From Lachnospiraceae bacterium MD308 (GTDB taxonomy: Bacteria > Bacillota > Clostridia > Lachnospirales > Lachnospiraceae): a stretch of DNA of 64,000 bases. Location of the stretch: positions 1,311,965-1,375,964 of the forward strand of contig KE159795.1 of assembly GCA_000403475.2 (NCBI GenBank), in the 5' to 3' direction. Below are positions 1 through 64,000 of this stretch, piece by piece. Positions within the stretch are counted from its first letter, which is position 1; the number at the start of each line of letters is the position of its first letter. The notes under the pieces were generated by a model. It saw only the letters and a list, made by a program, of their open reading frames with translations, had not been told where the DNA came from and made no database searches. The position numbers and the translations under genes were made by a program.

Positions 1-36
1 GCTTGAGTACCATACATTTTTACATCATTCTCAAAC
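1..36 (-). CRISPR. Leader-proximal repeat of a type II-A CRISPR array (array continues outside the window)
   Basis: One 36-nt unit at the extreme left edge, read on the minus strand. Its ends are complementary (GTTTGAG at the 5' end, CTCAAGC at the 3' end), as is usual for repeats of this class. It lies 135 bp past the csn2 stop and is directly preceded on the minus strand by ATTTGAG (37-43), the leader-anchoring motif described for type II-A systems. Position, length, orientation and anchor together identify it as the first repeat. Spacers would lie beyond base 1, so none can be read and no second copy exists in the window. Confidence 0.85.
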
Positions 37-171
37 CTCAAATTCAAAAATGACATGCCATCATCTGCATAAAGCTCTGGAACTCAAGCCTTTTCAGGAA
101 CCATTCCCGACTTATTAAACCGGCATATTCCTGATTTAGTACATCGAATAACAGCCTACGAGAAACTTCTA
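37..171 (-). promoter_or_regulatory. CRISPR leader with leader-anchoring sequence
   Basis: AT-rich non-coding stretch between the csn2 stop and the first repeat, the usual place for a type II-A leader. ATTTGAG (plus-strand complement at 37-43) abuts the repeat; in streptococcal type II-A systems this motif directs Cas1-Cas2 integration to the leader end. A 12-nt stretch at 78-89 matches the 3' end of the repeat at 11 of 12 positions but in inverted orientation. I see no clear -35/-10 pair for array transcription. Confidence 0.7.
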
Positions 172-843
172 TTAAAACACCTCGCATCTGTCTTTATCTA
201 TTATATATTGACACGCCCAATCTTTCAACTCCCTCTGTACATTCTCAATCATCAGCAGTGAGATTTCATTGCAAACAGCATTCTGTACGATTTGCCTTAA
301 ATTTTCTTCAGAAACAAAACTTCCTATGTTTACCAAGACAATTACTTTCTTATGCATTAACTCCGCCATAATCTTTATATATTGGTTAAGACTCCCAATA
401 TAATCATCTGCATAGTCGCTGAATCTTACGCCTATCGCTTTAAAAATTGCCGTTATATCCAGTTCTGCATCCGTCTCTAAAATATAAGAACTGGCGTGCT
501 CTAGTTCCAGAAAATAAGTCAGCAGATTGTTTTTTATCTCCTGTGTCCTCATATACAGCTCTTCCCCCGCCGCTAATCCGGACAGCTCCAAATACAATCG
601 ATTCATCACTTTCCTGTCATTTATATTCACAGCAAAGGGATTAAAAATAATTTCTGCATACTTTGATATCTCTTTTTCCTTCTCCTCTTCTGACAGGACA
701 AACCTCCCTTCCTCTCCATCACACTGCCGATACAGCTCCTGTGTGTATGACAAAAAATCTTCCGGAGATTCAATCACCCACACACAGGGTTTTTCATTGT
801 TCAGCATAAGCTGCCCTGCCAGCTTCGGGTGTGCCAGTTTCAT
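172..843 (-). CDS. csn2: Type II-A CRISPR adaptation protein Csn2
   Basis: 223 residues, last gene of the cas operon and immediately before the leader. In known systems Csn2 forms a tetrameric ring around DNA ends and acts with Cas1, Cas2 and Cas9 during spacer acquisition. Recognition rests on position, length (typically about 220 residues) and the N-terminal pattern MKLAHPKLAGQL followed by an acidic helical region; sequence conservation in this family is low. The start ATG overlaps the cas2 stop in an ATGA arrangement, which suggests translational coupling. Its presence assigns the locus to subtype II-A. Confidence 0.85.
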   Translation of the reverse strand: MKLAHPKLAGQLMLNNEKPCVWVIESPEDFLSYTQELYRQCDGEEGRFVLSEEEKEKEISKYAEIIFNPFAVNINDRKVMNRLYLELSGLAAGEELYMRTQEIKNNLLTYFLELEHASSYILETDAELDITAIFKAIGVRFSDYADDYIGSLNQYIKIMAELMHKKVIVLVNIGSFVSEENLRQIVQNAVCNEISLLMIENVQRELKDWACQYIIDKDRCEVF

Positions 844-1145
844 AAGATCACCAGCCTTTCATCACTGTCCAGCACTTCACTTTTAACCTCTCCGATAATC
901 AGATCCATTTTTGCATATTGTTTTTCTGTCACAGTCAGAAGTTGTACCAAGCCCTCTCCCGGACTGTTCTTATGCACGCTGTCAACAATTCCCCTGACAA
1001 CCGTTCCGTTTAAAGCCAGCTTGCAATAAACAGATTCCTGCAGCATCAGAAATCCACTCTTCAGCAGAAGCTTCCTAAACTTCGTGTATGCTCTCCTCTG
1101 TTCTCCGGTCAGCACCGGAAGGTCAAAAAACACTAATACTCTCAT
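840..1145 (-). CDS. cas2: CRISPR-associated endoribonuclease/integrase subunit Cas2
   Basis: 101 residues from the ATG at 1145; an upstream in-frame TTG would add five residues, but MRVLVFFDLPV is the typical Cas2 N-terminus. The motif VLVFFDLP carries the conserved Asp at the end of the first beta strand of the ferredoxin-like fold. Cas2 dimerises and bridges two Cas1 dimers in the spacer integration complex. It begins 4 bp after the cas1 stop and its TGA overlaps the csn2 ATG, so the four cas genes form one tight operon. Confidence 0.93.
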   Translation of the reverse strand: MRVLVFFDLPVLTGEQRRAYTKFRKLLLKSGFLMLQESVYCKLALNGTVVRGIVDSVHKNSPGEGLVQLLTVTEKQYAKMDLIIGEVKSEVLDSDERLVIL

Positions 1146-1149
1146 AAAC

Positions 1150-2022
1150 CTATAACTCAAAACTATAAAACCGAATCAGCGAGCTATCATTGTCATTTAA
1201 TGCATCAAACACACTTTTGCAATATATCTTCACTGCATTATTCACATACTGAATCTTTCCGTCTATTCTTACTTCCTGATTCAGAAGATTGACAATCTCC
1301 ATTTTTTCCTGATGCGTAAACTCCTCCAATTTCATAGCCGCAACTTTTTTGTCCACCAGAACCCTGAATGGCTCCATCAGATCAGAGGCAAGGTTGAACT
1401 GGTTGAACATATTGTCATGAAACAGTCCAAGCTGCGTAATATATCCATTCGCTGTGATTTCTCTGGTAAATGCAGATAAAATAATCGCATATCCGTAATT
1501 CAGCGCGGCATTTTCCAAAATATCCGCTGTTCTGGTAAAGCTCATTCCAAACAGAGCGTTAAAATACACCTTTGCGGCATGCCCTTCCCGGTTCGTCTCA
1601 TCATTCCACTGTATTTCTCTTATGTATGAACCTAATAGCTCTGATTCCTCCTTCCCCAGATATTCCAGCAGTTCCTTTTGTTTTCTTATCTTCTCCGATA
1701 CGATCTCCGTCCAGACAGCCTCCTTCGTCTCCAGCAGCCATTTTATCTGGCAGCGCACTTTGTTGCTCGTATCATGACTGCCGTAGTAGCTGACCAGTTC
1801 CGAAGAGGGGTTCCTTTTCTCGTCGCAGAATATTACTTTGATCTTCTTTTTCGTCAGTTCTGATAATAGGCAGGCAGTAAGAGATACAGCCGTGGATTCT
1901 ATCAGCACTGTCGAGATTTCACCCAAATGAATCTTTGTTATCTCCTCATTTCTGACTACCATATAACCCATTTGATAATCCAGCTTTGCTCTTCTGGAAA
2001 CAACAACTATACGCCAGCTCAT
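1150..2022 (-). CDS. cas1: CRISPR-associated endonuclease/integrase Cas1 (type II)
   Basis: 290 residues, the usual size for type II Cas1. Cas1 catalyses insertion of new spacers at the leader end of the array. Metal-ligand motifs are visible: Glu in NREGHAAKVYF near residue 150, His in LGLFHDNMFN near 205, and Asp/Glu in ASDLMEPFR near 220, so it looks active. The ATG overlaps the cas9 TGA (ATGA), indicating coupled translation. The N-terminal beta-strand domain (SWRIVVVSRRAKLDY) is intact. No sign of truncation or frameshift. Confidence 0.95.
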   Translation of the reverse strand: MSWRIVVVSRRAKLDYQMGYMVVRNEEITKIHLGEISTVLIESTAVSLTACLLSELTKKKIKVIFCDEKRNPSSELVSYYGSHDTSNKVRCQIKWLLETKEAVWTEIVSEKIRKQKELLEYLGKEESELLGSYIREIQWNDETNREGHAAKVYFNALFGMSFTRTADILENAALNYGYAIILSAFTREITANGYITQLGLFHDNMFNQFNLASDLMEPFRVLVDKKVAAMKLEEFTHQEKMEIVNLLNQEVRIDGKIQYVNNAVKIYCKSVFDALNDNDSSLIRFYSFEL

Positions 2023-5000
2023 ATTTTCTTCAAATCAATCTCCTGCTCGTAGATTCCTGTCGGAGACTGATGGATAATAGAAACTTGATTACATTTGGAA
2101 ATAATATTATTAAGCACCAAAATTCCTGCACTTCCCGGACCCTTTATTAACTTCAAATTAGCAGAACCACTCTGGCATTGGAACATATGCAGAATTTCTG
2201 ATAAAACAATGCATTTATCTTCATTACTCAATTCGCAAAATGTATCTTTATTTTTCGTGAGAGTCCCTTGCTGGGCGCTTAACCGGACATGATACACTGT
2301 ATTTTCAATCTTGTCCAAAAACACGTCATACAGCCTGATCAAATCTGTTTCAGGCAATTGGTCGTGCTCCCCCAGCACTGCATTTTTATTTTCTTTTTTT
2401 CGGTTCACATATTTAAGAACTTTCTTCAATATCCGCATGTCAGGTTCTGAAAGGATTAATTGGTTGGCGCCTTTAAAAATCAGCTGATTTCCCGTCCTTC
2501 CAGACAGCCACATATAAAATCCGTCTACTTTGAACAGAGTATCAATCTTTATTTTTGCTATTAATACCCTGGGATTCTTTAATCCGCGCTCTTTTTGCAG
2601 ATATTTTTTTGCCGCCTCTTCATCTTTTTCAATACAATTGCACAAATACAGCGGCACATACTCCACACTTCTTATCTTCGCTCCTTTTTTATCTTCCGAC
2701 TCAGCCAGCATGAAATAGGTTCCCGCAGCTTTATTATAGCCGCCATACTTATCGATATCCGCCAGTCTTTCATCCCTTCCTTTTATTGGAACCTGCCCTT
2801 TTCCTTTCTTCATAAGCTGCTGGTCGAAAAGTCCTCCTTTCACTTCATAAGAGCGTCTTGTCACCAGTATATTGTTCTTCCCCATCACTCTTTTCACTGT
2901 AGCTATCGTTCCGCTGTTTCCTGCTCTCCACGCAGTCTCGCCATTTCTGGCGACATCTCTTTCTGAGGTGAACATCTTCTTCAGATTATAACTTCTGCCG
3001 GGGTGCTCCTTTACATACCATGCTGCATTACTTGTAAATTTCGTATAGTATACGTTCCCCACTACGATGTTGACATACGCATCCTTGGCATGATGCAGGT
3101 CGTTCATCTCCCTTACCTTGATCAAGTCAAACTCCTGCCTGAACTGAGAGGCGACTCTCGCCTTTGCATAGACAATATCCGTCTCCGGGAAAACCTGCTT
3201 TAATACCGATGCGACAGCTTTTGTTCCCTGCCGTGTCTCCACAAGCTGACGGGCGATAAATCCTGCCAGCTCCGACGGTTCAAAGCCTGTTCCTCTCGTC
3301 AGCCTGTTATATTTCTCTTTTGATATAAAGCCCTCCTCCCGCAATATCCGCCAGAATGCCCGCATTTTCCCCCGTATATCTGCACGTATGGGGTACTCGT
3401 CCGTTTTATCCGCATTATACTCTTTCTTTACCAGCACCCGGTTATCCAGACTGTCATCCATCACCTTTGATTGGGGATAGATGTGGTCGATATCATATTT
3501 CCTGTTATCCCAAAGTTCCTCAAGCTCAATCACTTCTCCTGAATACATGCACCTTCCCTTCTGGGTATAATACAGGTACAGCTTGTCACTTCTAAGCCTT
3601 GTCTCCTCGGTGTTCCCTAATTCCTCAATCCAGTCTCTTTCCTCTTCCCTGCATTTCTTATATAAATCTATCAGCCTTTTCTTCCGGGATTCTGTCCGCT
3701 TGCTTTCCATTTTTTCCCGCGCCATCTCTACAAACACACGTTTCGGAGGCCCGCCCATCACTTTGCAGATTTCTTTGATTACCTGCAAGGACTGCCATAT
3801 CTGGCGCCTTACCGCAGGAGATACGTTCATCTGCTCCACCGTTTTATAAGTAATCTCTTTTAGCTCTTCCCCCGCGTTTTCTTCATCGATGGCGGCTGCA
3901 AAGCAGTATTTCTCGCTCAGCACCTGCATCAGATTGTCATTTGTCTCCCACATTGCACGTATAACCGTCCATATTTCTCCCGTTTCCGGTGCAGGGGCAG
4001 TAATCCCTTCTAAAAGTCTTTGGCTCAGGCGCCCCCACCCTTTATAAGATAAAGCGCATATGGCTTTCTTCTGGGGCTCTGTCAAAGCAGGATATAAAGC
4101 ACCCAGCCTTTTCTTCAGCAGAGCTTTATCCTCTCCGAACAGGGTGATGTTCAATATGATATTTTCTTTATCAGCCTGAGACAGCTCGCAGCCCGTCAAT
4201 TTTTCTTTAAAGTCGTGATACGCCGTCAAAGAGCCTTTAAAATCGCCGTCTATTCCTGTGATATCTGCATCTCTGCCCGCGATTCCCTCTCTCCTTATGT
4301 AATCCGTCAATCTTCTTCGCGTAACCTTTCTATGGCGCTGGAATAAGTCTTCATATGTCTTTTGTTTCAGCTCAACACTGATTGGCTCCCCGTTTAACCG
4401 GACGTTATTCAGCTCATTCAGAACCATGAACTTGCTGTACAGCATAGAATTTTTAGGGAGCACATCCTCGTGAATCAGGTATGTGCACTTACTGGTCATC
4501 CTTCTTATGAATTCCTCCGCGCTTGCCCCCGTGTCCACCATCTCGTCAAAATTCCACGGGCAGATTCTCCCCGCTTTCTTCCGCCGCACCCAGTTCGTCC
4601 TCTCGCCGCCTTTCACAATTCCATTTAGCGGCCCTACATAATATGGTATTCTGAATGTAAAAATGTCACGTATCTTACTGCCGTTTTCCTTTAAGGCCGG
4701 TATGCGCCCGCTCAAATTTTCCAGTATCGCATCCAGTTCCTGAAGATGCACCTGATGCGGTATCACTCCATTATCCTTCGTCACCTGTCTCGGCAGAAAT
4801 GTCTCGGTCTCCATTTCTTTCCGAAGGTACTCGGTCTTTGATTCATCCGGGATGGCGTTCACCACCGTTTTCTTCAGATAATCGTAAAATGCTTTCCTGT
4901 CACAGCGTTTCCCTTCCATCTCGCTTTTTACGCCATTTTTCTTCGTCATGCCAATATATGCACTGTAATTTGGCAATTTCTCATTCGTCTTTACGAACAC

Positions 5001-6035
5001 TTCTTTATATACGTCTCTCCCAAGGTTCTCCTTGACCAGCTCCTTTAAATGCCTTAAATCTTTCTGATGTTTCTCATAAACCGCAGCTTTCGCCTCAGAA
5101 ATGCAGCGGTAATCCCCCAGAATATCTGCCAGCACGCTCCAGTCATACACCGCTTTGGCTGTCTCAATAATTACATGCTGCTCCCCCAGCTCGTCCTCTA
5201 TCATCCCGGCATAATCGTCATAACCTGCGTCCGCAAAGGAAAGCTTTGGCTTTTCACAAGCGTCAAGCTCGCTGTTCCCGAAAATATCGCTCAGCTTGAC
5301 AGTGCCTCCTGCCACAAGATTAAGCGCTGCTTTCTCACAGGCCGTGTGCGCTCCCAAAAGCTTTATCAGCCTTGTCTTTTTGGCAGACCTTGTAAGATTT
5401 TTATCTTTTAATATATTTTCCGTCTCCCGAAGTTCTTCACCTTCAATACATAGATGGAAGTCAAGCTCTTCTTCCCTTATCTTCCCTATGTACTGCCGGA
5501 AAGTTTCCTGAAATTCTTTAATCTTCTCTATATTTCCCGAAAACAGAAAGTGCCCCCGGTGTTTCATCATGTGATGGAGCGCAAGATAGACAAGCCGGAT
5601 GTCCGGGGTTTCTTCTGTCTCCATCAGCCATTTTCGCAAATGGTAGATAGTCGGAAACTGCCTGTGATAATCCTTATCTGTATAACCGTCTTCCACAAAC
5701 AGGGCATACGGCAGTTTCGGACAATTCCCGTTTACATCCCTCTTATCTTCCGGCATATATTTGCTCTCCTTCATACGCAGGAAGAATCCGGAATCCACTT
5801 TACCGATATCCTCGCCAAACAATTCCTGCAAAAGCTCTATTCTCCAGTTTCTCCTGTCAAGCCTTCTCCTTGCCGTCCGGAACCCCCGCCGCTCCTCAGC
5901 AGTATTCGCACTGTCGAACAGCCGAACGCCCCACAGCGCTTTCCCATGTGCGCGCATAATCTCGTATTCCCTATCTGTAACCGCCCATCCAAGCGAGCCA
6001 GTTCCCAAATCCAGCCCTATGTAGTAATCTCTCAT
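2019..6035 (-). CDS. cas9: CRISPR-associated endonuclease Cas9 (type II-A)
   Basis: 1338 residues, typical of type II-A Cas9, an RNA-guided double-strand DNA nuclease. All nuclease motifs appear intact: RuvC-I YYIGLDLGTGSLGWAV with Asp9, the Arg-rich bridge helix near 48-64 (ERRGFRTARRRLDRR), RuvC-II RVFVEMAREK near 769, HNH YDIDHIYPQS near 848 and RuvC-III HHAKDAYVN near 983. The remainder is the C-terminal PAM-interacting region. An AAGGAG site lies before the ATG, with an extended -10-like TATGCTAAAAT at 6075-6085 upstream. It is first in the cas9-cas1-cas2-csn2 operon. PAM and guide architecture cannot be read here. Confidence 0.97.
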   Translation of the reverse strand: MRDYYIGLDLGTGSLGWAVTDREYEIMRAHGKALWGVRLFDSANTAEERRGFRTARRRLDRRNWRIELLQELFGEDIGKVDSGFFLRMKESKYMPEDKRDVNGNCPKLPYALFVEDGYTDKDYHRQFPTIYHLRKWLMETEETPDIRLVYLALHHMMKHRGHFLFSGNIEKIKEFQETFRQYIGKIREEELDFHLCIEGEELRETENILKDKNLTRSAKKTRLIKLLGAHTACEKAALNLVAGGTVKLSDIFGNSELDACEKPKLSFADAGYDDYAGMIEDELGEQHVIIETAKAVYDWSVLADILGDYRCISEAKAAVYEKHQKDLRHLKELVKENLGRDVYKEVFVKTNEKLPNYSAYIGMTKKNGVKSEMEGKRCDRKAFYDYLKKTVVNAIPDESKTEYLRKEMETETFLPRQVTKDNGVIPHQVHLQELDAILENLSGRIPALKENGSKIRDIFTFRIPYYVGPLNGIVKGGERTNWVRRKKAGRICPWNFDEMVDTGASAEEFIRRMTSKCTYLIHEDVLPKNSMLYSKFMVLNELNNVRLNGEPISVELKQKTYEDLFQRHRKVTRRRLTDYIRREGIAGRDADITGIDGDFKGSLTAYHDFKEKLTGCELSQADKENIILNITLFGEDKALLKKRLGALYPALTEPQKKAICALSYKGWGRLSQRLLEGITAPAPETGEIWTVIRAMWETNDNLMQVLSEKYCFAAAIDEENAGEELKEITYKTVEQMNVSPAVRRQIWQSLQVIKEICKVMGGPPKRVFVEMAREKMESKRTESRKKRLIDLYKKCREEERDWIEELGNTEETRLRSDKLYLYYTQKGRCMYSGEVIELEELWDNRKYDIDHIYPQSKVMDDSLDNRVLVKKEYNADKTDEYPIRADIRGKMRAFWRILREEGFISKEKYNRLTRGTGFEPSELAGFIARQLVETRQGTKAVASVLKQVFPETDIVYAKARVASQFRQEFDLIKVREMNDLHHAKDAYVNIVVGNVYYTKFTSNAAWYVKEHPGRSYNLKKMFTSERDVARNGETAWRAGNSGTIATVKRVMGKNNILVTRRSYEVKGGLFDQQLMKKGKGQVPIKGRDERLADIDKYGGYNKAAGTYFMLAESEDKKGAKIRSVEYVPLYLCNCIEKDEEAAKKYLQKERGLKNPRVLIAKIKIDTLFKVDGFYMWLSGRTGNQLIFKGANQLILSEPDMRILKKVLKYVNRKKENKNAVLGEHDQLPETDLIRLYDVFLDKIENTVYHVRLSAQQGTLTKNKDTFCELSNEDKCIVLSEILHMFQCQSGSANLKLIKGPGSAGILVLNNIISKCNQVSIIHQSPTGIYEQEIDLKKI

Positions 6036-6107
6036 CTTTCGTATCTCCTTTTTCCCAAGACATCCTTTTTGTATATTTTAGCATATAATCTCCCGGGACG
6101 CATTATC

Positions 6108-6222
6108 CGCGTATAAAAAGACAATCTATTTTAATCCCCCATATTCCTAACGCCTATAAATAGTTACTGTTCAAAGAGCATAAATGCATGCTTGCTGTAC
6201 ATTATGTGAGAACATGATGACA
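6108..6222 (-). ncRNA. Tentative tracrRNA locus upstream of cas9
   Basis: On the minus strand at 6222-6203 the sequence CATCATGTTCTCACAT can pair with the 5' part of the CRISPR repeat. It forms a perfect 6-bp upper stem with AUGAUG, a 2-nt/4-nt internal bulge, and a lower stem with five of six pairs including one wobble. That is the duplex architecture known from Cas9 guides. A hairpin follows (AGCAT/ATGCT, about 6176-6191). I see no convincing Rho-independent terminator, and the pairing is short, so this could be chance. The real tracrRNA may lie on the other side of the array. Confidence 0.25.
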
Positions 6223-6238
6223 GAAGGTTACAAAAGAG

Positions 6239-6778
6239 ATGGTTATCAACGCCGCTTTCGACCTAGCCAGACAAAACGGCATGGAGCAGGTCATGGTTAA
6301 AAATATCGCTGAAAAGATTGGCTGCTCCGTCCAGCCCATCTACTGTTATTGCCGCAATATGGAGAGCCTCCGCATGAATGCGATGGAACAGGCAAAGCTC
6401 TTTGTGCAGCAATATCTGAAAACACATACAGAGCCGGACAATTTATTTCCCGGTACCGGACACGCTTTCGTCCGTCTGGCAAAGGAAGAACCGAATGTTT
6501 TCAAAATGTTTATACTGCGCCCGCGGCAGCATATCTCCTCTCTGGATGACCTGTACCGCTCGGAAACGGATGAAAAAATTGCCGCGTCAATCGCCTCCCG
6601 GCTTAGCACCAGCCTTTCAAACGCAAAGGAGCTCCACTTAAACATGCTTATCTACACCATCGGCATCGGAACTATTTTCTCCGTGACAAGACCCAGAATA
6701 CCGCCGGTGGAAATATTTGCCAGGCAGGAGGCGGCATATCATGCATTTTTAAACATTAGTTTTACAGATACGGAGTAA
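6239..6778 (+). CDS. TetR/AcrR-family transcriptional regulator, probable N-terminal frameshift
   Basis: 179 residues. The N-terminal helix-turn-helix is recognisable (INAAFDLARQNG, then VKNIAEKIGCSVQPIYCYCRN, residues 3-40); the rest is an all-helical ligand domain. It starts abruptly at MVINAAF, whereas the family usually has several more residues. In another frame just upstream an ATG at 6217 reads MTEGYK; removing one A from the run at 6232-6235 would join it in frame to EMVINAAFDL. Either the gene is frameshifted or it starts at 6239. It is 4 bp from a broken flavodoxin gene with a shared orientation and probably once regulated it. Confidence 0.75.
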   Translation: MVINAAFDLARQNGMEQVMVKNIAEKIGCSVQPIYCYCRNMESLRMNAMEQAKLFVQQYLKTHTEPDNLFPGTGHAFVRLAKEEPNVFKMFILRPRQHISSLDDLYRSETDEKIAASIASRLSTSLSNAKELHLNMLIYTIGIGTIFSVTRPRIPPVEIFARQEAAYHAFLNISFTDTE

Positions 6779-6782
6779 GCAT

Positions 6783-7194
6783 ATGGCACATAAAACGATT
6801 ATTATCTATAAAAGCAGTACAGGATTTACAGAAAAGTATGCCCGGCTGCTGGCAGAAAAGCTAGACGGAACCGCCGTGGACTTTAAAAAAGCCGGCCGCA
6901 TCCCTCCGTCTGATTTTGATACGGTCATCTTCGGAACAAGAACTCACGCAGGCTCCATTGACGGATTTGATAAATTTCGGAAAATCCTCAGGAAACAGAT
7001 CAGGGCACACGCCAAAACCCCTTCATGCATATTGTTTGTGACCGGGGCGTCTCCTGCGACAGAGCAGGAGATTATACATAAATTCCGGAAAGATAATTGA
7101 GCAGAGGATTTCCAAGTTCTTTGACATTTTTTCGGAGGGACATGCAAAACCGCTGCTTAACTTTGTTGCCGGAGCCAATTCCAATCCTGCCTGA
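6783..7194 (+). pseudogene. Truncated flavodoxin-domain protein
   Basis: The open frame 6783-7100 gives 105 residues starting TIIIYKSSTGFTEKYARLLA, the FMN phosphate-binding beginning of a flavodoxin, followed by VIFGTRTHAGSIDGF and CILFVTGASP. Family members of this type are about 160-180 residues, so the C-terminal third is missing. A +1-shifted frame continues from 7093 to a stop at 7194 (it contains SKFFDIFSEGHAKPLL), which looks coding but which I do not recognise. A GGAG site precedes the ATG, 4 bp after the TetR stop. Probably a decayed gene; a short functional protein is less likely. Confidence 0.6.
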
Positions 7195-7245
7195 TTATCG
7201 CTTAATAAAAACCTCGATTCTCCGAGAACAGCCAGAACATTTTCA

Positions 7246-7305
7246 TGAAAAAAAGAACCCTGACCGGAAACCAAGATATTAAAATCCCGATTCCGGCAGA
7301 GTTCT
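7246..7305 (-). terminator. Rho-independent terminator after the glycyl radical enzyme gene
   Basis: Minus-strand inverted repeat with arms around AGAAC-CTG-CCGGAA (7291-7305) and the matching arm at 7254-7269, followed by a run of seven T. It lies 29 bp past the hypD-like stop codon. Confidence 0.75.
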
Positions 7306-7333
7306 TCTTACTTTCAAACAAAATTATCAAATT

Positions 7334-9712
7334 TTATTCAAATGACTGCTCTGTCCTCTCAATAATCTCATCCTGCAGCGGCTTATCCAGATTGCGGAAG
7401 AAGTCGCTGTACCCGGCAACACGCACGATAAGGTCCTTATATTCCTCCGGGTTCTTCTGCGCGTCTATAAGCGTCTGCCTGTCGATGACATTGAACTGGA
7501 TATGATGTCCGTCCATAGAGAAGTAGGAGCGGATCAGGCTCGCCATATTGTCAAGCCCCTTCTCGCCTGCTACTACGTTTGGCGTAAACTTCTGGTTCAG
7601 CAGCGTTCCCGCCGTCGCCAGGTGATCCATCTTGGAGCAGGACTTGATGACTGCCGTCGGCCCGTTTCTGTCTGCGGACTTCTCCGGGGAGATTCCCTCG
7701 GATACCGGCTTGTGCGCTTTTCTTCCGTTAGGCGTCGCAAGGATCACATCCCCAAAGTATACATGGCAGGTAGTCGGCAGCATATCCACGCCGTACTTTC
7801 CGCCTTTCATGTTCGGGCGGCCTGTAATCTCGCTCCGGTAAAGCTCGAATACTTCCTGCATGATATCATCTGCGTAATCATCATCGTTGCCGTACTTCGG
7901 CGTCTTGTCATGAACCATGCGGTAGATGGCATCATACCCTTCATAGTCATGCTCCATCGCCTCAATCAGCTCTTCCATAGTGAAGTTCTGGTTGTCGAAT
8001 ACATTGTATTTTACAGCCGCAAGGCAGTCGGTAACAGTACCGATGCCCACGCCCTGGATATAGTTGGTGTTGTATCTTGCGCCGCCTGCATTGTAATCTT
8101 TCGCATTGGAAATGCAGTCGTTAGTTACGACGGAGAGACACGGCGCCGGCATCTCCTGCGCGTAGAGCTGCTCAATGACATTGTTGCCGCGGATCTTGAT
8201 ATTTACAATATGCTCAAGCTGCTTTTTAAATGCATCCCAAAGCTCGTCATAAGTCTTAAAATCCTTCGCATATCCAAGCTCAAGCCCAATCTGTTTCCCG
8301 GAATACTGGTCAAATCCGTTGAATAATGTAAGCTGGAATACTTTCGGGATATTCAAATACCCGGTGAGGATATATGCCTCGCTGCCCCACGCTCCCGTCT
8401 CCACACATCCGGAAGAGCCGCCGCGCCTTGCGTCCTCAAGCTTTTTCCCCGCGTTGATAAGCTCCATGATCTGCGCCTCCGTATTGTAGAACGCAGGCTG
8501 GCCCCAGCCTTCTCTTGAGACTTCGCAGGCTCTCTTAAGGAACTTGGCCGGAGTCTTCTTGCTGATGGTCACGTTGGAATTTGGCTGAACCAGTTTCATC
8601 TCGTCCATGCAGTCAAGGATTAAGTAGCTTACGTTATTGACGCCGTTGCGTCCGTCCGGGGTCACGCCGCCGGTATTGATATTTGCAAAATCCGTGTAGG
8701 TCGCGCTCTCTTTTAAGGTAATGCCTACCTTCACCGGAGCCGGCTGGTTGTAGAATTTCACCCACAGGCACTCAAGCAGCTCCAACGCCCTCTCATCATC
8801 CAGAATCCCAGCCTCTACGTCTCTCTCATAATACGGGTTCAAGTGCTGGTCAAGCCTTCCGGGGCTGAACGCATCCCAGGGATTTAACTCTGTGGTGACC
8901 GCAAGATGGGTAAACCAGTATAGCTGGATCGCCTGCCAGTAAGTCTTGGGGCTATGTGCTGGTACTACCTCAAGGTTTGCCGCGATCTGAAGGAGCTCTG
9001 CCTTTCTCGTCTCGTCCGTCTCTTTCTCTGCCATCTCAAGAGCCAGCCTGTGATAACGCTCGCCGAGAATGATCACCGCGTCGCAGGCGATATCCATAGC
9101 CTTTAACTCTTCGCATTTATTCACCGCATCCGGGTCATTGATGTAATCCAGCGCGTCCATTGTCTTCTGAATCTTCTCTTTGTAATCTAAATATCCTGTC
9201 GTAAACACCTGCTCGCCGCCGCATGTATGCCCCGGGCCTCTCTGCTCCATGAACTCGGTAAACATACCCGCGCTGTAGCACTCATGCCACTCCGGCGTCA
9301 TACGCGCAAGAATCTTCTCCCGCATGCTCCGCCCTGTCCAGTAAGGGATAATCTCCTCAGCCTGAAGTTTCCGGTCTTCTTCTGTCGTCTTAAAGGACAC
9401 AAGCTCACGCTCGCTCATGACTACCATGTCCTCCACGCTGTGACAGCAAAGTTCCGGGAATGTAGGAGACGCCTGAGGGTCTTTTCCCTTCTCGCCGATG
9501 ATCAGCTCGCCGTCCCCAAGGTACAGTGTCTTCCTGGAAAAATACTCTTTCAGTACCATGGCCCGCATAACCGGAATTGAGTATTTCCCGTCATTTGCCT
9601 TGTAAAAATCCGTCTCGATCTTTGCCCTCTCAAGGTCAATGTGAACAGGCGTCGTCACACTGAGCTCTCTGAGCTTTTGAATTCTTTCGTTCATCCCACG
9701 CAGTTTCGCCAT
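7334..9712 (-). CDS. hypD: Glycyl radical enzyme, trans-4-hydroxy-L-proline dehydratase-like
   Basis: 792 residues, a pyruvate formate-lyase/diol-dehydratase family enzyme. The thiyl Cys is at about 436 in GGSSGCVETG, with the catalytic Glu two residues later; the radical Gly is at 767 in VRVAGYSD. The GCVETG motif, overall length and long stretches such as NDDDYADDIMQEV and MLPTTCHVYFG agree with what I know of HypD, which dehydrates trans-4-hydroxyproline to pyrroline-5-carboxylate in gut clostridia. The activase gene is 4 bp upstream in the same operon. No proC-like reductase is next door. A related glycyl radical dehydratase with another substrate remains possible. An AGGAGGG site sets the start. 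Confidence 0.78.
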   Translation of the reverse strand: MAKLRGMNERIQKLRELSVTTPVHIDLERAKIETDFYKANDGKYSIPVMRAMVLKEYFSRKTLYLGDGELIIGEKGKDPQASPTFPELCCHSVEDMVVMSERELVSFKTTEEDRKLQAEEIIPYWTGRSMREKILARMTPEWHECYSAGMFTEFMEQRGPGHTCGGEQVFTTGYLDYKEKIQKTMDALDYINDPDAVNKCEELKAMDIACDAVIILGERYHRLALEMAEKETDETRKAELLQIAANLEVVPAHSPKTYWQAIQLYWFTHLAVTTELNPWDAFSPGRLDQHLNPYYERDVEAGILDDERALELLECLWVKFYNQPAPVKVGITLKESATYTDFANINTGGVTPDGRNGVNNVSYLILDCMDEMKLVQPNSNVTISKKTPAKFLKRACEVSREGWGQPAFYNTEAQIMELINAGKKLEDARRGGSSGCVETGAWGSEAYILTGYLNIPKVFQLTLFNGFDQYSGKQIGLELGYAKDFKTYDELWDAFKKQLEHIVNIKIRGNNVIEQLYAQEMPAPCLSVVTNDCISNAKDYNAGGARYNTNYIQGVGIGTVTDCLAAVKYNVFDNQNFTMEELIEAMEHDYEGYDAIYRMVHDKTPKYGNDDDYADDIMQEVFELYRSEITGRPNMKGGKYGVDMLPTTCHVYFGDVILATPNGRKAHKPVSEGISPEKSADRNGPTAVIKSCSKMDHLATAGTLLNQKFTPNVVAGEKGLDNMASLIRSYFSMDGHHIQFNVIDRQTLIDAQKNPEEYKDLIVRVAGYSDFFRNLDKPLQDEIIERTEQSFE

Positions 9713-9716
9713 CTCT

Positions 9717-10625
9717 TTACCCTCCTATTTTGGTGTTCTGGAATCCGGCCTCGACAAAGAGCTGCCTTAGCTCTTCCATCTCAGCCTTATCCGGTGCATG
9801 TAGATTTTTACCCATATATTCCATATCCAACTTCCGATATTTGCCGCTGCCTGTATCATGGTAAGGCAGCAGATTTATCTGAGGCGGATGAATATCATGC
9901 TCTTTCAGAAACGCTATCGTCTCCTTCATATTTTCCGCATTCCCATTTACTTCCTTCACCGTCGGAATCCGGATGTAGATCCTCGCCCCGTCTGCCGACA
10001 GGCGGGCAAGGTTTTCCAGGATCAGCTTATTGTCCACTCCCATATACCGCTTATGTATCTCCGGGTCCATCGCCTTCACGTCATAGAGAAATGTGTCCGT
10101 ATAGGGCAGGATTGCCTGGAACTTTTCATAGGGCACATATCCGCATGTGTCGATGGTAAGGTTAATGTCCTGACGCTTAAGCTCCTTTGCGACCGCCAGG
10201 ATATAGTCTGTGTCCATGGCCATCACTTCCCCGCCGGAAAGGGTCACCCCGCCGCCGGACTCCTCATAAAACATCTGATCTTTTAAAAGCTCCTTTATAA
10301 GCTCCTTCACTGTATACTCACGGCCGACAATCTCCCTCAAGCCCGCCGGGCAGAAGTTTTCGCACCTCCCGCACAGCGTGCAGAGCGACCTATCAAGCGC
10401 CGGCTTTTTATCCTTCATGGAAAGGGCATGGCTTTGGCAGGCTTTCACGCAGGCTCCGCAAGCCGCACATTTCTCCGCGTCAAACTGCATCTCCCTTTCG
10501 TACTCCTGGGTCTCCGGGTTGTGGCACCACTCGCATCTTAACGGACAACCCTTAAAAAATACAGAAGTGCGGATTCCGTCGCCGTCATGAATTGAAAACT
10601 TTTGTATGTTTGTTATATTTTTCAT
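9717..10625 (-). CDS. hypE: Glycyl radical enzyme activating enzyme (radical SAM)
   Basis: 302 residues. The radical SAM cluster motif CPLRCEWC is near residue 30, followed by a ferredoxin-like insert with two [4Fe-4S] motifs, CAACGACVKAC and CTLCGRCENFC (residues about 50-90), then SGGGVTLSGGEVM, the SAM-binding GGE region. This two-ferredoxin layout is typical of activases for dehydratase-type glycyl radical enzymes rather than PflA. It uses S-adenosylmethionine to create the glycyl radical on the neighbouring enzyme, whose gene starts 4 bp downstream. Gene symbol is by pairing with the HypD-like partner. Confidence 0.88.
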   Translation of the reverse strand: MKNITNIQKFSIHDGDGIRTSVFFKGCPLRCEWCHNPETQEYEREMQFDAEKCAACGACVKACQSHALSMKDKKPALDRSLCTLCGRCENFCPAGLREIVGREYTVKELIKELLKDQMFYEESGGGVTLSGGEVMAMDTDYILAVAKELKRQDINLTIDTCGYVPYEKFQAILPYTDTFLYDVKAMDPEIHKRYMGVDNKLILENLARLSADGARIYIRIPTVKEVNGNAENMKETIAFLKEHDIHPPQINLLPYHDTGSGKYRKLDMEYMGKNLHAPDKAEMEELRQLFVEAGFQNTKIGG

Positions 10626-10659
10626 TCTCTTTACCTCTCAGGCCAGCATGGCCTGCCCC

Positions 10660-10752
10660 AGTGAACAGACAGTCTGTCTCCGTCTTAGACCATAGTCTAT
10701 ACTGTAGTCTATGATATGATATAAATATACCACTTCGCTATAATTTTGTCAA
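10660..10752 (-). promoter_or_regulatory. Promoter and possible operator of the hypE-hypD operon
   Basis: On the minus strand TTGACA (10747-10752) and TATATT (10724-10729) are separated by exactly 17 bp, a strong sigma-A type promoter. Downstream, across the likely start and leader, lie two direct copies of TAGTCTAT (10693-10700 and 10705-10712) and an inverted repeat GACAG-T-CTGTC (near 10667-10677). Their position between promoter and gene suits repressor binding. No regulator gene is adjacent, so the controlling protein is unknown. Confidence 0.75.
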
Positions 10753-10796
10753 TATCCCGCGTCTCACATAACTCAAGTTCCCAAGCTATAAACAGC

Positions 10797-10853
10797 AAAA
10801 AATACACCTTCAAAACCGCTCCTGACATTTTGCAGCGGCCTTGAAGGCGTATT
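10797..10853 (-). terminator. Rho-independent terminator of the HD hydrolase gene
   Basis: Long inverted repeat (arms 10801-10820 and 10833-10852, core CCGCT/AGCGG with CCTTCAA/TTGAAGG) followed on the minus strand by six T. It directly follows the HD-domain gene and separates it from the hypE promoter. Confidence 0.85.
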
Positions 10854-10874
10854 CCTTCATCATATCTGTATTCT

Positions 10875-11432
10875 TTACCCGAAATTCTTCTTAATCAGCA
10901 TACAGTATTCTTCATAAGGTTTCATCAAACTCAGGCTGTCGCCGAGAGAATCCCTGACTCCCTTATAATACCAACCGATGGTGTCCTTATCTTTCATGCG
11001 GAACCTGTTCCACAGCTCGTCTCCCAAAACCGGATAATCCCTGTCGATATCCCGCATATTAGACAGCTTGTCCGCAAGGCATATCAGTTTCACCTCGTAG
11101 GGCGCCCGCCTGATATGCTCAATGGTCGCCCGTTTCCTTTCCATCCAGGTCTTAGACTTATCCTCGCTTTCCTGCGCCACCATATTGGCCACCCGCTCCG
11201 AAAATTCCTGCGCCAGCAGTGTCCTTGACACTCCCCCGCAGTCCTCTATCGTATCGTGCAGCACAGCCGCGCTTATGATCTCTGCATCCTGTGTCATCCC
11301 CGACACGATATCGCCCACCTCTATGGGATGTACGATATACGGCCGTTTCGTCCCCTTTCGAAACTGTCCTTCGTGCGCCCTCGTTGCAAATTCAATTGCC
11401 TTATTGATCATATTAAGCTCCTCTTTTGACAT
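10875..11432 (-). CDS. Small HD-domain (p)ppGpp hydrolase-like protein
   Basis: 185 residues from the ATG at 11432; a TTG at 11465 could add 11. It matches the hydrolase domain of RelA/SpoT without a synthetase: FATRAHEGQFRKG, then YIVHPIEVG (first metal His), AAVLHDTIED (the HD pair) and ICLADKLSNM with the final metal Asp. Stand-alone proteins of this type (small alarmone hydrolases, Mesh1-like) remove the 3' pyrophosphate from (p)ppGpp or related nucleotides. It is monocistronic with its own terminator. In some toxSAS toxin systems the antitoxin is such a hydrolase, so the RelA/SpoT gene 8 kb away is worth noting; any link is inference. Confidence 0.85.
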   Translation of the reverse strand: MSKEELNMINKAIEFATRAHEGQFRKGTKRPYIVHPIEVGDIVSGMTQDAEIISAAVLHDTIEDCGGVSRTLLAQEFSERVANMVAQESEDKSKTWMERKRATIEHIRRAPYEVKLICLADKLSNMRDIDRDYPVLGDELWNRFRMKDKDTIGWYYKGVRDSLGDSLSLMKPYEEYCMLIKKNFG

Positions 11433-11503
11433 TCCAAATCCACACTTCTTTTCTACCGATTCCAATTCTTATGCCTACATCTTACAAGTCCTTCGTATCT
11501 TCT

Positions 11504-14500
11504 TTACTCCCTTTCAATACCTTCTCTCAGTCTTGCTTTCTCCTTTCTGTGAAACAAATCGAAGATACACGGAACAACAAACAGCGTAAGCACAGTTCCG
11601 TATATCAGTCCCCCGATTGTTACAACGGCCATGGGCTGAACCATGTCCGAACCCATTCCGACTCCTACTGCCATTGTACACAATCCGAGAATCGTAGTCA
11701 ATGCTGTCATGACAATTGGACGCATTCTTGTTCTACCGGCCTCGATAAGCGCCGCTTTCTTCGGCTTTCCTTCCCCGATGAGCTGATTCGTGTAGTCGAT
11801 AAACACGATTCCGTTATTAACGATGATTCCCGACAGCATGACAAACCCTACCATGGCAATGACGCTGACCGGCATATCCGCGATCCAGAGCGCCAAAAGC
11901 CCTCCGGTAAATGCAAGGGGCACCGTAAACATGATGATGAACGGCGAGCGCAGCGACTGGAACTGGGCTACCATGATCAGGTACATAAACAAGAGCGCAA
12001 GGGCAAGCATCTTGAAAAGCTCAACCATCGCCTCATTGATCGTCTCGTCCTCGCCGGTCATCTCCACCTCGTATCCTTCCGGAACGTCGTAGGACTTGAG
12101 CGCGTCCTTTACACGGTTGCTGACAAGGCCGATATTGTCTCCGTCCTCAATCTCCGCCGTGACGGACATATACCTTGTCTGCCCTTTCCGGTTGATGGAC
12201 TGCAGCCCGGATGAATCCACGAAATCCACAACTTTAGACAGCTTTACCTTCTTCGTTGTGCCGTCCTGTTTCGTGACGGTGATTTTCATCTTCCGGATGT
12301 CCTCCCTTGTCAGGTCCTCATTCTCATCCTCTTTTACAAACACGTCATAATCCTGCGTGTCCGTTCCAAGGGTCATCGCTGAGGAGGGGTCGGCCAGTTT
12401 TGCATAGAGCTCCTGGTATACCTGCGCCACCGTAAGGCCTTCCTTGGTGGCTCGGTCTTTATTCACTACGATACGCAGCTCATTTGTATTGTCCTCTGTT
12501 CCGTCGGATACATTCTGGGTTCCTTTCGTATCCTCCACAATCTTTTTCACATCTCTGGCAATCTCCTGCAGCCTGTCTAAATCCCTTCCTTTCACCTCCA
12601 CATTGATGCCCGAGCTGCCAAGGGCGCTCATATCCATGTTGGACATGATGACCGTAAGCTCGCCGTTTACATCTTTTGTCTCCTTTTCAATCTTTTTCTT
12701 AAGCTGTGCGTTGGAAAGAGACGGGTTTTCCTTTGTAATGGCATAGAAAGAGATGACATTTGTCTCCACTTGGGTTCCCAGCATATCCGAGGACGATACA
12801 AGGGCTCCCACGTCCTCAATGTCCTCAAAGCCGCACAGAATGTCCATCACCTTGTCCGCCTCTTTCGCCGTGTCCTCAAGGCTTGTTCCGTCCTCCGTCT
12901 CAAGGGTCATGCTGATCTGCGTGCTTTCCATCTGGGGCATGAACTCTGTGCCGTTAGACGCTGCCAGAAAGACACTTCCCACAAACAGACCCAGCGCGCC
13001 AAGAAGAACCAGTACCTTCACTCTCAATGCCCCCGCCAGAAGTTTGCCGTATGCATGTTTCAGCATTTTAAATATCCGGCTCTCTTTCTGCTCCGTCTTT
13101 CTCAGAAGGCCTGCCGACATCATCGGAACAACGGTAAGCGCCACCAGGAGGCTTGCAAGGAGCGAGTATGCAATCGTAAGCCCCATGTCTACAAAAAGCT
13201 GCCTCGTAATTCCCTCCGTAAACACGATTGGAAGGAATACGCATATCGTCGTGAGGGTGGACGCCATGATTGCTCCGCTTACCTGCCGCGCCCCATTCAT
13301 GGCAGCGGCTTTCGCAGACGCCCCCTCTTCATTTCTCATCCGGTAAATGTTCTCGATGACCACGATGGAGTTATCCACAAGCATGCCAACGCCCAGGGCA
13401 AGGCCTGACAGGGAGATGATATTGAGCGTGATCCCTGAAAAATACATAGCCACCAGAGCCGTCATGATGCTGATCGGAATCGAGCATGCGATAACAAAGG
13501 TAGAGCGCAGGCTCTTTAAAAACAGCAGCAGGATGATGATCGCCAGCACCGCCCCATAGAGGAGGTTCTGCAGTACAGAGTTCACGATCATATCGATATA
13601 AACGCCCTGATCCATCAGAACGACCGTATTTATCCCATTATTCTCACTGTGTATCTGTTCAAACCGCTCCAGGACACGCCCGCTTACGTCTCCTGTCGAA
13701 TACCCGGTCTGTTTCTGCACGCTCAGCACGATTCCCGGCTTTCCGTTTATTTTAGCGTAAGTCTCGTCAGCGTCATTGACAAGTTCCACAACCGCCACGT
13801 CAGACAGTTTTACCGGGTCTATGTCTTCCATATCTAAAAGGGTAAAGTCCTTAAGCTCGTCAAGGCTTTTGAACTTATCCCCCACGCGGACAAGATAGTC
13901 GATGCCCTCCTCTTCCACATATCCCGCAGGCATGCTGAAGTTCTGGGCCTGGAGTATGGTCTTCACCGTGTCTGCGGAGAGGATGTCTTCCACCTTCACG
14001 CTCTTTTCCGTCTCTTTTTCCGCGGATTTAAGCTGCTCCTCCTGCATCTTGAGCGCCGACTCTCCCGCGGCAAGCTGCGCCGCTCCTTCCCCGATGCCAA
14101 CAGCCGCCTCTAGCTGCGCGGACGCAAGCTTGCCCCTGGCCTGCGCCAGTGACAGCGCGCCGTCGTTTACCTGCTTTGTAATCTTTTCAAGCTGATCTTT
14201 TCCGCCAGCAAGCTGGGTCTGTGCGGCAGTGAGCTGCTTTTCCTGTTCATCTAACTGCTTGATCGTCTCCGTCAATGTTTTATACGTACTGTCATAATCT
14301 TTAAGGGCCTCTTCCATCTGGGCAAGCTGCTGGCCCACTTTCTCCTTCTCCGCCTGTTCTTCCGGAGTGCCTTCGGGCATAGCGTCGTACTGTGCCTTCA
14401 ATGCATCATAAGCGTTTTTCGCCTGGGTCAGACTTTCAAGCTGGGCCTGGGCCTGGGCTTTCCCGGCGCTGACCAGCGCAAGGCTTTGGTTTAACTGGGT

Positions 14501-15313
14501 CTCCTGCACATTCAGCTCTGCCCTCTTCTCTGAAAGCTCAAGCTGGGCCTGCTTAAGCTCCTCGCTTTTTACAGATACTTGAGACTCCGCTTTCTCCATC
14601 CCTGCCGCCGCTTTTTTCTTTCCCGACTCCAGCGCGCTCTTTCCGCTCTTTACCTGCTTTTTGGCTTTATTCAGGGCATTTCTTGCATCGTCAAGCTGCT
14701 TTTTCATCTCAGCCTTGATGTCCTCGCCGATCTCGTCAATCTTGTCATCATTCAGGGTAATCTCTACCGTCTCTTCTATATTGCCCACCGCAGATACGGA
14801 CGCAACGCCCTCCACGCTCTCAATCTCCGGTATCACCTCGTCCTCAATGGTCTTGCTGACCTGGGTGCTGGTCTCCCCGTTTGCGCTTACCGCCGCCACG
14901 AGAACCGGCATCATATCCGGGTTCAGCTTGATAATCATGGGGTTCGTCACTTCGTCCGGCCAGAATCCCTTGATCTGGTCAAGGCTCTCCCGCATCTCTA
15001 TCGTGGCGGAATCCATATTGGCCGTCTGCTCGAACTCCAGCATGACCGTGGAGGCATTTTCACTGGACATAGACATAATGTTTTTAATATTGCTGACGGT
15101 GGCCATAGTCTGTTCCACCGGTTTTGTCACTACTTCCTCAATCTGCTCCGGGCTGGCTCCCGGATATGTAGTCATAACAATAGCATAAGGAAGATTCATG
15201 CTGGGGAGCAGGTCAACTGTCATCTTCGTAAACGATACGACTCCGAGGACGATGATAAGGACTACGCCCACCACTACGGTATATGGTTTTTTTACGCTGA
15301 ATTTTGAAAGCAT
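11504..15313 (-). CDS. RND-family (AcrB-like) efflux transporter with long coiled-coil insert
   Basis: 1269 residues from the ATG at 15313, which has an AAGGAG site 7 bp upstream; the open frame extends 24 codons further without support. TM1 is at the N-terminus (VVVGVVLIIVLGVVSF), and two blocks of further TM helices follow, with FLKSLRSTFVIAC and the GxxxD region LALGVGMLVDNSIVVIENI, as in proton-driven HAE1 transporters. Between about 170 and 440 lies an Ala/Gln/Glu/Lys-rich insert with heptad character, probably a long antiparallel coiled coil in the first extracytoplasmic loop. No membrane fusion or outer-membrane partner is nearby, as expected for a monoderm. Substrate unknown. Confidence 0.88.
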   Translation of the reverse strand: MLSKFSVKKPYTVVVGVVLIIVLGVVSFTKMTVDLLPSMNLPYAIVMTTYPGASPEQIEEVVTKPVEQTMATVSNIKNIMSMSSENASTVMLEFEQTANMDSATIEMRESLDQIKGFWPDEVTNPMIIKLNPDMMPVLVAAVSANGETSTQVSKTIEDEVIPEIESVEGVASVSAVGNIEETVEITLNDDKIDEIGEDIKAEMKKQLDDARNALNKAKKQVKSGKSALESGKKKAAAGMEKAESQVSVKSEELKQAQLELSEKRAELNVQETQLNQSLALVSAGKAQAQAQLESLTQAKNAYDALKAQYDAMPEGTPEEQAEKEKVGQQLAQMEEALKDYDSTYKTLTETIKQLDEQEKQLTAAQTQLAGGKDQLEKITKQVNDGALSLAQARGKLASAQLEAAVGIGEGAAQLAAGESALKMQEEQLKSAEKETEKSVKVEDILSADTVKTILQAQNFSMPAGYVEEEGIDYLVRVGDKFKSLDELKDFTLLDMEDIDPVKLSDVAVVELVNDADETYAKINGKPGIVLSVQKQTGYSTGDVSGRVLERFEQIHSENNGINTVVLMDQGVYIDMIVNSVLQNLLYGAVLAIIILLLFLKSLRSTFVIACSIPISIMTALVAMYFSGITLNIISLSGLALGVGMLVDNSIVVIENIYRMRNEEGASAKAAAMNGARQVSGAIMASTLTTICVFLPIVFTEGITRQLFVDMGLTIAYSLLASLLVALTVVPMMSAGLLRKTEQKESRIFKMLKHAYGKLLAGALRVKVLVLLGALGLFVGSVFLAASNGTEFMPQMESTQISMTLETEDGTSLEDTAKEADKVMDILCGFEDIEDVGALVSSSDMLGTQVETNVISFYAITKENPSLSNAQLKKKIEKETKDVNGELTVIMSNMDMSALGSSGINVEVKGRDLDRLQEIARDVKKIVEDTKGTQNVSDGTEDNTNELRIVVNKDRATKEGLTVAQVYQELYAKLADPSSAMTLGTDTQDYDVFVKEDENEDLTREDIRKMKITVTKQDGTTKKVKLSKVVDFVDSSGLQSINRKGQTRYMSVTAEIEDGDNIGLVSNRVKDALKSYDVPEGYEVEMTGEDETINEAMVELFKMLALALLFMYLIMVAQFQSLRSPFIIMFTVPLAFTGGLLALWIADMPVSVIAMVGFVMLSGIIVNNGIVFIDYTNQLIGEGKPKKAALIEAGRTRMRPIVMTALTTILGLCTMAVGVGMGSDMVQPMAVVTIGGLIYGTVLTLFVVPCIFDLFHRKEKARLREGIERE

Positions 15314-15481
15314 CGGGAAACTCCTTTTACATGTTTTTCTAAAAATTAATATGTAAATAATAGCACTTGAGGCTTTAAAAGACAATGATTGTAATATATA
15401 ATATTTTTGAAAAAAATCAATTTAATCTGACATTTATGTAAAATTAATAGTTTGTTTATATATTATGAAAGGATGTTTTTA

Positions 15482-16243
15482 ATGAATCGTGAGAATTTTG
15501 AGAAGGATGTTTTTAAGAAATATGTGCTGGTTACAGGAGCATCCCGGGGGATTGGGCGGAGTACAGCCCTTCTTTTTGCGGAAAACGGGTATCATGTTTT
15601 TTTGAACTGCTGCCGGTCAGCAAGGGAAATTGAAGAAGTGAAAAAGGAAATTGATTCTGCGGGGCGGGGCTCTTGCGAGATTGTCATGGGGGATGTGGGA
15701 AATCCTCGTGACGTGAATAATATATTTGAAAAAATAGGCAGAACGTGCCAGAGACTTCATGTGCTGGTGAATAATGCGGGGATTTCACATATAGGGCTTT
15801 TGAGCGATATGAGCGACAGCCAGTGGGATGGGGTGCTGCGTACAAACCTTTCTTCTGTCTTTTACTGCTGCCGCGCTGCCATCCCGGGGATGGTAGCAAA
15901 AAAGCAGGGCCGGATCATTAATGTGTCTTCCATGTGGGGGGTGTCGGGCGCATCCTGCGAGGCTGCTTACTCTGCCTCCAAAGCGGGAATGTGCGGGCTT
16001 ACCCGGGCATTGGCAAAAGAGCTGGCTCCCAGCAACATCCAGGTCAACGCAGTTGCCTGCGGCGTGATCGACACCGACATGAACAGCCAGCTTAACGAAG
16101 AAGATCGGGACGCTCTGGCCTATGAGATCCCGATGGGGCGCTTTGGCTCTCCGGGCGAGATCGCGAAAGTTATATGGGATATGGCAAATGCGCCGGAATA
16201 TATGACCGGGCAGGTAATCGGGGTGGACGGGGGATATCTGTAG
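15482..16243 (+). CDS. Short-chain dehydrogenase/reductase (FabG-like)
   Basis: 253 residues from the ATG at 15482, preceded by GAAAGGA; an earlier ATG at 15452 lacks a site. Classical SDR motifs are present: TGASRGIG for NAD(P) binding (residues about 14-21), NNAGIS near 90, the catalytic Ser in INVSSMWG, and YSASKAG with catalytic Tyr and Lys. It ends in the common GGYL tail (VDGGYL). This resembles 3-oxoacyl-ACP reductase, but it stands alone, outside any fatty-acid cluster, so a separate keto-reductase role is equally possible. It is divergent from the RND gene and convergent with the AAA_14 gene. Confidence 0.85.
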   Translation: MNRENFEKDVFKKYVLVTGASRGIGRSTALLFAENGYHVFLNCCRSAREIEEVKKEIDSAGRGSCEIVMGDVGNPRDVNNIFEKIGRTCQRLHVLVNNAGISHIGLLSDMSDSQWDGVLRTNLSSVFYCCRAAIPGMVAKKQGRIINVSSMWGVSGASCEAAYSASKAGMCGLTRALAKELAPSNIQVNAVACGVIDTDMNSQLNEEDRDALAYEIPMGRFGSPGEIAKVIWDMANAPEYMTGQVIGVDGGYL

Positions 16244-16304
16244 ATGCAGGGGGGATGCATCTGACGCCTCCCCCATAGACAACGCTACACTAGTATAATC
16301 TGCA

Positions 16305-17579
16305 CTAATCTCTCAGGCATCCAATGGGCACTATATAGATGCCGTCTTCCCTCCTGTACGCGTAATTTCCTGTTCCTGTCAGAACCATTAAAAAGGATGG
16401 GGCTTTCATCTTATTCGTATCAATCTTATTTTTTAATTCCATAAGCGTCTCTGCGCCATGGGCGATTGCCTCGTCTCCTCCAAGCTTTATCTCCGCAAGG
16501 CCATATGAGCCGTTTCTAAGATGCACGACCGCATCACATTCCAGCCCTGATTTATCCCGGTAGTGATACACTTCTCCTCCCAGCATATCCGCAAATACCC
16601 TCAAATCCCGTACACACATGGTCTCAAACATCAGGCCAAATGTCTCCAGATCATTGATCAGATCATTCGGCCCAAGCCCCAGAGCCGCCACTCCGATAGA
16701 CGGGTCGATATAGTACCTTGTATCGGATGTCCGTATAGCGGTCTTCGACCTCAGGTTCGGATTCCATGCAGCCATATCTTCTATAACAAATATTTTTTTC
16801 AATGCATCGATATAGGATAAAACCGTATCTTCATCCAGCGTCTCCAGGTCGTTTGCCAGCATATCTGACTTTATGGCCGCATTTGATGCCTGCGCTCCCT
16901 GATTCCTCGCATAAGAACGCATAAGCTTTTTTACTCTCTCCGGATTCCTCTTCACGCCGTCCACCCGGGAAATATCTGTCTTGACAATCGCATCATAGTA
17001 ATCATATGCCTGTTCTAATGCGATATCTTCATCAAGGAACGTTGCCCTTGGCCACCCTCCCCTGCACACTAAAAATGCCAGTTTCATTATGTCCAGGTCA
17101 TTGACCGCCGCAATCTGCTCCGGCTCTTTAAAAAGCTGGGATAAACGTATTGACCCATTTGATTCCCCCGATTCAAACAGACTCATCGGGCGCATCAATA
17201 CCCATGCAAATCTCCCTGTGCCTGTATGCTGGATAAGCTGTGTATCCGCCGGAACGGCTGACCCTGTCAAAATAAACTGGCCTTCCTCTCCTCTGTGGTC
17301 AACCTCAAACCTGACAGCATCCCACAGCTTAGGCGCTACCTGCCACTCGTCAATCAGCCTCGGAACCGCCCCCTTAAGCAGCAGTGACGGGCTGATATCC
17401 GCCAACTGCATATTCTGTTTCAGATTGTCCGGTTCCGACATATATAGCACGCTTTCGGAAAGCTGCTCAGAAGTAGTCGTCTTCCCGCACCATTTCGGCC
17501 CTTCAACCAGCACCGCGCCTTTGCCCTTCAGCTTTTTCTCTATAAGCATGTCTGCAATCCGTTTTTTGTAATTTTTCAT
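16305..17579 (-). CDS. AAA_14 / DUF4143 family ATPase
   Basis: 424 residues from the ATG at 17579; a GTG at 17588 would add three. The N-terminal AAA_14 domain has a Walker A VEGPKWCGKTTT near 28-40 and Walker B-like RLIDEWQ near 105-111. The C-terminal DUF4143 region ends in a PD-(D/E)XK-like part (GLECDAVVHLRNG, then LAEIKLGG), suggesting a nuclease fold. These proteins are widespread in gut anaerobes and their function is unresolved; defence or mobile-element roles have been suspected. Four 23-bp iterons sit directly upstream of its promoter. Confidence 0.87.
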   Translation of the reverse strand: MKNYKKRIADMLIEKKLKGKGAVLVEGPKWCGKTTTSEQLSESVLYMSEPDNLKQNMQLADISPSLLLKGAVPRLIDEWQVAPKLWDAVRFEVDHRGEEGQFILTGSAVPADTQLIQHTGTGRFAWVLMRPMSLFESGESNGSIRLSQLFKEPEQIAAVNDLDIMKLAFLVCRGGWPRATFLDEDIALEQAYDYYDAIVKTDISRVDGVKRNPERVKKLMRSYARNQGAQASNAAIKSDMLANDLETLDEDTVLSYIDALKKIFVIEDMAAWNPNLRSKTAIRTSDTRYYIDPSIGVAALGLGPNDLINDLETFGLMFETMCVRDLRVFADMLGGEVYHYRDKSGLECDAVVHLRNGSYGLAEIKLGGDEAIAHGAETLMELKNKIDTNKMKAPSFLMVLTGTGNYAYRREDGIYIVPIGCLRD

Positions 17580-17602
17580 GCTCCTCACACCTCTCTAACA
17601 TA

Positions 17603-17631
17603 ATTTTATACCAGCTATTATAATCCGTCAA
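17603..17631 (-). promoter_or_regulatory. Promoter of the AAA_14 ATPase gene
   Basis: Minus-strand TTGACG (17626-17631) and TAAAAT (17603-17608) spaced 17 bp, 24 bp upstream of the ATG. The first iteron ends right at the -35 box. Confidence 0.65.
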
Positions 17632-17632
17632 T

Positions 17633-17720
17633 TTATTTTCGGTTATTTGGCAGTATTTTATTCGGTTATTTGGCGCTTTTTTATTCGGTTATTTGGCATA
17701 AATTTATTCGGTTATCTGGC
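17633..17720 (-). repeat. Four tandem 23-bp iterons upstream of the AAA_14 gene
   Basis: The core CGGTTATTTGGC (plus strand) occurs at 17640, 17663, 17686 and 17709 (fourth copy CGGTTATCTGGC), a strict 23-bp period. Each unit is a conserved 17 bp (TTATTCGGTTATTTGGC; the copy nearest the promoter differs in TTATTTTC) plus 6 variable, AT-rich bases. The array lies between the terminator of the prolyl aminopeptidase gene and the -35 box of the AAA_14 gene. Position and regularity suggest a protein-binding operator or activator array. Units are too short and spacers too uniform for CRISPR. Confidence 0.9.
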
Positions 17721-17768
17721 AAAAAAAGATAAGGAACTTCTTTCTCATGCCAGATCGTTCCTTATCTT
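17721..17768 (-). terminator. Rho-independent terminator of the prolyl aminopeptidase gene
   Basis: Stem AAGATAAGGAAC / GTTCCTTATCTT followed on the minus strand by seven T, 17 bp after the stop codon. It abuts the iteron array. Confidence 0.88.
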
Positions 17769-17784
17769 CTTATTATTTCTTAAG

Positions 17785-18669
17785 TTAGTCGTTCTTATTC
17801 AGCCATTCTTTCATCAGCTCTACATACCTGTCGTTGTCCTCTACAAAGCACATATGGCGGCATGTCCTGAAAAGCTCCCACTCGGAGTTCGGGATTCTGT
17901 CGTACATATATTTTGCAATGTACGGTGTACACAGATCATTCCCGCCGTTGATTACGAGCGTCGGCTCCTTGATGTCCTTAAGCTGCTCTGTCACATCGTA
18001 CTCCTTGAGCGTTCCCATCGGGGTGTACTCGTTCGGGCCCCATCCTACAACGTAGGCCTCGCCGCCCTTCTTGACCGGACGCCTTAAGCACTCCGGAGAC
18101 TCCTCTGTAACTGCGCCTGCCGCATGGCGGATCATATACTCTGCCTCTGCCGCCTGGTATACCGGGTCGCTGTAGTCATTGGTAGACGTTGCCTTCTCGA
18201 TCGCATCCTGCATCTCCTGCGGAAGTTCCTTGATCATACGGTGCTGCTCGATTCCCCACATCCAGGACGCCGGGAGCGTACTGGAAAGAATCAGGCTCTT
18301 AAGCCCTTCCGGCTTATGATTGCACACATAGTCAAGCAGCAGCATGCCGCCCCAGGACTGTCCTAACAGATGCATCTCATCCAGTCCAAGATGCTCTCTA
18401 AGTGCAACCAGCTCATTAATCCACGTCGTCGCGTTCCACAGGTCCGGACGGTTCTCCACATAAGATTCCCCGCATCCGATCTGATCGTACATCACGATCT
18501 GGCGTCCGTCTTCCTCTGCCAGCCTGTCCAGAACCTCAAAATAATTGTGCGTGGAGCCTGGGCCTCCATGCAGCAGCACTAACGGTTTCTTATTACCGGT
18601 ATTTTCCCCCACGATGCGGTAATATGTTTTGTACTCTAAGTACGGCATAAAGCCTTCTCTGATTTCCAT
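17785..18669 (-). CDS. pip: Proline iminopeptidase (alpha/beta hydrolase, family S33)
   Basis: 294 residues. Oxyanion-hole motif LLHGGPGSTHNY near 33-44, nucleophile elbow LLGQSWGGML near 101-110, late Asp in NGGNDLCTP and His in CRHMCFVED complete the triad. These enzymes release N-terminal proline from small peptides, which fits the peptide-using physiology seen elsewhere in the window. No signal peptide, so cytoplasmic. A GGGAGG site lies 8 bp before the ATG and a TATAAT -10 (about 18703-18708) upstream. Other S33 hydrolases share this pattern, so the substrate is not certain. Confidence 0.85.
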   Translation of the reverse strand: MEIREGFMPYLEYKTYYRIVGENTGNKKPLVLLHGGPGSTHNYFEVLDRLAEEDGRQIVMYDQIGCGESYVENRPDLWNATTWINELVALREHLGLDEMHLLGQSWGGMLLLDYVCNHKPEGLKSLILSSTLPASWMWGIEQHRMIKELPQEMQDAIEKATSTNDYSDPVYQAAEAEYMIRHAAGAVTEESPECLRRPVKKGGEAYVVGWGPNEYTPMGTLKEYDVTEQLKDIKEPTLVINGGNDLCTPYIAKYMYDRIPNSEWELFRTCRHMCFVEDNDRYVELMKEWLNKND

Positions 18670-18764
18670 TGGTGAAAACCTCCCTTATGTTTTTGTCTGC
18701 AATCATTATATAAAATATTTCCTGAAATGTACAGTCCTTTCAGCACCAATTGTCTCTATTCTTC

Positions 18765-19295
18765 TTAATTCACAGCATACATTTTCCTTCCATTTTCCAA
18801 CCCTATCAAAAATAGCTCCAATGTTTGGGGAGTCGTATTTCTATATTTGAGATGATAATAAATTTGTCCGATGCTTTTCACAAGGTCTTTCTGATCTCCC
18901 GCATAATAATTCACATTTTCATCATAGCAATTGCCTGCTTGTAAAAGCAAAGTCAAGACAAACCTTTCGTTGATATATATGTAGTCTTCCGCGCAGCCCT
19001 CCAAAATCTGAAAGGGTTTTCTCTTTAAGATCCACGAGGCAGTATACGCAATAAACTTAACGTAATTTACCCGGCTGATATCATGAAAATGCTTTAATCG
19101 CGCCAAATCCACCAAAATGTCAATCAAGCAATAATTAAAGATATCTTCATTAAAGTATATTTTTCCTTTTAAATTATTTTCATTATAAAATTGCTCCGCA
19201 AATTTATGAATAAGAGTTCCCGCATTATATATGTACTCATCTGTAAAAGATTCATTTAACTCTTCTTTTAGTTTCTTTGCCCGTTCCTTATCCAT
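18765..19295 (-). CDS. Unknown helical protein, third gene of the RelA/SpoT cassette
   Basis: 176 residues from the ATG at 19295 with a good AGGAG site; an upstream in-frame start would overlap the previous gene. I do not recognise the family. It appears mainly alpha-helical and soluble, with an acidic, Lys-rich N-terminus (ERAKKLKEELNESF) and conserved-looking pieces such as DILVDLARLKHFHDI and ASWILKRKPFQIL. It begins 10 bp after the stop of the RelA/SpoT gene, with its RBS overlapping that stop, so the two are translated together. By analogy with toxSAS pairs it could be antitoxin or partner. Codon usage is AT-rich compared with surrounding operons. Confidence 0.7.
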   Translation of the reverse strand: MDKERAKKLKEELNESFTDEYIYNAGTLIHKFAEQFYNENNLKGKIYFNEDIFNYCLIDILVDLARLKHFHDISRVNYVKFIAYTASWILKRKPFQILEGCAEDYIYINERFVLTLLLQAGNCYDENVNYYAGDQKDLVKSIGQIYYHLKYRNTTPQTLELFLIGLENGRKMYAVN

Positions 19296-19305
19296 CGTAA
19301 CTCTC

Positions 19306-20202
19306 CTACTGTTTATACTGTAAAACATCTTTCAGCAAATCCGACATTTTTTTCATTTCACGGTAGCTATCAGCCTGCTTGATTTTATCTGCAATCGTTT
19401 GTTTCACTTCTGCATTATCGCATTTCTCAATTTCTCGCAAAATAAAATGATATACTTCATTGTCATCTGTAACGCCAGCGTATAAGCTTTCCTGAAAATT
19501 CTTAATATAACTGTGAATAAAAGTTCCCATCTCGTCACCCATTCCTGTGAGACGGTTCATAATATTGATATAATTAGCCAGCATTTCATTCGTCAAATTA
19601 TACGGATAACGTAATTTATGATCAATCTCGCTCCATGCCTCTTCATATAAAGTGCGGACTTGTATTTCGATTGCAGCTCCTTTATCTGATTGGATTACAT
19701 AATGGACTGACCTATAAGGTTTTTCTTTTCTTATTTCAACCTTATCCTCATATAATCGGGTATCGTCTCCTTCCCGTACATATGCAAACGGAGTCTCTAA
19801 CAGCGCCTCCTCATACATGCCCATAACATAATTATGAACTTCGAGCCAATCTTCCTTAAACAAAAGTAAAATACGAATCCCCATCAAATCAGTAATTTCC
19901 TGCTCATAATTATCGAGGCATAAAGCATTTCCCGTCTCCAAATATTTGGGATTTTTACGAATAATCTTTTCAATCAAGTGCTTTGTATCTTTCACTCTAT
20001 AACTCAAAGAATGAACACCCAAACACTTTTGCAGTACCTCTGCATACTGCATCACGGTGTTTCGATGTTCATTCCTTTTACGTTCAAAGTCATCTGCAAT
20101 TTGAGCCAATTCCTCCCAAGTCAATCGGGAGTTCCTAAACTTTTCACCTGATATATTAAACTCTGTACAAAAATCAATCTGCTCTTTTTCTGTACTCAGC
20201 AT
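19306..20202 (-). CDS. RelA/SpoT-domain nucleotide pyrophosphokinase (small alarmone synthetase / toxSAS-like)
   Basis: 298 residues with only a synthetase domain. Motifs map well: YRVKDTKHLIEKIIRK (Arg69 and Lys71, ATP site), EITDLMGIRI (Asp105, Mg site), the G-loop KPYRSVHYVI (Tyr163), and EIQVRTLYEEAW with the catalytic Glu179, followed by DHKLRYPY (His195). All key residues are present, so it is probably active. There is no HD, TGS or ACT domain; instead a C-terminal helical extension of about 95 residues. Known relatives either make (p)ppGpp/(p)ppApp or, as toxSAS toxins, pyrophosphorylate the tRNA CCA end. Its place in a three-gene cassette favours the toxin type, but this is inference. 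Confidence 0.85.
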   Translation of the reverse strand: MLSTEKEQIDFCTEFNISGEKFRNSRLTWEELAQIADDFERKRNEHRNTVMQYAEVLQKCLGVHSLSYRVKDTKHLIEKIIRKNPKYLETGNALCLDNYEQEITDLMGIRILLLFKEDWLEVHNYVMGMYEEALLETPFAYVREGDDTRLYEDKVEIRKEKPYRSVHYVIQSDKGAAIEIQVRTLYEEAWSEIDHKLRYPYNLTNEMLANYINIMNRLTGMGDEMGTFIHSYIKNFQESLYAGVTDDNEVYHFILREIEKCDNAEVKQTIADKIKQADSYREMKKMSDLLKDVLQYKQ

Positions 20203-20216
20203 GAAACTCCCACCTC

Positions 20217-20396
20217 TTACTCCTGCAATGCCGTTTCTACAATACCGGACTTTAAAAGTTTAGAATATGACTGCAATTGTTCATCAATAAAATCCAAACT
20301 GATTTCCGGACCAATGTTCGGCTGATTTTCTTTCTTAAACCCATTGCTGCCTAACCTTTCCATAAATTGATTCATTACTACATTCGCATTTGTCAT
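20217..20396 (-). CDS. Small acidic protein, first gene of the RelA/SpoT cassette
   Basis: 59 residues from the ATG at 20396, preceded by GAGGTGAT; an in-frame GTG at 20405 is less likely because it lies inside that site. I know no family for it. It is acidic and probably helical (SLDFIDEQLQSYSKLLKSGI). Its stop is 14 bp before the start of the RelA/SpoT gene, and both lie behind the same promoter. Size, position and charge match a toxin-antitoxin antitoxin or a small regulator. The good RBS and promoter support it being a real gene. Confidence 0.65.
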   Translation of the reverse strand: MTNANVVMNQFMERLGSNGFKKENQPNIGPEISLDFIDEQLQSYSKLLKSGIVETALQE

Positions 20397-20419
20397 ATCT
20401 ATCACCTCTTTGCTTTCAA

Positions 20420-20448
20420 TATATTCCTCATACTATATACATTGTCAA
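20420..20448 (-). promoter_or_regulatory. Promoter of the RelA/SpoT cassette
   Basis: Minus-strand consensus TTGACA (20443-20448) and AATATA (20420-20425) at 17-bp spacing, placing the start about 15-20 nt before the 59-residue ORF. The cassette therefore has its own promoter rather than depending on the upstream ABC operon. Confidence 0.65.
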
Positions 20449-20510
20449 CAACTTTTGCCGTTTTTATTACAAATAATCATATCATACCGTTTTATGCATT
20501 ACAACTATAT

Positions 20511-23081
20511 TTACCAATTATTTTTCAATTCCAGGTTCTCTGCAATATTTCCGCCGGAAAGTTTCTTAAGTGGCATGTACAGTGTCACAGCGGACACCCC
20601 CAGGAACGCCGTAACCGCCATGAATAGCGCCAGCAGAAACAGCCGCACGTCTTCCGGATTGTCCGCCAGGATTTTAAAAAACATGTGGATGCTGTCGTAA
20701 GCGCCGTATGTCCTGAGCCTTATCAAAAATTCTCCCGTCACGACTGCGGCGGATACCAGGATGATCGCCCCGCCCTCAGTCAGATTTTCCAGCAAATATC
20801 TCGACTTCAGCATCATCCTGTCCATGCCAAGCGCGCGGAATACGCCGATTCGTTTTCCTTCATTTTTCAAATATACCTGATTGCCATGATACATCATCAG
20901 CATGTACACAAGCCACGCTGCCGTCAGAATGAACAGATACTGCGTTCCGTCAAATAACGAATCCTCCGCCCTGTCCCGTATGAACCCGGCCAGGTCTGTA
21001 AGATTTGACTCTTTCCCCAGCATCTCAAAATACCCCTCAATCTCTGCCCCTGCGCCGGCGGTGTTCATCGCCTCGTCAAGATTCATTTTCACAGACGTAT
21101 ACCGGGTTTCCTCCGAGCCGCAAAGGAGGCTTAAGAATTTCTCGCTCACCTCTATGACACTGGCATTTACCGGTACATAAGTTTCCGGGCTGGTGATCAC
21201 TGCGCCCACCCGGATTTCTCTCTCACCCCACGGCGTGCTGACGTTTACCATGTCTCCGGGGGCGATTGGATTTTCTTCCGTCTCGTAAGTATAAACCTTC
21301 TTTCCCTCGTCCATTTCCTCTGTGTTAATATACACCGGCGCTTTCCCGGCGCCCAGGTCTCTGATCTGGTACGGCGGGAGAATCAGCACACACTCCTCCC
21401 CCTCGATAAACGATTCCCTGTCAAACGTTCCCAAGTCCGCCGCCGTCTCATAATACGACAGCTGTTTCTCATCCTGCGGCCCTAATCCCCGCAATTCCCA
21501 TACGGAGAAATAATCGCCCTCCTCGTCTGCCGGAACCCCAAGATATTTTTGATTATATCTGCGGTATGCGCCTACATACCCGCTATTTTTAAAAACCGGA
21601 GCACAGATCCGGATCTCCTGAGACATAATGTCCTGAATCATCGTGCTGGAATTGATAAAACATTCTTTTTCTACGCTCTTTACTCCGTCTATTTTTTCAA
21701 GCTCCCTGATCTGCCCGTCCGTCAGCCCATCTGCCGGATCATCCGCCTGGTAGTCATAAGCATGTTCAATCGCCCCCATCAGGTATTCATACTCTTTCTT
21801 TTCCTCAATAAACAGCCGAAGGCAGACGGCGGATACTACCATGACCAGAACAGAAATCACAAACCTGCTGGCATATATCTTACTGTAAAAAAGCCCTTTT
21901 CGTCTCAGGCAAGTGAAAAATGTCAGCCTTTCCGCCTTTTTTAATCTCGGCGGGGCGCTGCGGTCCAAAAGCCCGCTGTCAAGCTTAAAGGCTGTACGTA
22001 TCTGCGAGCCGATTGCCGTCAATGCGACTGCCAGGTTGCACACAAAATAAATAGCCGTAACGCAGGCAATGTATTCCAGTATATACTTCTCCTGAATTTC
22101 CAAATGCACCGGTATCTTCACGACCCTATGTACCGCATAAAGTGCCGCTCCTGCCCCAAGCGCGCTTAACACCATGCCTGCGAGAAATGCCATCCCCCAC
22201 AGAAACGCGCTTTCCCACAGCACTAGCTGTATCACTTCTCCTGCATCCGCCCCCATGCCGCGCAGCACAGTCAGGCTGTATCTCCGGGATTTCAGTGTCA
22301 GCATCATCAGATACCCGATCAAGATCGCAGCGATCAGCACAATGTAAAATACGAACTTACCGTCCTGGAAGAACTCATCCACCGCGCTCACATCCAGCGG
22401 ATACGCTTTCTCATTATAGACGTACATGCCTTCCCCCAGTATTTCCATTCGGGCTTGAATACGGCTCATCTCATCCGGGCTGTCATTTTGGAAGAATAGG
22501 TAAGTTTCTCCCTGCACCGTCTCATCCATGCCCAAAATCACGCTGGGAAGTTCATATCCTGCCGTCTCCCATTCTCTTCCCCACGGTTTCACAATGCCTG
22601 ACAGAGCAAAGGATTTCACCTCTCCGTTTTCCGCCGGCGCAATTTCTACCTTGCCGCCGACTTTTACCTGCCCGGCCATACGGCTGACGGCTGTTTCGGA
22701 GAGGGCGATTTCCGTACTATCTGCCGGCAAACGCCCCTCCGCCGTCTGTAGCCTGCCAAGAGACTGCGCTGTCTCATCCACAGCTCCCATCACGCCAAGG
22801 GGCTCTTCGCCGTACTGGGCGTTCCCCAGCATAACAATCCTTCCAATCTGATTCGTAGACTCCTGTTCACTTAAAATCTGCTCCGCTCCTTCTCCTGCCC
22901 CAAATACCGCGCCTGTCCACTCTCCATAGGCGGCGCGGCGCATGCTTTCCAGAGAGCGGTAAAAACTTTCCTCAAAAAGGATTGTCATAATCCCGCACAT
23001 ATAGATAAGCGCCAGCATCACAATACTGATACGCATCTCCCGTTTTCTCCCCTTAAAACTCTTCAGCACAAGTTTCCTCAT
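20511..23081 (-). CDS. ABC transporter permease, FtsX/MacB type
   Basis: 856 residues from the ATG at 23081 with a GGGGAG site. An N-terminal TM (ISIVMLALIYMCGIMTILF), a large extracytoplasmic domain, then two FtsX blocks with TM clusters near 260-375 and 715-850. This long two-FtsX layout is seen in Firmicute exporters linked to antimicrobial-peptide resistance and lipoprotein or peptide release. Its ATPase gene is 5 bp upstream, and the pair sits in one operon with an ECF sigma factor and anti-sigma factor, so it is probably an envelope-stress regulon member. Substrate unknown. Confidence 0.85.
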   Translation of the reverse strand: MRKLVLKSFKGRKREMRISIVMLALIYMCGIMTILFEESFYRSLESMRRAAYGEWTGAVFGAGEGAEQILSEQESTNQIGRIVMLGNAQYGEEPLGVMGAVDETAQSLGRLQTAEGRLPADSTEIALSETAVSRMAGQVKVGGKVEIAPAENGEVKSFALSGIVKPWGREWETAGYELPSVILGMDETVQGETYLFFQNDSPDEMSRIQARMEILGEGMYVYNEKAYPLDVSAVDEFFQDGKFVFYIVLIAAILIGYLMMLTLKSRRYSLTVLRGMGADAGEVIQLVLWESAFLWGMAFLAGMVLSALGAGAALYAVHRVVKIPVHLEIQEKYILEYIACVTAIYFVCNLAVALTAIGSQIRTAFKLDSGLLDRSAPPRLKKAERLTFFTCLRRKGLFYSKIYASRFVISVLVMVVSAVCLRLFIEEKKEYEYLMGAIEHAYDYQADDPADGLTDGQIRELEKIDGVKSVEKECFINSSTMIQDIMSQEIRICAPVFKNSGYVGAYRRYNQKYLGVPADEEGDYFSVWELRGLGPQDEKQLSYYETAADLGTFDRESFIEGEECVLILPPYQIRDLGAGKAPVYINTEEMDEGKKVYTYETEENPIAPGDMVNVSTPWGEREIRVGAVITSPETYVPVNASVIEVSEKFLSLLCGSEETRYTSVKMNLDEAMNTAGAGAEIEGYFEMLGKESNLTDLAGFIRDRAEDSLFDGTQYLFILTAAWLVYMLMMYHGNQVYLKNEGKRIGVFRALGMDRMMLKSRYLLENLTEGGAIILVSAAVVTGEFLIRLRTYGAYDSIHMFFKILADNPEDVRLFLLALFMAVTAFLGVSAVTLYMPLKKLSGGNIAENLELKNNW

Positions 23082-23086
23082 AACGT

Positions 23087-23764
23087 TCACGCTCCCCTTC
23101 CCACAACCATGCCGTCCCGGATCTCGATGACCTTGTCGGCGGCCTGTGCAATCTCCATATCGTGAGTTACAAGCAAGATTGTCTGACCCCACTCCTCCTT
23201 CATCATTTTCAGCAGCCTAAGAACATCTCCGCCCGACTGCTGGTCTAAATTGCCTGTCGGTTCGTCCGCAAAAACAATGTCCGGCCGCGCCGCAAGCGCG
23301 CGGGCGATTGCAGCTCTCTGCTGTTCCCCGCCGGAGAGCTGGCTCGGAAACTTGAGGCGTAGTTCGTAAATGCCAAGTTTCTCCATCAAGCTCCGGATAT
23401 AGCCCTTATCTGTTTTTGCACGATTCAAGTAAAGAGGCATCCGGATATTTTCTTCCACGCAAAATTCCGGGAGCAGATTGTACGACTGGAATACAAAGCC
23501 CATTTTCTCACGCCGCATAGCGGACAGTCTCTTATCCTTCATCTTGTGTATATTTTCTCCGCCGATTTTTACCGTACCTTTCGTCGGCTTGTCAAAGCCG
23601 CTCAAAAGATGGAGGAGCGTGGACTTGCCGGAGCCGCTCTTCCCGATAATCGCATAGAAATATCCCTTTTCAATCTCCAGGCTGATATTTTTTACCGCCT
23701 CAACTTTCACCTCTCCCATGCCGTATATTTTCTGCAAGTTTTTTGCCGTCAAAATCACTCCCAT
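23087..23764 (-). CDS. ABC transporter ATP-binding protein (MacB/LolD type)
   Basis: 225 residues from the ATG at 23764; ten more in-frame codons lack support. Walker [13 protein letters not shown] near 43, Q-loop [11 protein letters not shown], signature [16 protein letters not shown], Walker [11 protein letters not shown] and switch His in VTHDME are all intact. It powers the FtsX permease encoded next. Closest in type to MacB/LolD/FtsE exporters rather than importers. Part of the sigma/anti-sigma/ABC operon. Confidence 0.93.
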
Positions 23765-23816
23765 AATCTCGCCCCTTTCTTTCCGTGAAGTCAAATACCC
23801 GTTCTATCATCCGCAG

Positions 23817-24551
23817 CTACCTCAGCTTTTCTGCTCCCGCCTCCGTCCGCAGCTCTTTTAACATAACCTCCACAGACTTATCCCCAAATTCCACTGTCAG
23901 TATGTCATTTTCACTGACCCGCTCGCACTCGCCGTATTCATTGAGATAGATTACGGTTCCGTCATCCAAAAATACATAGCTGACATAAAAATTCCTGTCG
24001 GAGCCTTTATCAAACTCTCTTCTCACCGGACTGATTCCGCAGCTTACAAGTGTCAGCCGCTCCCTTTCCCTGCCTGATTCGTTCGTAAGCACATCGCCCG
24101 ACGTTTCATCATGACCTACGCCCATCCATCCGTCTAGCTGCACATTGTCTTTCTTCGGCTCAAATCCAATCCTTACCACTCCATCCATACTCTCATACGT
24201 CACTTTCACATCCCCGGACATCACGCTTTTTCTGGAAAGGAAAGCGTTTTCATAAAATCCCCACAAAAAAATTGCCACAAGCAGCACTGCCGCTATAGAT
24301 CCAAATATCATGCGATCCATTACTTTTTTCAGCTTTTTAAAAGCCTTAATCTCCGTCTTCACCTGCACTTCATCTATCTTCGGATACTTCTCCGATTCGA
24401 GATCCGCTTTCATCGCATTCAGGAAATCCCTGCACTCCGCACACTCCTGCACGTGTTCTTCAACCGCGCGGCTGCTCTCCTCACTCGTCAGCCCGTCCAC
24501 ATAGCTGGGCATCAAGTCTCTTATAATCCCACATTCCATCATGTTCGTCAC
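23817..24551 (-). CDS. Membrane-anchored anti-sigma factor with zinc-finger motif
   Basis: 244 residues. The cytoplasmic N-terminus has an anti-sigma zinc-binding motif, VEEHVQECAECRDF (HxxxCxxC), near residues 33-41. A single TM (IFGSIAAVLLVAIFLWGF) lies near 80-100, followed by an extracytoplasmic sensor-like domain of about 140 residues. Its ATG overlaps the sigma factor TGA (ATGA), the standard coupling of ECF sigma/anti-sigma pairs. It presumably sequesters that sigma factor until an envelope signal arrives. The external domain is not recognised. Confidence 0.85.
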   Translation of the reverse strand: MTNMMECGIIRDLMPSYVDGLTSEESSRAVEEHVQECAECRDFLNAMKADLESEKYPKIDEVQVKTEIKAFKKLKKVMDRMIFGSIAAVLLVAIFLWGFYENAFLSRKSVMSGDVKVTYESMDGVVRIGFEPKKDNVQLDGWMGVGHDETSGDVLTNESGRERERLTLVSCGISPVRREFDKGSDRNFYVSYVFLDDGTVIYLNEYGECERVSENDILTVEFGDKSVEVMLKELRTEAGAEKLR

Positions 24552-25021
24552 CCTTTCACAATTTTTTGTTTTGCCCGGTAAAACGTTACCCTCGCCCAGT
24601 TTTCATTTTTTCCGAACAGCTCCCCAATCTCCCGGAAAGAAAATGCGCCTGTCACTCTGAGGAGCACCACCTCTTTCGCCGTCTCGTCAAGGACATGCAC
24701 CTTCCGGAACAGCTCCATCTTCTCCTCCCGGATGCAAAGCTCCTCGTCCGGCGTTTTCCTGCCGGAAGGCATCTTCTCATCCAAAGGTTTCGTGCCTTTC
24801 TTACTTCTCTTCTCCAGCTCCCTGTACCAGAGATGCTTTGCAATCTGGCACAGCCACGTTGACACCTTGCATGTTCCGTCATACTTATTTGCACAGCGCA
24901 CCGCCTGGTAAAAAGTCTCCTGGGTGAGCTCTTCTGCCGTCTCCTCGTCATGGCACAGAGACATCAGAAAGCGATATACCGCCTGAGCATATTCCCTGTA
25001 CGCCGAGTCCATATTTAACAT
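24548..25021 (-). CDS. ECF-type RNA polymerase sigma factor
   Basis: 157 residues with only sigma regions 2 and 4. Region 2: VYRFLMSLCHDEETAEELTQETFYQAVR with WLCQIAKHLWYRELEK. Region 4: VVLLRVTGAFSFREIGELFGKNENWARVTFYRAK. First gene of a four-gene operon with its anti-sigma factor, an ABC ATPase and an FtsX permease. Such ECF operons commonly autoregulate in response to cell-wall antibiotics or peptides. The upstream region (25022-25200) contains TGTAACGAAAAC, which has an ECF-like AAC core, but I cannot define a full promoter. Confidence 0.92.
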   Translation of the reverse strand: MLNMDSAYREYAQAVYRFLMSLCHDEETAEELTQETFYQAVRCANKYDGTCKVSTWLCQIAKHLWYRELEKRSKKGTKPLDEKMPSGRKTPDEELCIREEKMELFRKVHVLDETAKEVVLLRVTGAFSFREIGELFGKNENWARVTFYRAKQKIVKG

Positions 25022-25141
25022 TTTCTCACCTCGCTTTTTTGCATGCCGCCGTCCACTCTGTGAACTGTGTACCTATATATCCTAAAAATAATGTTTTCGT
25101 TACAAATAATCAATGAATAAATAATACCATATTACAGCAAT

Positions 25142-25191
25142 TATAAAAGAGGATATTCTTCCGCTGCCACAGCAGTGAAAAAATATCCTCT
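25142..25191 (-). terminator. Rho-independent terminator after the YitT-family gene
   Basis: Inverted repeat AGAGGATATT / AATATCCTCT (25148-25157 and 25182-25191) with a T-rich tail on the minus strand, just past the yitT-like stop. Confidence 0.75.
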
Positions 25192-25202
25192 CATCGAAAA
25201 CT

Positions 25203-26090
25203 CTATAACCTCTTCTCGAAATTCCCTTCCACCGAGCATCCTTCGGTAAATATCATAAATGCATTGGGGTCTAAATTTCTTACAATCCTTTTAAGCTGCG
25301 CCACTTCATACTTCGATATCAACACAAACAAAATGTAGGAGGTGCGATTCGTATAAGCCCCTTCCCCGTCCCAGTTCGTCACGCCGCGCCCGGTCTGCTC
25401 CATGATCGCCTTTGATATCCCGACTTTTTTCGTAAAGATCATGACGCTCATGTTGATATTCTGGATATGTACCCGGTCCACAGCAACCGACAGCACCGTC
25501 GCATAGATCAGAGAATAAATTACAATCTGTATATCAAACAGGAACATGCAGACTCCGTATACGAAGATATTCATAATAATCGTAACCTTCCCCACACTAA
25601 AGTTAGGGAATTTCTTTGCACAGCAAAGGCCGATGATATCCTGTCCTCCCGCTGACGACCTGCCTCTTAATACCAATCCGCTCCCAAGCCCACACACGAT
25701 CCCGCCGATGATACATGCCGTCAGATAATCTTCCACATACGGCACCTTCGGAATCGGTATTACCACAAGGAACGCACTCATCATACCTGTCATAATAAGC
25801 GTCTTAACGGCGAACTCTTTCCCCAGCATACGATAACCCAGATATAAAAGCGGAACATTAATGGCAAAATATATAATACCTGTGATATTTGCCTCCGGCG
25901 GTATGGGGAGATGAAGCCCCTGTGTAAGAAACAATCCTGCAAGCTGCGAGACACCCATGAACCCGCCGCTGTAAAAACCCATCGGGACAATCAAAAGATT
26001 AAAACCGAGACAATAAATCAGATTGCCCCCTACCGAATATAAAAGCTGCGCGAGCCCTTCCTTTCTTTTTGTAGTTATCAGTTTACCCAT
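25203..26090 (-). CDS. YitT family membrane protein (DUF161 + DUF2179)
   Basis: 295 residues: five or six TM helices in the first 200 (for example YSVGGNLIYCLGFNLLIVPM and GGIVCGLGSGLVLRGRSSAGG), then a C-terminal DUF2179 cytoplasmic domain ending FMIFTEGCSVEGNF. The segment GFYSGGFMGVSQL and the GRSSAGGQDIIGL motif are typical of the family. Function is not established; members are abundant in Firmicutes and suspected to be transporters or sensors. Monocistronic. Confidence 0.9.
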   Translation of the reverse strand: MGKLITTKRKEGLAQLLYSVGGNLIYCLGFNLLIVPMGFYSGGFMGVSQLAGLFLTQGLHLPIPPEANITGIIYFAINVPLLYLGYRMLGKEFAVKTLIMTGMMSAFLVVIPIPKVPYVEDYLTACIIGGIVCGLGSGLVLRGRSSAGGQDIIGLCCAKKFPNFSVGKVTIIMNIFVYGVCMFLFDIQIVIYSLIYATVLSVAVDRVHIQNINMSVMIFTKKVGISKAIMEQTGRGVTNWDGEGAYTNRTSYILFVLISKYEVAQLKRIVRNLDPNAFMIFTEGCSVEGNFEKRL

Positions 26091-26218
26091 TACTTAATTC
26101 CTTCTTTCTTTTTATCAAAACATTGCTATTCTATCACCGGCTTTCCTGATTTACAACCTGTTTGTTATATCTATTTTATAATCCTGTCATTACATTTTGT
26201 AATACTGTCACTTTCCCA

Positions 26219-26270
26219 CAAAAACAGGACTGTCACACAGCTATATCCCTCGCTGACATGACAGTCCTGT
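26219..26270 (-). terminator. Rho-independent terminator of the amino-acid ABC operon
   Basis: Perfect 12-bp stem ACAGGACTGTCA / TGACAGTCCTGT followed by T5 on the minus strand, 13 bp past the ATPase stop. Confidence 0.88.
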
Positions 26271-26282
26271 ATCATTTTTAAT

Positions 26283-27029
26283 CTATAATATCTTTGAAAG
26301 GAACTCTTTTAACCGCTCGTCTTTCGGATTCCCAAAAAACTCCTCTGGTTCACCCTGTTCCTTTATCTGCCCTTCATCCATAAAGATGACCCGCGTCGCC
26401 ACCTCTTTGGCAAATCCCATCTCATGTGTAACAACCACCATAGTCATCCCATCCCTGGCAAGCTGCTTCATCAGCTCTAACACCTCTCCAACCATCTCCG
26501 GGTCGAGCGCTGACGTCGGCTCATCAAACAGCATAACTTCCGGGTCCATAGCCAGTGAACGCACGATGGCAATACGCTGCTTCTGCCCGCCGGAAAGCTG
26601 TGACGGATAAGCATCCGCCTTCTCCTCAAGCCCTACCAGGCGTAAAAGCTCCATCGCTCTCTTCTCTGCATCATCCTTACTCCTTTTTAAAAGCTTGATC
26701 GGAGCAAGCGTAATATTCTGCAGGATTGTCTTATGCGGGAACAGGTTAAAATGCTGGAATACCATCCCCATCTTCTGCCGATGCTTATTGATATCCACTT
26801 TTTTATCTGTGATATCCTCGCCTTCGAAAATAACCTGTCCCTCAGAAGGCTCCTCCAAAAGATTTAAAGAGCGAAGAAACGTAGATTTCCCGGAACCGGA
26901 CGGCCCGACAATTACCACAACTTCCCCTTTATGTATCTCCTCGGAAATTCCGCTTAAGGCGTGCAGTTCCCCGAAGATCTTATGTAAACCCTGAACCTTG
27001 ATCAAAGTGTCTCCCCGATTAATGGTCAC
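26283..27029 (-). CDS. Polar amino-acid ABC transporter ATP-binding protein (GlnQ-like)
   Basis: 248 residues. Walker [17 protein letters not shown]-loop [10 protein letters not shown], signature [16 protein letters not shown], Walker [17 protein letters not shown] and switch VTHEMGFA match GlnQ/HisP-type importers. The GTG start at 27029 overlaps the permease 3' end by 11 bp and has AGGAGG upstream. Third gene of a binding-protein/permease/ATPase operon. Specificity cannot be set from the ATPase. Confidence 0.93.
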
Positions 27030-27714
27030 TGCTCCTCAGCCTCCTCTCCAATATATTTACAAGCTTTGTAAATACAATTACCATCAGCAGATAGATTACT
27101 GCAACTGCAAGCAAAGGCATCAGCGCATCATAGGTACGGCTTCTGATGATATCTCCGCCCTTTGTGAGGTCCTGCAGCGCAATGTAGCCGGATACGGAAG
27201 TTTCCTTTAACAGAACAATAAATTCATTACAGAGCGCAGGGAGCACATTCTTAAACGCCTGCGGCATAATAATATAACGCATCGTCTGGACATAGTTAAA
27301 TCCAAGGCTCCGCCCCGCCTCAAACTGCCCGCTGTCAACAGACATAATTCCAGAACGGAAAATCTCGGCCACGTAAGCGCCGGAATTGAAGCCAAATGCC
27401 ATCACTGCAACCGCAACCTTACTGATATCCCTCGCACTTCCAAATATCACAAAGTAGATGATAAGAAGCTGAACGACTACCGGCGTCCCGCGAATCACAG
27501 TCAAGTACAGTTTGCACAGTGCGTTCAGAAGCCTGAGCTTCCCCGTTTTATCATAAGTAGAGCGCACTACAGCCACGAAAAATCCTAATACGATACCGAT
27601 AATGACTGCAAAGAACGTCACCTGTAAAGTTGTAACAAGTCCGTCCGCGATGTACTTCCACCTGTCATCAGTAATAAAGTTATTTACAAATTTATCCTGT
27701 AATTCCTGAAACAT
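27019..27714 (-). CDS. Polar amino-acid ABC transporter permease (HisM/GlnP type)
   Basis: 231 residues, four or five TM helices, beginning with the family's [21 protein letters not shown]. The EAA loop [25 protein letters not shown] (residues about 140-165, read in pieces: [16 protein letters not shown]) couples to the ATPase. Lies 20 bp after the binding-protein gene. One permease gene is present, so it presumably works as a homodimer. Confidence 0.93.
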
Positions 27715-27733
27715 ACCTTATCCTTATCTGCTG

Positions 27734-28513
27734 TTACTCAGCATCTGATTTAATGTACTTTGCAACAATCTCATCGAGTTTTCCTGATTCCTTCAGGCTC
27801 TTAAGCGCACTATTTACCTTCTCTAACAAATCCTCATTATCCTTCGCAATGGCAATCGCATACTCTTCCTCAGTAAATGCCTCGTCAAGAATCTTAAGCC
27901 CTTTTGCATCTTTTACAAACTCTTTCGCCGGCTCTCCGTCGATTACTACTGCATCAATCTTTTCCTGTGTCAATGCCTGTACAGCCTCAAAGCCTTTGTT
28001 GTACTGCTCAACCTGTGCGTCCTTAATGTCGCTGGCATAGATATCACCTGTCGTCCCAAGCTGAACGCCTACCTTTTTCCCTGTCAGGTCGTCCGGCCCG
28101 GTAATCACACTGCCCTCTTTTACGATAACAACCTGTGTTGCCTTTGCATATGTGTCAGAAAAATTCACATTCTGAAGGCGGTCCTCTGTCACAGTCATAC
28201 CTGCCACGCCAATATCCGCTTTCCCGCTGTCAACTGCCGGAATGATAGAATCAAACGCCATATCTTCAATCTTAAAATCCATCCCAAGCTCTCCGGCAAC
28301 TGCCGCTGCCATCTCAGCATCGATACCTACAATATCATCTCCCTCGTGGTATTCATAAGGCGGGAATTCTGCATTCGTTGCCATAACAAGCGTCTTCTTT
28401 TCCTCTCCGCCTGCTTCTTCCTTATTACCCTCATCTTTGCTGCTGCCGCATGCTGCCATAGAAAATACACATGCAGAGATTAACAACATACTGATAAACT
28501 TCTTCATATTCAT
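27734..28513 (-). CDS. Polar amino-acid ABC transporter substrate-binding lipoprotein
   Basis: 259 residues from the ATG at 28513, preceded by GGAGG. The N-terminal signal peptide ends in the lipobox SMAACGSS, so it is membrane-anchored by a lipid. The mature part is a periplasmic-binding-protein fold (SBP_bac_3) with EFPPYEYHEG and VGIDAEMAAAV near the start. An acidic-Lys linker follows the Cys. First gene of the importer operon. Ligand probably a polar amino acid; which one is unknown. Confidence 0.92.
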   Translation of the reverse strand: MNMKKFISMLLISACVFSMAACGSSKDEGNKEEAGGEEKKTLVMATNAEFPPYEYHEGDDIVGIDAEMAAAVAGELGMDFKIEDMAFDSIIPAVDSGKADIGVAGMTVTEDRLQNVNFSDTYAKATQVVIVKEGSVITGPDDLTGKKVGVQLGTTGDIYASDIKDAQVEQYNKGFEAVQALTQEKIDAVVIDGEPAKEFVKDAKGLKILDEAFTEEEYAIAIAKDNEDLLEKVNSALKSLKESGKLDEIVAKYIKSDAE

Positions 28514-28570
28514 AAATATCTCCTCCATTTTGCATAAAAATACATTACAGCAAATATTCTATCATATTCC

Positions 28571-28618
28571 AGACAAAAAGCAAGTGGGTTTTTCTACATA
28601 TTTTCATAAAAAACCCAC
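28571..28618 (-). terminator. Terminator after uppP
   Basis: Stem GTGGGTTTTT / AAAAAACCCAC (28584-28593 and 28608-28618) with a T-rich downstream tail on the minus strand. Confidence 0.75.
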
Positions 28619-28634
28619 CTGCTCATATGCATAT

Positions 28635-29462
28635 TTACACAAATACCATCTGAATCAACGTTATGAGTACAATCAATCCTCCCAATATGATACGATAATA
28701 TCCAAATACCTTAAAATCGTGTTTTTTGATGTAGCTCATGAGGAATTTGATTGCAAAAACAGATACCACAAAGGATACCAGGCATCCAAACAATAAAAGA
28801 CCTAACTCCTGTCCGGTAAATTTGAAGCCAAATTTCAAAAGTTTCAGCAGACTGGCGCCAAACATTGCCGGAATAGCAAGGAAAAATGTAAACTCCGCTG
28901 CAACTTCCCGCGAAATACCGATCATCAATGCTCCTACAATAGTCGCTCCAGAACGTGAGGTTCCCGGAATCAGCGCAAGCATCTGGAAAACGCCGATCCA
29001 GACAAGCATCCCCACTGTCAAGTCAGAAATCCTTCTGACAGAAGGTTTCTTTCCTTGATTGCGCGTCTCAATGATGATAAACAACACGCCATACACTATA
29101 AGCATAATTGCTACCGGAAGCGGTTTATAGAATATCTTATCAAGAATATCGTTAAACGGTATCCCTATAAGAGCGGCCGGGACAGACGCGATAACTACTT
29201 TAATCCACATCTGCCATGTAAGCATCTTCTGCTTATTTGTCTTAGTAGGTGAAAATGGATTAAGCTTATGGAAATACAGTACGACTACTGCCATAATTGC
29301 ACCGAGCTGTATAACTACATTAAACATCTCCATAAATGCATCGCTTAACCCTGGCTTAAGTAAATCTCCCACCAAAATCAAATGTCCTGTACTACTTACC
29401 GGAAGCCATTCTGTAATTCCTTCTACAAGTCCAAGAATAAACACTTTTAATACGTCCAGCAT
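28635..29462 (-). CDS. uppP: Undecaprenyl-diphosphatase UppP (BacA)
   Basis: 275 residues, multi-spanning membrane protein. Both signature regions are present: EGITEWLPVSSTGHLIL near 15-31 with the catalytic Glu and Ser/His, and LIPGTSRSGATI near 170-181 with the catalytic Arg. It recycles undecaprenyl pyrophosphate for peptidoglycan synthesis, and over-expression gives bacitracin resistance in other species. Monocistronic between the amino-acid importer and a HAD phosphatase. Confidence 0.95.
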   Translation of the reverse strand: MLDVLKVFILGLVEGITEWLPVSSTGHLILVGDLLKPGLSDAFMEMFNVVIQLGAIMAVVVLYFHKLNPFSPTKTNKQKMLTWQMWIKVVIASVPAALIGIPFNDILDKIFYKPLPVAIMLIVYGVLFIIIETRNQGKKPSVRRISDLTVGMLVWIGVFQMLALIPGTSRSGATIVGALMIGISREVAAEFTFFLAIPAMFGASLLKLLKFGFKFTGQELGLLLFGCLVSFVVSVFAIKFLMSYIKKHDFKVFGYYRIILGGLIVLITLIQMVFV

Positions 29463-29488
29463 ATCATTCTCCCTTCACATTTACATTA

Positions 29489-30319
29489 TTAATACATACT
29501 TAGTACATATTCTTCTATTATTCTTGCCACGCCATCCTCATTATTAGACAGCGCCGTCAGATCGGCAGCATCCAGGACAGGCTGTATTGCGTTTGCCATA
29601 GCGACACCGATTCCGACTTCCTCAATCATCTTAAGGTCATTAGAGCCGTCTCCGAACGCCATAACCTCCTCCCTGTCCATTCCAAGTCTTTCTGCCAGCC
29701 AGCACAGCGCTCTGCCTTTGTGAACACCGCCTGCATTCACCTCGATATTCATATCAAGCGCCCCTGTAACTTCTAAGTCTCCGATTGCCTCTACTCTTTT
29801 CCATGCTTCTTCCTGCTCCGATCTCTTTTTGAAAAGAGCCTGTATCTTATCAAGGCTTCGGTTCTCCGCCTCAAATTTTTCCCGAAGGTCATCAACCGAC
29901 ACTCTTGTCGATACGATATACTGTGCCATAGCAGGTGATGACACGTATTCATCGATACGCTCCAGGAAAGCCTTTGGCATATATCCCTGCCCATCATAAT
30001 ATATATCTCGTAGTGTATCATAATCTTCGAAAATATCCAAGATTTTTCGTGCCTTTTCGACGGATAACAGATTTTCGCAAATCGTCTTCCCATCTTCCAC
30101 AACTCTTGCGCCATTAGATGTAATCATATATCTTATCCCAGGAAACCCCGAAATCTCCTTTGGCACACCGTTTAAGGGGCGACCTGTAACCGGAAGTACA
30201 ACTACACCTTTACTGACCGCCTTTCTCAAAATCTCTTTTGTGTATTCTGACAGCCTCTTATCTGTTGTCAGCAATGTGCCGTCTAAATCAAACCCCACCA
30301 TTCGGATTCTACGCTTCAT
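29489..30319 (-). CDS. HAD-superfamily (Cof-type) phosphatase
   Basis: 276 residues. HAD motif I GFDLDGTLLTTDKR with the nucleophile Asp near residue 9, motif II VLPVTGRP near 43, and motif IV MAFGDGSNDLKMIEEVG near 215. The large C2-type cap between them marks the Cof/YidA group, which dephosphorylate sugar phosphates, FMN and similar metabolites. The start overlaps the previous gene by 11 bp, so the two are cotranscribed. Confidence 0.92.
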   Translation of the reverse strand: MKRRIRMVGFDLDGTLLTTDKRLSEYTKEILRKAVSKGVVVLPVTGRPLNGVPKEISGFPGIRYMITSNGARVVEDGKTICENLLSVEKARKILDIFEDYDTLRDIYYDGQGYMPKAFLERIDEYVSSPAMAQYIVSTRVSVDDLREKFEAENRSLDKIQALFKKRSEQEEAWKRVEAIGDLEVTGALDMNIEVNAGGVHKGRALCWLAERLGMDREEVMAFGDGSNDLKMIEEVGIGVAMANAIQPVLDAADLTALSNNEDGVARIIEEYVLSMY

Positions 30320-30887
30320 ATACGCTCAGTTCCTCTCTTTCCTGTGAAAACAGAAATATTGTATTTGTAATACGGTCTGCCCCCGTATCATATGCCTGTC
30401 TGCCATGCGCAAGCATCCCCGCCACCACCTTTTCCTGCTTTGCGGGGGCAAACAATACAGTATCCTTACACGGCGCCATAATTATAAGATCATCCTTCAA
30501 TTTATTCACACACACCTGCCAGATATGCTTAAAACATAACGCACTTGCCTCATGAATCCCATCGGCAACAATACTGTAAGCCCCGTCCCATGTATTTCCA
30601 ATTACAAATTCAATATCCCTCACAAGATTTTCACATGCAGTCTGGTACATCGCTTCTATATCTACGTCCGGCGGAAGCATATTATCCATTACTATTTCAT
30701 AATTATCCCCATCTCTTTTAATGGCAAATACGATCTTCAAATCTCCCACAAATGCGATTGCCGCCGTTTGCTCTGACATTCTCCTTCCATTCAAGGCATG
30801 ACTGTCTGTCATCTCATTCTTGACCCACGGATAAATCCTGTCTTTAATATTATTATAGCAATAATGCTCTTCCTCATATTTCTTCAT
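30309..30887 (-). CDS. Protein of unknown function (possibly DUF5688/YtpQ-like)
   Basis: 192 residues from the ATG at 30887 (GAAAGGA site). No catalytic motif that I recognise. Segments such as IAFVGDLKIVFAIKRD and ADGIHEASALCFKHIW suggest a soluble alpha/beta protein. Its general layout recalls DUF5688 proteins of Lachnospiraceae, but I am not sure. It overlaps the HAD phosphatase start by 11 bp. It is divergent from the SleB-domain gene. Confidence 0.65.
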   Translation of the reverse strand: MKKYEEEHYCYNNIKDRIYPWVKNEMTDSHALNGRRMSEQTAAIAFVGDLKIVFAIKRDGDNYEIVMDNMLPPDVDIEAMYQTACENLVRDIEFVIGNTWDGAYSIVADGIHEASALCFKHIWQVCVNKLKDDLIIMAPCKDTVLFAPAKQEKVVAGMLAHGRQAYDTGADRITNTIFLFSQEREELSVYEA

Positions 30888-30945
30888 ATTGTATATTCCT
30901 TTCAACTGTAGATTATTATCTATTTCTTAAATATTTTATCAAAAT

Positions 30946-30974
30946 TTGCTTTATAGTGCAACGTGATGTATAAT
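30946..30974 (+). promoter_or_regulatory. Promoter of the SleB-domain protein gene
   Basis: TTGCTT (30946-30951) and TATAAT (30969-30974) with 17-bp spacing; the coding start is 37 bp further, behind AGAAAGGA. Confidence 0.7.
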
Positions 30975-31011
30975 AAAGGGCAGCTATTACAAAAACAGAA
31001 AGGAAATTTTT

Positions 31012-32001
31012 ATGCTGACAAAGAGATATCATCGTATACTCAAAGAAACGATCGGGCTTTTATGTGCTTTCGCACTTCTCTTTTCCGATAGTACAGTATG
31101 CGCCGCACCTGCATCCTCAGAACTGGAAAACAAAGCTTCTGAACTGCAAGATGACATTGATACCATGAATGACAAGCTTGACACATTAAGTACAAAACTC
31201 GAAAATACGTCCGCCAAGCTCAAAAAAAAAGCGGATGAAATCGAGACAGCGAAGCTTGACCTGGCAGCCGCAAAATTGAATGAAACCAACCATTATGAAG
31301 CCATGAAAGAACGTATTAAGTTCATGTATGAAGGCGGCAATCTTTCATTGCTCCAAATCCTTTTGAGCTCTGAAAGTATGGCGGATTTCCTGAACAATGC
31401 GGAATACGTTACATTAATCAGTGATTACGACCGTAATATGCTGGCAGAATTACAGACTGCCCGTGAAAATGTGGAAAAGAAACAGGACAAGCTCAAAAAA
31501 GAACAGAACGAATTATCCAAACTTGAAAAGAACTTAAATAAACAGCAGGACGAACTTACCTCTCGTCTCACTGAAACTTCCGGACAGCTCGAAGATTATA
31601 CCTCCCAGCTTGAAGAAGCAAAGGCTGCCGAGGCTGCTGTCGAAGCCGCAAAAAACGCCGACGCAGATACGATTGCACTGCTGGCCGGAATTCTTGAATG
31701 TGAGGCAGGTATAAGCTATGAAGGCATGATTGCTGTCGGCACCGTTATTATGAATCGTGTCGGAAGCGCAAAGTTTCCAAATACGATTGAAGAAGTAATC
31801 TACCAATCCGGTCAATTTTCTCCGGTCAGGTCAGGAAAACTCGACGAAGTGCTGCAGAGAGGCCCTATGGATTCCGCTTATAAAGCCGCCAAAGCCGTAC
31901 TTGGCGGAGAGCGCAATAGTAAAGTCAGAAAATGCCTTTTTTTCTGGGCATCTTACACCGGACATAAAGGAATCATCGTCGGCGACAATGTATTCTGGTA
32001 A
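31012..32001 (+). CDS. Secreted coiled-coil protein with SleB-type cell-wall hydrolase domain
   Basis: 329 residues. A signal peptide (TIGLLCAFALLFS, cleavage near VCAAP) is followed by two long coiled-coil segments (residues about 34-95 and 140-210), as in PcsB/CwlO-type wall hydrolases that FtsEX controls. The C-terminal 120 residues (LLAGILECEAGISYEGMIAV onwards) are a Hydrolase_2 domain like SleB/CwlJ, with the catalytic Glu in the ECEAG motif. It probably acts on septal or vegetative peptidoglycan rather than spore cortex, given the PcsB-like N-terminus; that is inference. Confidence 0.87.
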   Translation: MLTKRYHRILKETIGLLCAFALLFSDSTVCAAPASSELENKASELQDDIDTMNDKLDTLSTKLENTSAKLKKKADEIETAKLDLAAAKLNETNHYEAMKERIKFMYEGGNLSLLQILLSSESMADFLNNAEYVTLISDYDRNMLAELQTARENVEKKQDKLKKEQNELSKLEKNLNKQQDELTSRLTETSGQLEDYTSQLEEAKAAEAAVEAAKNADADTIALLAGILECEAGISYEGMIAVGTVIMNRVGSAKFPNTIEEVIYQSGQFSPVRSGKLDEVLQRGPMDSAYKAAKAVLGGERNSKVRKCLFFWASYTGHKGIIVGDNVFW

Positions 32002-32010
32002 ATGTATTAA

Positions 32011-32053
32011 GGGAAACCGTGGTTTTTTCAACTCGCAGTTTCCCTCTTTTATT
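32011..32053 (+). terminator. Terminator of the SleB-domain protein gene
   Basis: GGGAAAC / GTTTCCC (32011-32017 and 32038-32044) followed by TCTTTTATT, between two convergent genes. Confidence 0.7.
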
Positions 32054-32062
32054 GCTTTCTTC

Positions 32063-32812
32063 CTAAATCGCCACATCAATCCAGCCCATCAGGAAATCCT
32101 TCTTCAACTCATTTTCTTTCTCAAGCTGTGCCGCTGCCACGATTGGAAGCCACTGCCTCACATACTGTTTTGCAGTATCGCTCTTTTTGCAGAACAAATC
32201 CAGATACAGATCCGCCATATCCTGATTCTCAAGGGCAAACAAAAGGTATGTCATAGCTGCATCTGCACTGGCGTTCCCCTGGGTTGCATGTGCCCAGTCT
32301 ATAACTGTCATTGTACCGTTTTTCTCCACAATAACATTACTGGGGTTAAAATCTCCGTGGCACAGTTTCGAGTGTTTCGGCATTTTCTCAAGGCGCGTAA
32401 GCAGCTCGTATCTCTGTGTCGCATCCAGGGCAGTCAGACTGTTGATCTCCCTTACAAGCTTGTCCTTTAACTTATTCAGCATCGGCGCTTTTTTTCTTTG
32501 CATCTTTAGTTGGAGCCCCACAAAATCAGACATATATTTTTCCAGATTATCCGGTTCGGCCCTCATAATCTCTTCTAGTGTTCTCCCTGATTTGTACTCA
32601 ATGATAATCGCCCATTTTCCATCAATCTGCCGTACCTCTTTCAGTTTGGGAATCTCCAACTCTGTCTCTTCGACTCTGACTGTGTTCAGTGCTTCATTAA
32701 AAATTGCCGATTTCGGATGTATAGGCTCAAAAATCTTGATGATTCCCTCATCCGTCTTATACACTTCTTTATAAGAACGTTTCACAATCAGATTGTTTTT
32801 TTCAAGTTTCAC
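32063..32812 (-). CDS. APH-fold phosphotransferase (aminoglycoside/choline kinase-like)
   Basis: 249 residues, GTG start with AAGGAG 5 bp upstream. A protein-kinase-like fold: catalytic loop LCHGDFNPSNVIV (His-x-Asp-x5-Asn) near 155-167 and metal-binding Asp in TVIDWAHA near 176. The N-lobe has VYKTDEGIIKIF with a candidate Lys. Chromosomal members phosphorylate small molecules such as choline or sugars. It is convergent with the SleB gene and divergent from the chemoreceptor, with no context pointing to drug resistance. Confidence 0.82.
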   Translation of the reverse strand: MKLEKNNLIVKRSYKEVYKTDEGIIKIFEPIHPKSAIFNEALNTVRVEETELEIPKLKEVRQIDGKWAIIIEYKSGRTLEEIMRAEPDNLEKYMSDFVGLQLKMQRKKAPMLNKLKDKLVREINSLTALDATQRYELLTRLEKMPKHSKLCHGDFNPSNVIVEKNGTMTVIDWAHATQGNASADAAMTYLLFALENQDMADLYLDLFCKKSDTAKQYVRQWLPIVAAAQLEKENELKKDFLMGWIDVAI

Positions 32813-32904
32813 TTCTACTCCTTCTTTCTAATTCAATGTCATACCAGATAATTTCTTTACTTTAGTATAATACATTTCGAATTTCTTTTGCAACTAATGT
32901 TTTA

Positions 32905-32933
32905 TTGTATTTCTCCCTGACATCACGTATAAT
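32905..32933 (+). promoter_or_regulatory. Promoter of the chemoreceptor gene
   Basis: TTGTAT (32905-32910) and TATAAT (32928-32933), 17-bp spacing, with a leader of about 64 nt before the ATG. Confidence 0.65.
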
Positions 32934-33003
32934 GGAAATAACATACATATTTGTCATACTCTGCTCATGAAAATGAGGCAAGATTAATAAAGGAGATAGG
33001 AAC

Positions 33004-35010
33004 ATGAGGGAAACAAAACGAACAAGCGGCAGGAATGCCGGAAGAGGAAAGCGCGGAATCACACGCAAATTAACAAGTGCGATTGTAGTAACTATTGCAG
33101 TCATGGTGGCGCTCCTCTTGCTTATTGTGTACAACAGAGTTTCTAGTGCACTGTTGGAAAAAAGTGAAAAACTGCTCACCGAAACTACTGACAAGGCCAT
33201 TCAGGAAACAAGCGCATGGATCAACAAGACCATAACGATGCTTGAGATGCAGAAAGACACGATTGAATACGAGAATATGGACATTCCGGAGATGAAAGAC
33301 TATATTAAGCACACCGTCGACCAAAATGCTGCTTACCCGGCGGGGCTTTATGTGGCACTGACAGATGGTTCTCTGTATCATGCGTCATTCGTTCCCGGAC
33401 CTGATTTCAATGCTCTGGAAAAATCCTGGTACAAAAATGGTATTGAATCGGAAAATTTCATTCTGGGCGATGTATATTTTGATGAGGACAGCCAGTCTTA
33501 TGTCGTAGGCGCCTCCGGTGCATTAAAAGACTCCAAAGGAAAAGTACGCGGAGTTGCGGCAGCCGACGTATACCTTAACTCAATATCAGACATCGTACAG
33601 CATATAAAGCTGGAAAAAACAGGCGGAATATTCCTGGTAGACACCCGGACTGACACCATTATCGGTCATCAGGACAAAGAAATCACAGGGAAGGCTCTAA
33701 GCGAATTCCATGGAGATATGTACGCATATGCTGCGGAACAGATTCACAGCAAAGCATACGGACTGTCTCTCTATAACGACGATATGTACATACAGGCGGC
33801 CGAAGTGCCGAACAGTGATTGGACAGCCGTAGCCTATGTTTCGAAAGCGGAAGTACTAAGCGACTTAAAGACACTGACCGGCATTATGGTTGGCGTATCA
33901 GTGATTGCCGTCATTATCGCAATCTTTCTGATTATCATTCTTGTGAGAAGAATCATCGGAAAGCCTGTAGCTGAACTGAACGGCGTTGCCGCTAAGATTG
34001 CAGAAGGTGAATTAAATCAAACGATTCGTCACTGCTCTAACGATGAACTTGGTGAGCTGGCGGACAATTTTGGACGCACAGTCGTCCGGCTTCGGGACTA
34101 TGTAGTTTATATCGACGAGATATCAGAAAAGCTGCAAGACATCGCGCAAGGTAACTTAGCGTTCACACTCTCCCATGATTATGTAGGCGAATTTGCAAAA
34201 ATCAGAGAGTCGCTTGAAAAGATTTCTCTGTCTTTGAACGGAACTTTAGGGCAGATTAACAAGGCTGCCGGAGAAGTTGCGGAAGGCTCCGGATATGTTT
34301 CTGACGGAGCACAGACATTATCACAGGGTTCCTCACAGCAGACCGACGCTGTAGAGCTTTTAGCCACCCATATCAGTGAGGTTTCTGATGGAATACAAAA
34401 AACTGCCTCCGGCGCTAAGAAAGCTAATGACATCGCACAGCAGGCAGGCAGCAAGCTTTTAGAAAGCAACGAAAAGATGCAGCATATGAATACCGCGATT
34501 CAAAAAATCAGCGGCAAATCCTCAGAGATCCATAACATCATCAAGACAATCGAGGACATCGCTTTCCAGACCAACATCCTTGCTCTGAATGCCGCAGTGG
34601 AAGCTGCCCGGGCAGGCTCGGCCGGAAAAGGATTTGCCGTGGTCGCAGATGAAGTCCGCAACCTTGCCGGGAAGTCCTCCGAAGCAGCAAAAAATACAAC
34701 TATACTGATTGACCAGACAGTTGAAGCCGTAGAAGAAGGAATCAATATCGCAAACGATACCGCCGCTTCTCTGATGGAAGTTGTCGCACTGGCGGAACAG
34801 GTAACCAAGCTGATTGACGGCATAGCACAGTATTCTGCAAAACAGGCAACAGCTACAGAAGCCGTCATCAATGGAATAGACCAGATTTCAAATGTAGTAC
34901 AGTCTAATATGGCGACAGCCGAAAAAAGCGCTGCTGCCAGCGAAGAGCTGTCCGGCCAGGCAAATATGCTGAAAGACCTGGTAGCCAAATTCCATTTAAG
35001 AGACCGCTAA
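33004..35010 (+). CDS. Methyl-accepting chemotaxis protein with dCACHE-type sensor
   Basis: 668 residues, AAGGAGAT site. TM1 near 22-44, an extracellular dCACHE-like sensor of about 245 residues (contains [14 protein letters not shown]), TM2 near 292-316, HAMP to about 370, then a cytoplasmic signalling region. The hairpin tip [20 protein letters not shown] and [19 protein letters not shown] are intact. dCACHE domains often bind amino acids. No chemotaxis or flagellar genes are nearby. An Arg/Gly-rich tail before TM1 ([13 protein letters not shown]) is unusual but cytoplasmic. Confidence 0.93.
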
Positions 35011-35050
35011 AAAGCTTTTTTAAACCAGACGTGCGCCGCCAGGTGCACGC

Positions 35051-35105
35051 AAAAAGCCCTTTCGATTTAGAGTATACTTCCTAAATCAAAAGGGCTTATC
35101 TTTTC
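35051..35105. terminator. Bidirectional terminator between the chemoreceptor and bgaL genes
   Basis: Long imperfect stem (AAGCCCTTTCGATTTAG at 35054-35070 with its complement at 35081-35097), with T-rich tails on both strands, between convergent genes. Confidence 0.85.
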
Positions 35106-35107
35106 GT

Positions 35108-38100
35108 CTAGATTCCGGTAAACCAGAAACTAAGTTCCAGCTTTCCATCTGCGTTCAGCAGGTATTCCGGATGTGTGCATGACCCCCAACTGTCATCGCC
35201 GCCGACTCCCATCTGTCCTTTCGATACCCGGACAACCGTGTAGTGAACTTTCGGAAGTTCAAATGGATGTGCTGCATTCTCCAGCTCATGAGGCGTAAAG
35301 GGCAGCGCAGAAAAGCTTACCGGCCCATTTTCCGAAGTCATACCAAACCGCATTCCCCTTCCTCTCGCATCTGTAACCTCAGCATATCTGACTCCTTCCT
35401 TATTGCCGCACTCCTGCGGAACAAGGTATGCCGCCATATTATCCTGCACAAGATTCTGATAGATTCCAAGTTTCGCACCCATTTTGCGGTCGGCATATGT
35501 TTCTTCCGGCCCAAGTCCATACCAGCGCACATGGTCATAGTCCGCACTGAATTTAAACAACATCCCAAATTCCGGCATATCCCCAAGTTCTTTTACCGGG
35601 TCATAGGAAAGCCCCGTCTTTACCCGTCCATCGCCGAACACCTCGTACGTCACTTTACAGTCCGCCCCCGGAGTGGTCGGCAGATAATACGTAAAGCTTA
35701 CAGAAACGCTCTTTTCTTTCTCTTCAATCTCCGGCTTGCACAGGGCAAACAATTCATTTCCTTCTGACCTGTGGGACAGATACATGCTCGCAAGTTTCCA
35801 TTGGCTGTAGCGGGCGGGCATCTGATTTCCAAGGTCATTATCTGTCGGCGCACGCCAGAAATTCGGTTTGGGAATGGATTCAATCATCTCCTTCCCTCCG
35901 AATCTGTAGGATACAAGCCCGCCATACATCATTGAGAACATCGCCTCAAAATGATCCCCCCTCACGCCGATATTGTGCGCGCTCTTTATAACAATCGGCT
36001 TCTTTGCAGCACTTCCGGCTGCAATGCCGGACTCCATACATCCAGCATATATTTTACTGTCTTTTGACTCCCGTTCTACATTGTACACAAACTGTCCAAA
36101 TGCTACCTCATGTCCTCTCTTTGCCCAGACTTTATCTTCTTTCAGATGGAAAGAAACCGTAACCGTATACTCTCCCGGCAGCCGCTCCTCTCCAAAGGGA
36201 AGTTCGTAAGTCTTTTCCTCCAGCGGGCCTACCTTTGTGTCCATAACCATCCTCTTTATCACATGCCCGTCTCTTGCTATTGCCGTGCGGCATTCAAAGG
36301 TGTCTGTACCTACAAACAGATTCTTGTTGATAATCTTTACCTCTGTGCGGTTCACTTTTGCTGTGATATTCTGATAATTAAACTTTACTTCCTGCATCTT
36401 CGGGGAAGGCTCCCGATTTCCCCCATATACGATTCCATTTCCGCTGAAATTATAATCCGTCGGGCGCTCTCCGAAATCACCGCCGTAAGCCTGGAACACT
36501 TCACCGTACCTGTCTTTTTTCCCAATAGACTGATCGATATAATCCCAGATAAAGCCGCCCTGATAAAGCTCATCCGTATCTGTCAGGTCTGTATATTTGT
36601 GCATAGCTCCGCAGGAATTCCCCATGGCGTGGGTATACTCACAGCAAATAAACGGTTTGCTCCTGTCTTTCGCCAGAAATTCTTTGATTTTTTCCACCGG
36701 CGTATACATCTGGCTCTCCATATCGCTCGTATCATTATATCGGCGGTCGTGGAAAACTCCTTCATAATGAACCAGACGCTTTGGGTCAAGCTCTCTAAAA
36801 CGCTGAGACATCTCGTAGATCACTTTCCCGCCGTAAGACTCATTTCCACAGGACCAGATCAGTATCGCCGGATGATTCTTATCTCTCTGATAGATGGATT
36901 CCACCCTGTCAAGCATAGGTGCAAGCCACTCTTTTCTGTCATTCGGCACAATCTCATCCGTATTCCCGCTCATCTCCGCCAGATCCCATGAACCGTGAGA
37001 CTCCAGGTTTGTCTCGTCAATCATGTAAATCCCATACTCATCACACAATCTATAGATTAACGACGCATCCGGGTAATGACAGGTACGGATAGCATTGATA
37101 TTGTTCTGCTTTATCACTTCAAGGTCTTTCCTGAGTTCTGCCTCTGTCACGACACGACCGCTCACAGAACTGAATTCGTGCCGGTTGACACCCTTGAATA
37201 CAATCCGTTTCCCGTTCAATGTTATCACACGGTTTTTCATCTCAAACCGTCGGAATCCAACCTTTTCCGGTATGATTTCCTGAAGCTTCCCGTCCGCATC
37301 AAAAATCTCTACCGTCAAATCGTAAAGATTCGGCTCCTCCGCACTCCAGAGCGCCGGCTCCTCTACGATACTGCTCCATACCGTCTCCGCCTCTAAAAGC
37401 TTCACCTCTTCGAATACTGCCTCGCCCTCTCTTGAAAGCCGAAATCTCGCACTGCCCTTCATATCTGCTGCAGACATCATCTCAAGGCGAACCTCAAGTA
37501 CCCCTTTCTTAAGCTCCTCATCGGGACATGCGTTTATCTTCAGATCACGCACATGAAGCTCCGGCACAGTATAAAGATATACATCCCTGTAAATCCCGGA
37601 AAAGCGGAAGAAATCCTGATCCTCACACCAGCTCGCACTTGTCCACTTAAATACCTGTACTGCCAGCTTATTTTCCCCTTCTTTGATATAGTCTGTCATT
37701 TCAAACTCCGACGGCGTAAAAGAATCCTCTGCGTAACCTGCAAATTTACCATTAAGCCACAGAGCCAGTGCGCTCTCTGCCCCCTGGAAAGAGATAAAAA
37801 TCCTCCTCCCTTTCATGCGCTCCGGCACAGTAAAGTATTTTACATAGCTTGCCACCGGATTAAAATGCTCCGGTATCTCTCCCGGATGTATCTCATCATG
37901 GCCTTCCCATGGATATTGCACATTGGCATACTGCGGAACGTCGTACCCTTCCATCTGGATATGCGCCGGTACATGGATATCATCCCAGCTCATGCAACTG
38001 TAATCTTCTCTCTCAAACCCTGTGATCACGCCTTTAAGATTCCTGGCATAGTGAAACTTCCACATTCCGTTAAGGCTCTCCTTAAACTCCTCCGTTTCAA

Positions 38101-38209
38101 GCTCCATATCTATCGCCGATGCATAATATCTATGGTCAGAATGTGCATCGAGCCTCCCGTCCCGAAAATACTCCGGATTCTTCAAATTCTCGTAGTCAAA
38201 TACCCGCAT
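35108..38209 (-). CDS. Beta-galactosidase, glycoside hydrolase family 2
   Basis: 1033 residues from the ATG at 38209 (AAGGAGG 8 bp upstream); 24 in-frame codons before it are unsupported. Full LacZ architecture: jelly-roll N-terminal domain, Ig-like domain, TIM barrel with acid/base Glu in WSCGNESYGG and nucleophile Glu in FICCEYTHAMGNS, and the C-terminal Bgal_small_N domain. No signal peptide, so it acts on imported beta-galactosides. It is divergent from an AraC-family regulator, which presumably controls it. No sugar permease lies alongside. Confidence 0.93.
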   Translation of the reverse strand: MRVFDYENLKNPEYFRDGRLDAHSDHRYYASAIDMELETEEFKESLNGMWKFHYARNLKGVITGFEREDYSCMSWDDIHVPAHIQMEGYDVPQYANVQYPWEGHDEIHPGEIPEHFNPVASYVKYFTVPERMKGRRIFISFQGAESALALWLNGKFAGYAEDSFTPSEFEMTDYIKEGENKLAVQVFKWTSASWCEDQDFFRFSGIYRDVYLYTVPELHVRDLKINACPDEELKKGVLEVRLEMMSAADMKGSARFRLSREGEAVFEEVKLLEAETVWSSIVEEPALWSAEEPNLYDLTVEIFDADGKLQEIIPEKVGFRRFEMKNRVITLNGKRIVFKGVNRHEFSSVSGRVVTEAELRKDLEVIKQNNINAIRTCHYPDASLIYRLCDEYGIYMIDETNLESHGSWDLAEMSGNTDEIVPNDRKEWLAPMLDRVESIYQRDKNHPAILIWSCGNESYGGKVIYEMSQRFRELDPKRLVHYEGVFHDRRYNDTSDMESQMYTPVEKIKEFLAKDRSKPFICCEYTHAMGNSCGAMHKYTDLTDTDELYQGGFIWDYIDQSIGKKDRYGEVFQAYGGDFGERPTDYNFSGNGIVYGGNREPSPKMQEVKFNYQNITAKVNRTEVKIINKNLFVGTDTFECRTAIARDGHVIKRMVMDTKVGPLEEKTYELPFGEERLPGEYTVTVSFHLKEDKVWAKRGHEVAFGQFVYNVERESKDSKIYAGCMESGIAAGSAAKKPIVIKSAHNIGVRGDHFEAMFSMMYGGLVSYRFGGKEMIESIPKPNFWRAPTDNDLGNQMPARYSQWKLASMYLSHRSEGNELFALCKPEIEEKEKSVSVSFTYYLPTTPGADCKVTYEVFGDGRVKTGLSYDPVKELGDMPEFGMLFKFSADYDHVRWYGLGPEETYADRKMGAKLGIYQNLVQDNMAAYLVPQECGNKEGVRYAEVTDARGRGMRFGMTSENGPVSFSALPFTPHELENAAHPFELPKVHYTVVRVSKGQMGVGGDDSWGSCTHPEYLLNADGKLELSFWFTGI

Positions 38210-38383
38210 CTTATTAACCTCCTTAATCCTTGCCAGCCCTTCACTTTCTCTCTGGCGTATGTCTGATCTACTTGGCGGCATACCTTATACGCAAATCATT
38301 TTCCGTTATTGTAATACATATGGACAAACAAAAGTACAATATGTTAAACTAAAAAATATAATATTTTGAAACAGGTGATCTTC

Positions 38384-39190
38384 ATGCCAATCCATTTTAG
38401 AAATACCCCTGCAAACGAACCTTTCCTCTTTGATTCCATCGGAAACCGTTGGAACCAGTCCTTTGTGCTGCGCCAGGAAGGCTATCCTCTTTACCACTAC
38501 CTGCAGACAGAAAGCGGCCGCGGAATTGTAAAGGTACGCGGCGAGGAATATATCTTAAACGAAGGTGAAGGACTGCTTACCGCTCCCTTTATCCCCCACT
38601 CTTACACAAAAGACAGCCCGGAATGGACCACTCTTTTCGCTGCATTTACCGGGCGTATCGACAGCAGCATCCTTTCCATCACCGGCTATCGTTCCGTCCT
38701 GTTCATCGACAGGGAACGGGGCTTAAAAATCAAGGAATTGGTAGATGAGATTATGGAGAAATGGGAGATGCTTTCTACCGACACATACGCCCAGTCTATC
38801 TACTGCTACCGGATGCTGATGAATTTTACCGACAGCGCCTTAAATCAGACCCTTTCAGACGACCCTCTCTACCTGCGTTATGTAGAGCCTGTAATAAAAG
38901 AAATCGAATCTCATTATGATACAGAGCTTACTGTGCAGGAATTAAGCCGGATGGTATACGTAACCCCTCAGTACCTGTCCCGCCTGTTTGGTCGTTTCCT
39001 TGGGTGTTCTGTCTACGAATACCTGACATCCTGCCGAATAAACCACGCAAGGGAGCTCTTAATCATGTATCCCCATCTGAAAGTGCAGCAAATAGCCAGG
39101 CAAAGCGGGTACTCCGATGTCAGTCATTTTATCGCCATGTTTCGGAAAGCAACGGGAATAACACCTCTGGAATTCCGTAAGACTTACTAA
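38384..39190 (+). CDS. AraC-family transcriptional regulator
   Basis: 268 residues from the ATG at 38384, behind AGGTGAT; the frame continues six codons upstream to a TTG. N-terminal cupin-like sensing domain (GRGIVKVRGEEYILNEGEG, near 45-65) and a C-terminal double helix-turn-helix (LSRMVYVTPQYLSRLFGRFL, then IARQSGYSDVSHFIAMFRKA). This pattern is typical of activators of sugar-use genes. Divergent promoter region shared with bgaL (38210-38383), its probable target. Confidence 0.88.
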   Translation: MPIHFRNTPANEPFLFDSIGNRWNQSFVLRQEGYPLYHYLQTESGRGIVKVRGEEYILNEGEGLLTAPFIPHSYTKDSPEWTTLFAAFTGRIDSSILSITGYRSVLFIDRERGLKIKELVDEIMEKWEMLSTDTYAQSIYCYRMLMNFTDSALNQTLSDDPLYLRYVEPVIKEIESHYDTELTVQELSRMVYVTPQYLSRLFGRFLGCSVYEYLTSCRINHARELLIMYPHLKVQQIARQSGYSDVSHFIAMFRKATGITPLEFRKTY

Positions 39191-39217
39191 ATTATGTTCA
39201 ATGCCATAATACTGCGA

Positions 39218-39884
39218 TTACTCCACCATTTCCCTTACCTGCTCCACAGAAATGCCGCATCTCTCTGCAATTTCCTCAGGGGAGACCCCCGCCCTGAACA
39301 GCTTAAAAATGTCCTTTGCAAGCTCCAGGCCATTTTGCAGACTTTGTTTTAATCCGTTTTCCTCAGACTCTCTAAGTTCATCTGCAAACAATTCTCTCAG
39401 CGCCTCGCACATCTCTTTCTCCTCCTTTATCAATTCCCAATTCGCACGCACGATCAGATTCATCAGCTCCGGATAGTATGCCTTATACTTTTTCTTTTCA
39501 TACCTCTTCAAAAGCTCCTGTATCTCCTCTCCGGCCTTCAGGTTATTCCTCAGACTCTGCAGCCAATAATTCTCTTTTTTACTGCATTGGGAACATATCG
39601 CCTGTCAGAGTGTAAATCCCTGGCTCTTTATACTCTATGACGTTATGTTTCCTGAATATCCTCCCGATATTTTTTTGAACAGGCCTGTCCTTATCCTTTT
39701 TAATAATCAGCATATCAATCTGCAACGGCTTTTTACTGAGCATATGCTCCTCTTCGATATGCAGATTTTCCAGCTCGTCATTCAATTCAATATGAAATGC
39801 CGCGCTGAAAGCAGGATGCCACTGAAGCCTTCCTTCTGCCGTACTTTCTCCTTTCAGTATAATCAACTTAATTTTCTTTTTCAA
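39218..39884 (-). pseudogene. Remnant of an Rpn-family nuclease/transposase-like gene
   Basis: The N-terminal frame (39884-39579, 101 codons) reads LQWHPAFSAAFHIELNDEL and FRKHNVIEYKEPG, typical of Rpn (PD-(D/E)XK, PF12784-like) proteins. It jumps from IEYK to EPGIYTLTGD, where relatives have some 60-80 residues more, implying an internal deletion. It stops after FPMQ in an A-run (near 39572-39577). Shifting frame there restores ENYWLQSLRNNLKAGEEIQE, which joins the lower open frame 39511-39218 (ELMNLIVRANWELIKEE, a known Rpn C-terminal pattern). Deletion plus frameshift means it is inactive. Confidence 0.8.
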
Positions 39885-39997
39885 CTGTTTAATATAATTG
39901 GAATTTTACTTTGGGATGTACATAATCATTGAATTGATGTGCCAAAGAACCCGCATTCTGCGGGTAATATAAAATTTAGAAAAATTTCTTTTGTATA

Positions 39998-40040
39998 AAT
40001 AAAGGTGCCGCAGAATTATCGAAATGATAACCTGCGGCAC
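39998..40040 (-). terminator. Rho-independent terminator of the hydrogenase operon
   Basis: Perfect 9-bp GC stem GTGCCGCAG / CTGCGGCAC (40005-40013 and 40032-40040) with an AT-rich tail. A second hairpin ACCCGCA/TGCGGGT (39949-39965) follows. Confidence 0.82.
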
Positions 40041-40056
40041 TCTTATGATTCTTTAT

Positions 40057-41802
40057 TTATCTTCCATTCGCCAAATCATCAAGATGGTCGCTATGTAACA
40101 GCATATGCGCCTTATGTCCGTTTGGCTCGCCGAAAAATTCCTTGTAGAGCAGGTCAATATCCGGGTTCTCATGAGAATATCTAAGATTCGCATTTTCATC
40201 CAGATAATACAGGTTCTTACCTCTCTCAAAGGCAAGCTCCTCACCGTCATGAATCGGTTGTCCGCCGCCGCCTACGCAGCCTCCCGGGCATGCCATGACT
40301 TCCACGAAGTCATATTGAACCTCGCCCTTCTCTATCTTGTTAAGGAGTGCTCTTGTATTGCCAAGCCCGCTGACCACCGCTGTTCTCACCGTAATGTCAT
40401 CTACCTGGAATGTCGCCTCCTGAACACCGTTGTTCTCATTAAAGCCCTGAGCACGCACTGCCTTAAATGCATCCACCGGAGGATTCTCTTTCTTGATCAA
40501 GAAATAAGCGCTTCTTAAAGCTGCCTCCATAACCCCTCCGGTAGCTCCGAAGATGACGCCTGCCCCTGTGCCTTCCTGCATCGGACGGTCGCTTTCGATA
40601 TCTTTAAGGGTATCCGGGCTGATATGTGCAGAGCGAATCATCCTTACAAGCTCTCTTGTCGTAATCACCGCGTCAACATCATGTCCTGCATATTCTTCAT
40701 AGAAGAGCTCCATCTCACGCTCTGCCTTCTTTGCTACACAAGGCATAACAGAAACCGTATAGATCTTTTCCGGACTTACTCCAAGCTTCTGTGCAAAATA
40801 TGTCTTCATCACCGCTCCAAACATCTGCTGCGGTGATTTTGCTGTGGAAAGATACTTCACAAGATGCGGGAACTGGGATTTGATAAATCTCACCCATCCC
40901 GGGCAGCAGGAAGTAAACATCGGACGCTCTTTCAATTCACCGGAAGTAAATCTCTTAACAAACTCCGTACCCTCTTCCATAATGGTAAGGTCCGCCGAGA
41001 AACAGGTGTCGAATACATAGTCCACGCCCATCCGTTTCAGGGAATCAAGTATCTTTCCGATGGTTGCATCCTCAGGCGCAAGCCCCAGATACTCGCCCCA
41101 TGCCGCGCGCACCGCCGGAGCAACCTGTGCAACTACGATCTTATCCGGATCGGCAATTGCCTTCCATACTTTTCCCGTATCGCTTCTTTCGGTAAGCGCT
41201 CCTACCGGGCAGTGGGTAATGCACTGGCCGCAAAGGGAGCATGCGGATTCCTCGATCGTATTGCGCCCCGATACATTTACCGTCGTGCGGGAGCCGGTTC
41301 CTTCCAGATCCCAGATATGAAGTCCCTGCACTTTATCGCAAACCTGGATGCAGCGCATGCACTTGATACATTTCGCAGAGTTGCGGATCAGCGGGAAATT
41401 TCTGTTCCACGGCTGATGCTCTAACTCCTGCCTGAACGGAATCTCCAGGATATCGAGGTCATTCGCAACCTTCTGCAAGCTGCAGTTTCCGCTCCTTGGG
41501 CATGTCACGCACAGACAGTCATGCTGTGACAGTATAAGTTCTACCGTATTCCTCCTGTGCTTTCTGACTTTCGGACTGTTAGTATAGATGACCATACCCT
41601 CTTCCGCCACATTGTTACAGGATGTAATCAATTTTTCTTTTCCTTCTAACTCAACAACGCACACACGGCACGCCGCGATTTCGTTGATTCCTTTCAGATA
41701 ACAAAGCTTCGGAACCGGAATCCCGTTCTGAGCGGCAGCTTCCATAATTGTGGTGTTTTCCTGTACAGATATCTGTTTTCCATCAATTGTAAGATTTACC
41801 AT
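40057..41802 (-). CDS. [FeFe]-hydrogenase catalytic subunit, glutamate-synthase-linked type
   Basis: 581 residues. N-terminal [2Fe-2S] domain (Cys in KLCYLKG, ACRVC), His/Cys cluster HDCLCVTCPRSGNC, two [4Fe-4S] motifs CIKCMRCIQVC and CSLCGQCITHC, then the H-cluster domain with L1 FTSCCPGW, L2 VMPCVAKKAE and L3 MACPGGCVGGGGQP, all intact. The enzyme interconverts protons and H2. The gene before it encodes a NuoF-tail/GltD-like flavoprotein, the hallmark of group A2 hydrogenases. The start overlaps that gene by 7 bp. HydE/F/G maturases are not in the window. Confidence 0.93.
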   Translation of the reverse strand: MVNLTIDGKQISVQENTTIMEAAAQNGIPVPKLCYLKGINEIAACRVCVVELEGKEKLITSCNNVAEEGMVIYTNSPKVRKHRRNTVELILSQHDCLCVTCPRSGNCSLQKVANDLDILEIPFRQELEHQPWNRNFPLIRNSAKCIKCMRCIQVCDKVQGLHIWDLEGTGSRTTVNVSGRNTIEESACSLCGQCITHCPVGALTERSDTGKVWKAIADPDKIVVAQVAPAVRAAWGEYLGLAPEDATIGKILDSLKRMGVDYVFDTCFSADLTIMEEGTEFVKRFTSGELKERPMFTSCCPGWVRFIKSQFPHLVKYLSTAKSPQQMFGAVMKTYFAQKLGVSPEKIYTVSVMPCVAKKAEREMELFYEEYAGHDVDAVITTRELVRMIRSAHISPDTLKDIESDRPMQEGTGAGVIFGATGGVMEAALRSAYFLIKKENPPVDAFKAVRAQGFNENNGVQEATFQVDDITVRTAVVSGLGNTRALLNKIEKGEVQYDFVEVMACPGGCVGGGGQPIHDGEELAFERGKNLYYLDENANLRYSHENPDIDLLYKEFFGEPNGHKAHMLLHSDHLDDLANGR

Positions 41803-43628
41803 AATGTCTCTCTGCCTCCTTTAAAGATTCCATATCCAAAGTGATCGCACCGCAAGCACCGGCTTGCCTCCTGCTTTGCCTCTCTCTCGGTCATGCAGTT
41901 CTCGCAGCCGTCCCAGTCTTTTACTCTCTCGCATGCCTCGCGCTCGGTCAGGTTCACTCTGCCGCATGGTGTGCGGTCGTCAAGACGCGCCTCCGGAATC
42001 TCCACATCACAGGAAATCTCGTGATGATAGCCCAGATACTCGTCAATGTTCGCAGCCGCAACCTTGGCCGCTGCAATTGCTTTAATTACAGATGCCGGTC
42101 CGCTTGCACAGTCCCCGCCTGCGAACACGCCCGGGAGATTCTCGATCGCGCCGTTGTTCTTCGTGACAATCTTGCCCCGGTTTACCGGAATACCCGCATC
42201 TTCAAAATGCTTCGTCTCAATATTCTGTCCGATAGCTACAACTAATATATCGCATGGAATGTATACATCCTCCTCGCCTGTAGGCCGGATGCTGGCGCGT
42301 CCGTCCTTGATCGCACTAATCATCTGCGGAGACACATAGATTCCTTTTACGTGATTGTTCTCATCAATATCAAGAGAAGACGGAGCCTTAAGCGTCTGCA
42401 CTTCGATTCCCTCTGCGATAGCGCCCTCAATCTCTGACGGCAGCGCAGTCATATCCGCTACTCTTCTTCTGTATACAACACTGACCTTCTTAGCACCCAG
42501 ACGCTTTGCCGTACGCACCGCATCCATCGTCACATTGCCGCCCCCGATAACGGCAACTTCTTTGCCGGTAAGGTCCATGATAATATTCTTTCCTACATTT
42601 CTAAGGAACTGAACCGCAGAGAAGATTCCTTCCGCATCCTGTCCCTCAAGCCCCAGCTTTTTATCACTGCTGGCACCGATGGTAATCAGCACTGCGTCAT
42701 AATCCTTCTGCAACTGCTGAATCGTAATATCCGGCCCAATCTTTAAGCCATGCTTTACCTCAACACCGGTCTTTAAGATCGCATTCACATCGTCCTCTAA
42801 ACGGTCTTTCGGCAGACGGTAGTTCGGGATACCGTAGCGAAGCATTCCCCCAAGCTTCGGCAGCATCTCATAAACAGTCGTCTGATGGCCCATAAGCTGC
42901 AGGTAATACGCCGCGCTTAAGCCTCCCGGTCCGCCGCCTAATACTGCAACTCTCTTACCCGTTGCCGGAGCACATACCGGCGGGTCAACCTCTCCTGCAA
43001 AGTCAGCAGCAACCCGCTTAAGTCCGCGGATATTAACCGCATCGTCCATCATGTTCCTGCGGCATCTCGCCTCGCATGGGTGCTCGCAGATAAAGCCGCA
43101 GGTCGTCGGGAACGGATTATCCTTGCGGATAAGCTTTATAGCATCCGCATAGCGTCCCTCTCCTACCAAAGCAACGTATCCCGGTATATCCACATGTGCC
43201 GGACATAAGGATACACACGGCACCGGCTGGTTATATGTACAGGTGCAGCGCCCATGTTCAATATGCTCAATATAGTCGTCCCGGTATCCGATCAGCCCCT
43301 TGTATACCATGTTAGCTGCCTCGTAACCGATGGCACAGTCTGCGGATTCCATAATGGAAAGGGCGGTCTGTTCCATAACCTCCAGTGTCTCCATAGTCGC
43401 TTTTCCGTCAAGCACGTCCTTGATGAAATGATTAAGCTGTCCAAGCCCAATACGACACGGCACACATTTCCCGCAGGTCTGTGCATGGCACAGCTCCAGG
43501 AATGCGCGCGACATATCAACCGGACATAGTCCCGGAGGGCTTGACTCAATTCTTCGCTCTAAATCCTTGTAAAGTTCTTCCATGACAATACGGGCTTTTT
43601 TCGGCGAATCAAGCTCTAGTCTGCTCAT
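41796..43628 (-). CDS. NuoF-tail/GltD-like FAD-dependent oxidoreductase, hydrogenase partner
   Basis: 610 residues from the ATG at 43628. The N-terminal part carries the NuoF C-terminal [4Fe-4S] site CGKCVPCRIG but lacks the FMN/NADH Rossmann domain of full NuoF. A GltD module follows: Cys-rich CTYNQPVPCVSLCPAHVD and CGFICEHPCEARCRR, FAD site VLGGGPGGLSAAYYL near 235 and NAD(P) site AVIGGGNVTMDAVR near 375. The C-terminus has ENCMTEREA and ASRCLRCD. It probably passes electrons between NAD(P)H and the hydrogenase. Physiological direction is unknown. Confidence 0.87.
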   Translation of the reverse strand: MSRLELDSPKKARIVMEELYKDLERRIESSPPGLCPVDMSRAFLELCHAQTCGKCVPCRIGLGQLNHFIKDVLDGKATMETLEVMEQTALSIMESADCAIGYEAANMVYKGLIGYRDDYIEHIEHGRCTCTYNQPVPCVSLCPAHVDIPGYVALVGEGRYADAIKLIRKDNPFPTTCGFICEHPCEARCRRNMMDDAVNIRGLKRVAADFAGEVDPPVCAPATGKRVAVLGGGPGGLSAAYYLQLMGHQTTVYEMLPKLGGMLRYGIPNYRLPKDRLEDDVNAILKTGVEVKHGLKIGPDITIQQLQKDYDAVLITIGASSDKKLGLEGQDAEGIFSAVQFLRNVGKNIIMDLTGKEVAVIGGGNVTMDAVRTAKRLGAKKVSVVYRRRVADMTALPSEIEGAIAEGIEVQTLKAPSSLDIDENNHVKGIYVSPQMISAIKDGRASIRPTGEEDVYIPCDILVVAIGQNIETKHFEDAGIPVNRGKIVTKNNGAIENLPGVFAGGDCASGPASVIKAIAAAKVAAANIDEYLGYHHEISCDVEIPEARLDDRTPCGRVNLTEREACERVKDWDGCENCMTEREAKQEASRCLRCDHFGYGIFKGGRETLW

Positions 43629-43693
43629 TCTTATCATACCTTCTTTCGTCAAATTTTCCCCAATACAAATCTTTAATTCATATAAGTAAAACC

Positions 43694-43722
43694 ATTATAG
43701 CATTATAAATACAATTTGTAAG
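43694..43722 (-). promoter_or_regulatory. Promoter of the hydrogenase operon
   Basis: Minus-strand CTTACA (43717-43722) and TATAAT (43694-43699), 17-bp spacing, giving a leader of about 60 nt. Confidence 0.65.
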
Positions 43723-43782
43723 GTTTTCGGCAAAAGTAGTTTTTTTAACGGCTATGTCATGCATTTAACAGAAATTTGCTCC

Positions 43783-44169
43783 TTATTCTGACTGGTAAAG
43801 CCCCCACCAGTAAAGTACCGGAAGGATAAAATCAACTGCCGCAAAAGCAGTAAACATACCACTTGCCATAAGCTGTACCACCGATGCGACAAGCACTGCC
43901 GTATATACTCCCATGCTGATAGCCGCACCCTTTTTCGAGCGTCCGCCAAACCCAAAGATACCCGCTGCAACTGATACAACACTGCTGACAACTGCCATCG
44001 CCAGATTCAGCGGCGTCAACGCAGAGTCGAGAATACTCATATCCACCCCTGGGATCTCCTGCATTTTCGGTATCATGATATACAATATGGCGGTTCCGAT
44101 CATCCCTAATACCGCGCTTATGATAAAAAGAACCGATACAATCTTTAATAATTTCGTTGGTTTAAACAT
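43783..44169 (-). CDS. Small membrane protein of unknown function, last gene of the MacAB-like operon
   Basis: 128 residues with four predicted TM helices (VSVLFIISAVLGMIGTAILY at the N-terminus, then LNLAMAVVSSVVSVAAGIFGF, AAISMGVYTAVLVASVVQLM and a final aromatic helix). The loop after helix two is GGRSKKGA. I know no family. It starts 33 bp after the permease gene on the same strand and may be an accessory part of the exporter. Confidence 0.7.
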   Translation of the reverse strand: MFKPTKLLKIVSVLFIISAVLGMIGTAILYIMIPKMQEIPGVDMSILDSALTPLNLAMAVVSSVVSVAAGIFGFGGRSKKGAAISMGVYTAVLVASVVQLMASGMFTAFAAVDFILPVLYWWGLYQSE

Positions 44170-44201
44170 GTCTCTTCCTCCTTGATTCTTCTTTAAAATT
44201 C

Positions 44202-45434
44202 CTACATTTGTTTCAACGCATCAATCGGACTCATTCTGGCCGCTTTTCTCGCCGGGTAGATACCAAACACGATTCCTACGCCGCAGGAAAAACATGTGGT
44301 AATAATAACAGCCCCCAGAGACAGCCGCGCGGACAGACCGCCAATCTCAAGCGCCGACACTGCCCCTGAAATCGCTGCTCCGATAATGATTCCTATAATC
44401 CCCCCTATGCCGGAGATAATAGCAGATTCGCACAAAAACTGAAAGATAATGGACGAAGTCTTTGCCCCAAGCGCCTTTCTGATGCCGATTTCCCTCGTCC
44501 TCTCCGTCACCGACACCAGCATGATATTCATAACTCCGATTCCTCCCACCAGAAGGGATATTCCAGCCACGAATACGATAAAAGCGGTCACTGTGTCAAG
44601 AATACCTCCCATCGCATTTGCCATATCCATAGACTGCTGTTTCATGAAGAGATCTTCCCCTTCATTTTTATGTCTGGCGTTCAACACCTGAACAGCCGTC
44701 TTTGCCACCGCATTCTCATTCTCATTTTCCGCCAGAAAAATATTTAATGTCTGGAAGTCCTCCGCCTTTTCTCCCCAACTTTCCACCAATGTGTAAGGCA
44801 GCTCCATGTAAACCGGCATCGACATGCCGAACATCTTCATGACCTCCTGATTGGCCGCCATCACCTCTGGGTCACCGTCGCGCACTCCTTTAATCGTAAG
44901 GGTCACGATAGCGTCCTCAATCATCAGGTCAAAATCCATTCCCACAACTTCAGCCGTTCCGAACAAGTACAGCGCACTGGCCTTGTCTAGTACGCAGACC
45001 GCTGCCCCATTCGCCACGTCATCTCCCGAAAAGAAGGAGCCGTACAATATAGGGAGCTGTGCCGGGTCTTCTTCGGCGTCCGGCGTTGTCAAAACCACGT
45101 ATGCATCAAACTTTCCCTTTCTTGTCTCTACCTTTCCCTGCACCAGACTGCTGGATGCAACGCCTTTTGCCCGGTCTGCCAGTGCGTCCTTCACTGCCGT
45201 CAAATCCTCCCATGTAATTGCCGCACTTACATTCGTCTCCTCCGTATTTGGCGCCACAGTCACACTCTTTACCTCGGTACTGGACATCACATCCTCTTTC
45301 AATCCATTTCCGATAGACACAATGGTAATTACCGAGGAAATGCCGATGATGATTCCAAGCATGGTAAGAAAAGAACGTCCTTTATTCTCTTTTATATTGT
45401 AAAGAGCCATCTTTATATATTCACCAAACTGTCC
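44202..45434 (-). CDS. MacB-type ABC transporter permease
   Basis: 410 residues from the ATG at 45434 (GGCGGGG site 9 bp upstream). N-terminal MacB periplasmic-core pattern IKENKGRSFLTMLGIIIGISSVI, an extracytoplasmic domain of about 220 residues, then the FtsX block with VGGIGVMNIMLVSVTERTREIGIRKALGA. Unlike proteobacterial MacB the ATPase is separate. Together with the upstream fusion protein and ATPase it forms a tripartite exporter of the type used for peptides or antimicrobials in Firmicutes. Confidence 0.92.
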   Translation of the reverse strand, partial: GQFGEYIKMALYNIKENKGRSFLTMLGIIIGISSVITIVSIGNGLKEDVMSSTEVKSVTVAPNTEETNVSAAITWEDLTAVKDALADRAKGVASSSLVQGKVETRKGKFDAYVVLTTPDAEEDPAQLPILYGSFFSGDDVANGAAVCVLDKASALYLFGTAEVVGMDFDLMIEDAIVTLTIKGVRDGDPEVMAANQEVMKMFGMSMPVYMELPYTLVESWGEKAEDFQTLNIFLAENENENAVAKTAVQVLNARHKNEGEDLFMKQQSMDMANAMGGILDTVTAFIVFVAGISLLVGGIGVMNIMLVSVTERTREIGIRKALGAKTSSIIFQFLCESAIISGIGGIIGIIIGAAISGAVSALEIGGLSARLSLGAVIITTCFSCGVGIVFGIYPARKAARMSPIDALKQM

Positions 45435-45453
45435 CATATGCCTGTTCCCCGCC

Positions 45454-47085
45454 TTATTTTTTTGTTTCAGAGCCATCCTCATCCGCAGCCTTAATCGCTG
45501 TTGCCTTCATTCCTTCCTTTATGCTGTCCGACATATCAGAAACTATCTGATCGCCCTCTTTAACTCCGGATACGATCTCTGACATACTCGTTGACATGAT
45601 TCCTACCTCTACCTTCCGCTTTTCCACCGTTCCATCCTGGATGATGTAGACGAACTCCCCATCCGAGGCGGTATTTATTACTTTATTCGGAAGGCACAGC
45701 ACATCTTTCTTCTCTGCCACCGTCATATTTATCTTTGCGCTGACGCCGATACAGATATCGTCATCCGGATTGTCGATGCGCACCCTTGCACCAATTACCG
45801 GATTACCCTTCTCGTTTTCCAAAGCTATCTTATTGACAGATTCTAACGTTCCCTGGTAATTATGCCTTCCGATCGTTACCGCAGCTTCTCCCCCGGGTAC
45901 AAGCTTTTCAAAATCACCGGCAGACACCTCAAGCTCCACGCCCACGTCCCGATTGCTTACCAGCGTAAACAGCTCGCCGCCCTGAACCGCATCACTCCCT
46001 TCTTGTGCCTTCACATCAGCGATAATGCCGTCAAACTCTGCCTTAATTCCTTCTTTCCCTTTTTTTAGAAGTTCCTCCGTTGTAAGCTCCGCAAGCTGCG
46101 CAATATTCTCAGAAACCTTCATATTTTTTAATTGAGCGTCGGTCAAACGAGTATCCGCGCCTGTCTGCCTGCTGTTTTCTGCCTGAGTAAGACTACTTTT
46201 CAGCGACTTTAACTCCTGCTTTGCCTGCTCTAGAGCCTGGGCTGCGCTGCTTGACCCTCCCGGGGCCGCACTGTCAGCGTCTCCTCCAAGCTTTTTTAAT
46301 TCCTGCTCTAACGCCCGGTACTCTCTCTCAAGCCTCCCTATTTCATTGGTTGCATCTTCTGCCTCCTTTACAAGCTGTTCTTTCGTCTGCTCAATGTCCG
46401 GCGCCGTATCGCCCATATTCTCAAGCTGTCTCTCTGCATTCTCCCTTTTTGTTTTGCATGTGCTTTGACTGTCCAGATTATCCGCCATCTTTTTCTGAAG
46501 CTCAGAGACTTTTCTCATATTCTCCTTACTTTTTCCTGCTGCCTCCTGAGCTGTTTTTTTAAGCTTCTTTATCTCTGATTCTTTCTTTTTAATTTGTGAC
46601 TTAAGCTCAGAGATTACAGCCTTTTCTTGTTTTTTTGCTTTTTCCATGCTTTCCGCTGCCCGGCCGCTCTGCTCCTTTGCATCCTGATTCGTATACTTCG
46701 CTGACAATGTATTTAGCTGCGAAGTCCGATTTTCCCGGTCCAGATTCGCTGTGTCAAAGACAATAAGCTTATCTCCCTTCTTCACTGCCTCTCCAACCCT
46801 GGCCCGGTTCTCCTTTACAGGCGCATTTACCGGAGAGTAGAATGTCTTGCTCTTTCCGCTCACCACTGTGCCGGACGTATTAAAGCTTTCTTTCACACTC
46901 TCCCGCCGGACCTCCACTACATGAAATGTAACGGCCTTGGCATTCTCCCCAAAAATCTTTGAAAGGCCAAAACTGACCAATACAACTGCTCCAAGAATCG
47001 GCACAATCGACCACGCCGGAAGCTTTTTTCTTTTCCCCCTTTTTCTTCTTCTCTTCCTGTATTCTTTATCACTCTTTTTTAGCAT
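45454..47085 (-). CDS. Membrane fusion protein (MacA/HlyD-like) with long coiled coil
   Basis: 543 residues. A Lys/Arg-rich cytoplasmic start (YRKRRRKRGKRKKLP), one TM (WSIVPILGAVVLVSFGL), then a lipoyl-type half motif (FNTSGTVVSGKSKTFYSPVN). About 220 residues of coiled-coil hairpin (residues 115-330) precede the second lipoyl half, beta-barrel and membrane-proximal domains (VIGARVRIDNPDDDICIG). MacA equivalents usually have a much shorter hairpin. It overlaps the ATPase gene by 7 bp and precedes the permease. The adaptor probably spans the wall, since no outer membrane is expected. Confidence 0.9.
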   Translation of the reverse strand: MLKKSDKEYRKRRRKRGKRKKLPAWSIVPILGAVVLVSFGLSKIFGENAKAVTFHVVEVRRESVKESFNTSGTVVSGKSKTFYSPVNAPVKENRARVGEAVKKGDKLIVFDTANLDRENRTSQLNTLSAKYTNQDAKEQSGRAAESMEKAKKQEKAVISELKSQIKKKESEIKKLKKTAQEAAGKSKENMRKVSELQKKMADNLDSQSTCKTKRENAERQLENMGDTAPDIEQTKEQLVKEAEDATNEIGRLEREYRALEQELKKLGGDADSAAPGGSSSAAQALEQAKQELKSLKSSLTQAENSRQTGADTRLTDAQLKNMKVSENIAQLAELTTEELLKKGKEGIKAEFDGIIADVKAQEGSDAVQGGELFTLVSNRDVGVELEVSAGDFEKLVPGGEAAVTIGRHNYQGTLESVNKIALENEKGNPVIGARVRIDNPDDDICIGVSAKINMTVAEKKDVLCLPNKVINTASDGEFVYIIQDGTVEKRKVEVGIMSTSMSEIVSGVKEGDQIVSDMSDSIKEGMKATAIKAADEDGSETKK

Positions 47086-47789
47086 CTTTCTGTCCCCTCC
47101 TGTACACTGTTCTTATAGTCCTCCGTTATCCTCCCGTCTTTTATGCGGATTACGCGTTCTGCCTGGGCTGCAATCTCGGAATCATGAGTAATAACGATCA
47201 CCGTTCTGCCTGACCTGTGCAGTTCTTTTAAAATGCCGAGTATCTCCTCCGTGGAACGGGAATCTAAGTTTCCCGTAGGCTCATCTGCCAGTATCACCGG
47301 AGGGCGGGCGGCGATAGCTCTTGCAACTGCAACTCTCTGCTGCTGCCCGCCGGACATCTGGGCGGGCTTATGGCGCATCCTTTCCCCAAGCCCCACCAGC
47401 TCCAGGGATTCTGCGGCAACCTCCCGTCTCGTATGCCTGTCAATCCCTCGATAAATAAGCGGAAGCTCCACATTGGCAAGAGCGTCCAAGTTGGCAATCA
47501 AGTTGAATCCCTGGAAGATAAAGCCGATTTCCTCATTCCTGATATCGGAAAGCTCATTGTCCGTGAGGCCGGACACATCCCTTCCGTTTAAAAGGTATGT
47601 ACCCTCCGTCGGCGTGTCCAGGCATCCCATCATATTCATAAGAGTCGATTTCCCCGAGCCGGAATGTCCGATGACTGCCACGAACTCGCCCTCTTCTATA
47701 GTAAGGCTCACTCCGTCCAAGGCATAGACCTCATTCTCTCCGGGGTTATATATTTTGTACATGTCTCTGATTTCAATTAGTGCACTCAT
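47079..47789 (-). CDS. MacB-type ABC transporter ATP-binding protein
   Basis: 236 residues. Walker [17 protein letters not shown]-loop [12 protein letters not shown], signature [16 protein letters not shown], Walker [14 protein letters not shown] and switch VITHDSEI. First gene of the exporter operon, followed without gap by the fusion protein and permease genes. Belongs to the MacB/LolD export class. Confidence 0.94.
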
Positions 47790-47896
47790 ATATTATCCTT
47801 TTCTGTGTTATTATATTGTTGTACTATTCAATTAGTATAATTATACAGCAGACTTTTTTATAATGCAAGAGTGAATTCTCAGAAGAATATTTTTAC

Positions 47897-47943
47897 AAAA
47901 AAAGCCATGCAGAAAGTGATATCTCTCTACATGGCATTTTTTT
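47897..47943. terminator. Bidirectional terminator after the POT transporter gene
   Basis: AAAAAAAGCCATG / CATGGCATTTTTTT with about 20 nt between; T-runs on both strands. Confidence 0.85.
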
Positions 47944-47952
47944 AATACCTCT

Positions 47953-49338
47953 CTATTCTTTTCCCTCAACCAGACTGTTAAGCTTTCCGTTAGCCAGCCA
48001 GATTAACGCTGCGAACACCAGCATCAATGCAAAGATACCTACAAACACCGGGAACACATCAAATTTCTCGATAAACGCCTGCACAAACGGGCTCAGCTTA
48101 TTAGCCCCAAATGTGGACACTGCGATAACTCCCATCAAAAGCGATACATACTTCTTCGGAGCGTACTTACTTACGAATGAATTACGCAGCGGTGAAAAAC
48201 ACATCTCCCCCACGGTAATGACTGTAGCAAACAAGAACGGCCACACAACACTTGCCTTTACTGATGGGTCTGCGCCAACACCGCGCAGGAATTCGCACGA
48301 TACCATGATTCCAAATGCAAGCCCTACAAATAAAAAGCTTAACGCTACCTTTTTGAACATATTCATATCACCCTGGGGACGTGCCGCCAGCCTTTTCCAG
48401 ATTGCAGCCATTACCCCTCCAAGCGCTATACACAGAAGGCCGTTCCATGTAGTCGTAATCCATGACGGCGGAATCGCAAAGGAACCGATTGACATCTTCA
48501 CGTAATCTGTCATATAGATGACAAGCGCCAGATCTTGCTGATAGTAGAACAGCCAGAACAGCATAGAAAATGCGGATACGAGCACGATCGCAAGCACACG
48601 GTTTCTCTCCAGAGGAGTAAGCGGCTCATCCTTCTTAGAATCCCCCTTATCATCTGCAGTAGAGCCAATAATATTGCCTTTCTCATCAGTAAGGTACTTA
48701 AACGGCTTAATACCCTGCCCCTGTAAATGCTTCCAGTTCGGCACGAACCATACCGCACCCACGACACACCACAGAGCCGCCATCAGAAGGCACTGCCTGA
48801 ATCCCAGGACTTCCCCCCGCTTAAAGAAATGCAGGTACAGATATCCAGTGAGCAGCGATCCAATGAACGCCCCAATATTCACATAGGAATACTGGATGGA
48901 AAATGCCGTGTCCAAAAGCTCTTTGCTCTTATACTGCCGCCCGATCAGCGCATTTAAGTTTCCTTTAAAGAAACCTGTTCCGATAGATACGAGAATGATC
49001 ATTGCGTTGACTCCGCCGGGTCCCTGTGCCCTGTAGCCTACAACATAGCCGATTGCCATAATGATATAACCAAGTGTAATAGCGTATCTCGCCCCCAGCC
49101 AGCGGTCGCAGATCACGCCTCCGATCAGCGGCGCCATGTAGGTATAGGCTGTCAGGTTTGCCGCCATGACAGCAGCATCCGTCCGCTCAACGCCAAGCCC
49201 TCCTTCCGCAACGGCGGTGATCAAAAACAACAGCAGCAGCGGCTTTGCCCCGTAGAATGCCAGCCTCTCAAAAGTAAACGTAATGCAGCAGGCATAAAAT
49301 CCTCTTGGGTGTTTTAGTTTTGTTTGTGTTTCTCCCAT
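47953..49338 (-). CDS. POT/PTR family proton-dependent peptide transporter
   Basis: 461 residues from the ATG at 49338 with GGAGAGGAG upstream. Twelve to fourteen TM helices. The PTR signature is visible: FTFERLAFYGAKPLLLLFL near residue 20 and FFKGNLNALIGRQY near 120. These carriers import di- and tripeptides with protons. That fits the peptidases encoded nearby. A hydrophilic loop near 200-230 (DDKGDSKKDEPLTPLER) separates the two halves. Confidence 0.9.
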   Translation of the reverse strand: MGETQTKLKHPRGFYACCITFTFERLAFYGAKPLLLLFLITAVAEGGLGVERTDAAVMAANLTAYTYMAPLIGGVICDRWLGARYAITLGYIIMAIGYVVGYRAQGPGGVNAMIILVSIGTGFFKGNLNALIGRQYKSKELLDTAFSIQYSYVNIGAFIGSLLTGYLYLHFFKRGEVLGFRQCLLMAALWCVVGAVWFVPNWKHLQGQGIKPFKYLTDEKGNIIGSTADDKGDSKKDEPLTPLERNRVLAIVLVSAFSMLFWLFYYQQDLALVIYMTDYVKMSIGSFAIPPSWITTTWNGLLCIALGGVMAAIWKRLAARPQGDMNMFKKVALSFLFVGLAFGIMVSCEFLRGVGADPSVKASVVWPFLFATVITVGEMCFSPLRNSFVSKYAPKKYVSLLMGVIAVSTFGANKLSPFVQAFIEKFDVFPVFVGIFALMLVFAALIWLANGKLNSLVEGKE

Positions 49339-49418
49339 TCTTTTCTCCTCTCCTTTTCTATTTTTTAGCATTTTGTCCTTTGCATACAATCTACAATATT
49401 TGAACACCGGATTTAGAT

Positions 49419-49453
49419 AAAAAGAGAATCGCTATAAGAATTTCTTATAGCGA
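49419..49453 (-). terminator. Terminator of the GntR gene
   Basis: Perfect inverted repeat CGCTATAAGAA / TTCTTATAGCG (49430-49440 and 49442-49452) followed on the minus strand by a T-rich tail. Confidence 0.75.
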
Positions 49454-49477
49454 CCCTGCTTACTCAAATCTCTAGAT

Positions 49478-50164
49478 TCAAAGCAGAAAATCCCTTGAAA
49501 ACGGCACTTCATCCTCTTTTACGCCCTGCTCTTTCATAAGCCTCGTAATGGTACGCATATAATGCTCCGATACCACCTTGCAGATCTCTCCCGCATCCCC
49601 TGTCCGGCAGGCATCCACAATGTCCTTATGTACCGTGTACTGACGCTCTGCCACCCGTTTTTTATCCTGCACGTTATTGTACCCGGTGACAATATTCCCG
49701 TAGCTGAGTTCGCTCCAAAGACGGTAGAGATGCTTTAACTTTGTCATCTTCACAAGCTCGCCGTGAAACTCATTGTCATACAGATAGACCTGGGCATAGC
49801 GGCTCTCGTCAAGCGCTTTCATCTTCTCCAGCACTTTCTCCATATTCGATATCGTCTCTGGAGGTATCCTGCCTCCCATATATTTTACCGCAAGAATCTC
49901 ATAACTCACCCTGATCAGGTAGATCTCAAAAGACTCCTGGAGATCCGGATTCTTAACGGTACAGCCCACATTCCGGGTGTACTCGATAAGCCCCTCGTGC
50001 TCAAGCTGCCTGAGCGCCTCCCGCACAGGCCCGCGGCTTGTCTTAAACTCCTCCGCAAGCTCCATCTCCACGATCCTCTCGCCGGGCTTCAATTCCTGAT
50101 TAATAATCTTATCGCGGATTGCCTCCACCACATTTTCACGCAACGTACGAAAATATATTGCCAT
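49478..50164 (-). CDS. GntR-family (FadR subfamily) transcriptional regulator
   Basis: 228 residues. Winged helix at residues 8-70 (ELAEEFKTSRGPVREALRQL) and an all-helical FCD ligand domain with the metal-binding pattern spread over EFHGELVKM and the C-terminal helices. FadR-type GntR proteins sense organic acids or amino-acid breakdown products. It lies 100 bp downstream of the peptide/asparagine operon and upstream of the POT gene on the same strand, so either could be its target. Confidence 0.88.
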   Translation of the reverse strand: MAIYFRTLRENVVEAIRDKIINQELKPGERIVEMELAEEFKTSRGPVREALRQLEHEGLIEYTRNVGCTVKNPDLQESFEIYLIRVSYEILAVKYMGGRIPPETISNMEKVLEKMKALDESRYAQVYLYDNEFHGELVKMTKLKHLYRLWSELSYGNIVTGYNNVQDKKRVAERQYTVHKDIVDACRTGDAGEICKVVSEHYMRTITRLMKEQGVKEDEVPFSRDFLL

Positions 50165-50264
50165 AGCCTAACCTCTCTGCCTCGTCATATTCCTTATACA
50201 GTATAGCAACACTAACGTACATTTGTCTATTGTTAAATTCCAAACGCTCTCTGCTGCGCAACAT

Positions 50265-50534
50265 TCACATCGTCTCCTTAAGCTCTTCAATCTCCTTAAG
50301 CATCTGCTCGTCAAGCTTGATCATCTCCGACGCCCGCTTATAGACAATGCGCCCAAGCTGCGTCGGCGTAACTTCTCCGTTGCCCCGATTAATGAGTTTT
50401 CCGCCGACGCTTTTCTCAAGCTGTGCAATCTGCTGGCTTATGGCAGTCTGAGATACATAATTTTTCTTTCCTGCCTTTGTAAAGCTCTTAAGGTCAATGA
50501 CATCCACAAAATACCGGTATTTCCAAATGCCCAT
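50265..50534 (-). CDS. HTH-only LysR-type protein
   Basis: 89 residues from the ATG at 50534. It contains just the LysR DNA-binding domain (SFTKAGKKNYVSQTAISQQIAQLE) and a linker helix ending LKEIEELKETM. LysR proteins are normally about 300 residues, so the effector domain is absent. The next codons after the stop show no continuing LysR sequence, which argues against a simple nonsense mutation. It starts 5 bp after the asparaginase stop with GGAG inside the end of that gene, so it is coupled. Either a truncated relic or a genuine short regulator. Confidence 0.72.
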   Translation of the reverse strand: MGIWKYRYFVDVIDLKSFTKAGKKNYVSQTAISQQIAQLEKSVGGKLINRGNGEVTPTQLGRIVYKRASEMIKLDEQMLKEIEELKETM

Positions 50535-50539
50535 CACCA

Positions 50540-51544
50540 CTACTCCGCAAAAAGTATATCATAATTTATCTGCTGGTAAAAAAGCTCCCTGAACTCCTTT
50601 TTCGAAAGCCCCTCCATCCCCATAAGCCACATAAGCTTTGTGATGACCGCCTCCGTAGTCATATCATACGCCTCCATCAGGTTGAACTCTTTTTTGATGG
50701 TCTTTCCCACCGCGTACACCATCATGTCGCTGCCTTCATTGACCACCTGCGTCGTAACGACAACATGCTTTCCTTCCTGCTCCCACTTTTTCATCTCCGC
50801 CCGGAACACGTCCGTCAAAGACTTCGGCATGCCTCCCACGCCAAAGCTCTCCACCACGATACAGTCATAATTCTCAAAAAGATAGTAGAGAATGTCCGGC
50901 TTAAGCCCGGGAATCAGTTTCAGCACGCACACGCTGTCTTTCATATTATAGTAAAAATGCACCCGCTCCTTGTACGGCATCTCCGGAATATACCGGATCA
51001 GCCGCCTGTCTCTTATAACCGCATGGTACGGGAAATTGATGCTGGAAAATGCATTGTAGCTCTTGGACATCTCTTTTTTCGCCCTGGTTCCCGCAATGAC
51101 CTTGCCGTCAAACACGATATTCACTCCCTGAGAATGCTTATCAGCCGCATAGATAAAGCTGTCAAGAAGGTTCGTCCTTGCATCCGTCACGTCATGGCTT
51201 ATCGGTTTCTGCGCCCCGGTAATGACCACCGGCTTGTTGGAATTCTGTATCATGTAGGACAGTGCACAGGCAGTATACGCCAGCGTGTCCGTACCGTGGC
51301 AGATAACAAATCCGTCATAGCTGTAATAATTCTGCTCTATAGTCTTCACAATCAGCTGCCAATGCTCAGGCTTTACGTTCGTGCTGTCCAGGTTGCACAC
51401 CTGGATTGTCTCCACGTCACAGATATTTTTCACATCCGGAATATAATATAAGATATCCTCCGGCGTAAGCCCCGGAGTCAGCCCGTCTTCCGTTTCCTTG
51501 GAGGCGATGGTGCCGCCTGTCCCTATCATAAGTATCTTTTTCAT
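50540..51544 (-). CDS. ansA: Type I L-asparaginase
   Basis: 334 residues from the ATG at 51544; the frame is open upstream without a start signal. Both catalytic Thr motifs are intact: IGTGGTIASKE near residue 7 and VICHGTDTLAYT near 85, plus the Lys in TGAQKPIS. There is no signal peptide, so it is the cytoplasmic enzyme that hydrolyses asparagine to aspartate and ammonia. It lies 26 bp after the M18 aminopeptidase gene, consistent with use of peptide-derived amino acids. Confidence 0.92.
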   Translation of the reverse strand: MKKILMIGTGGTIASKETEDGLTPGLTPEDILYYIPDVKNICDVETIQVCNLDSTNVKPEHWQLIVKTIEQNYYSYDGFVICHGTDTLAYTACALSYMIQNSNKPVVITGAQKPISHDVTDARTNLLDSFIYAADKHSQGVNIVFDGKVIAGTRAKKEMSKSYNAFSSINFPYHAVIRDRRLIRYIPEMPYKERVHFYYNMKDSVCVLKLIPGLKPDILYYLFENYDCIVVESFGVGGMPKSLTDVFRAEMKKWEQEGKHVVVTTQVVNEGSDMMVYAVGKTIKKEFNLMEAYDMTTEAVITKLMWLMGMEGLSKKEFRELFYQQINYDILFAE

Positions 51545-51570
51545 CTTCACACTGTCCTCGCTTTTTCTCT

Positions 51571-52890
51571 TTACTCTATATGGAATGTCCCGTCTCCCGC
51601 CGCGCTGATATGGCTTTTGTAAAAGCTCTCCGCCGCCCGGATGAGATATCCGGCGTCCTTCACCCCGCAAGTCTCGTAAGCAGAATGCATGGCAAGCTGA
51701 GGCAGCCCGATATCCACTGCATTCATAGACACCTGAGACATGGCGATGTTCCCAAGAGTGCTGCCCCCCGCCTCGTCGGAGCGGTTGGCAAAAAACTGCA
51801 GCGGAACTCCCGCCTTCTCACAGATTGCCTTCATCACGGCAATGCTCAGAGCGTCACTGGTATACTTCTGCCCTGCATGAGACTTCACTACGATTCCCTC
51901 ATTCATATACACGCAGTTGGTGGCATCCGTCTTTTCCTTATAGTTCGGATGCACCGCATGGGCATTGTCGCAGCTCAGCATAAAGCTGCCCGCCACCGCC
52001 CTTAAGAAGTCCTCCTCATCCTTGCCGAGAGCAAGGTTGACCCGCCAGAGCACATCGTAGAGGAACGTAGAGCCTGCGCCCTGTTTCGTGCCGGAGCCTA
52101 CCTCTTCATTGTCAAAGCAGGCGAACACATTCACATTCCTCTCATTGCCGCCGGATAAGAAACCTTTCAATGAGGCAAACGCACACTCCAGGTCGTCAAG
52201 CTGCGGGCAGGAGAAGAACTCATTGTCACTTCCCCACACGGCCGGGGCCATGCGGTTGTATAAAAACAGATCCATCCCGTAGATGTCTTCTGCTTTTGCC
52301 TCAAGCTCCTTCGCCACCAGCTCCTTAACCGCGCCCGGCGCCTTCTCTTCCCCCGCAAACAGCGGCAGCATATCCACCTGCTTATTGAACTTGTGCCCGT
52401 CATTGACCGAACGGTCCATGTGAATCGCAAGGCTCGGAATCATCAGAAGGTCTCTGTCAAGGTCAACAAGCCTTGCCTTAAGGCCCTCATCTGTCTTTAC
52501 GATCACTCTTCCCGCCACGGAAAGGGGGCGGTCAAACCACGTTGAGCAAATCATACCACCATACCCTTCCGTATTCAATACCGTATACCTCTTTTTTACG
52601 TCAAGCTCCGCATTTTCCTTGAGCTTGAATCCCGGCGAATCACTGTGGGATGCCGTCACATGAAAGGTATAGTCCGAAAGCTTTGCTCCTGCCTTAAAAG
52701 CGATGATGCTGGAACCGTTCCTTGTAACATAGTACCCCTTCCCGGGCTTAAGCTCCCACTTTTCCCGCTCCTTAAGCTCCTCAAAACCTTCCTCCTCAAG
52801 CATGCCGCCCATCTTCTCCACCGCATGGAACGCCGTAGGCGCGCCCTTGATAAACGAAGCAAGCTCCGATATCGTCTTCATATCCACCAT
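51571..52890 (-). CDS. M18-family aminopeptidase
   Basis: 439 residues from the ATG at 52890, directly behind AGGAGG. Metal ligands of the M18 family are in place: TASHSDSPGFKL near 82, FDNEEVGSGTKQG near 265 and NAHAVHPNY near 312, with a C-terminal His in MHSAYETCG. These cytosolic dodecameric enzymes remove N-terminal residues from peptides. Placed between an amino-acid permease gene and asparaginase in a catabolic operon. Substrate preference (acidic versus neutral) cannot be decided here. Confidence 0.93.
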   Translation of the reverse strand: MVDMKTISELASFIKGAPTAFHAVEKMGGMLEEEGFEELKEREKWELKPGKGYYVTRNGSSIIAFKAGAKLSDYTFHVTASHSDSPGFKLKENAELDVKKRYTVLNTEGYGGMICSTWFDRPLSVAGRVIVKTDEGLKARLVDLDRDLLMIPSLAIHMDRSVNDGHKFNKQVDMLPLFAGEEKAPGAVKELVAKELEAKAEDIYGMDLFLYNRMAPAVWGSDNEFFSCPQLDDLECAFASLKGFLSGGNERNVNVFACFDNEEVGSGTKQGAGSTFLYDVLWRVNLALGKDEEDFLRAVAGSFMLSCDNAHAVHPNYKEKTDATNCVYMNEGIVVKSHAGQKYTSDALSIAVMKAICEKAGVPLQFFANRSDEAGGSTLGNIAMSQVSMNAVDIGLPQLAMHSAYETCGVKDAGYLIRAAESFYKSHISAAGDGTFHIE

Positions 52891-52931
52891 AAACACCTCC
52901 TGCTGCTTTCTTACTTTTTCGCTCTCTCCCG

Positions 52932-54338
52932 CTACGCCAGTTTCGGCATGATAAGCCCGAGGGCAGTCAGCACGACCGGCGTGATGATATTTAATGCCAG
53001 CGTGAGAGGCTCTTTACTGTACATACCCATAATACAACATGCAGCCGTCACAAAAAAGCACCATCCGCCAAAAAACATAGCCACTTTCTGATTTTTCACA
53101 AAACGGTACTCCGCCGGTATCCGGTCATAGGCCTTTCTAAGCGCAAGATAGGCCACGAACACCCACAGGTAACGCATCGGCATGCATACAGAATTCAGCC
53201 TTGTAAGCTGCTGGAGCACTGCCGCCGCCCCCGGCATAAAGGTCTGGACGAGGATAATCGCACCTGCAAGCACGATGATCAGCTTGATGCCGTTGACATA
53301 CGCACCGTCCTTGTTCTGCTTTCTCATGGCAGACGGGATAAATTCCTTCGTCTTCTCATTTTCCAACAGCATCCGCAAAGGCGCGTCAATGCTCAGAATC
53401 AGAATGGCAAACTGGCTGATAAGGTTACACAGCGCATAGATTACAAGGAACAGATCGCCCACATGATAATACTGACCCAATTTCTGGAACGCCCAGTAAG
53501 AACCGTTGGCCGCATAAGAGTTAAACGCCTCGTCGCTGGCATTGATAAGCGCCGGGTCAAACATCTTGCCCATGGCAACCGTTCCAAGAATGGCACACAC
53601 AAGCACCATGACCGCCATCGCAATGATTCCCTTAGGGAACCCTTTACTTGGATTCTCCACCTTATTTACATAAGGGGAGATCTTCTCGCAGCCGCCTACT
53701 GCAAATACAAGGATTGACAGGGAGGTAAAGTATGCCACATTAAAATTCGGAATCAGGTTCTTAAAGCTTAAGTCCATGGTCACATAATCCGCGCCAGGGT
53801 TGATGGCCGGAGCCGCAAGCATCATAATAATATACAGAATCGACATAACAAACATACTGGTTCCCGCCAGGGAAAGCAGCTTTTTCAGCGGGTTAAGCCC
53901 CTTGCTGGCGATAAAGCACCCGCCCAGAAAGACGCCCAGAGTCGCTAACTGCACCGCCATGGTAGGGAACGTGTCATAGACTTCCGCGTTGCGGAACACC
54001 GCCCAGCTCAGCGCCTTAAGGCTGCCGCTTCCCTTGCTGGCAATGTAGGTAATATGGCACGCCCAGTAAGTCCAGCCCGCATAGTACGCCAGCTTCGGCG
54101 TAGTCGTCTCGTAAATCCACGAATTCACGCCGCTGCCGCTGTTCTTAAATGCAGAGCCAAGCTCCCCCACCATCAGCGCATACGGGATAAAATAAAGCCC
54201 GAACATTAGCACCCAGCTCAGCACAACCTGAATCCCGTTAAAATAGATAAATCCGTTTAATACATTTCCAAATCCCCACACTGTGGAAAACGCCATAAAG
54301 GCAAGAGCGCTCCATTTTATCTTCTTTGTATCAGCCAT
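52932..54338 (-). CDS. Amino-acid permease, APC superfamily (YjeM/GadC-like)
   Basis: 468 residues from the ATG at 54338 with a GGGGGGAT site. Twelve TM helices; TM1 has the APC-type break AFMAFSTVWGFGNVLNGF. Loop LEKTSPYVNKVENPSKGFP-like pattern (CEKISPYVNKVENPSKGFP) in the middle is typical of the YjeM/glutamate-GABA antiporter group. It may import or exchange an amino acid linked to the neighbouring asparaginase and peptidases. The substrate is not determined. It starts 13 bp before the pepT stop's end region, in one operon. Confidence 0.88.
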   Translation of the reverse strand: MADTKKIKWSALAFMAFSTVWGFGNVLNGFIYFNGIQVVLSWVLMFGLYFIPYALMVGELGSAFKNSGSGVNSWIYETTTPKLAYYAGWTYWACHITYIASKGSGSLKALSWAVFRNAEVYDTFPTMAVQLATLGVFLGGCFIASKGLNPLKKLLSLAGTSMFVMSILYIIMMLAAPAINPGADYVTMDLSFKNLIPNFNVAYFTSLSILVFAVGGCEKISPYVNKVENPSKGFPKGIIAMAVMVLVCAILGTVAMGKMFDPALINASDEAFNSYAANGSYWAFQKLGQYYHVGDLFLVIYALCNLISQFAILILSIDAPLRMLLENEKTKEFIPSAMRKQNKDGAYVNGIKLIIVLAGAIILVQTFMPGAAAVLQQLTRLNSVCMPMRYLWVFVAYLALRKAYDRIPAEYRFVKNQKVAMFFGGWCFFVTAACCIMGMYSKEPLTLALNIITPVVLTALGLIMPKLA

Positions 54339-54351
54339 AACGGTATCCCCC

Positions 54352-55569
54352 CTACTCAGCAAACTGCCTGATGATGTCTTTCACGATATTCACTGCCAGA
54401 TCCATGCCCTCAACGGTAATGTGCTCATACACGCCGTGGAACGCATAGCCGCCGGTTCCAAGGTTCGGACACGGCAGGCCCTTAAAGCTCAACCTCGCCC
54501 CGTCTGTGCCGCCCCGGATCGGCGCGACATCTGGCTCTACTCCGGCTGCCTTTGTGGCTGCAAGGGCATACTCTACAAGCTGATAACACGGCTCCACCAT
54601 CTCTCTCATGTTCCGGTAGGACTCGGTAATCTCCACTTCCACCTCGCCCTCGCCGTACTTTTTATTCATCTCGGCCGCAATCTGGCGCAGCTTATCTTCT
54701 CTTGCCTTAAAATTCCCCCGGTCAAAATCACGGATAAAATACTTCATCTTCGTCTCTGTTACCGTTCCGTTAACGCTCACCAGATGATAGAACCCCTCAT
54801 ACCCTTCTGTCGTCTCCGGACGCTCACTTTCAGGCAGCATCTGGTGAATCTCCGCCGCCAATGTCTGGGAATTGACCAGCACGTCTTTTGCCGTACCTGT
54901 ATGCACGCTCACTCCATGAATCGTAAAAACAGCCGTAGACGCATTAAAATTCTCATACTGGATCTCGCCCTCCGCGCTGCCGTCCAGCGTATAGCCATAA
55001 TCCGCGCCAAAGCCCTCCACGTCAAAATGCTTTGCTCCTCTGGCAATCTCTTCATCCGGCGTAAAGCCGATGCAGATCTTCCCGTGAGGCATATCGCCCT
55101 TCAGAAGTTCCTCGGCCACTGTAAGAATCTCCGCAATTCCCGCCTTGTCGTCCGCTCCCAGAAGAGTCTCGCCGTCCGTCACGATAAGAGTCCTCCCCTT
55201 GAGCCCTTTAAGATGCGGGAAATCTGCTGCGCTCAATACTTTGCCGTTCTCGCCAAGCTTTACATCCCCGCCGTCATAGTTCTCAATCAGGCGGGGCTTA
55301 ATGTTCTCTCCGGGCGCATCCGGCGCCGTGTCCATGTGGGCAATCAGCCCAAGGGCAGCCCTCTTTTCGTACCCCGGCGTTGCAGGTATATGCCCGTACA
55401 CATATCCTTTGTCATCTACCCTCACATCTGTGATGCCAAGCTCCTTCATCTCCTCCACAAGCATCCTCGCCAGGTCAAGCTCTCTCGCTGCCGAAGGAAC
55501 TGTCTCGCTGGCCTCGTCGCTTGTAGTCCACACTTGCACATACTTAAGAAATCTTTCATACGCTCTCAT
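54352..55569 (-). CDS. pepT: Tripeptide aminopeptidase (peptidase T, M20B)
   Basis: 405 residues. Di-zinc site motifs: LIAHMDTAPDAPG near 75-87, TLLGADDKAGIAE near 137, FTPDEEIARGAKHF near 172 and the terminal His in AFHGVYEH. Peptidase T cleaves the N-terminal residue of tripeptides. First gene of the peptide/amino-acid operon. An AAGGAG site precedes the ATG, and a 10-bp inverted repeat lies just upstream of it. Confidence 0.94.
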   Translation of the reverse strand: MRAYERFLKYVQVWTTSDEASETVPSAARELDLARMLVEEMKELGITDVRVDDKGYVYGHIPATPGYEKRAALGLIAHMDTAPDAPGENIKPRLIENYDGGDVKLGENGKVLSAADFPHLKGLKGRTLIVTDGETLLGADDKAGIAEILTVAEELLKGDMPHGKICIGFTPDEEIARGAKHFDVEGFGADYGYTLDGSAEGEIQYENFNASTAVFTIHGVSVHTGTAKDVLVNSQTLAAEIHQMLPESERPETTEGYEGFYHLVSVNGTVTETKMKYFIRDFDRGNFKAREDKLRQIAAEMNKKYGEGEVEVEITESYRNMREMVEPCYQLVEYALAATKAAGVEPDVAPIRGGTDGARLSFKGLPCPNLGTGGYAFHGVYEHITVEGMDLAVNIVKDIIRQFAE

Positions 55570-55585
55570 AACTATTTACTCCTTT

Positions 55586-55617
55586 AATAGATTTATTTTT
55601 TACATTGTAAATCTATT
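55586..55617. promoter_or_regulatory. Inverted repeat upstream of pepT
   Basis: Perfect 10-bp palindromic arms AATAGATTTA / TAAATCTATT (55586-55595 and 55608-55617) separated by 12 nt, directly before the pepT ribosome binding site. Two TTGACA-like boxes lie just upstream on the minus strand. It may be an operator or an RNA hairpin in the leader. Confidence 0.55.
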
Positions 55618-55686
55618 TCCGTTTGTTGTAAATTGTCAATTGTCAACAATAAACATGCACCAGAATTGTCTATAATTCACACATTA

Positions 55687-55716
55687 CAAAGGCACTCTGA
55701 TTTCTCAGAATGCCTT
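55687..55716 (-). terminator. Terminator-like hairpin after rplQ
   Basis: Stem AAGGCACTCTGA / TCAGAATGCCTT with a 4-nt loop, 17 bp past the rplQ stop. The T-run is weak. Confidence 0.6.
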
Positions 55717-55732
55717 CATCATCTTTATTCAT

Positions 55733-56269
55733 CTACACAAGCTCAATCTGCACCATCATCGCAGCGTCACCTTTACGCTGACCAATCTTGATGATTCTTG
55801 TATAACCGCCGTGGCGATTCTCATACTTCGGTGCAATCTCGTCAAATAACTTTGCAACAAGATCTACTTGCTTTGTATTTTTCTTTCTTCCTGCCTGCGC
55901 TGCCGGAACTTCCTTTACAGGATAGAGTACCTTGAGCATCTGACGGCGTGCATGAAGTCTTCCCGGTAAATCTTTCTTGATCTTCTTGTCAACTTCATCG
56001 TATACAGTAACTTTCTTTCCGTCTACAACCTCTTTTACTCTTTTTCCATCTTTGTCCTTACGAGCAACTTTAGCTTTTACAGTAACCTCTTCAAAGCTAT
56101 CTCTCTCTTTTACTGCCAAGGCAATCAAATGCTCCGCAATCTTGCGAATCTCTTTTGCCTTTGTCTCTGTTGTAACAATCTTGCCGTTATTCAGCAATGC
56201 TGTTACCTGATTTCTTAATAATGCTTTTCTCTGGCTTGATGTTCTGCCAAGTTTTCTATACTTTGCCAT
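55733..56269 (-). CDS. rplQ: 50S ribosomal protein L17
   Basis: 178 residues. The N-terminus [20 protein letters not shown] and the C-terminus [20 protein letters not shown] are canonical. L17 is usually 115-130 residues; the surplus is a Lys-rich insertion of about 50 residues in the middle (residues 63-110, including [15 protein letters not shown]), which I associate with Lachnospiraceae. Last gene of the alpha operon, with a hairpin after it. Confidence 0.97.
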
Positions 56270-56380
56270 CTCTCTAATCCTCCATTATTAACATTCGGAT
56301 TCTATAAAATCAGACATCCAAATGCTCTGCCATGCTCTTCGGACTTACTGGCAGAGATTATTATTATTACATAGAGCGTC

Positions 56381-57349
56381 TTATTCCTCGCCTTTGCTCA
56401 GGCTCAGACCTAACTCATCTAACTTTGCAAGCACTTCCTCAAGCGACTTCCGTCCAAGATTCCGCACCTTCATCATGTCTTCCGGTGTTCTGTTCGTCAG
56501 TTCTTCTACAGTATTGATACCGGCTCTCTTAAGACAATTGTAAGAACGAACCGATAACTCTAATTCATCAATACTCATCTCAAGAACTTTTTCTTTCTCA
56601 TCGTCTTCTCTCTCAATCATAACCTCTGCTGCCTGTGCAACTTCGGAAAGATCAATAAAAAGTTTCAGATGTTCGCTAAGTACCTTTGCTGCCAGACTGA
56701 TCGCCTCGTCCGGAAGCAGCGTCCCATTCGTATATACGTCTAATGTCAGCTTATCAAAATCTGTAATCTGTCCTACACGCGTATTCTCCACAGTCAAGTT
56801 CACCCGTTCGATCGGTGTGTAGATAGAATCAATTGGAATGACAGCAATCGGTAAGTCTTCGTTCTTGTTTTTGTCTGCACTTACATAGCCTCTGCCGTTG
56901 GTAATGGTAATTTCCATGTAAAGCTTACTGTCTGCCCCGCCGTTCAATGTTGCAATGACTGTCTCTGGATTCATAATTTCAATATCCGGATCCACTTGAA
57001 TATCTGCGGCTGTCACAACACCTTCGCCTTCAAATTCAATATAAGCCGTCTTCGGCTCATCTGTCTCAGATGTATTTCTAATAGCCAGTGATTTCAAATT
57101 CATGACAATCTCAGTAACATCTTCTTTCACCCCTGGGATGGAACTGAACTCATGCAAAACACCATCAATCTTTACCTGGCTGATTGCTGTACCCGGTAAA
57201 GATGAGAGCATGATTCTTCTAAGGGAGTTACCTAATGTTGTACCATAACCTCTTTCCAACGGTTCAACAACAAATCTTCCATATTTTTTATCTTCTGAAA
57301 TCTCTGTAATTTCAATATTTGGTTTATTAAAATCAAACACTAAGTCCAC
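56381..57349 (-). CDS. rpoA: DNA-directed RNA polymerase subunit alpha
   Basis: 322 residues with the N-terminal assembly domain ([21 protein letters not shown]) and the C-terminal domain that contacts UP elements and activators ([30 protein letters not shown]). Sits in its usual place between rpsD and rplQ. Followed by 111 bp of spacer before rplQ. Confidence 0.98.
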
Positions 57350-57370
57350 CTCCTGTGGTGTTACGGGTTA

Positions 57371-57964
57371 TTATTTAGAATACAACTCGACAATCAGCAT
57401 CTCGTCAACTGGAACATCAATAGCATCTCTGTTCGGAAGCTCTTTTACAGTTCCCTTTAAATTCTCCGCATCAACCTCAAGCCAATCCGGAACCATACGT
57501 CCGCCTGTAACTTCTACAATCTCTTTGTACCTTGGTGAGCTTTTGTGTTTTTCTTTAATCTCAATTACATCCCCTGCTTTAATCAGGTAAGACGGGATAT
57601 TAACCTGCTTTCCGTTTACAAGAACATGCTTGTGGTCAACAATTTGTCTTGCCTCACGTCTTGTTCTTGCAAGTCCCATACGGAACACAACATTATCCAG
57701 TCTGGACTCGAGAAGTACCATCAGGTTTTCACCTGTCATACCGCTCATCTGTTTTGCTTTTTTATAATAATTTCTGAAAGGTTTCTCTAATACACCATAG
57801 ATGAATTTCGCTTTCTGCTTTTCACGTAACTGAAGACCATACTCGCTCATCTTTCTGCTCGCTCTCTTTAACTGTCTGTTAGACTTTTTATCAATCCCCA
57901 AATAAACCGGGTCCATACCCAATGATCTACATCTTTTGAGAACCGGAACTCTATTCACTGCCAT
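57371..57964 (-). CDS. rpsD: 30S ribosomal protein S4
   Basis: 197 residues with the S4 RNA-binding domain ([20 protein letters not shown], then [11 protein letters not shown]). The Cys-type zinc knuckle of some S4 proteins is absent. S4 also often represses its own operon. In standard order between rpsK and rpoA. Confidence 0.98.
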
Positions 57965-57987
57965 GTCTTATCTCCCTCCTATCTTCA

Positions 57988-58383
57988 CTAAACTCTTCTG
58001 CGCTTCGGTGGACGGCAACCATTGTGCGGTACCGGTGTCACGTCTCTGATGCTTGTCACATCAATGCCGCATGCCTGAAGGGCGCGGATTGCTGCTTCTC
58101 TTCCTGAACCAGGTCCTTTAACGAATACATCAACGGATTTCAAACCATGCACCAATGCTGCTTTAGCTGCTGTTTCAGCCGCCATCTGAGCTGCATAGGG
58201 GGTAGATTTCCTTGAACCTCTAAAACCAAGACCGCCTGCACTTGCCCATGAAAGAGCGTTACCCTGTGCATCTGTTAAAGTAACGATTGTGTTATTAAAA
58301 GATGACTGAATATGTGCTTGTCCCCGTTCAACGTTTTTCTTGACACGTTTCTTTGTCACTTTCTTTGTAACTTTCTTTGCCAT
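57988..58383 (-). CDS. rpsK: 30S ribosomal protein S11
   Basis: 131 residues, core motifs [15 protein letters not shown] and [16 protein letters not shown], terminating in [11 protein letters not shown] as usual. The N-terminus is extended with a Lys/Val repeat ([15 protein letters not shown]). Preceded by an unusually long 204-bp spacer after rpsM. Confidence 0.98.
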
Positions 58384-58587
58384 AATAAAACTAACCTACA
58401 CTTTCCTATATTTGTTCTGTTTTCGTGTTGAAGTTCTTCCCGCTGATTTAGCGAGGGGAACTTTATATGGTAGTTCTTCTCGCTTGTTTCGGCGAGGGGA
58501 ACTTTAGGTAGTTCTTCTCGCTTGGCTCGAAGAACGAAGTTCACACTAACCTCAAGCTGCGCCTAGGGGCTTGCTTTCGCTAAGTGT
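58384..58587 (-). repeat. Three tandem hairpin repeats in the rpsM-rpsK spacer
   Basis: AGTTCTTC starts at 58432, 58472 and 58510 (38-40 bp period). On the transcribed strand each unit folds: GTTCCCCTCGC pairs with GCGAGAAGAAC or GCGGGAAGAAC, and the third has a perfect GTTCTTC/GAAGAAC stem. The rpsM-proximal end carries an element also found after rpmJ. These genes are normally separated by a few tens of bases, so the spacer is unusual. Confidence 0.8.
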
Positions 58588-58956
58588 TTACTTCTTTTTA
58601 TTAGCCACTGTTCTCTTTGGGCCTTTTCTGGTTCTTGCGTTGGTCTTTGTCTTTTGACCGCGAACCGGAAGGCCTTTTCTGTGACGGATTCCTCTGTAGC
58701 ATCCGATTTCCTGTAATCTCTTGATGTTAAGAGCAATCTCTCTACGAAGATCACCTTCTACCATCTGTGTCTCGTCGATTACTGTGCTGATCTTCTTTAC
58801 ATCTTCATCCGTGAGATCTCTGCAACGGATGTCAGGATCTACTCCTGCTTCTGCTAAAATACGATTTGAACTTGTTCTACCGATTCCGTAGATATAAGTT
58901 AATCCGATTTCAACACGTTTGTCTCTTGGTAAGTCTACACCTGCTATACGAGCCAT
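58588..58956 (-). CDS. rpsM: 30S ribosomal protein S13
   Basis: 122 residues starting [21 protein letters not shown]-like and with the helix-two-turn-helix region [18 protein letters not shown]. The C-terminus [18 protein letters not shown] contacts tRNA. Flanked on both sides by long structured spacers. Confidence 0.98.
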
Positions 58957-59308
58957 GTAATTTTCCTCCGTTTTCTTTGTTTTTCATACTGACTTTAATA
59001 GGGACTACTGATTTCGTCCAGATACGGTTCGGTATACCCGTATCCTTTCCGGCCACCGCATATTTTCATATATCGGTAATGACGGGCCGGCATTAGAAGC
59101 AATATACGAGGAATCCACCGGCTACAGGTGTGTCCTTGTATATTTAAAATAGTCTACACACTTCCTGGTGTGTCGGACTATCAGCCGCCTGATTTGTTTG
59201 CACAAGATTGTTCATGGAAGTTCGATTCCCTCCGGTCATCGAACGGCTTTCTCACTAAATTCGTGTTGCGCCTTCAGCTTGCACTTATTAAGTGTTCAAT
59301 GCCAATGC
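58957..59308 (-). other. Structured 352-bp spacer between rpmJ and rpsM
   Basis: No credible ORF. It holds several hairpins: GATACGG/CCGTATC (59021-59044), AATATACGAGGA/TCCTTGTATATT (59101-59144, with an inner CACC/GGTG), and AGTC-ACACAC/GTGTGT-GACT (59151-59179). Immediately after rpmJ, on the minus strand, it has AACACTTA-N6-GCAAGC-N4-GGCGCA-N8-TTAGTG, repeated after rpsM. It may be a regulatory leader for rpsM or an inserted repeat. Confidence 0.6.
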
Positions 59309-59422
59309 CTATCCCTGACGCTGCTTATGCTTCGGGTTTACGCAAATAATGCGAACGCTTCCTTTTCTTTTAATCACTTTGCATTTTTCGCAAATTGGTT
59401 TAACTGATGATCTAACCTTCAC
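59309..59422 (-). CDS. rpmJ: 50S ribosomal protein L36 (GTG start)
   Basis: 37 residues, [17 protein letters not shown] and [13 protein letters not shown] with the zinc ligands Cys-x2-Cys, Cys and His retained (C+ form). It starts at GTG 59422 with AAAGGAGG 7 bp upstream; an in-frame ATG further upstream would give a 66-residue product inconsistent with the family. It is the first gene after the internal promoter. Confidence 0.95.
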
Positions 59423-59537
59423 GTCAAATCCTCCTTTCATCCATTGCTCTGCCAACGGTTTACCAACGCATTTTCCTCTGTAAATGTCATAAAAAAACAA
59501 CATTTGCATACAAACATGCTAGAAAACGCGCTTATAT

Positions 59538-59566
59538 AGTATACCACCCGTATACAACAAAGTCAA
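59538..59566 (-). promoter_or_regulatory. Strong internal promoter upstream of rpmJ
   Basis: Minus-strand TTGACT (59561-59566) and TATACT (59538-59543) with 17-bp spacing, just after the infA stop and giving a leader of roughly 110 nt. It would drive rpmJ-rpsM-rpsK-rpsD-rpoA-rplQ independently of the spc operon. Confidence 0.8.
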
Positions 59567-59580
59567 CAGATTTTTCTCTT

Positions 59581-59799
59581 TTATTTGTCTCTCCAGATAA
59601 TTCTTCCTTTGGAAAGATCATATGGAGATAACTCCAGAGTTACTTTATCCCCCGGAAGGATTTTTATAAAATTCATACGAAGTTTTCCGCTGATATGTGC
59701 AAGCACCTGATGGCCGTTTTCCAACTCTACCTGAAACATGGCGTTTGGCAGCTTTTCTACTACTGTTCCTTCAATCTCAATTACGTCAGCCTTTGACAT
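59581..59799 (-). CDS. infA: Translation initiation factor IF-1
   Basis: 72 residues, an OB-fold protein ([37 protein letters not shown]). Standard length and position after map and before rpmJ. Followed within 15 bp by the -35 box of the alpha-operon promoter. Confidence 0.98.
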
Positions 59800-59802
59800 A
59801 TA

Positions 59803-60063
59803 TTAATCCTCCTGTTTTACCTCTTCCTTTTTCCACTCTTTCAGTATCCGCCTGATTCCTGCATCATTTATATCACGGATATCATTATTAGTTTTAATAA
59901 TTTGAATGTGTCTGTATTTTTTCTTTTTCGGTTTATCAAGTGTCCTTACTTTTCCGTCCACTAAATATACATATGCATCATCCGCAGCAAATATCACATA
60001 AACTGTCCCTTTATCATGACCTGCAGCCGATTTAGCAAGCATTCCAATATAATTCTCTTCCAT
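59803..60063 (-). CDS. KOW-domain RNA-binding protein
   Basis: 86 residues. The pattern IGMLAKSAAGHDKGTVYVIF resembles a KOW/L14e-type RNA-binding motif, followed by a basic stretch KPKKKKYRHIQII. Such proteins are commonly encoded between map and infA in Lachnospiraceae. It is separated from infA by 3 bp and from map by 4 bp, so it is translated with translation factors. Function unproved. Confidence 0.85.
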   Translation of the reverse strand: MEENYIGMLAKSAAGHDKGTVYVIFAADDAYVYLVDGKVRTLDKPKKKKYRHIQIIKTNNDIRDINDAGIRRILKEWKKEEVKQED

Positions 60064-60067
60064 AATA

Positions 60068-60838
60068 TCAGGCCTGTCCTCCGCTCCCGGTCAGTGTTAA
60101 AAGCTTAGGCTCTCCATCCGTGATCAACACCGTATTCTCATAATGAGCCGAAAGGGAATGATCGCGGCTCACAACTGTCCAGTCGTCACTAAGCCAATCA
60201 ACCTCCCAGGTTCCCAAGTTAATCATTGGTTCAATAGCCAATGTCATACCGGCTTTTAACGTAACGCCGCGCCGTTTCATTACATAATTAGGAATCTGAG
60301 GCTCTTCATGGAGTTTTGTACCGATCCCGTGTCCGCACAGGTCACGGACCACCCCATACCCAAAGCTCTCCGCATAAGTCCCGATTGCTCTGGAAATATC
60401 AAATAGATGATTGCCTTCTCTTGCATATTTTATACCTTCAAAGAAGCATTCCCTTGTAACCCTCATGAGTTTCTCTGCTTCTTTGCTGATTTCCCCGATG
60501 CCGTGTGTCCTCGCGGCATCGGAATGATATCCTTTATAGATCACGCCTGCATCCAGACTTACGATATCCCCTTCTTTGAGAAATCGTTTATCGCTCGGTA
60601 TCCCATGTACCACTTCTTCATTAACAGATACACAGATCGATGCCGGGTACCCGTTATAGTTCAAAAAAGACGGAATACAGCCGTAGCTGCGAATAATCTC
60701 TTCCCCCAACCGGTCTATCTCTAATGTACTCATTCCCGGATGCAATGCTTTTCCCAGTTCCTTATGCACAATCTCCAAAATCCTTCCGGCCTCAGTCATC
60801 AATTCGATTTCTCTTGCCGACTTAATTTCTATTGGCAT
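60068..60838 (-). CDS. map: Methionine aminopeptidase, type I
   Basis: 256 residues with the five metal ligands in SLDAG, HSDAART, CGHGIG, AIEPM and HYENT. It removes N-terminal methionine from nascent proteins. Located between adk and the KOW gene, 4 bp from adk. Confidence 0.98.
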   Translation of the reverse strand: MPIEIKSAREIELMTEAGRILEIVHKELGKALHPGMSTLEIDRLGEEIIRSYGCIPSFLNYNGYPASICVSVNEEVVHGIPSDKRFLKEGDIVSLDAGVIYKGYHSDAARTHGIGEISKEAEKLMRVTRECFFEGIKYAREGNHLFDISRAIGTYAESFGYGVVRDLCGHGIGTKLHEEPQIPNYVMKRRGVTLKAGMTLAIEPMINLGTWEVDWLSDDWTVVSRDHSLSAHYENTVLITDGEPKLLTLTGSGGQA

Positions 60839-60842
60839 ATCA

Positions 60843-61487
60843 CTATTCTCCTAAAATATCAACAATCGCTTTAAATACGTCATTCATGTCAACAGTACCA
60901 TCAACGGACTTTAATATTCCCGCCTTTGTATAATAGTCGATCAAAGGCTGCGTCTGCTCGTGATAAACATTCAGGCGCTTCTGTACTGTCTCCGGCTTAT
61001 CATCATCGCGAAGAATCAGTTCTTTCCCGCATGTATCGCAGATTCCCTCTGCTTTTGTCGGTGCATAAACCAAATGGTATGTAGCACCGCATCCTACACA
61101 TGCACGTCTTCCGCCCATACGCTTTACAATATTTTCATCCGGCACGTCAACATCAATCGCATAATCCATCTTCTGTCCCATCTCTGCCAGTGCTTTATCA
61201 AGCGCTTCTGCCTGCGGGATTGTCCTCGGAAATCCGTCCAGCACATAGCCTTTTGAGCAGTCTTCCTGATTTACACGGTCCACAACCAAATCAACCACCA
61301 GCTCATCCGGCACAAGAAGGCCCTGGTCCATATATGTCTTTGCTTTCTTTCCTAATTCTGTACCGTTTTTAATATTTGCACGAAAGATATCGCCTGTTGA
61401 AATATGAGGAATATCATATTTAGCTGCAATTTTTTTAGCCTGAGTCCCTTTTCCTGCACCTGGTGCGCCCAACATAATTAATTTCAT
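60843..61487 (-). CDS. adk: Adenylate kinase
   Basis: 214 residues. P-loop [14 protein letters not shown] near 5-18, and a zinc-type LID with CVGCG and CDTCG, as usual for Gram-positives. It equilibrates ATP, ADP and AMP. A hairpin (CGCGGAA/TTTCGCGG, near 61527-61545) separates it from secY. Confidence 0.98.
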
Positions 61488-61553
61488 AAATTCATTCCTC
61501 CTTATAGCATTTTAACCCGCGAAATTAAAAATTCCGCGAGTTGAAAATGTCCG

Positions 61554-62870
61554 TTAGTTATTTAAAAATCCCTTGTAATTGCGTACAAGCATCTGTGATT
61601 CAACCTGCTTAATCGTCTCCAGTACAACACTGACAATAATGATGAGCGACGTTCCGCCGAACGAAACCTGCGCTCCAAGCCAGCCATTGAAGAATATTGG
61701 AATAATCTGTACAATCACAAGTCCACAAGCTCCGATAAAGATAATATAATTTAATATCTTTGTCAAATATTCAACCGTCGGTTTCCCTGGACGTATCCCG
61801 GGAATAAATCCGCCACTCTTTTTCATGTTGTTGGCAATCTCCAACGGATTAAACGTAATGGAAGTATAAAAATAAGCAAAAAATACTGTAAGCAGTATAT
61901 ATACAACCAATCCCCATGAATATTTCAACTGTTCCGGGTTGCACCAATTTCCTTGATTCATCCCTCTAAGAATCTCACCGCCAATTCCTTTTCCATTGTC
62001 TTTTCCAAGAAAAGAAGCGATAACAATCGGAAACTGCATCAATGAAGAAGAAAAGATGATCGGGATAACACCCGCTGTGTTGATTCTTAACGGAATGTGC
62101 GTTGACTGTCCGCCAAAAGTCCTTCTGCCTGTAGTTTTCTGTGAATACTGAACGGCAATCCTTCTTTCACCATCCTGGAGAACAACAACAAATACTACCA
62201 GTGCAATAATAATTGCAATGATAATAATCACTGCCAATCCTCCCTTAGCGATGCTCTTATCCTTCACAAACTGTTCGAATAAAGTTGCCATATCATTCGG
62301 GATACGGGAAATAATATTTATTACCAACACCATGGAAATACCATTTCCAATACCCTTTTCTGTAATCCTCTCACCAATCCACATAAGGAAAGCCGAACCT
62401 GCTGTCAGCGTCAGAACAACACTTGCGGCATTTACAAAATTGTAATCTATAAGAAGTCCCTGACGTCCAAATCCAACTGCCATGGCAGTAGACTCAAGAA
62501 GCGCAAGCGCAACTGTCAGATAACGTGTCATTGCTACAATCTTTTTCCTGCCATCCTCACCGTCTTTTTGCATCTCTTCAAGTGCCGGAATAGCAATTGT
62601 AAGAAGCTGCATGATAATTGAAGACGTGATATACGGAGTAATACTGAGGGCAAATACTGACATCCTTTCAAAAGAACCGCCGGTGAAAGCGTTAAACAAG
62701 TTAAACGCTTCACCAGTATTCTGTGCAAAGAAGTTCTGAATATATGTTGGATCTACTCCAGGCGTCGGAAGGCCCGAACCAATCCTTATTACGATTAACA
62801 TCAAAAACGTATATCCGATTTTTCTGCGAATATCTTTAATCCCCCATGCCCTTCGGAAAGTTTCTAACAT
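61554..62870 (-). CDS. secY: Preprotein translocase subunit SecY
   Basis: 438 residues, ten TM helices, beginning FRRAWGIKDIRRKIGYTFLM, with the plug region after TM1 and the C-terminal GTSLIIIVSVVLETIKQVES. Its ATG overlaps the rplO TAA by one base (TAATG), a coupled junction. Confidence 0.98.
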   Translation of the reverse strand: MLETFRRAWGIKDIRRKIGYTFLMLIVIRIGSGLPTPGVDPTYIQNFFAQNTGEAFNLFNAFTGGSFERMSVFALSITPYITSSIIMQLLTIAIPALEEMQKDGEDGRKKIVAMTRYLTVALALLESTAMAVGFGRQGLLIDYNFVNAASVVLTLTAGSAFLMWIGERITEKGIGNGISMVLVINIISRIPNDMATLFEQFVKDKSIAKGGLAVIIIIAIIIALVVFVVVLQDGERRIAVQYSQKTTGRRTFGGQSTHIPLRINTAGVIPIIFSSSLMQFPIVIASFLGKDNGKGIGGEILRGMNQGNWCNPEQLKYSWGLVVYILLTVFFAYFYTSITFNPLEIANNMKKSGGFIPGIRPGKPTVEYLTKILNYIIFIGACGLVIVQIIPIFFNGWLGAQVSFGGTSLIIIVSVVLETIKQVESQMLVRNYKGFLNN

Positions 62871-63310
62871 TAGATCACCTCTGCTTTTCCACCTACAGCC
62901 TCGATTTTTGTTATTGCGCCTGCACTAAATGCATTTGCCTTCACAGTCAATTTCTTTGTAAGTTCACCGTTACCGAGAATCTTAACGCCATCTCTTGGGT
63001 TTTTAATAATTCCCTGCTCTAATAATGTTTCTACAGAAACTACTGCATCATTATCAAATACTTCGAGAACACTTACATTAATACCGATAATCTCCTTAGA
63101 ATTCCTGTTCGTGAATCCTCTCTTCGGTATTCTTCTATATAACGGCATCTGACCGCCTTCAAAACCTGGTCTTGTACCTCCGGAACGAGCTCTCTGACCT
63201 TTATGTCCTTTACCAGCAGTTTTACCATTTCCAGAACCGTGTCCACGTCCTCTTCTGAAATTATCATTGTGCTTTGCCCCATCAGCAGGTCTTAAATTTG
63301 ATAAATCCAT
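62870..63310 (-). CDS. rplO: 50S ribosomal protein L15
   Basis: 146 residues: [17 protein letters not shown] start and the Gly/Arg-rich [19 protein letters not shown] segment. Usual order between rpmD and secY. Confidence 0.98.
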
Positions 63311-63337
63311 TGTGACACCTCCTTATCTGAATATTTT

Positions 63338-63517
63338 CTATGCTTCTTCCACCTTTACAAGATGCTCAACCTGTTTAACCATACCTCTTGTTGCTGCGTT
63401 ATCCGGCAGTTCAACTGTCTTGTTTACTTTACGAAGCCCTAAAGCTTCTACAGTTTTCTTATGCTTCGGTACAGCTCCAATTGTAGATTTTACCAATGTA
63501 ACTTTTAAATTTGCCAT
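63338..63517 (-). CDS. rpmD: 50S ribosomal protein L30
   Basis: 59 residues translated directly from 63517 to the TAG at 63338: starts [20 protein letters not shown] and contains [20 protein letters not shown], the L30 signature. Located between rpsE and rplO, where rpmD is expected; a GGAGGT site precedes the ATG. Confidence 0.97.
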
Positions 63518-63531
63518 CTTAATCTACCTCC

Positions 63532-64000
63532 TTAGCCTAAGATTTCTTCTACCGACTTACCGCGAAGTCTTGCCACCTCTTCCGGTGTCTTAACCTGACT
63601 TAATCCGTTAATGGTAGCGAGAACAACATTCTGCTTATTGTTTGAGCCAAGAGATTTTGTACGGATGTTCTTAATTCCTGCCATCTCGATAACGGCACGC
63701 GCCGGACCTCCGGCGATAACTCCTGTACCTTCCGGTGCCTTCTTAAGCAATACAGATGCCCCTCCGAACTTACCGGTAAAGTCATGTGTAATACTCTCGT
63801 TCTCATCTAATGCCACTGTAATAAGGTGCTTTGCCGCATCCTCTTTTCCTTTACGGATTGCTTCCGGAATCTCAGTAGCTTTTCCCAAGCCTGCACCAAC
63901 ATGGCCATTTCCATCGCCGACAACAACTAAAGCTGTGAATCTCATATTACGGCCACCCTTAACAACCTTGGTTACACGCTTGATTGATACCACTTTTTCT
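63532..64000 (-). CDS. rpsE: 30S ribosomal protein S5 (5' end outside the window)
   Basis: The last 156 codons are present, reading [20 protein letters not shown] from the window edge, then [20 protein letters not shown] and the C-terminal domain to VEEILG. An internal GTG at 63993 is not the start; S5 normally has 10-15 more residues before this point. Part of the spc operon. Confidence 0.97.

Follow-up and report, generated by a model that had tools for sequence, protein, structure and literature searches.

PMC11782079 describes the known RelA/SpoT toxins as having few kinds of antitoxin, with a mode of neutralisation that tracks the target, tRNA or adenine nucleotides, and describes the FaRel of Cellulomonas marina as flanked by two antitoxin genes. 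PanA (DUF4065/Panacea) is described in PMC8832971 with toxSAS, Fic/Doc and nucleotide cyclase partners. We compared these systems with a three-gene cassette of Lachnospiraceae bacterium MD308. Like the toxSAS systems FaRel2:ATfaRel2, PhRel2:PanA and FaRel, the cassette combines a hydrolase-less RelA/SpoT synthetase (ORF2) with small genes in a compact operon, and the two partners of ORF2 (ORF1 and ORF3) recall the two antitoxin genes of the C. marina FaRel. However, the cassette has no YXXY motif, which was absent from ORF1, ORF2 and ORF3, and no PanA or hydrolase-type Pfam match, and the predicted fold of ORF2 appears nearer to RelQ and RelP than to FaRel2 and CapRel. An arrangement unfamiliar from the described toxSAS groups had been claimed in an earlier note on this DNA, and this was borne out for the partner types that could be tested, as none of the pZFD antitoxin with its YXXY motif, PanA and the small alarmone hydrolase (by motif, Pfam or profile) fitted ORF1 or ORF3. 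The cassette may work like a toxSAS system; it is not classed as one here. No publication naming such a three-gene module was found in literature searches.

The three genes lie on the minus strand of the window (the whole 64,000-nt stretch of DNA that was analysed) in the order ORF1 (20217..20396; 59 aa, acidic, pI 4.71), ORF2 (19306..20202; 298 aa, RelA/SpoT synthetase, PF04607, PHROG 2211 family) and ORF3 (18765..19295; 176 aa, mostly helical, unnamed family), separated by gaps of 14 and 10 nt. The tight spacing, frames and coordinates that had been assigned to them were right. Against seven relatives, each cassette gene gave a dN/dS of 0.05-0.22 wherever dS was computable, which was the case in 15 of 21 comparisons (ORF1 6/7, ORF2 4/7, ORF3 5/7). 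The 59-residue ORF1 is a real gene on account of its dN/dS of 0.08-0.22, and all three are real, conserved genes. The A+T-richness reported earlier was also found, with a G+C of 0.349 over 18738-20530 compared to 0.464 for the window and 0.492 and 0.497 in the 5-kb flanks. None of 623 window steps of 1,793 bp was as low, and the lowest steps overlapped the cassette.

The flanking genes, read from their sequence as an alpha/beta-hydrolase and an ABC permease, are adjacent in a congener (G004), where 98 bp separate them. Homology to this genome ends at window position 20531 and restarts at 18737, such that 1,793 bp replace 98 and the interval absent from the congener, taken as the cassette extent, is 18738..20530 (unstranded). 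Of the six genomes in the genus, only that of the window has ORF2, and the cassette recurs at different sites within a family whose members are mostly gut bacteria. In a comparison of 24 loci, the closest genes outside the cassette were mostly not the same; they are shared on both sides by L008/L009 and on one side each by L156/L164, L157/L158 and L056/L059, with a few distant similarities otherwise (25-33% identity). Because of the empty site in the congener, the single occurrence in the genus, the mostly differing flanks and the low G+C, we conclude that the cassette is a mobile accessory module that has been inserted between genes adjacent in the congener. No integrase gene was seen by eye beside the window cassette, and a repeat sought at both cassette ends was not found.

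The cassette had been placed behind a promoter of its own reading TTGACA-N17-AATATA. The -35 box TTGACA (20443..20448, minus strand) and the 17-nt spacer stood, with TTGANN present in six of seven relatives. The -10-like AATATA (20420..20425, minus strand) is weak, matching 3/6 of the consensus, and was not listed by the promoter scan. In an alignment read by eye, TTGANN-N17 with a -10-like box was kept in six of the seven relatives, L006 being without it, and the box read TATTAT in four, TAAAAT in one and TATTGT in one. It was noted that the window copy lacks about 26 nt beside the -10 box that are present in the relatives (region 20380-20530). A second promoter-like site, TTGTAA-N17-TATGAT, was listed upstream by the scan (20476..20504, minus strand), and its -10 reads TATAAT by eye in L004, L006 and L007. 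The boxes of the relatives and this second site indicate that the lineage has promoters here and that TTGACA-N17-AATATA is an altered form in the window, and the missing nucleotides together with the second site mean that expression of the window cassette may differ. Just outside the cassette, the scan gave a promoter-like TGTACA-N17-TATAAT before the flanking hydrolase gene (18705..18733, minus strand). Between that hydrolase gene and the gene at 16305-17588, a 43-nt unit with the core TTATTCGGTTATTTGGC occurs in three overlapping copies, spaced 23 nt apart, at 17632-17720.

We assessed how often the genes occur together. In the species collection, eight further loci carried all three (61-84% identity for ORF1, 68-91% for ORF2 and 71-89% for ORF3), two of them, L008 and L009, being near-copies that were both counted. 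In an order-level scan of 392 genomes, 12 carried ORF3 and 17 carried ORF2 relatives (E<=1e-20). Both were present in six, counting the genome of the window, compared to 0.5 expected, and the two genes were adjacent in 6/6. A wider ORF3 profile matched 21/397 family genomes and 2/398 phylum genomes, with the window's own included each time. ORF3 matches were recorded in 36 of 37 loci examined, where L155, a duplicate of L010, was counted once and L065 (E 4e-4), which did not match ORF3 when the loci were finally counted, was left out. The 36 loci comprised 22 with an intact synthetase, three with a broken one (L063, L164, L165) and 11 with none in the sequence examined, a synthetase being counted as intact or broken when on ORF3's strand with centres <2.5 kb apart; one of the 11, L168, stops at a contig edge, beyond which a synthetase could lie. 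Thus, the co-occurrence proposed as a check in the earlier note was found, with the genes together across genomes at variable loci.

Across 18 loci, the ORF2 and ORF3 distances were correlated at r=0.916 (0/5,000 permutations as high, maximum 0.448), a value that leaves out the window, L004, L005, L009, L164 and L165 and that rests largely on shared clades, as nearest between-clade pairs differ for the two proteins. The ORF3 tree gave the same clades as ORF2. Between clades, the window-clade ORF2 is nearest to clade B1 (36%), and for ORF3 the other clades all lie at a similar distance (26-30%). From this examination, ORF1, ORF2 and ORF3 are co-inherited as a unit. It would take a long coincidence for the genes to be neighbours by chance or hitch-hiking with no functional unit behind them, and we regard this as highly improbable; the gene order does vary between clades, and ORF2 relatives and ORF3 are each found without the other, but the complete loci span several genera with mostly differing flanks and correlated distances. 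Comparative analysis supports a likeness between this co-occurrence at variable loci and that of toxin-antitoxin or defence cassettes.

We sought to characterize the synthetase itself. ORF2 matched PF04607 at 1.9e-21, with no other Pfam match better than E 0.02, and no hydrolase domain was above the cut-off in the Pfam search, which agrees with the synthetase-only RelA/SpoT protein described earlier. It keeps the catalytic-site residues common to Bacillus subtilis RelP and RelQ, and these were invariant across 32 aligned rows; other module clades show single changes, with R82 lost in L161/L162 and YRA together with K for R183 in L159. The model predicts a synthetase fold with N-terminal helices at 5-57 and helices within 206-297, at lower confidence, where an extra helical C-terminal region had been proposed. 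The nearest solved folds were RelQ and RelP (22-27% identity), then CapRel and then FaRel2, and the acceptor-loop motif reads YRSxH, as in RelP/RelQ, where CapRel has YSGIH. ORF2 therefore shares its nearest fold, catalytic residues and loop motif with RelQ/SasB (YjbM) and RelP/SasA (YwaC), but differs from them in its separate clade, the helices at 5-57, the operon partners, the mobility and a score of 39.4 bits against the curated RelP/RelQ model NF053588 (cut-off 320), under which the genome's own RelP/RelQ-like protein also falls at 179.4. A quick tree with long outgroup branches separated 54 family rows from an outgroup of seven with 98% SH-aLRT and so placed the synthetase outside RelP/RelQ. 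Two of the outcomes that the earlier note had named as refuting, unconserved neighbours and a placement within RelP/RelQ, were thus not observed. This tree used 18/46 viral rows, left out L009, L164 and L165, and contained CapRel SJ46, on a long branch, as its sole toxSAS-type sequence. The toxSAS subfamilies were reportedly first defined in a 2020 study, and ORF2 may belong to one already named there.

ORF2 comes in addition to three further RelA/SpoT proteins encoded in the genome, namely Rel and two other synthetases. We give a little under an even chance to the reading that the cassette is a mobile module in which an ORF2 effector is held by a control pair of ORF1 and ORF3, forming a self-inhibiting switch of, for example, the toxin-antitoxin or anti-virus kind. 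ORF2, from a RelA/SpoT subfamily distinct from RelP/RelQ, would be the effector restrained by the pair, and a trigger such as phage infection would release it. Freed ORF2 would move pyrophosphate from ATP onto a nucleotide and stop growth, with an acceptor that by fold and motif would most likely be GTP or GDP, and possibly ATP or tRNA. We infer the effector and regulator roles, the toxicity, the trigger and the product in each case. This effector reading is proposed because of the tight co-inheritance, the mobility and the single locus L165, where the synthetase is broken but both partners are kept, and the additional copy beside three other RelA/SpoT proteins also speaks for it. It is weakened because the fold and loop motif are nearest to non-toxic (p)ppGpp synthetases. 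Less probable, although it deserves some weight, is that ORF2 is itself a regulated non-toxic (p)ppGpp synthetase, with ORF1 and ORF3 as stress sensor or allosteric controller, and that the cassette tunes the stringent response; a patchy distribution and an empty site would be unusual for a core stress enzyme, Rel and two other synthetases are already encoded in the genome, and L165 retains both partners beside its broken synthetase. The toxSAS-type proposal of the earlier note thus held for co-occurrence and variable loci, whereas the RelQ/RelP-like fold, the YRSxH motif and the frequent relatives without ORF3 told against it.

ORF2 matched PHROG 2211, a phage family of unknown function, at 1.3e-40, and this family was also matched by L056, L157, L161 and L068. 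Relatives of ORF2 were found on 46 viral contigs as single longer proteins of 331-502 aa as read, some clipped by the contig end. These phage relatives differ from the cassette not only in length but also in their surroundings, as ORF3 stood beside 0/46 in the sequence examined. Since 11/17 genomes with an ORF2 relative likewise gave no ORF3 match, a member can exist without ORF3. CapRel (SJ46), a fused toxin-antitoxin phage sensor, is similar to ORF2 as a RelA/SpoT synthetase tied to mobile elements, and at 373 aa it is a single protein, as are the viral-contig relatives. One relative (44% over 168 aa) was observed in the 12-kb Vibrio phage 10N.286.54.E11_PE002B of the Vinavirales (L017), located past the structural genes and mostly within an unannotated stretch.

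The small gene was present at all 22 loci with intact synthetase and ORF3; it comes first in the window's clade, lies between ORF2 and ORF3 in other clades and is fused to ORF3 at L059. ORF1 had no Pfam match and a weak NCBIfam match (0.19). Leave-one-clade-out profile searches with 18 proteins from five clades, run among about 7,855 short ORFs that still contained family copies (e.g., L004, L008, L148), gave E values of 7e-6 to 5.7, with 14/18 at <=0.1 and ranks of 1-12. The small proteins of L122, L062 and L063 were recovered at ranks 4-5 in clade-left-out searches, and those of L125, L166 and L169 were without support as family members in the profile searches. Judged by these profiles, the small genes across clades appear to behave as one family accompanying the synthetase and ORF3. 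Library matches of other members were weak, including Pfam at 0.019 for L122 and PHROG 38756 at 0.0015 for L157, the latter giving only E about 0.7-0.8 in phages among the best ten matches listed.

ORF3 had been described as a helical protein of no known family, and it gave no match in Pfam, NCBIfam or PHROG. Its sole PADLOC match was weak (MTase_II, 0.0045), as was that of the L125 protein (0.0048), and for distant members the libraries gave nothing or weak matches. PADLOC candidates for the cassette were also weak, with PDC-S33 (8e-6) the best and PDC-S26 at 0.01; literature searches found no paper naming PDC-S33. A PDB sequence search returned nothing with ORF3 alone and three unrelated chains (E 0.8-1.5) with its alignment. 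Viral contigs contained no ORF3 with query A2 and one with A4, the same one being found with A7; public phages gave no match with two queries, and among plasmids a single record matched (Azospirillum, 28%). The residues D59, D63, R66, Y84, W88, P94, Q96, N109-E110, Y147 and G169 were invariant across 14 aligned rows. HEPN, suggested by R66-x4-H71, was considered and not adopted. H71 was kept in 13/14 aligned rows, being missing in L064, and L161, L162, L165 and L166 carry S, Q or E at that position.

An AlphaFold2 model of ORF3 from nine sequences, of low confidence (pLDDT 57), shows helices and a hairpin and resembles Doc and Fic. ORF1 and ORF3 could be an antitoxin and toxin pair, perhaps a degenerate Doc/Fic fold with a small inhibitor, to which the synthetase is accessory; we consider this unlikely. 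A profile comparison of ORF3 with eight Doc proteins scored 15.2, and 100 column shuffles gave a mean of 11.2 and a maximum of 19.2; because 4/100 shuffles reached the score, the Doc reading was kept as a rival only. The Fic/Doc motif is HxFx(D/N)(A/G)N(G/K)R. It was absent from the ORF3 alignment, and a Fic-inhibition motif was sought by eye in ORF1 and was not found. PanA resembles ORF3 in accompanying a synthetase and, as ORF3 does at L064, another domain; ORF3 differs in that neither it nor five distant members matched PF13274 and in a profile similarity to seven PanA proteins (16.3-16.4) not beyond shuffles, 4/100 of which reached it.

The loci without an intact synthetase bear on the effector reading in both directions. 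L165, where the synthetase is broken and both partners are whole, shows the pattern that would arise were the synthetase the costly component. However, only one of the three broken-synthetase loci keeps both partners whole, which weakens this reading, as does decay that is not one-sided: ORF3 is broken as well at L063, and at L164 the small gene runs together with a synthetase remnant. The gene breaks may also be explained as assembly errors. The effector reading is further weakened because L122 and L062 have the small gene and ORF3 without any synthetase. A doubtful but informative extension is that ORF1 and ORF3 form a portable control pair, either of unknown fold or a degenerate Doc/Fic regulator with its partner, that is plugged into different effectors. 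These would, with a similarly low likelihood, be the RelA/SpoT synthetase here, a fused cyclase-like domain at L064 and membrane-type proteins at L061 and L124. If true, this would make a second promiscuous antitoxin or sensor family, after PanA, and one coupled to a synthetase akin to the housekeeping (p)ppGpp enzymes.

The cassette couples a synthetase nearest to guanosine-specific enzymes in its predicted fold with two partners of unnamed families. A clear result would show a housekeeping-type alarmone synthetase turned switchable effector, or a new control pair, and would name two protein families with at best weak matches in Pfam, NCBIfam, PADLOC and PHROGs. As ORF3 is carried by 21 of the family genomes, it may be relevant to phage ecology in this family.

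Other gene contexts were observed around ORF3 relatives. At L061 (8685-10065) and L124 (1456-2859), two small membrane-looking genes of 115-138 and 155-160 aa precede the ORF3 relative in place of the synthetase, and the L061 neighbours resemble phage tail genes by eye. At L156 and L164, the cassette adjoins two elongation-factor-like genes (395 and 705 aa) by eye, and a phage-type-integrase-like gene was seen on its other side at L156. At L064 (8017-9549), an ORF3-like sequence forms the C-terminus of a fusion whose N-terminal 330-aa domain belongs to PHROG 23933 (1.4e-19) and is labelled cyclase-like from its motifs; a 270-aa protein, apparently membrane-anchored as judged by eye, comes next. 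The N-terminal domain has relatives in 26 plasmid records, mostly from Rhizobium, Agrobacterium, Acinetobacter and Sinorhizobium.
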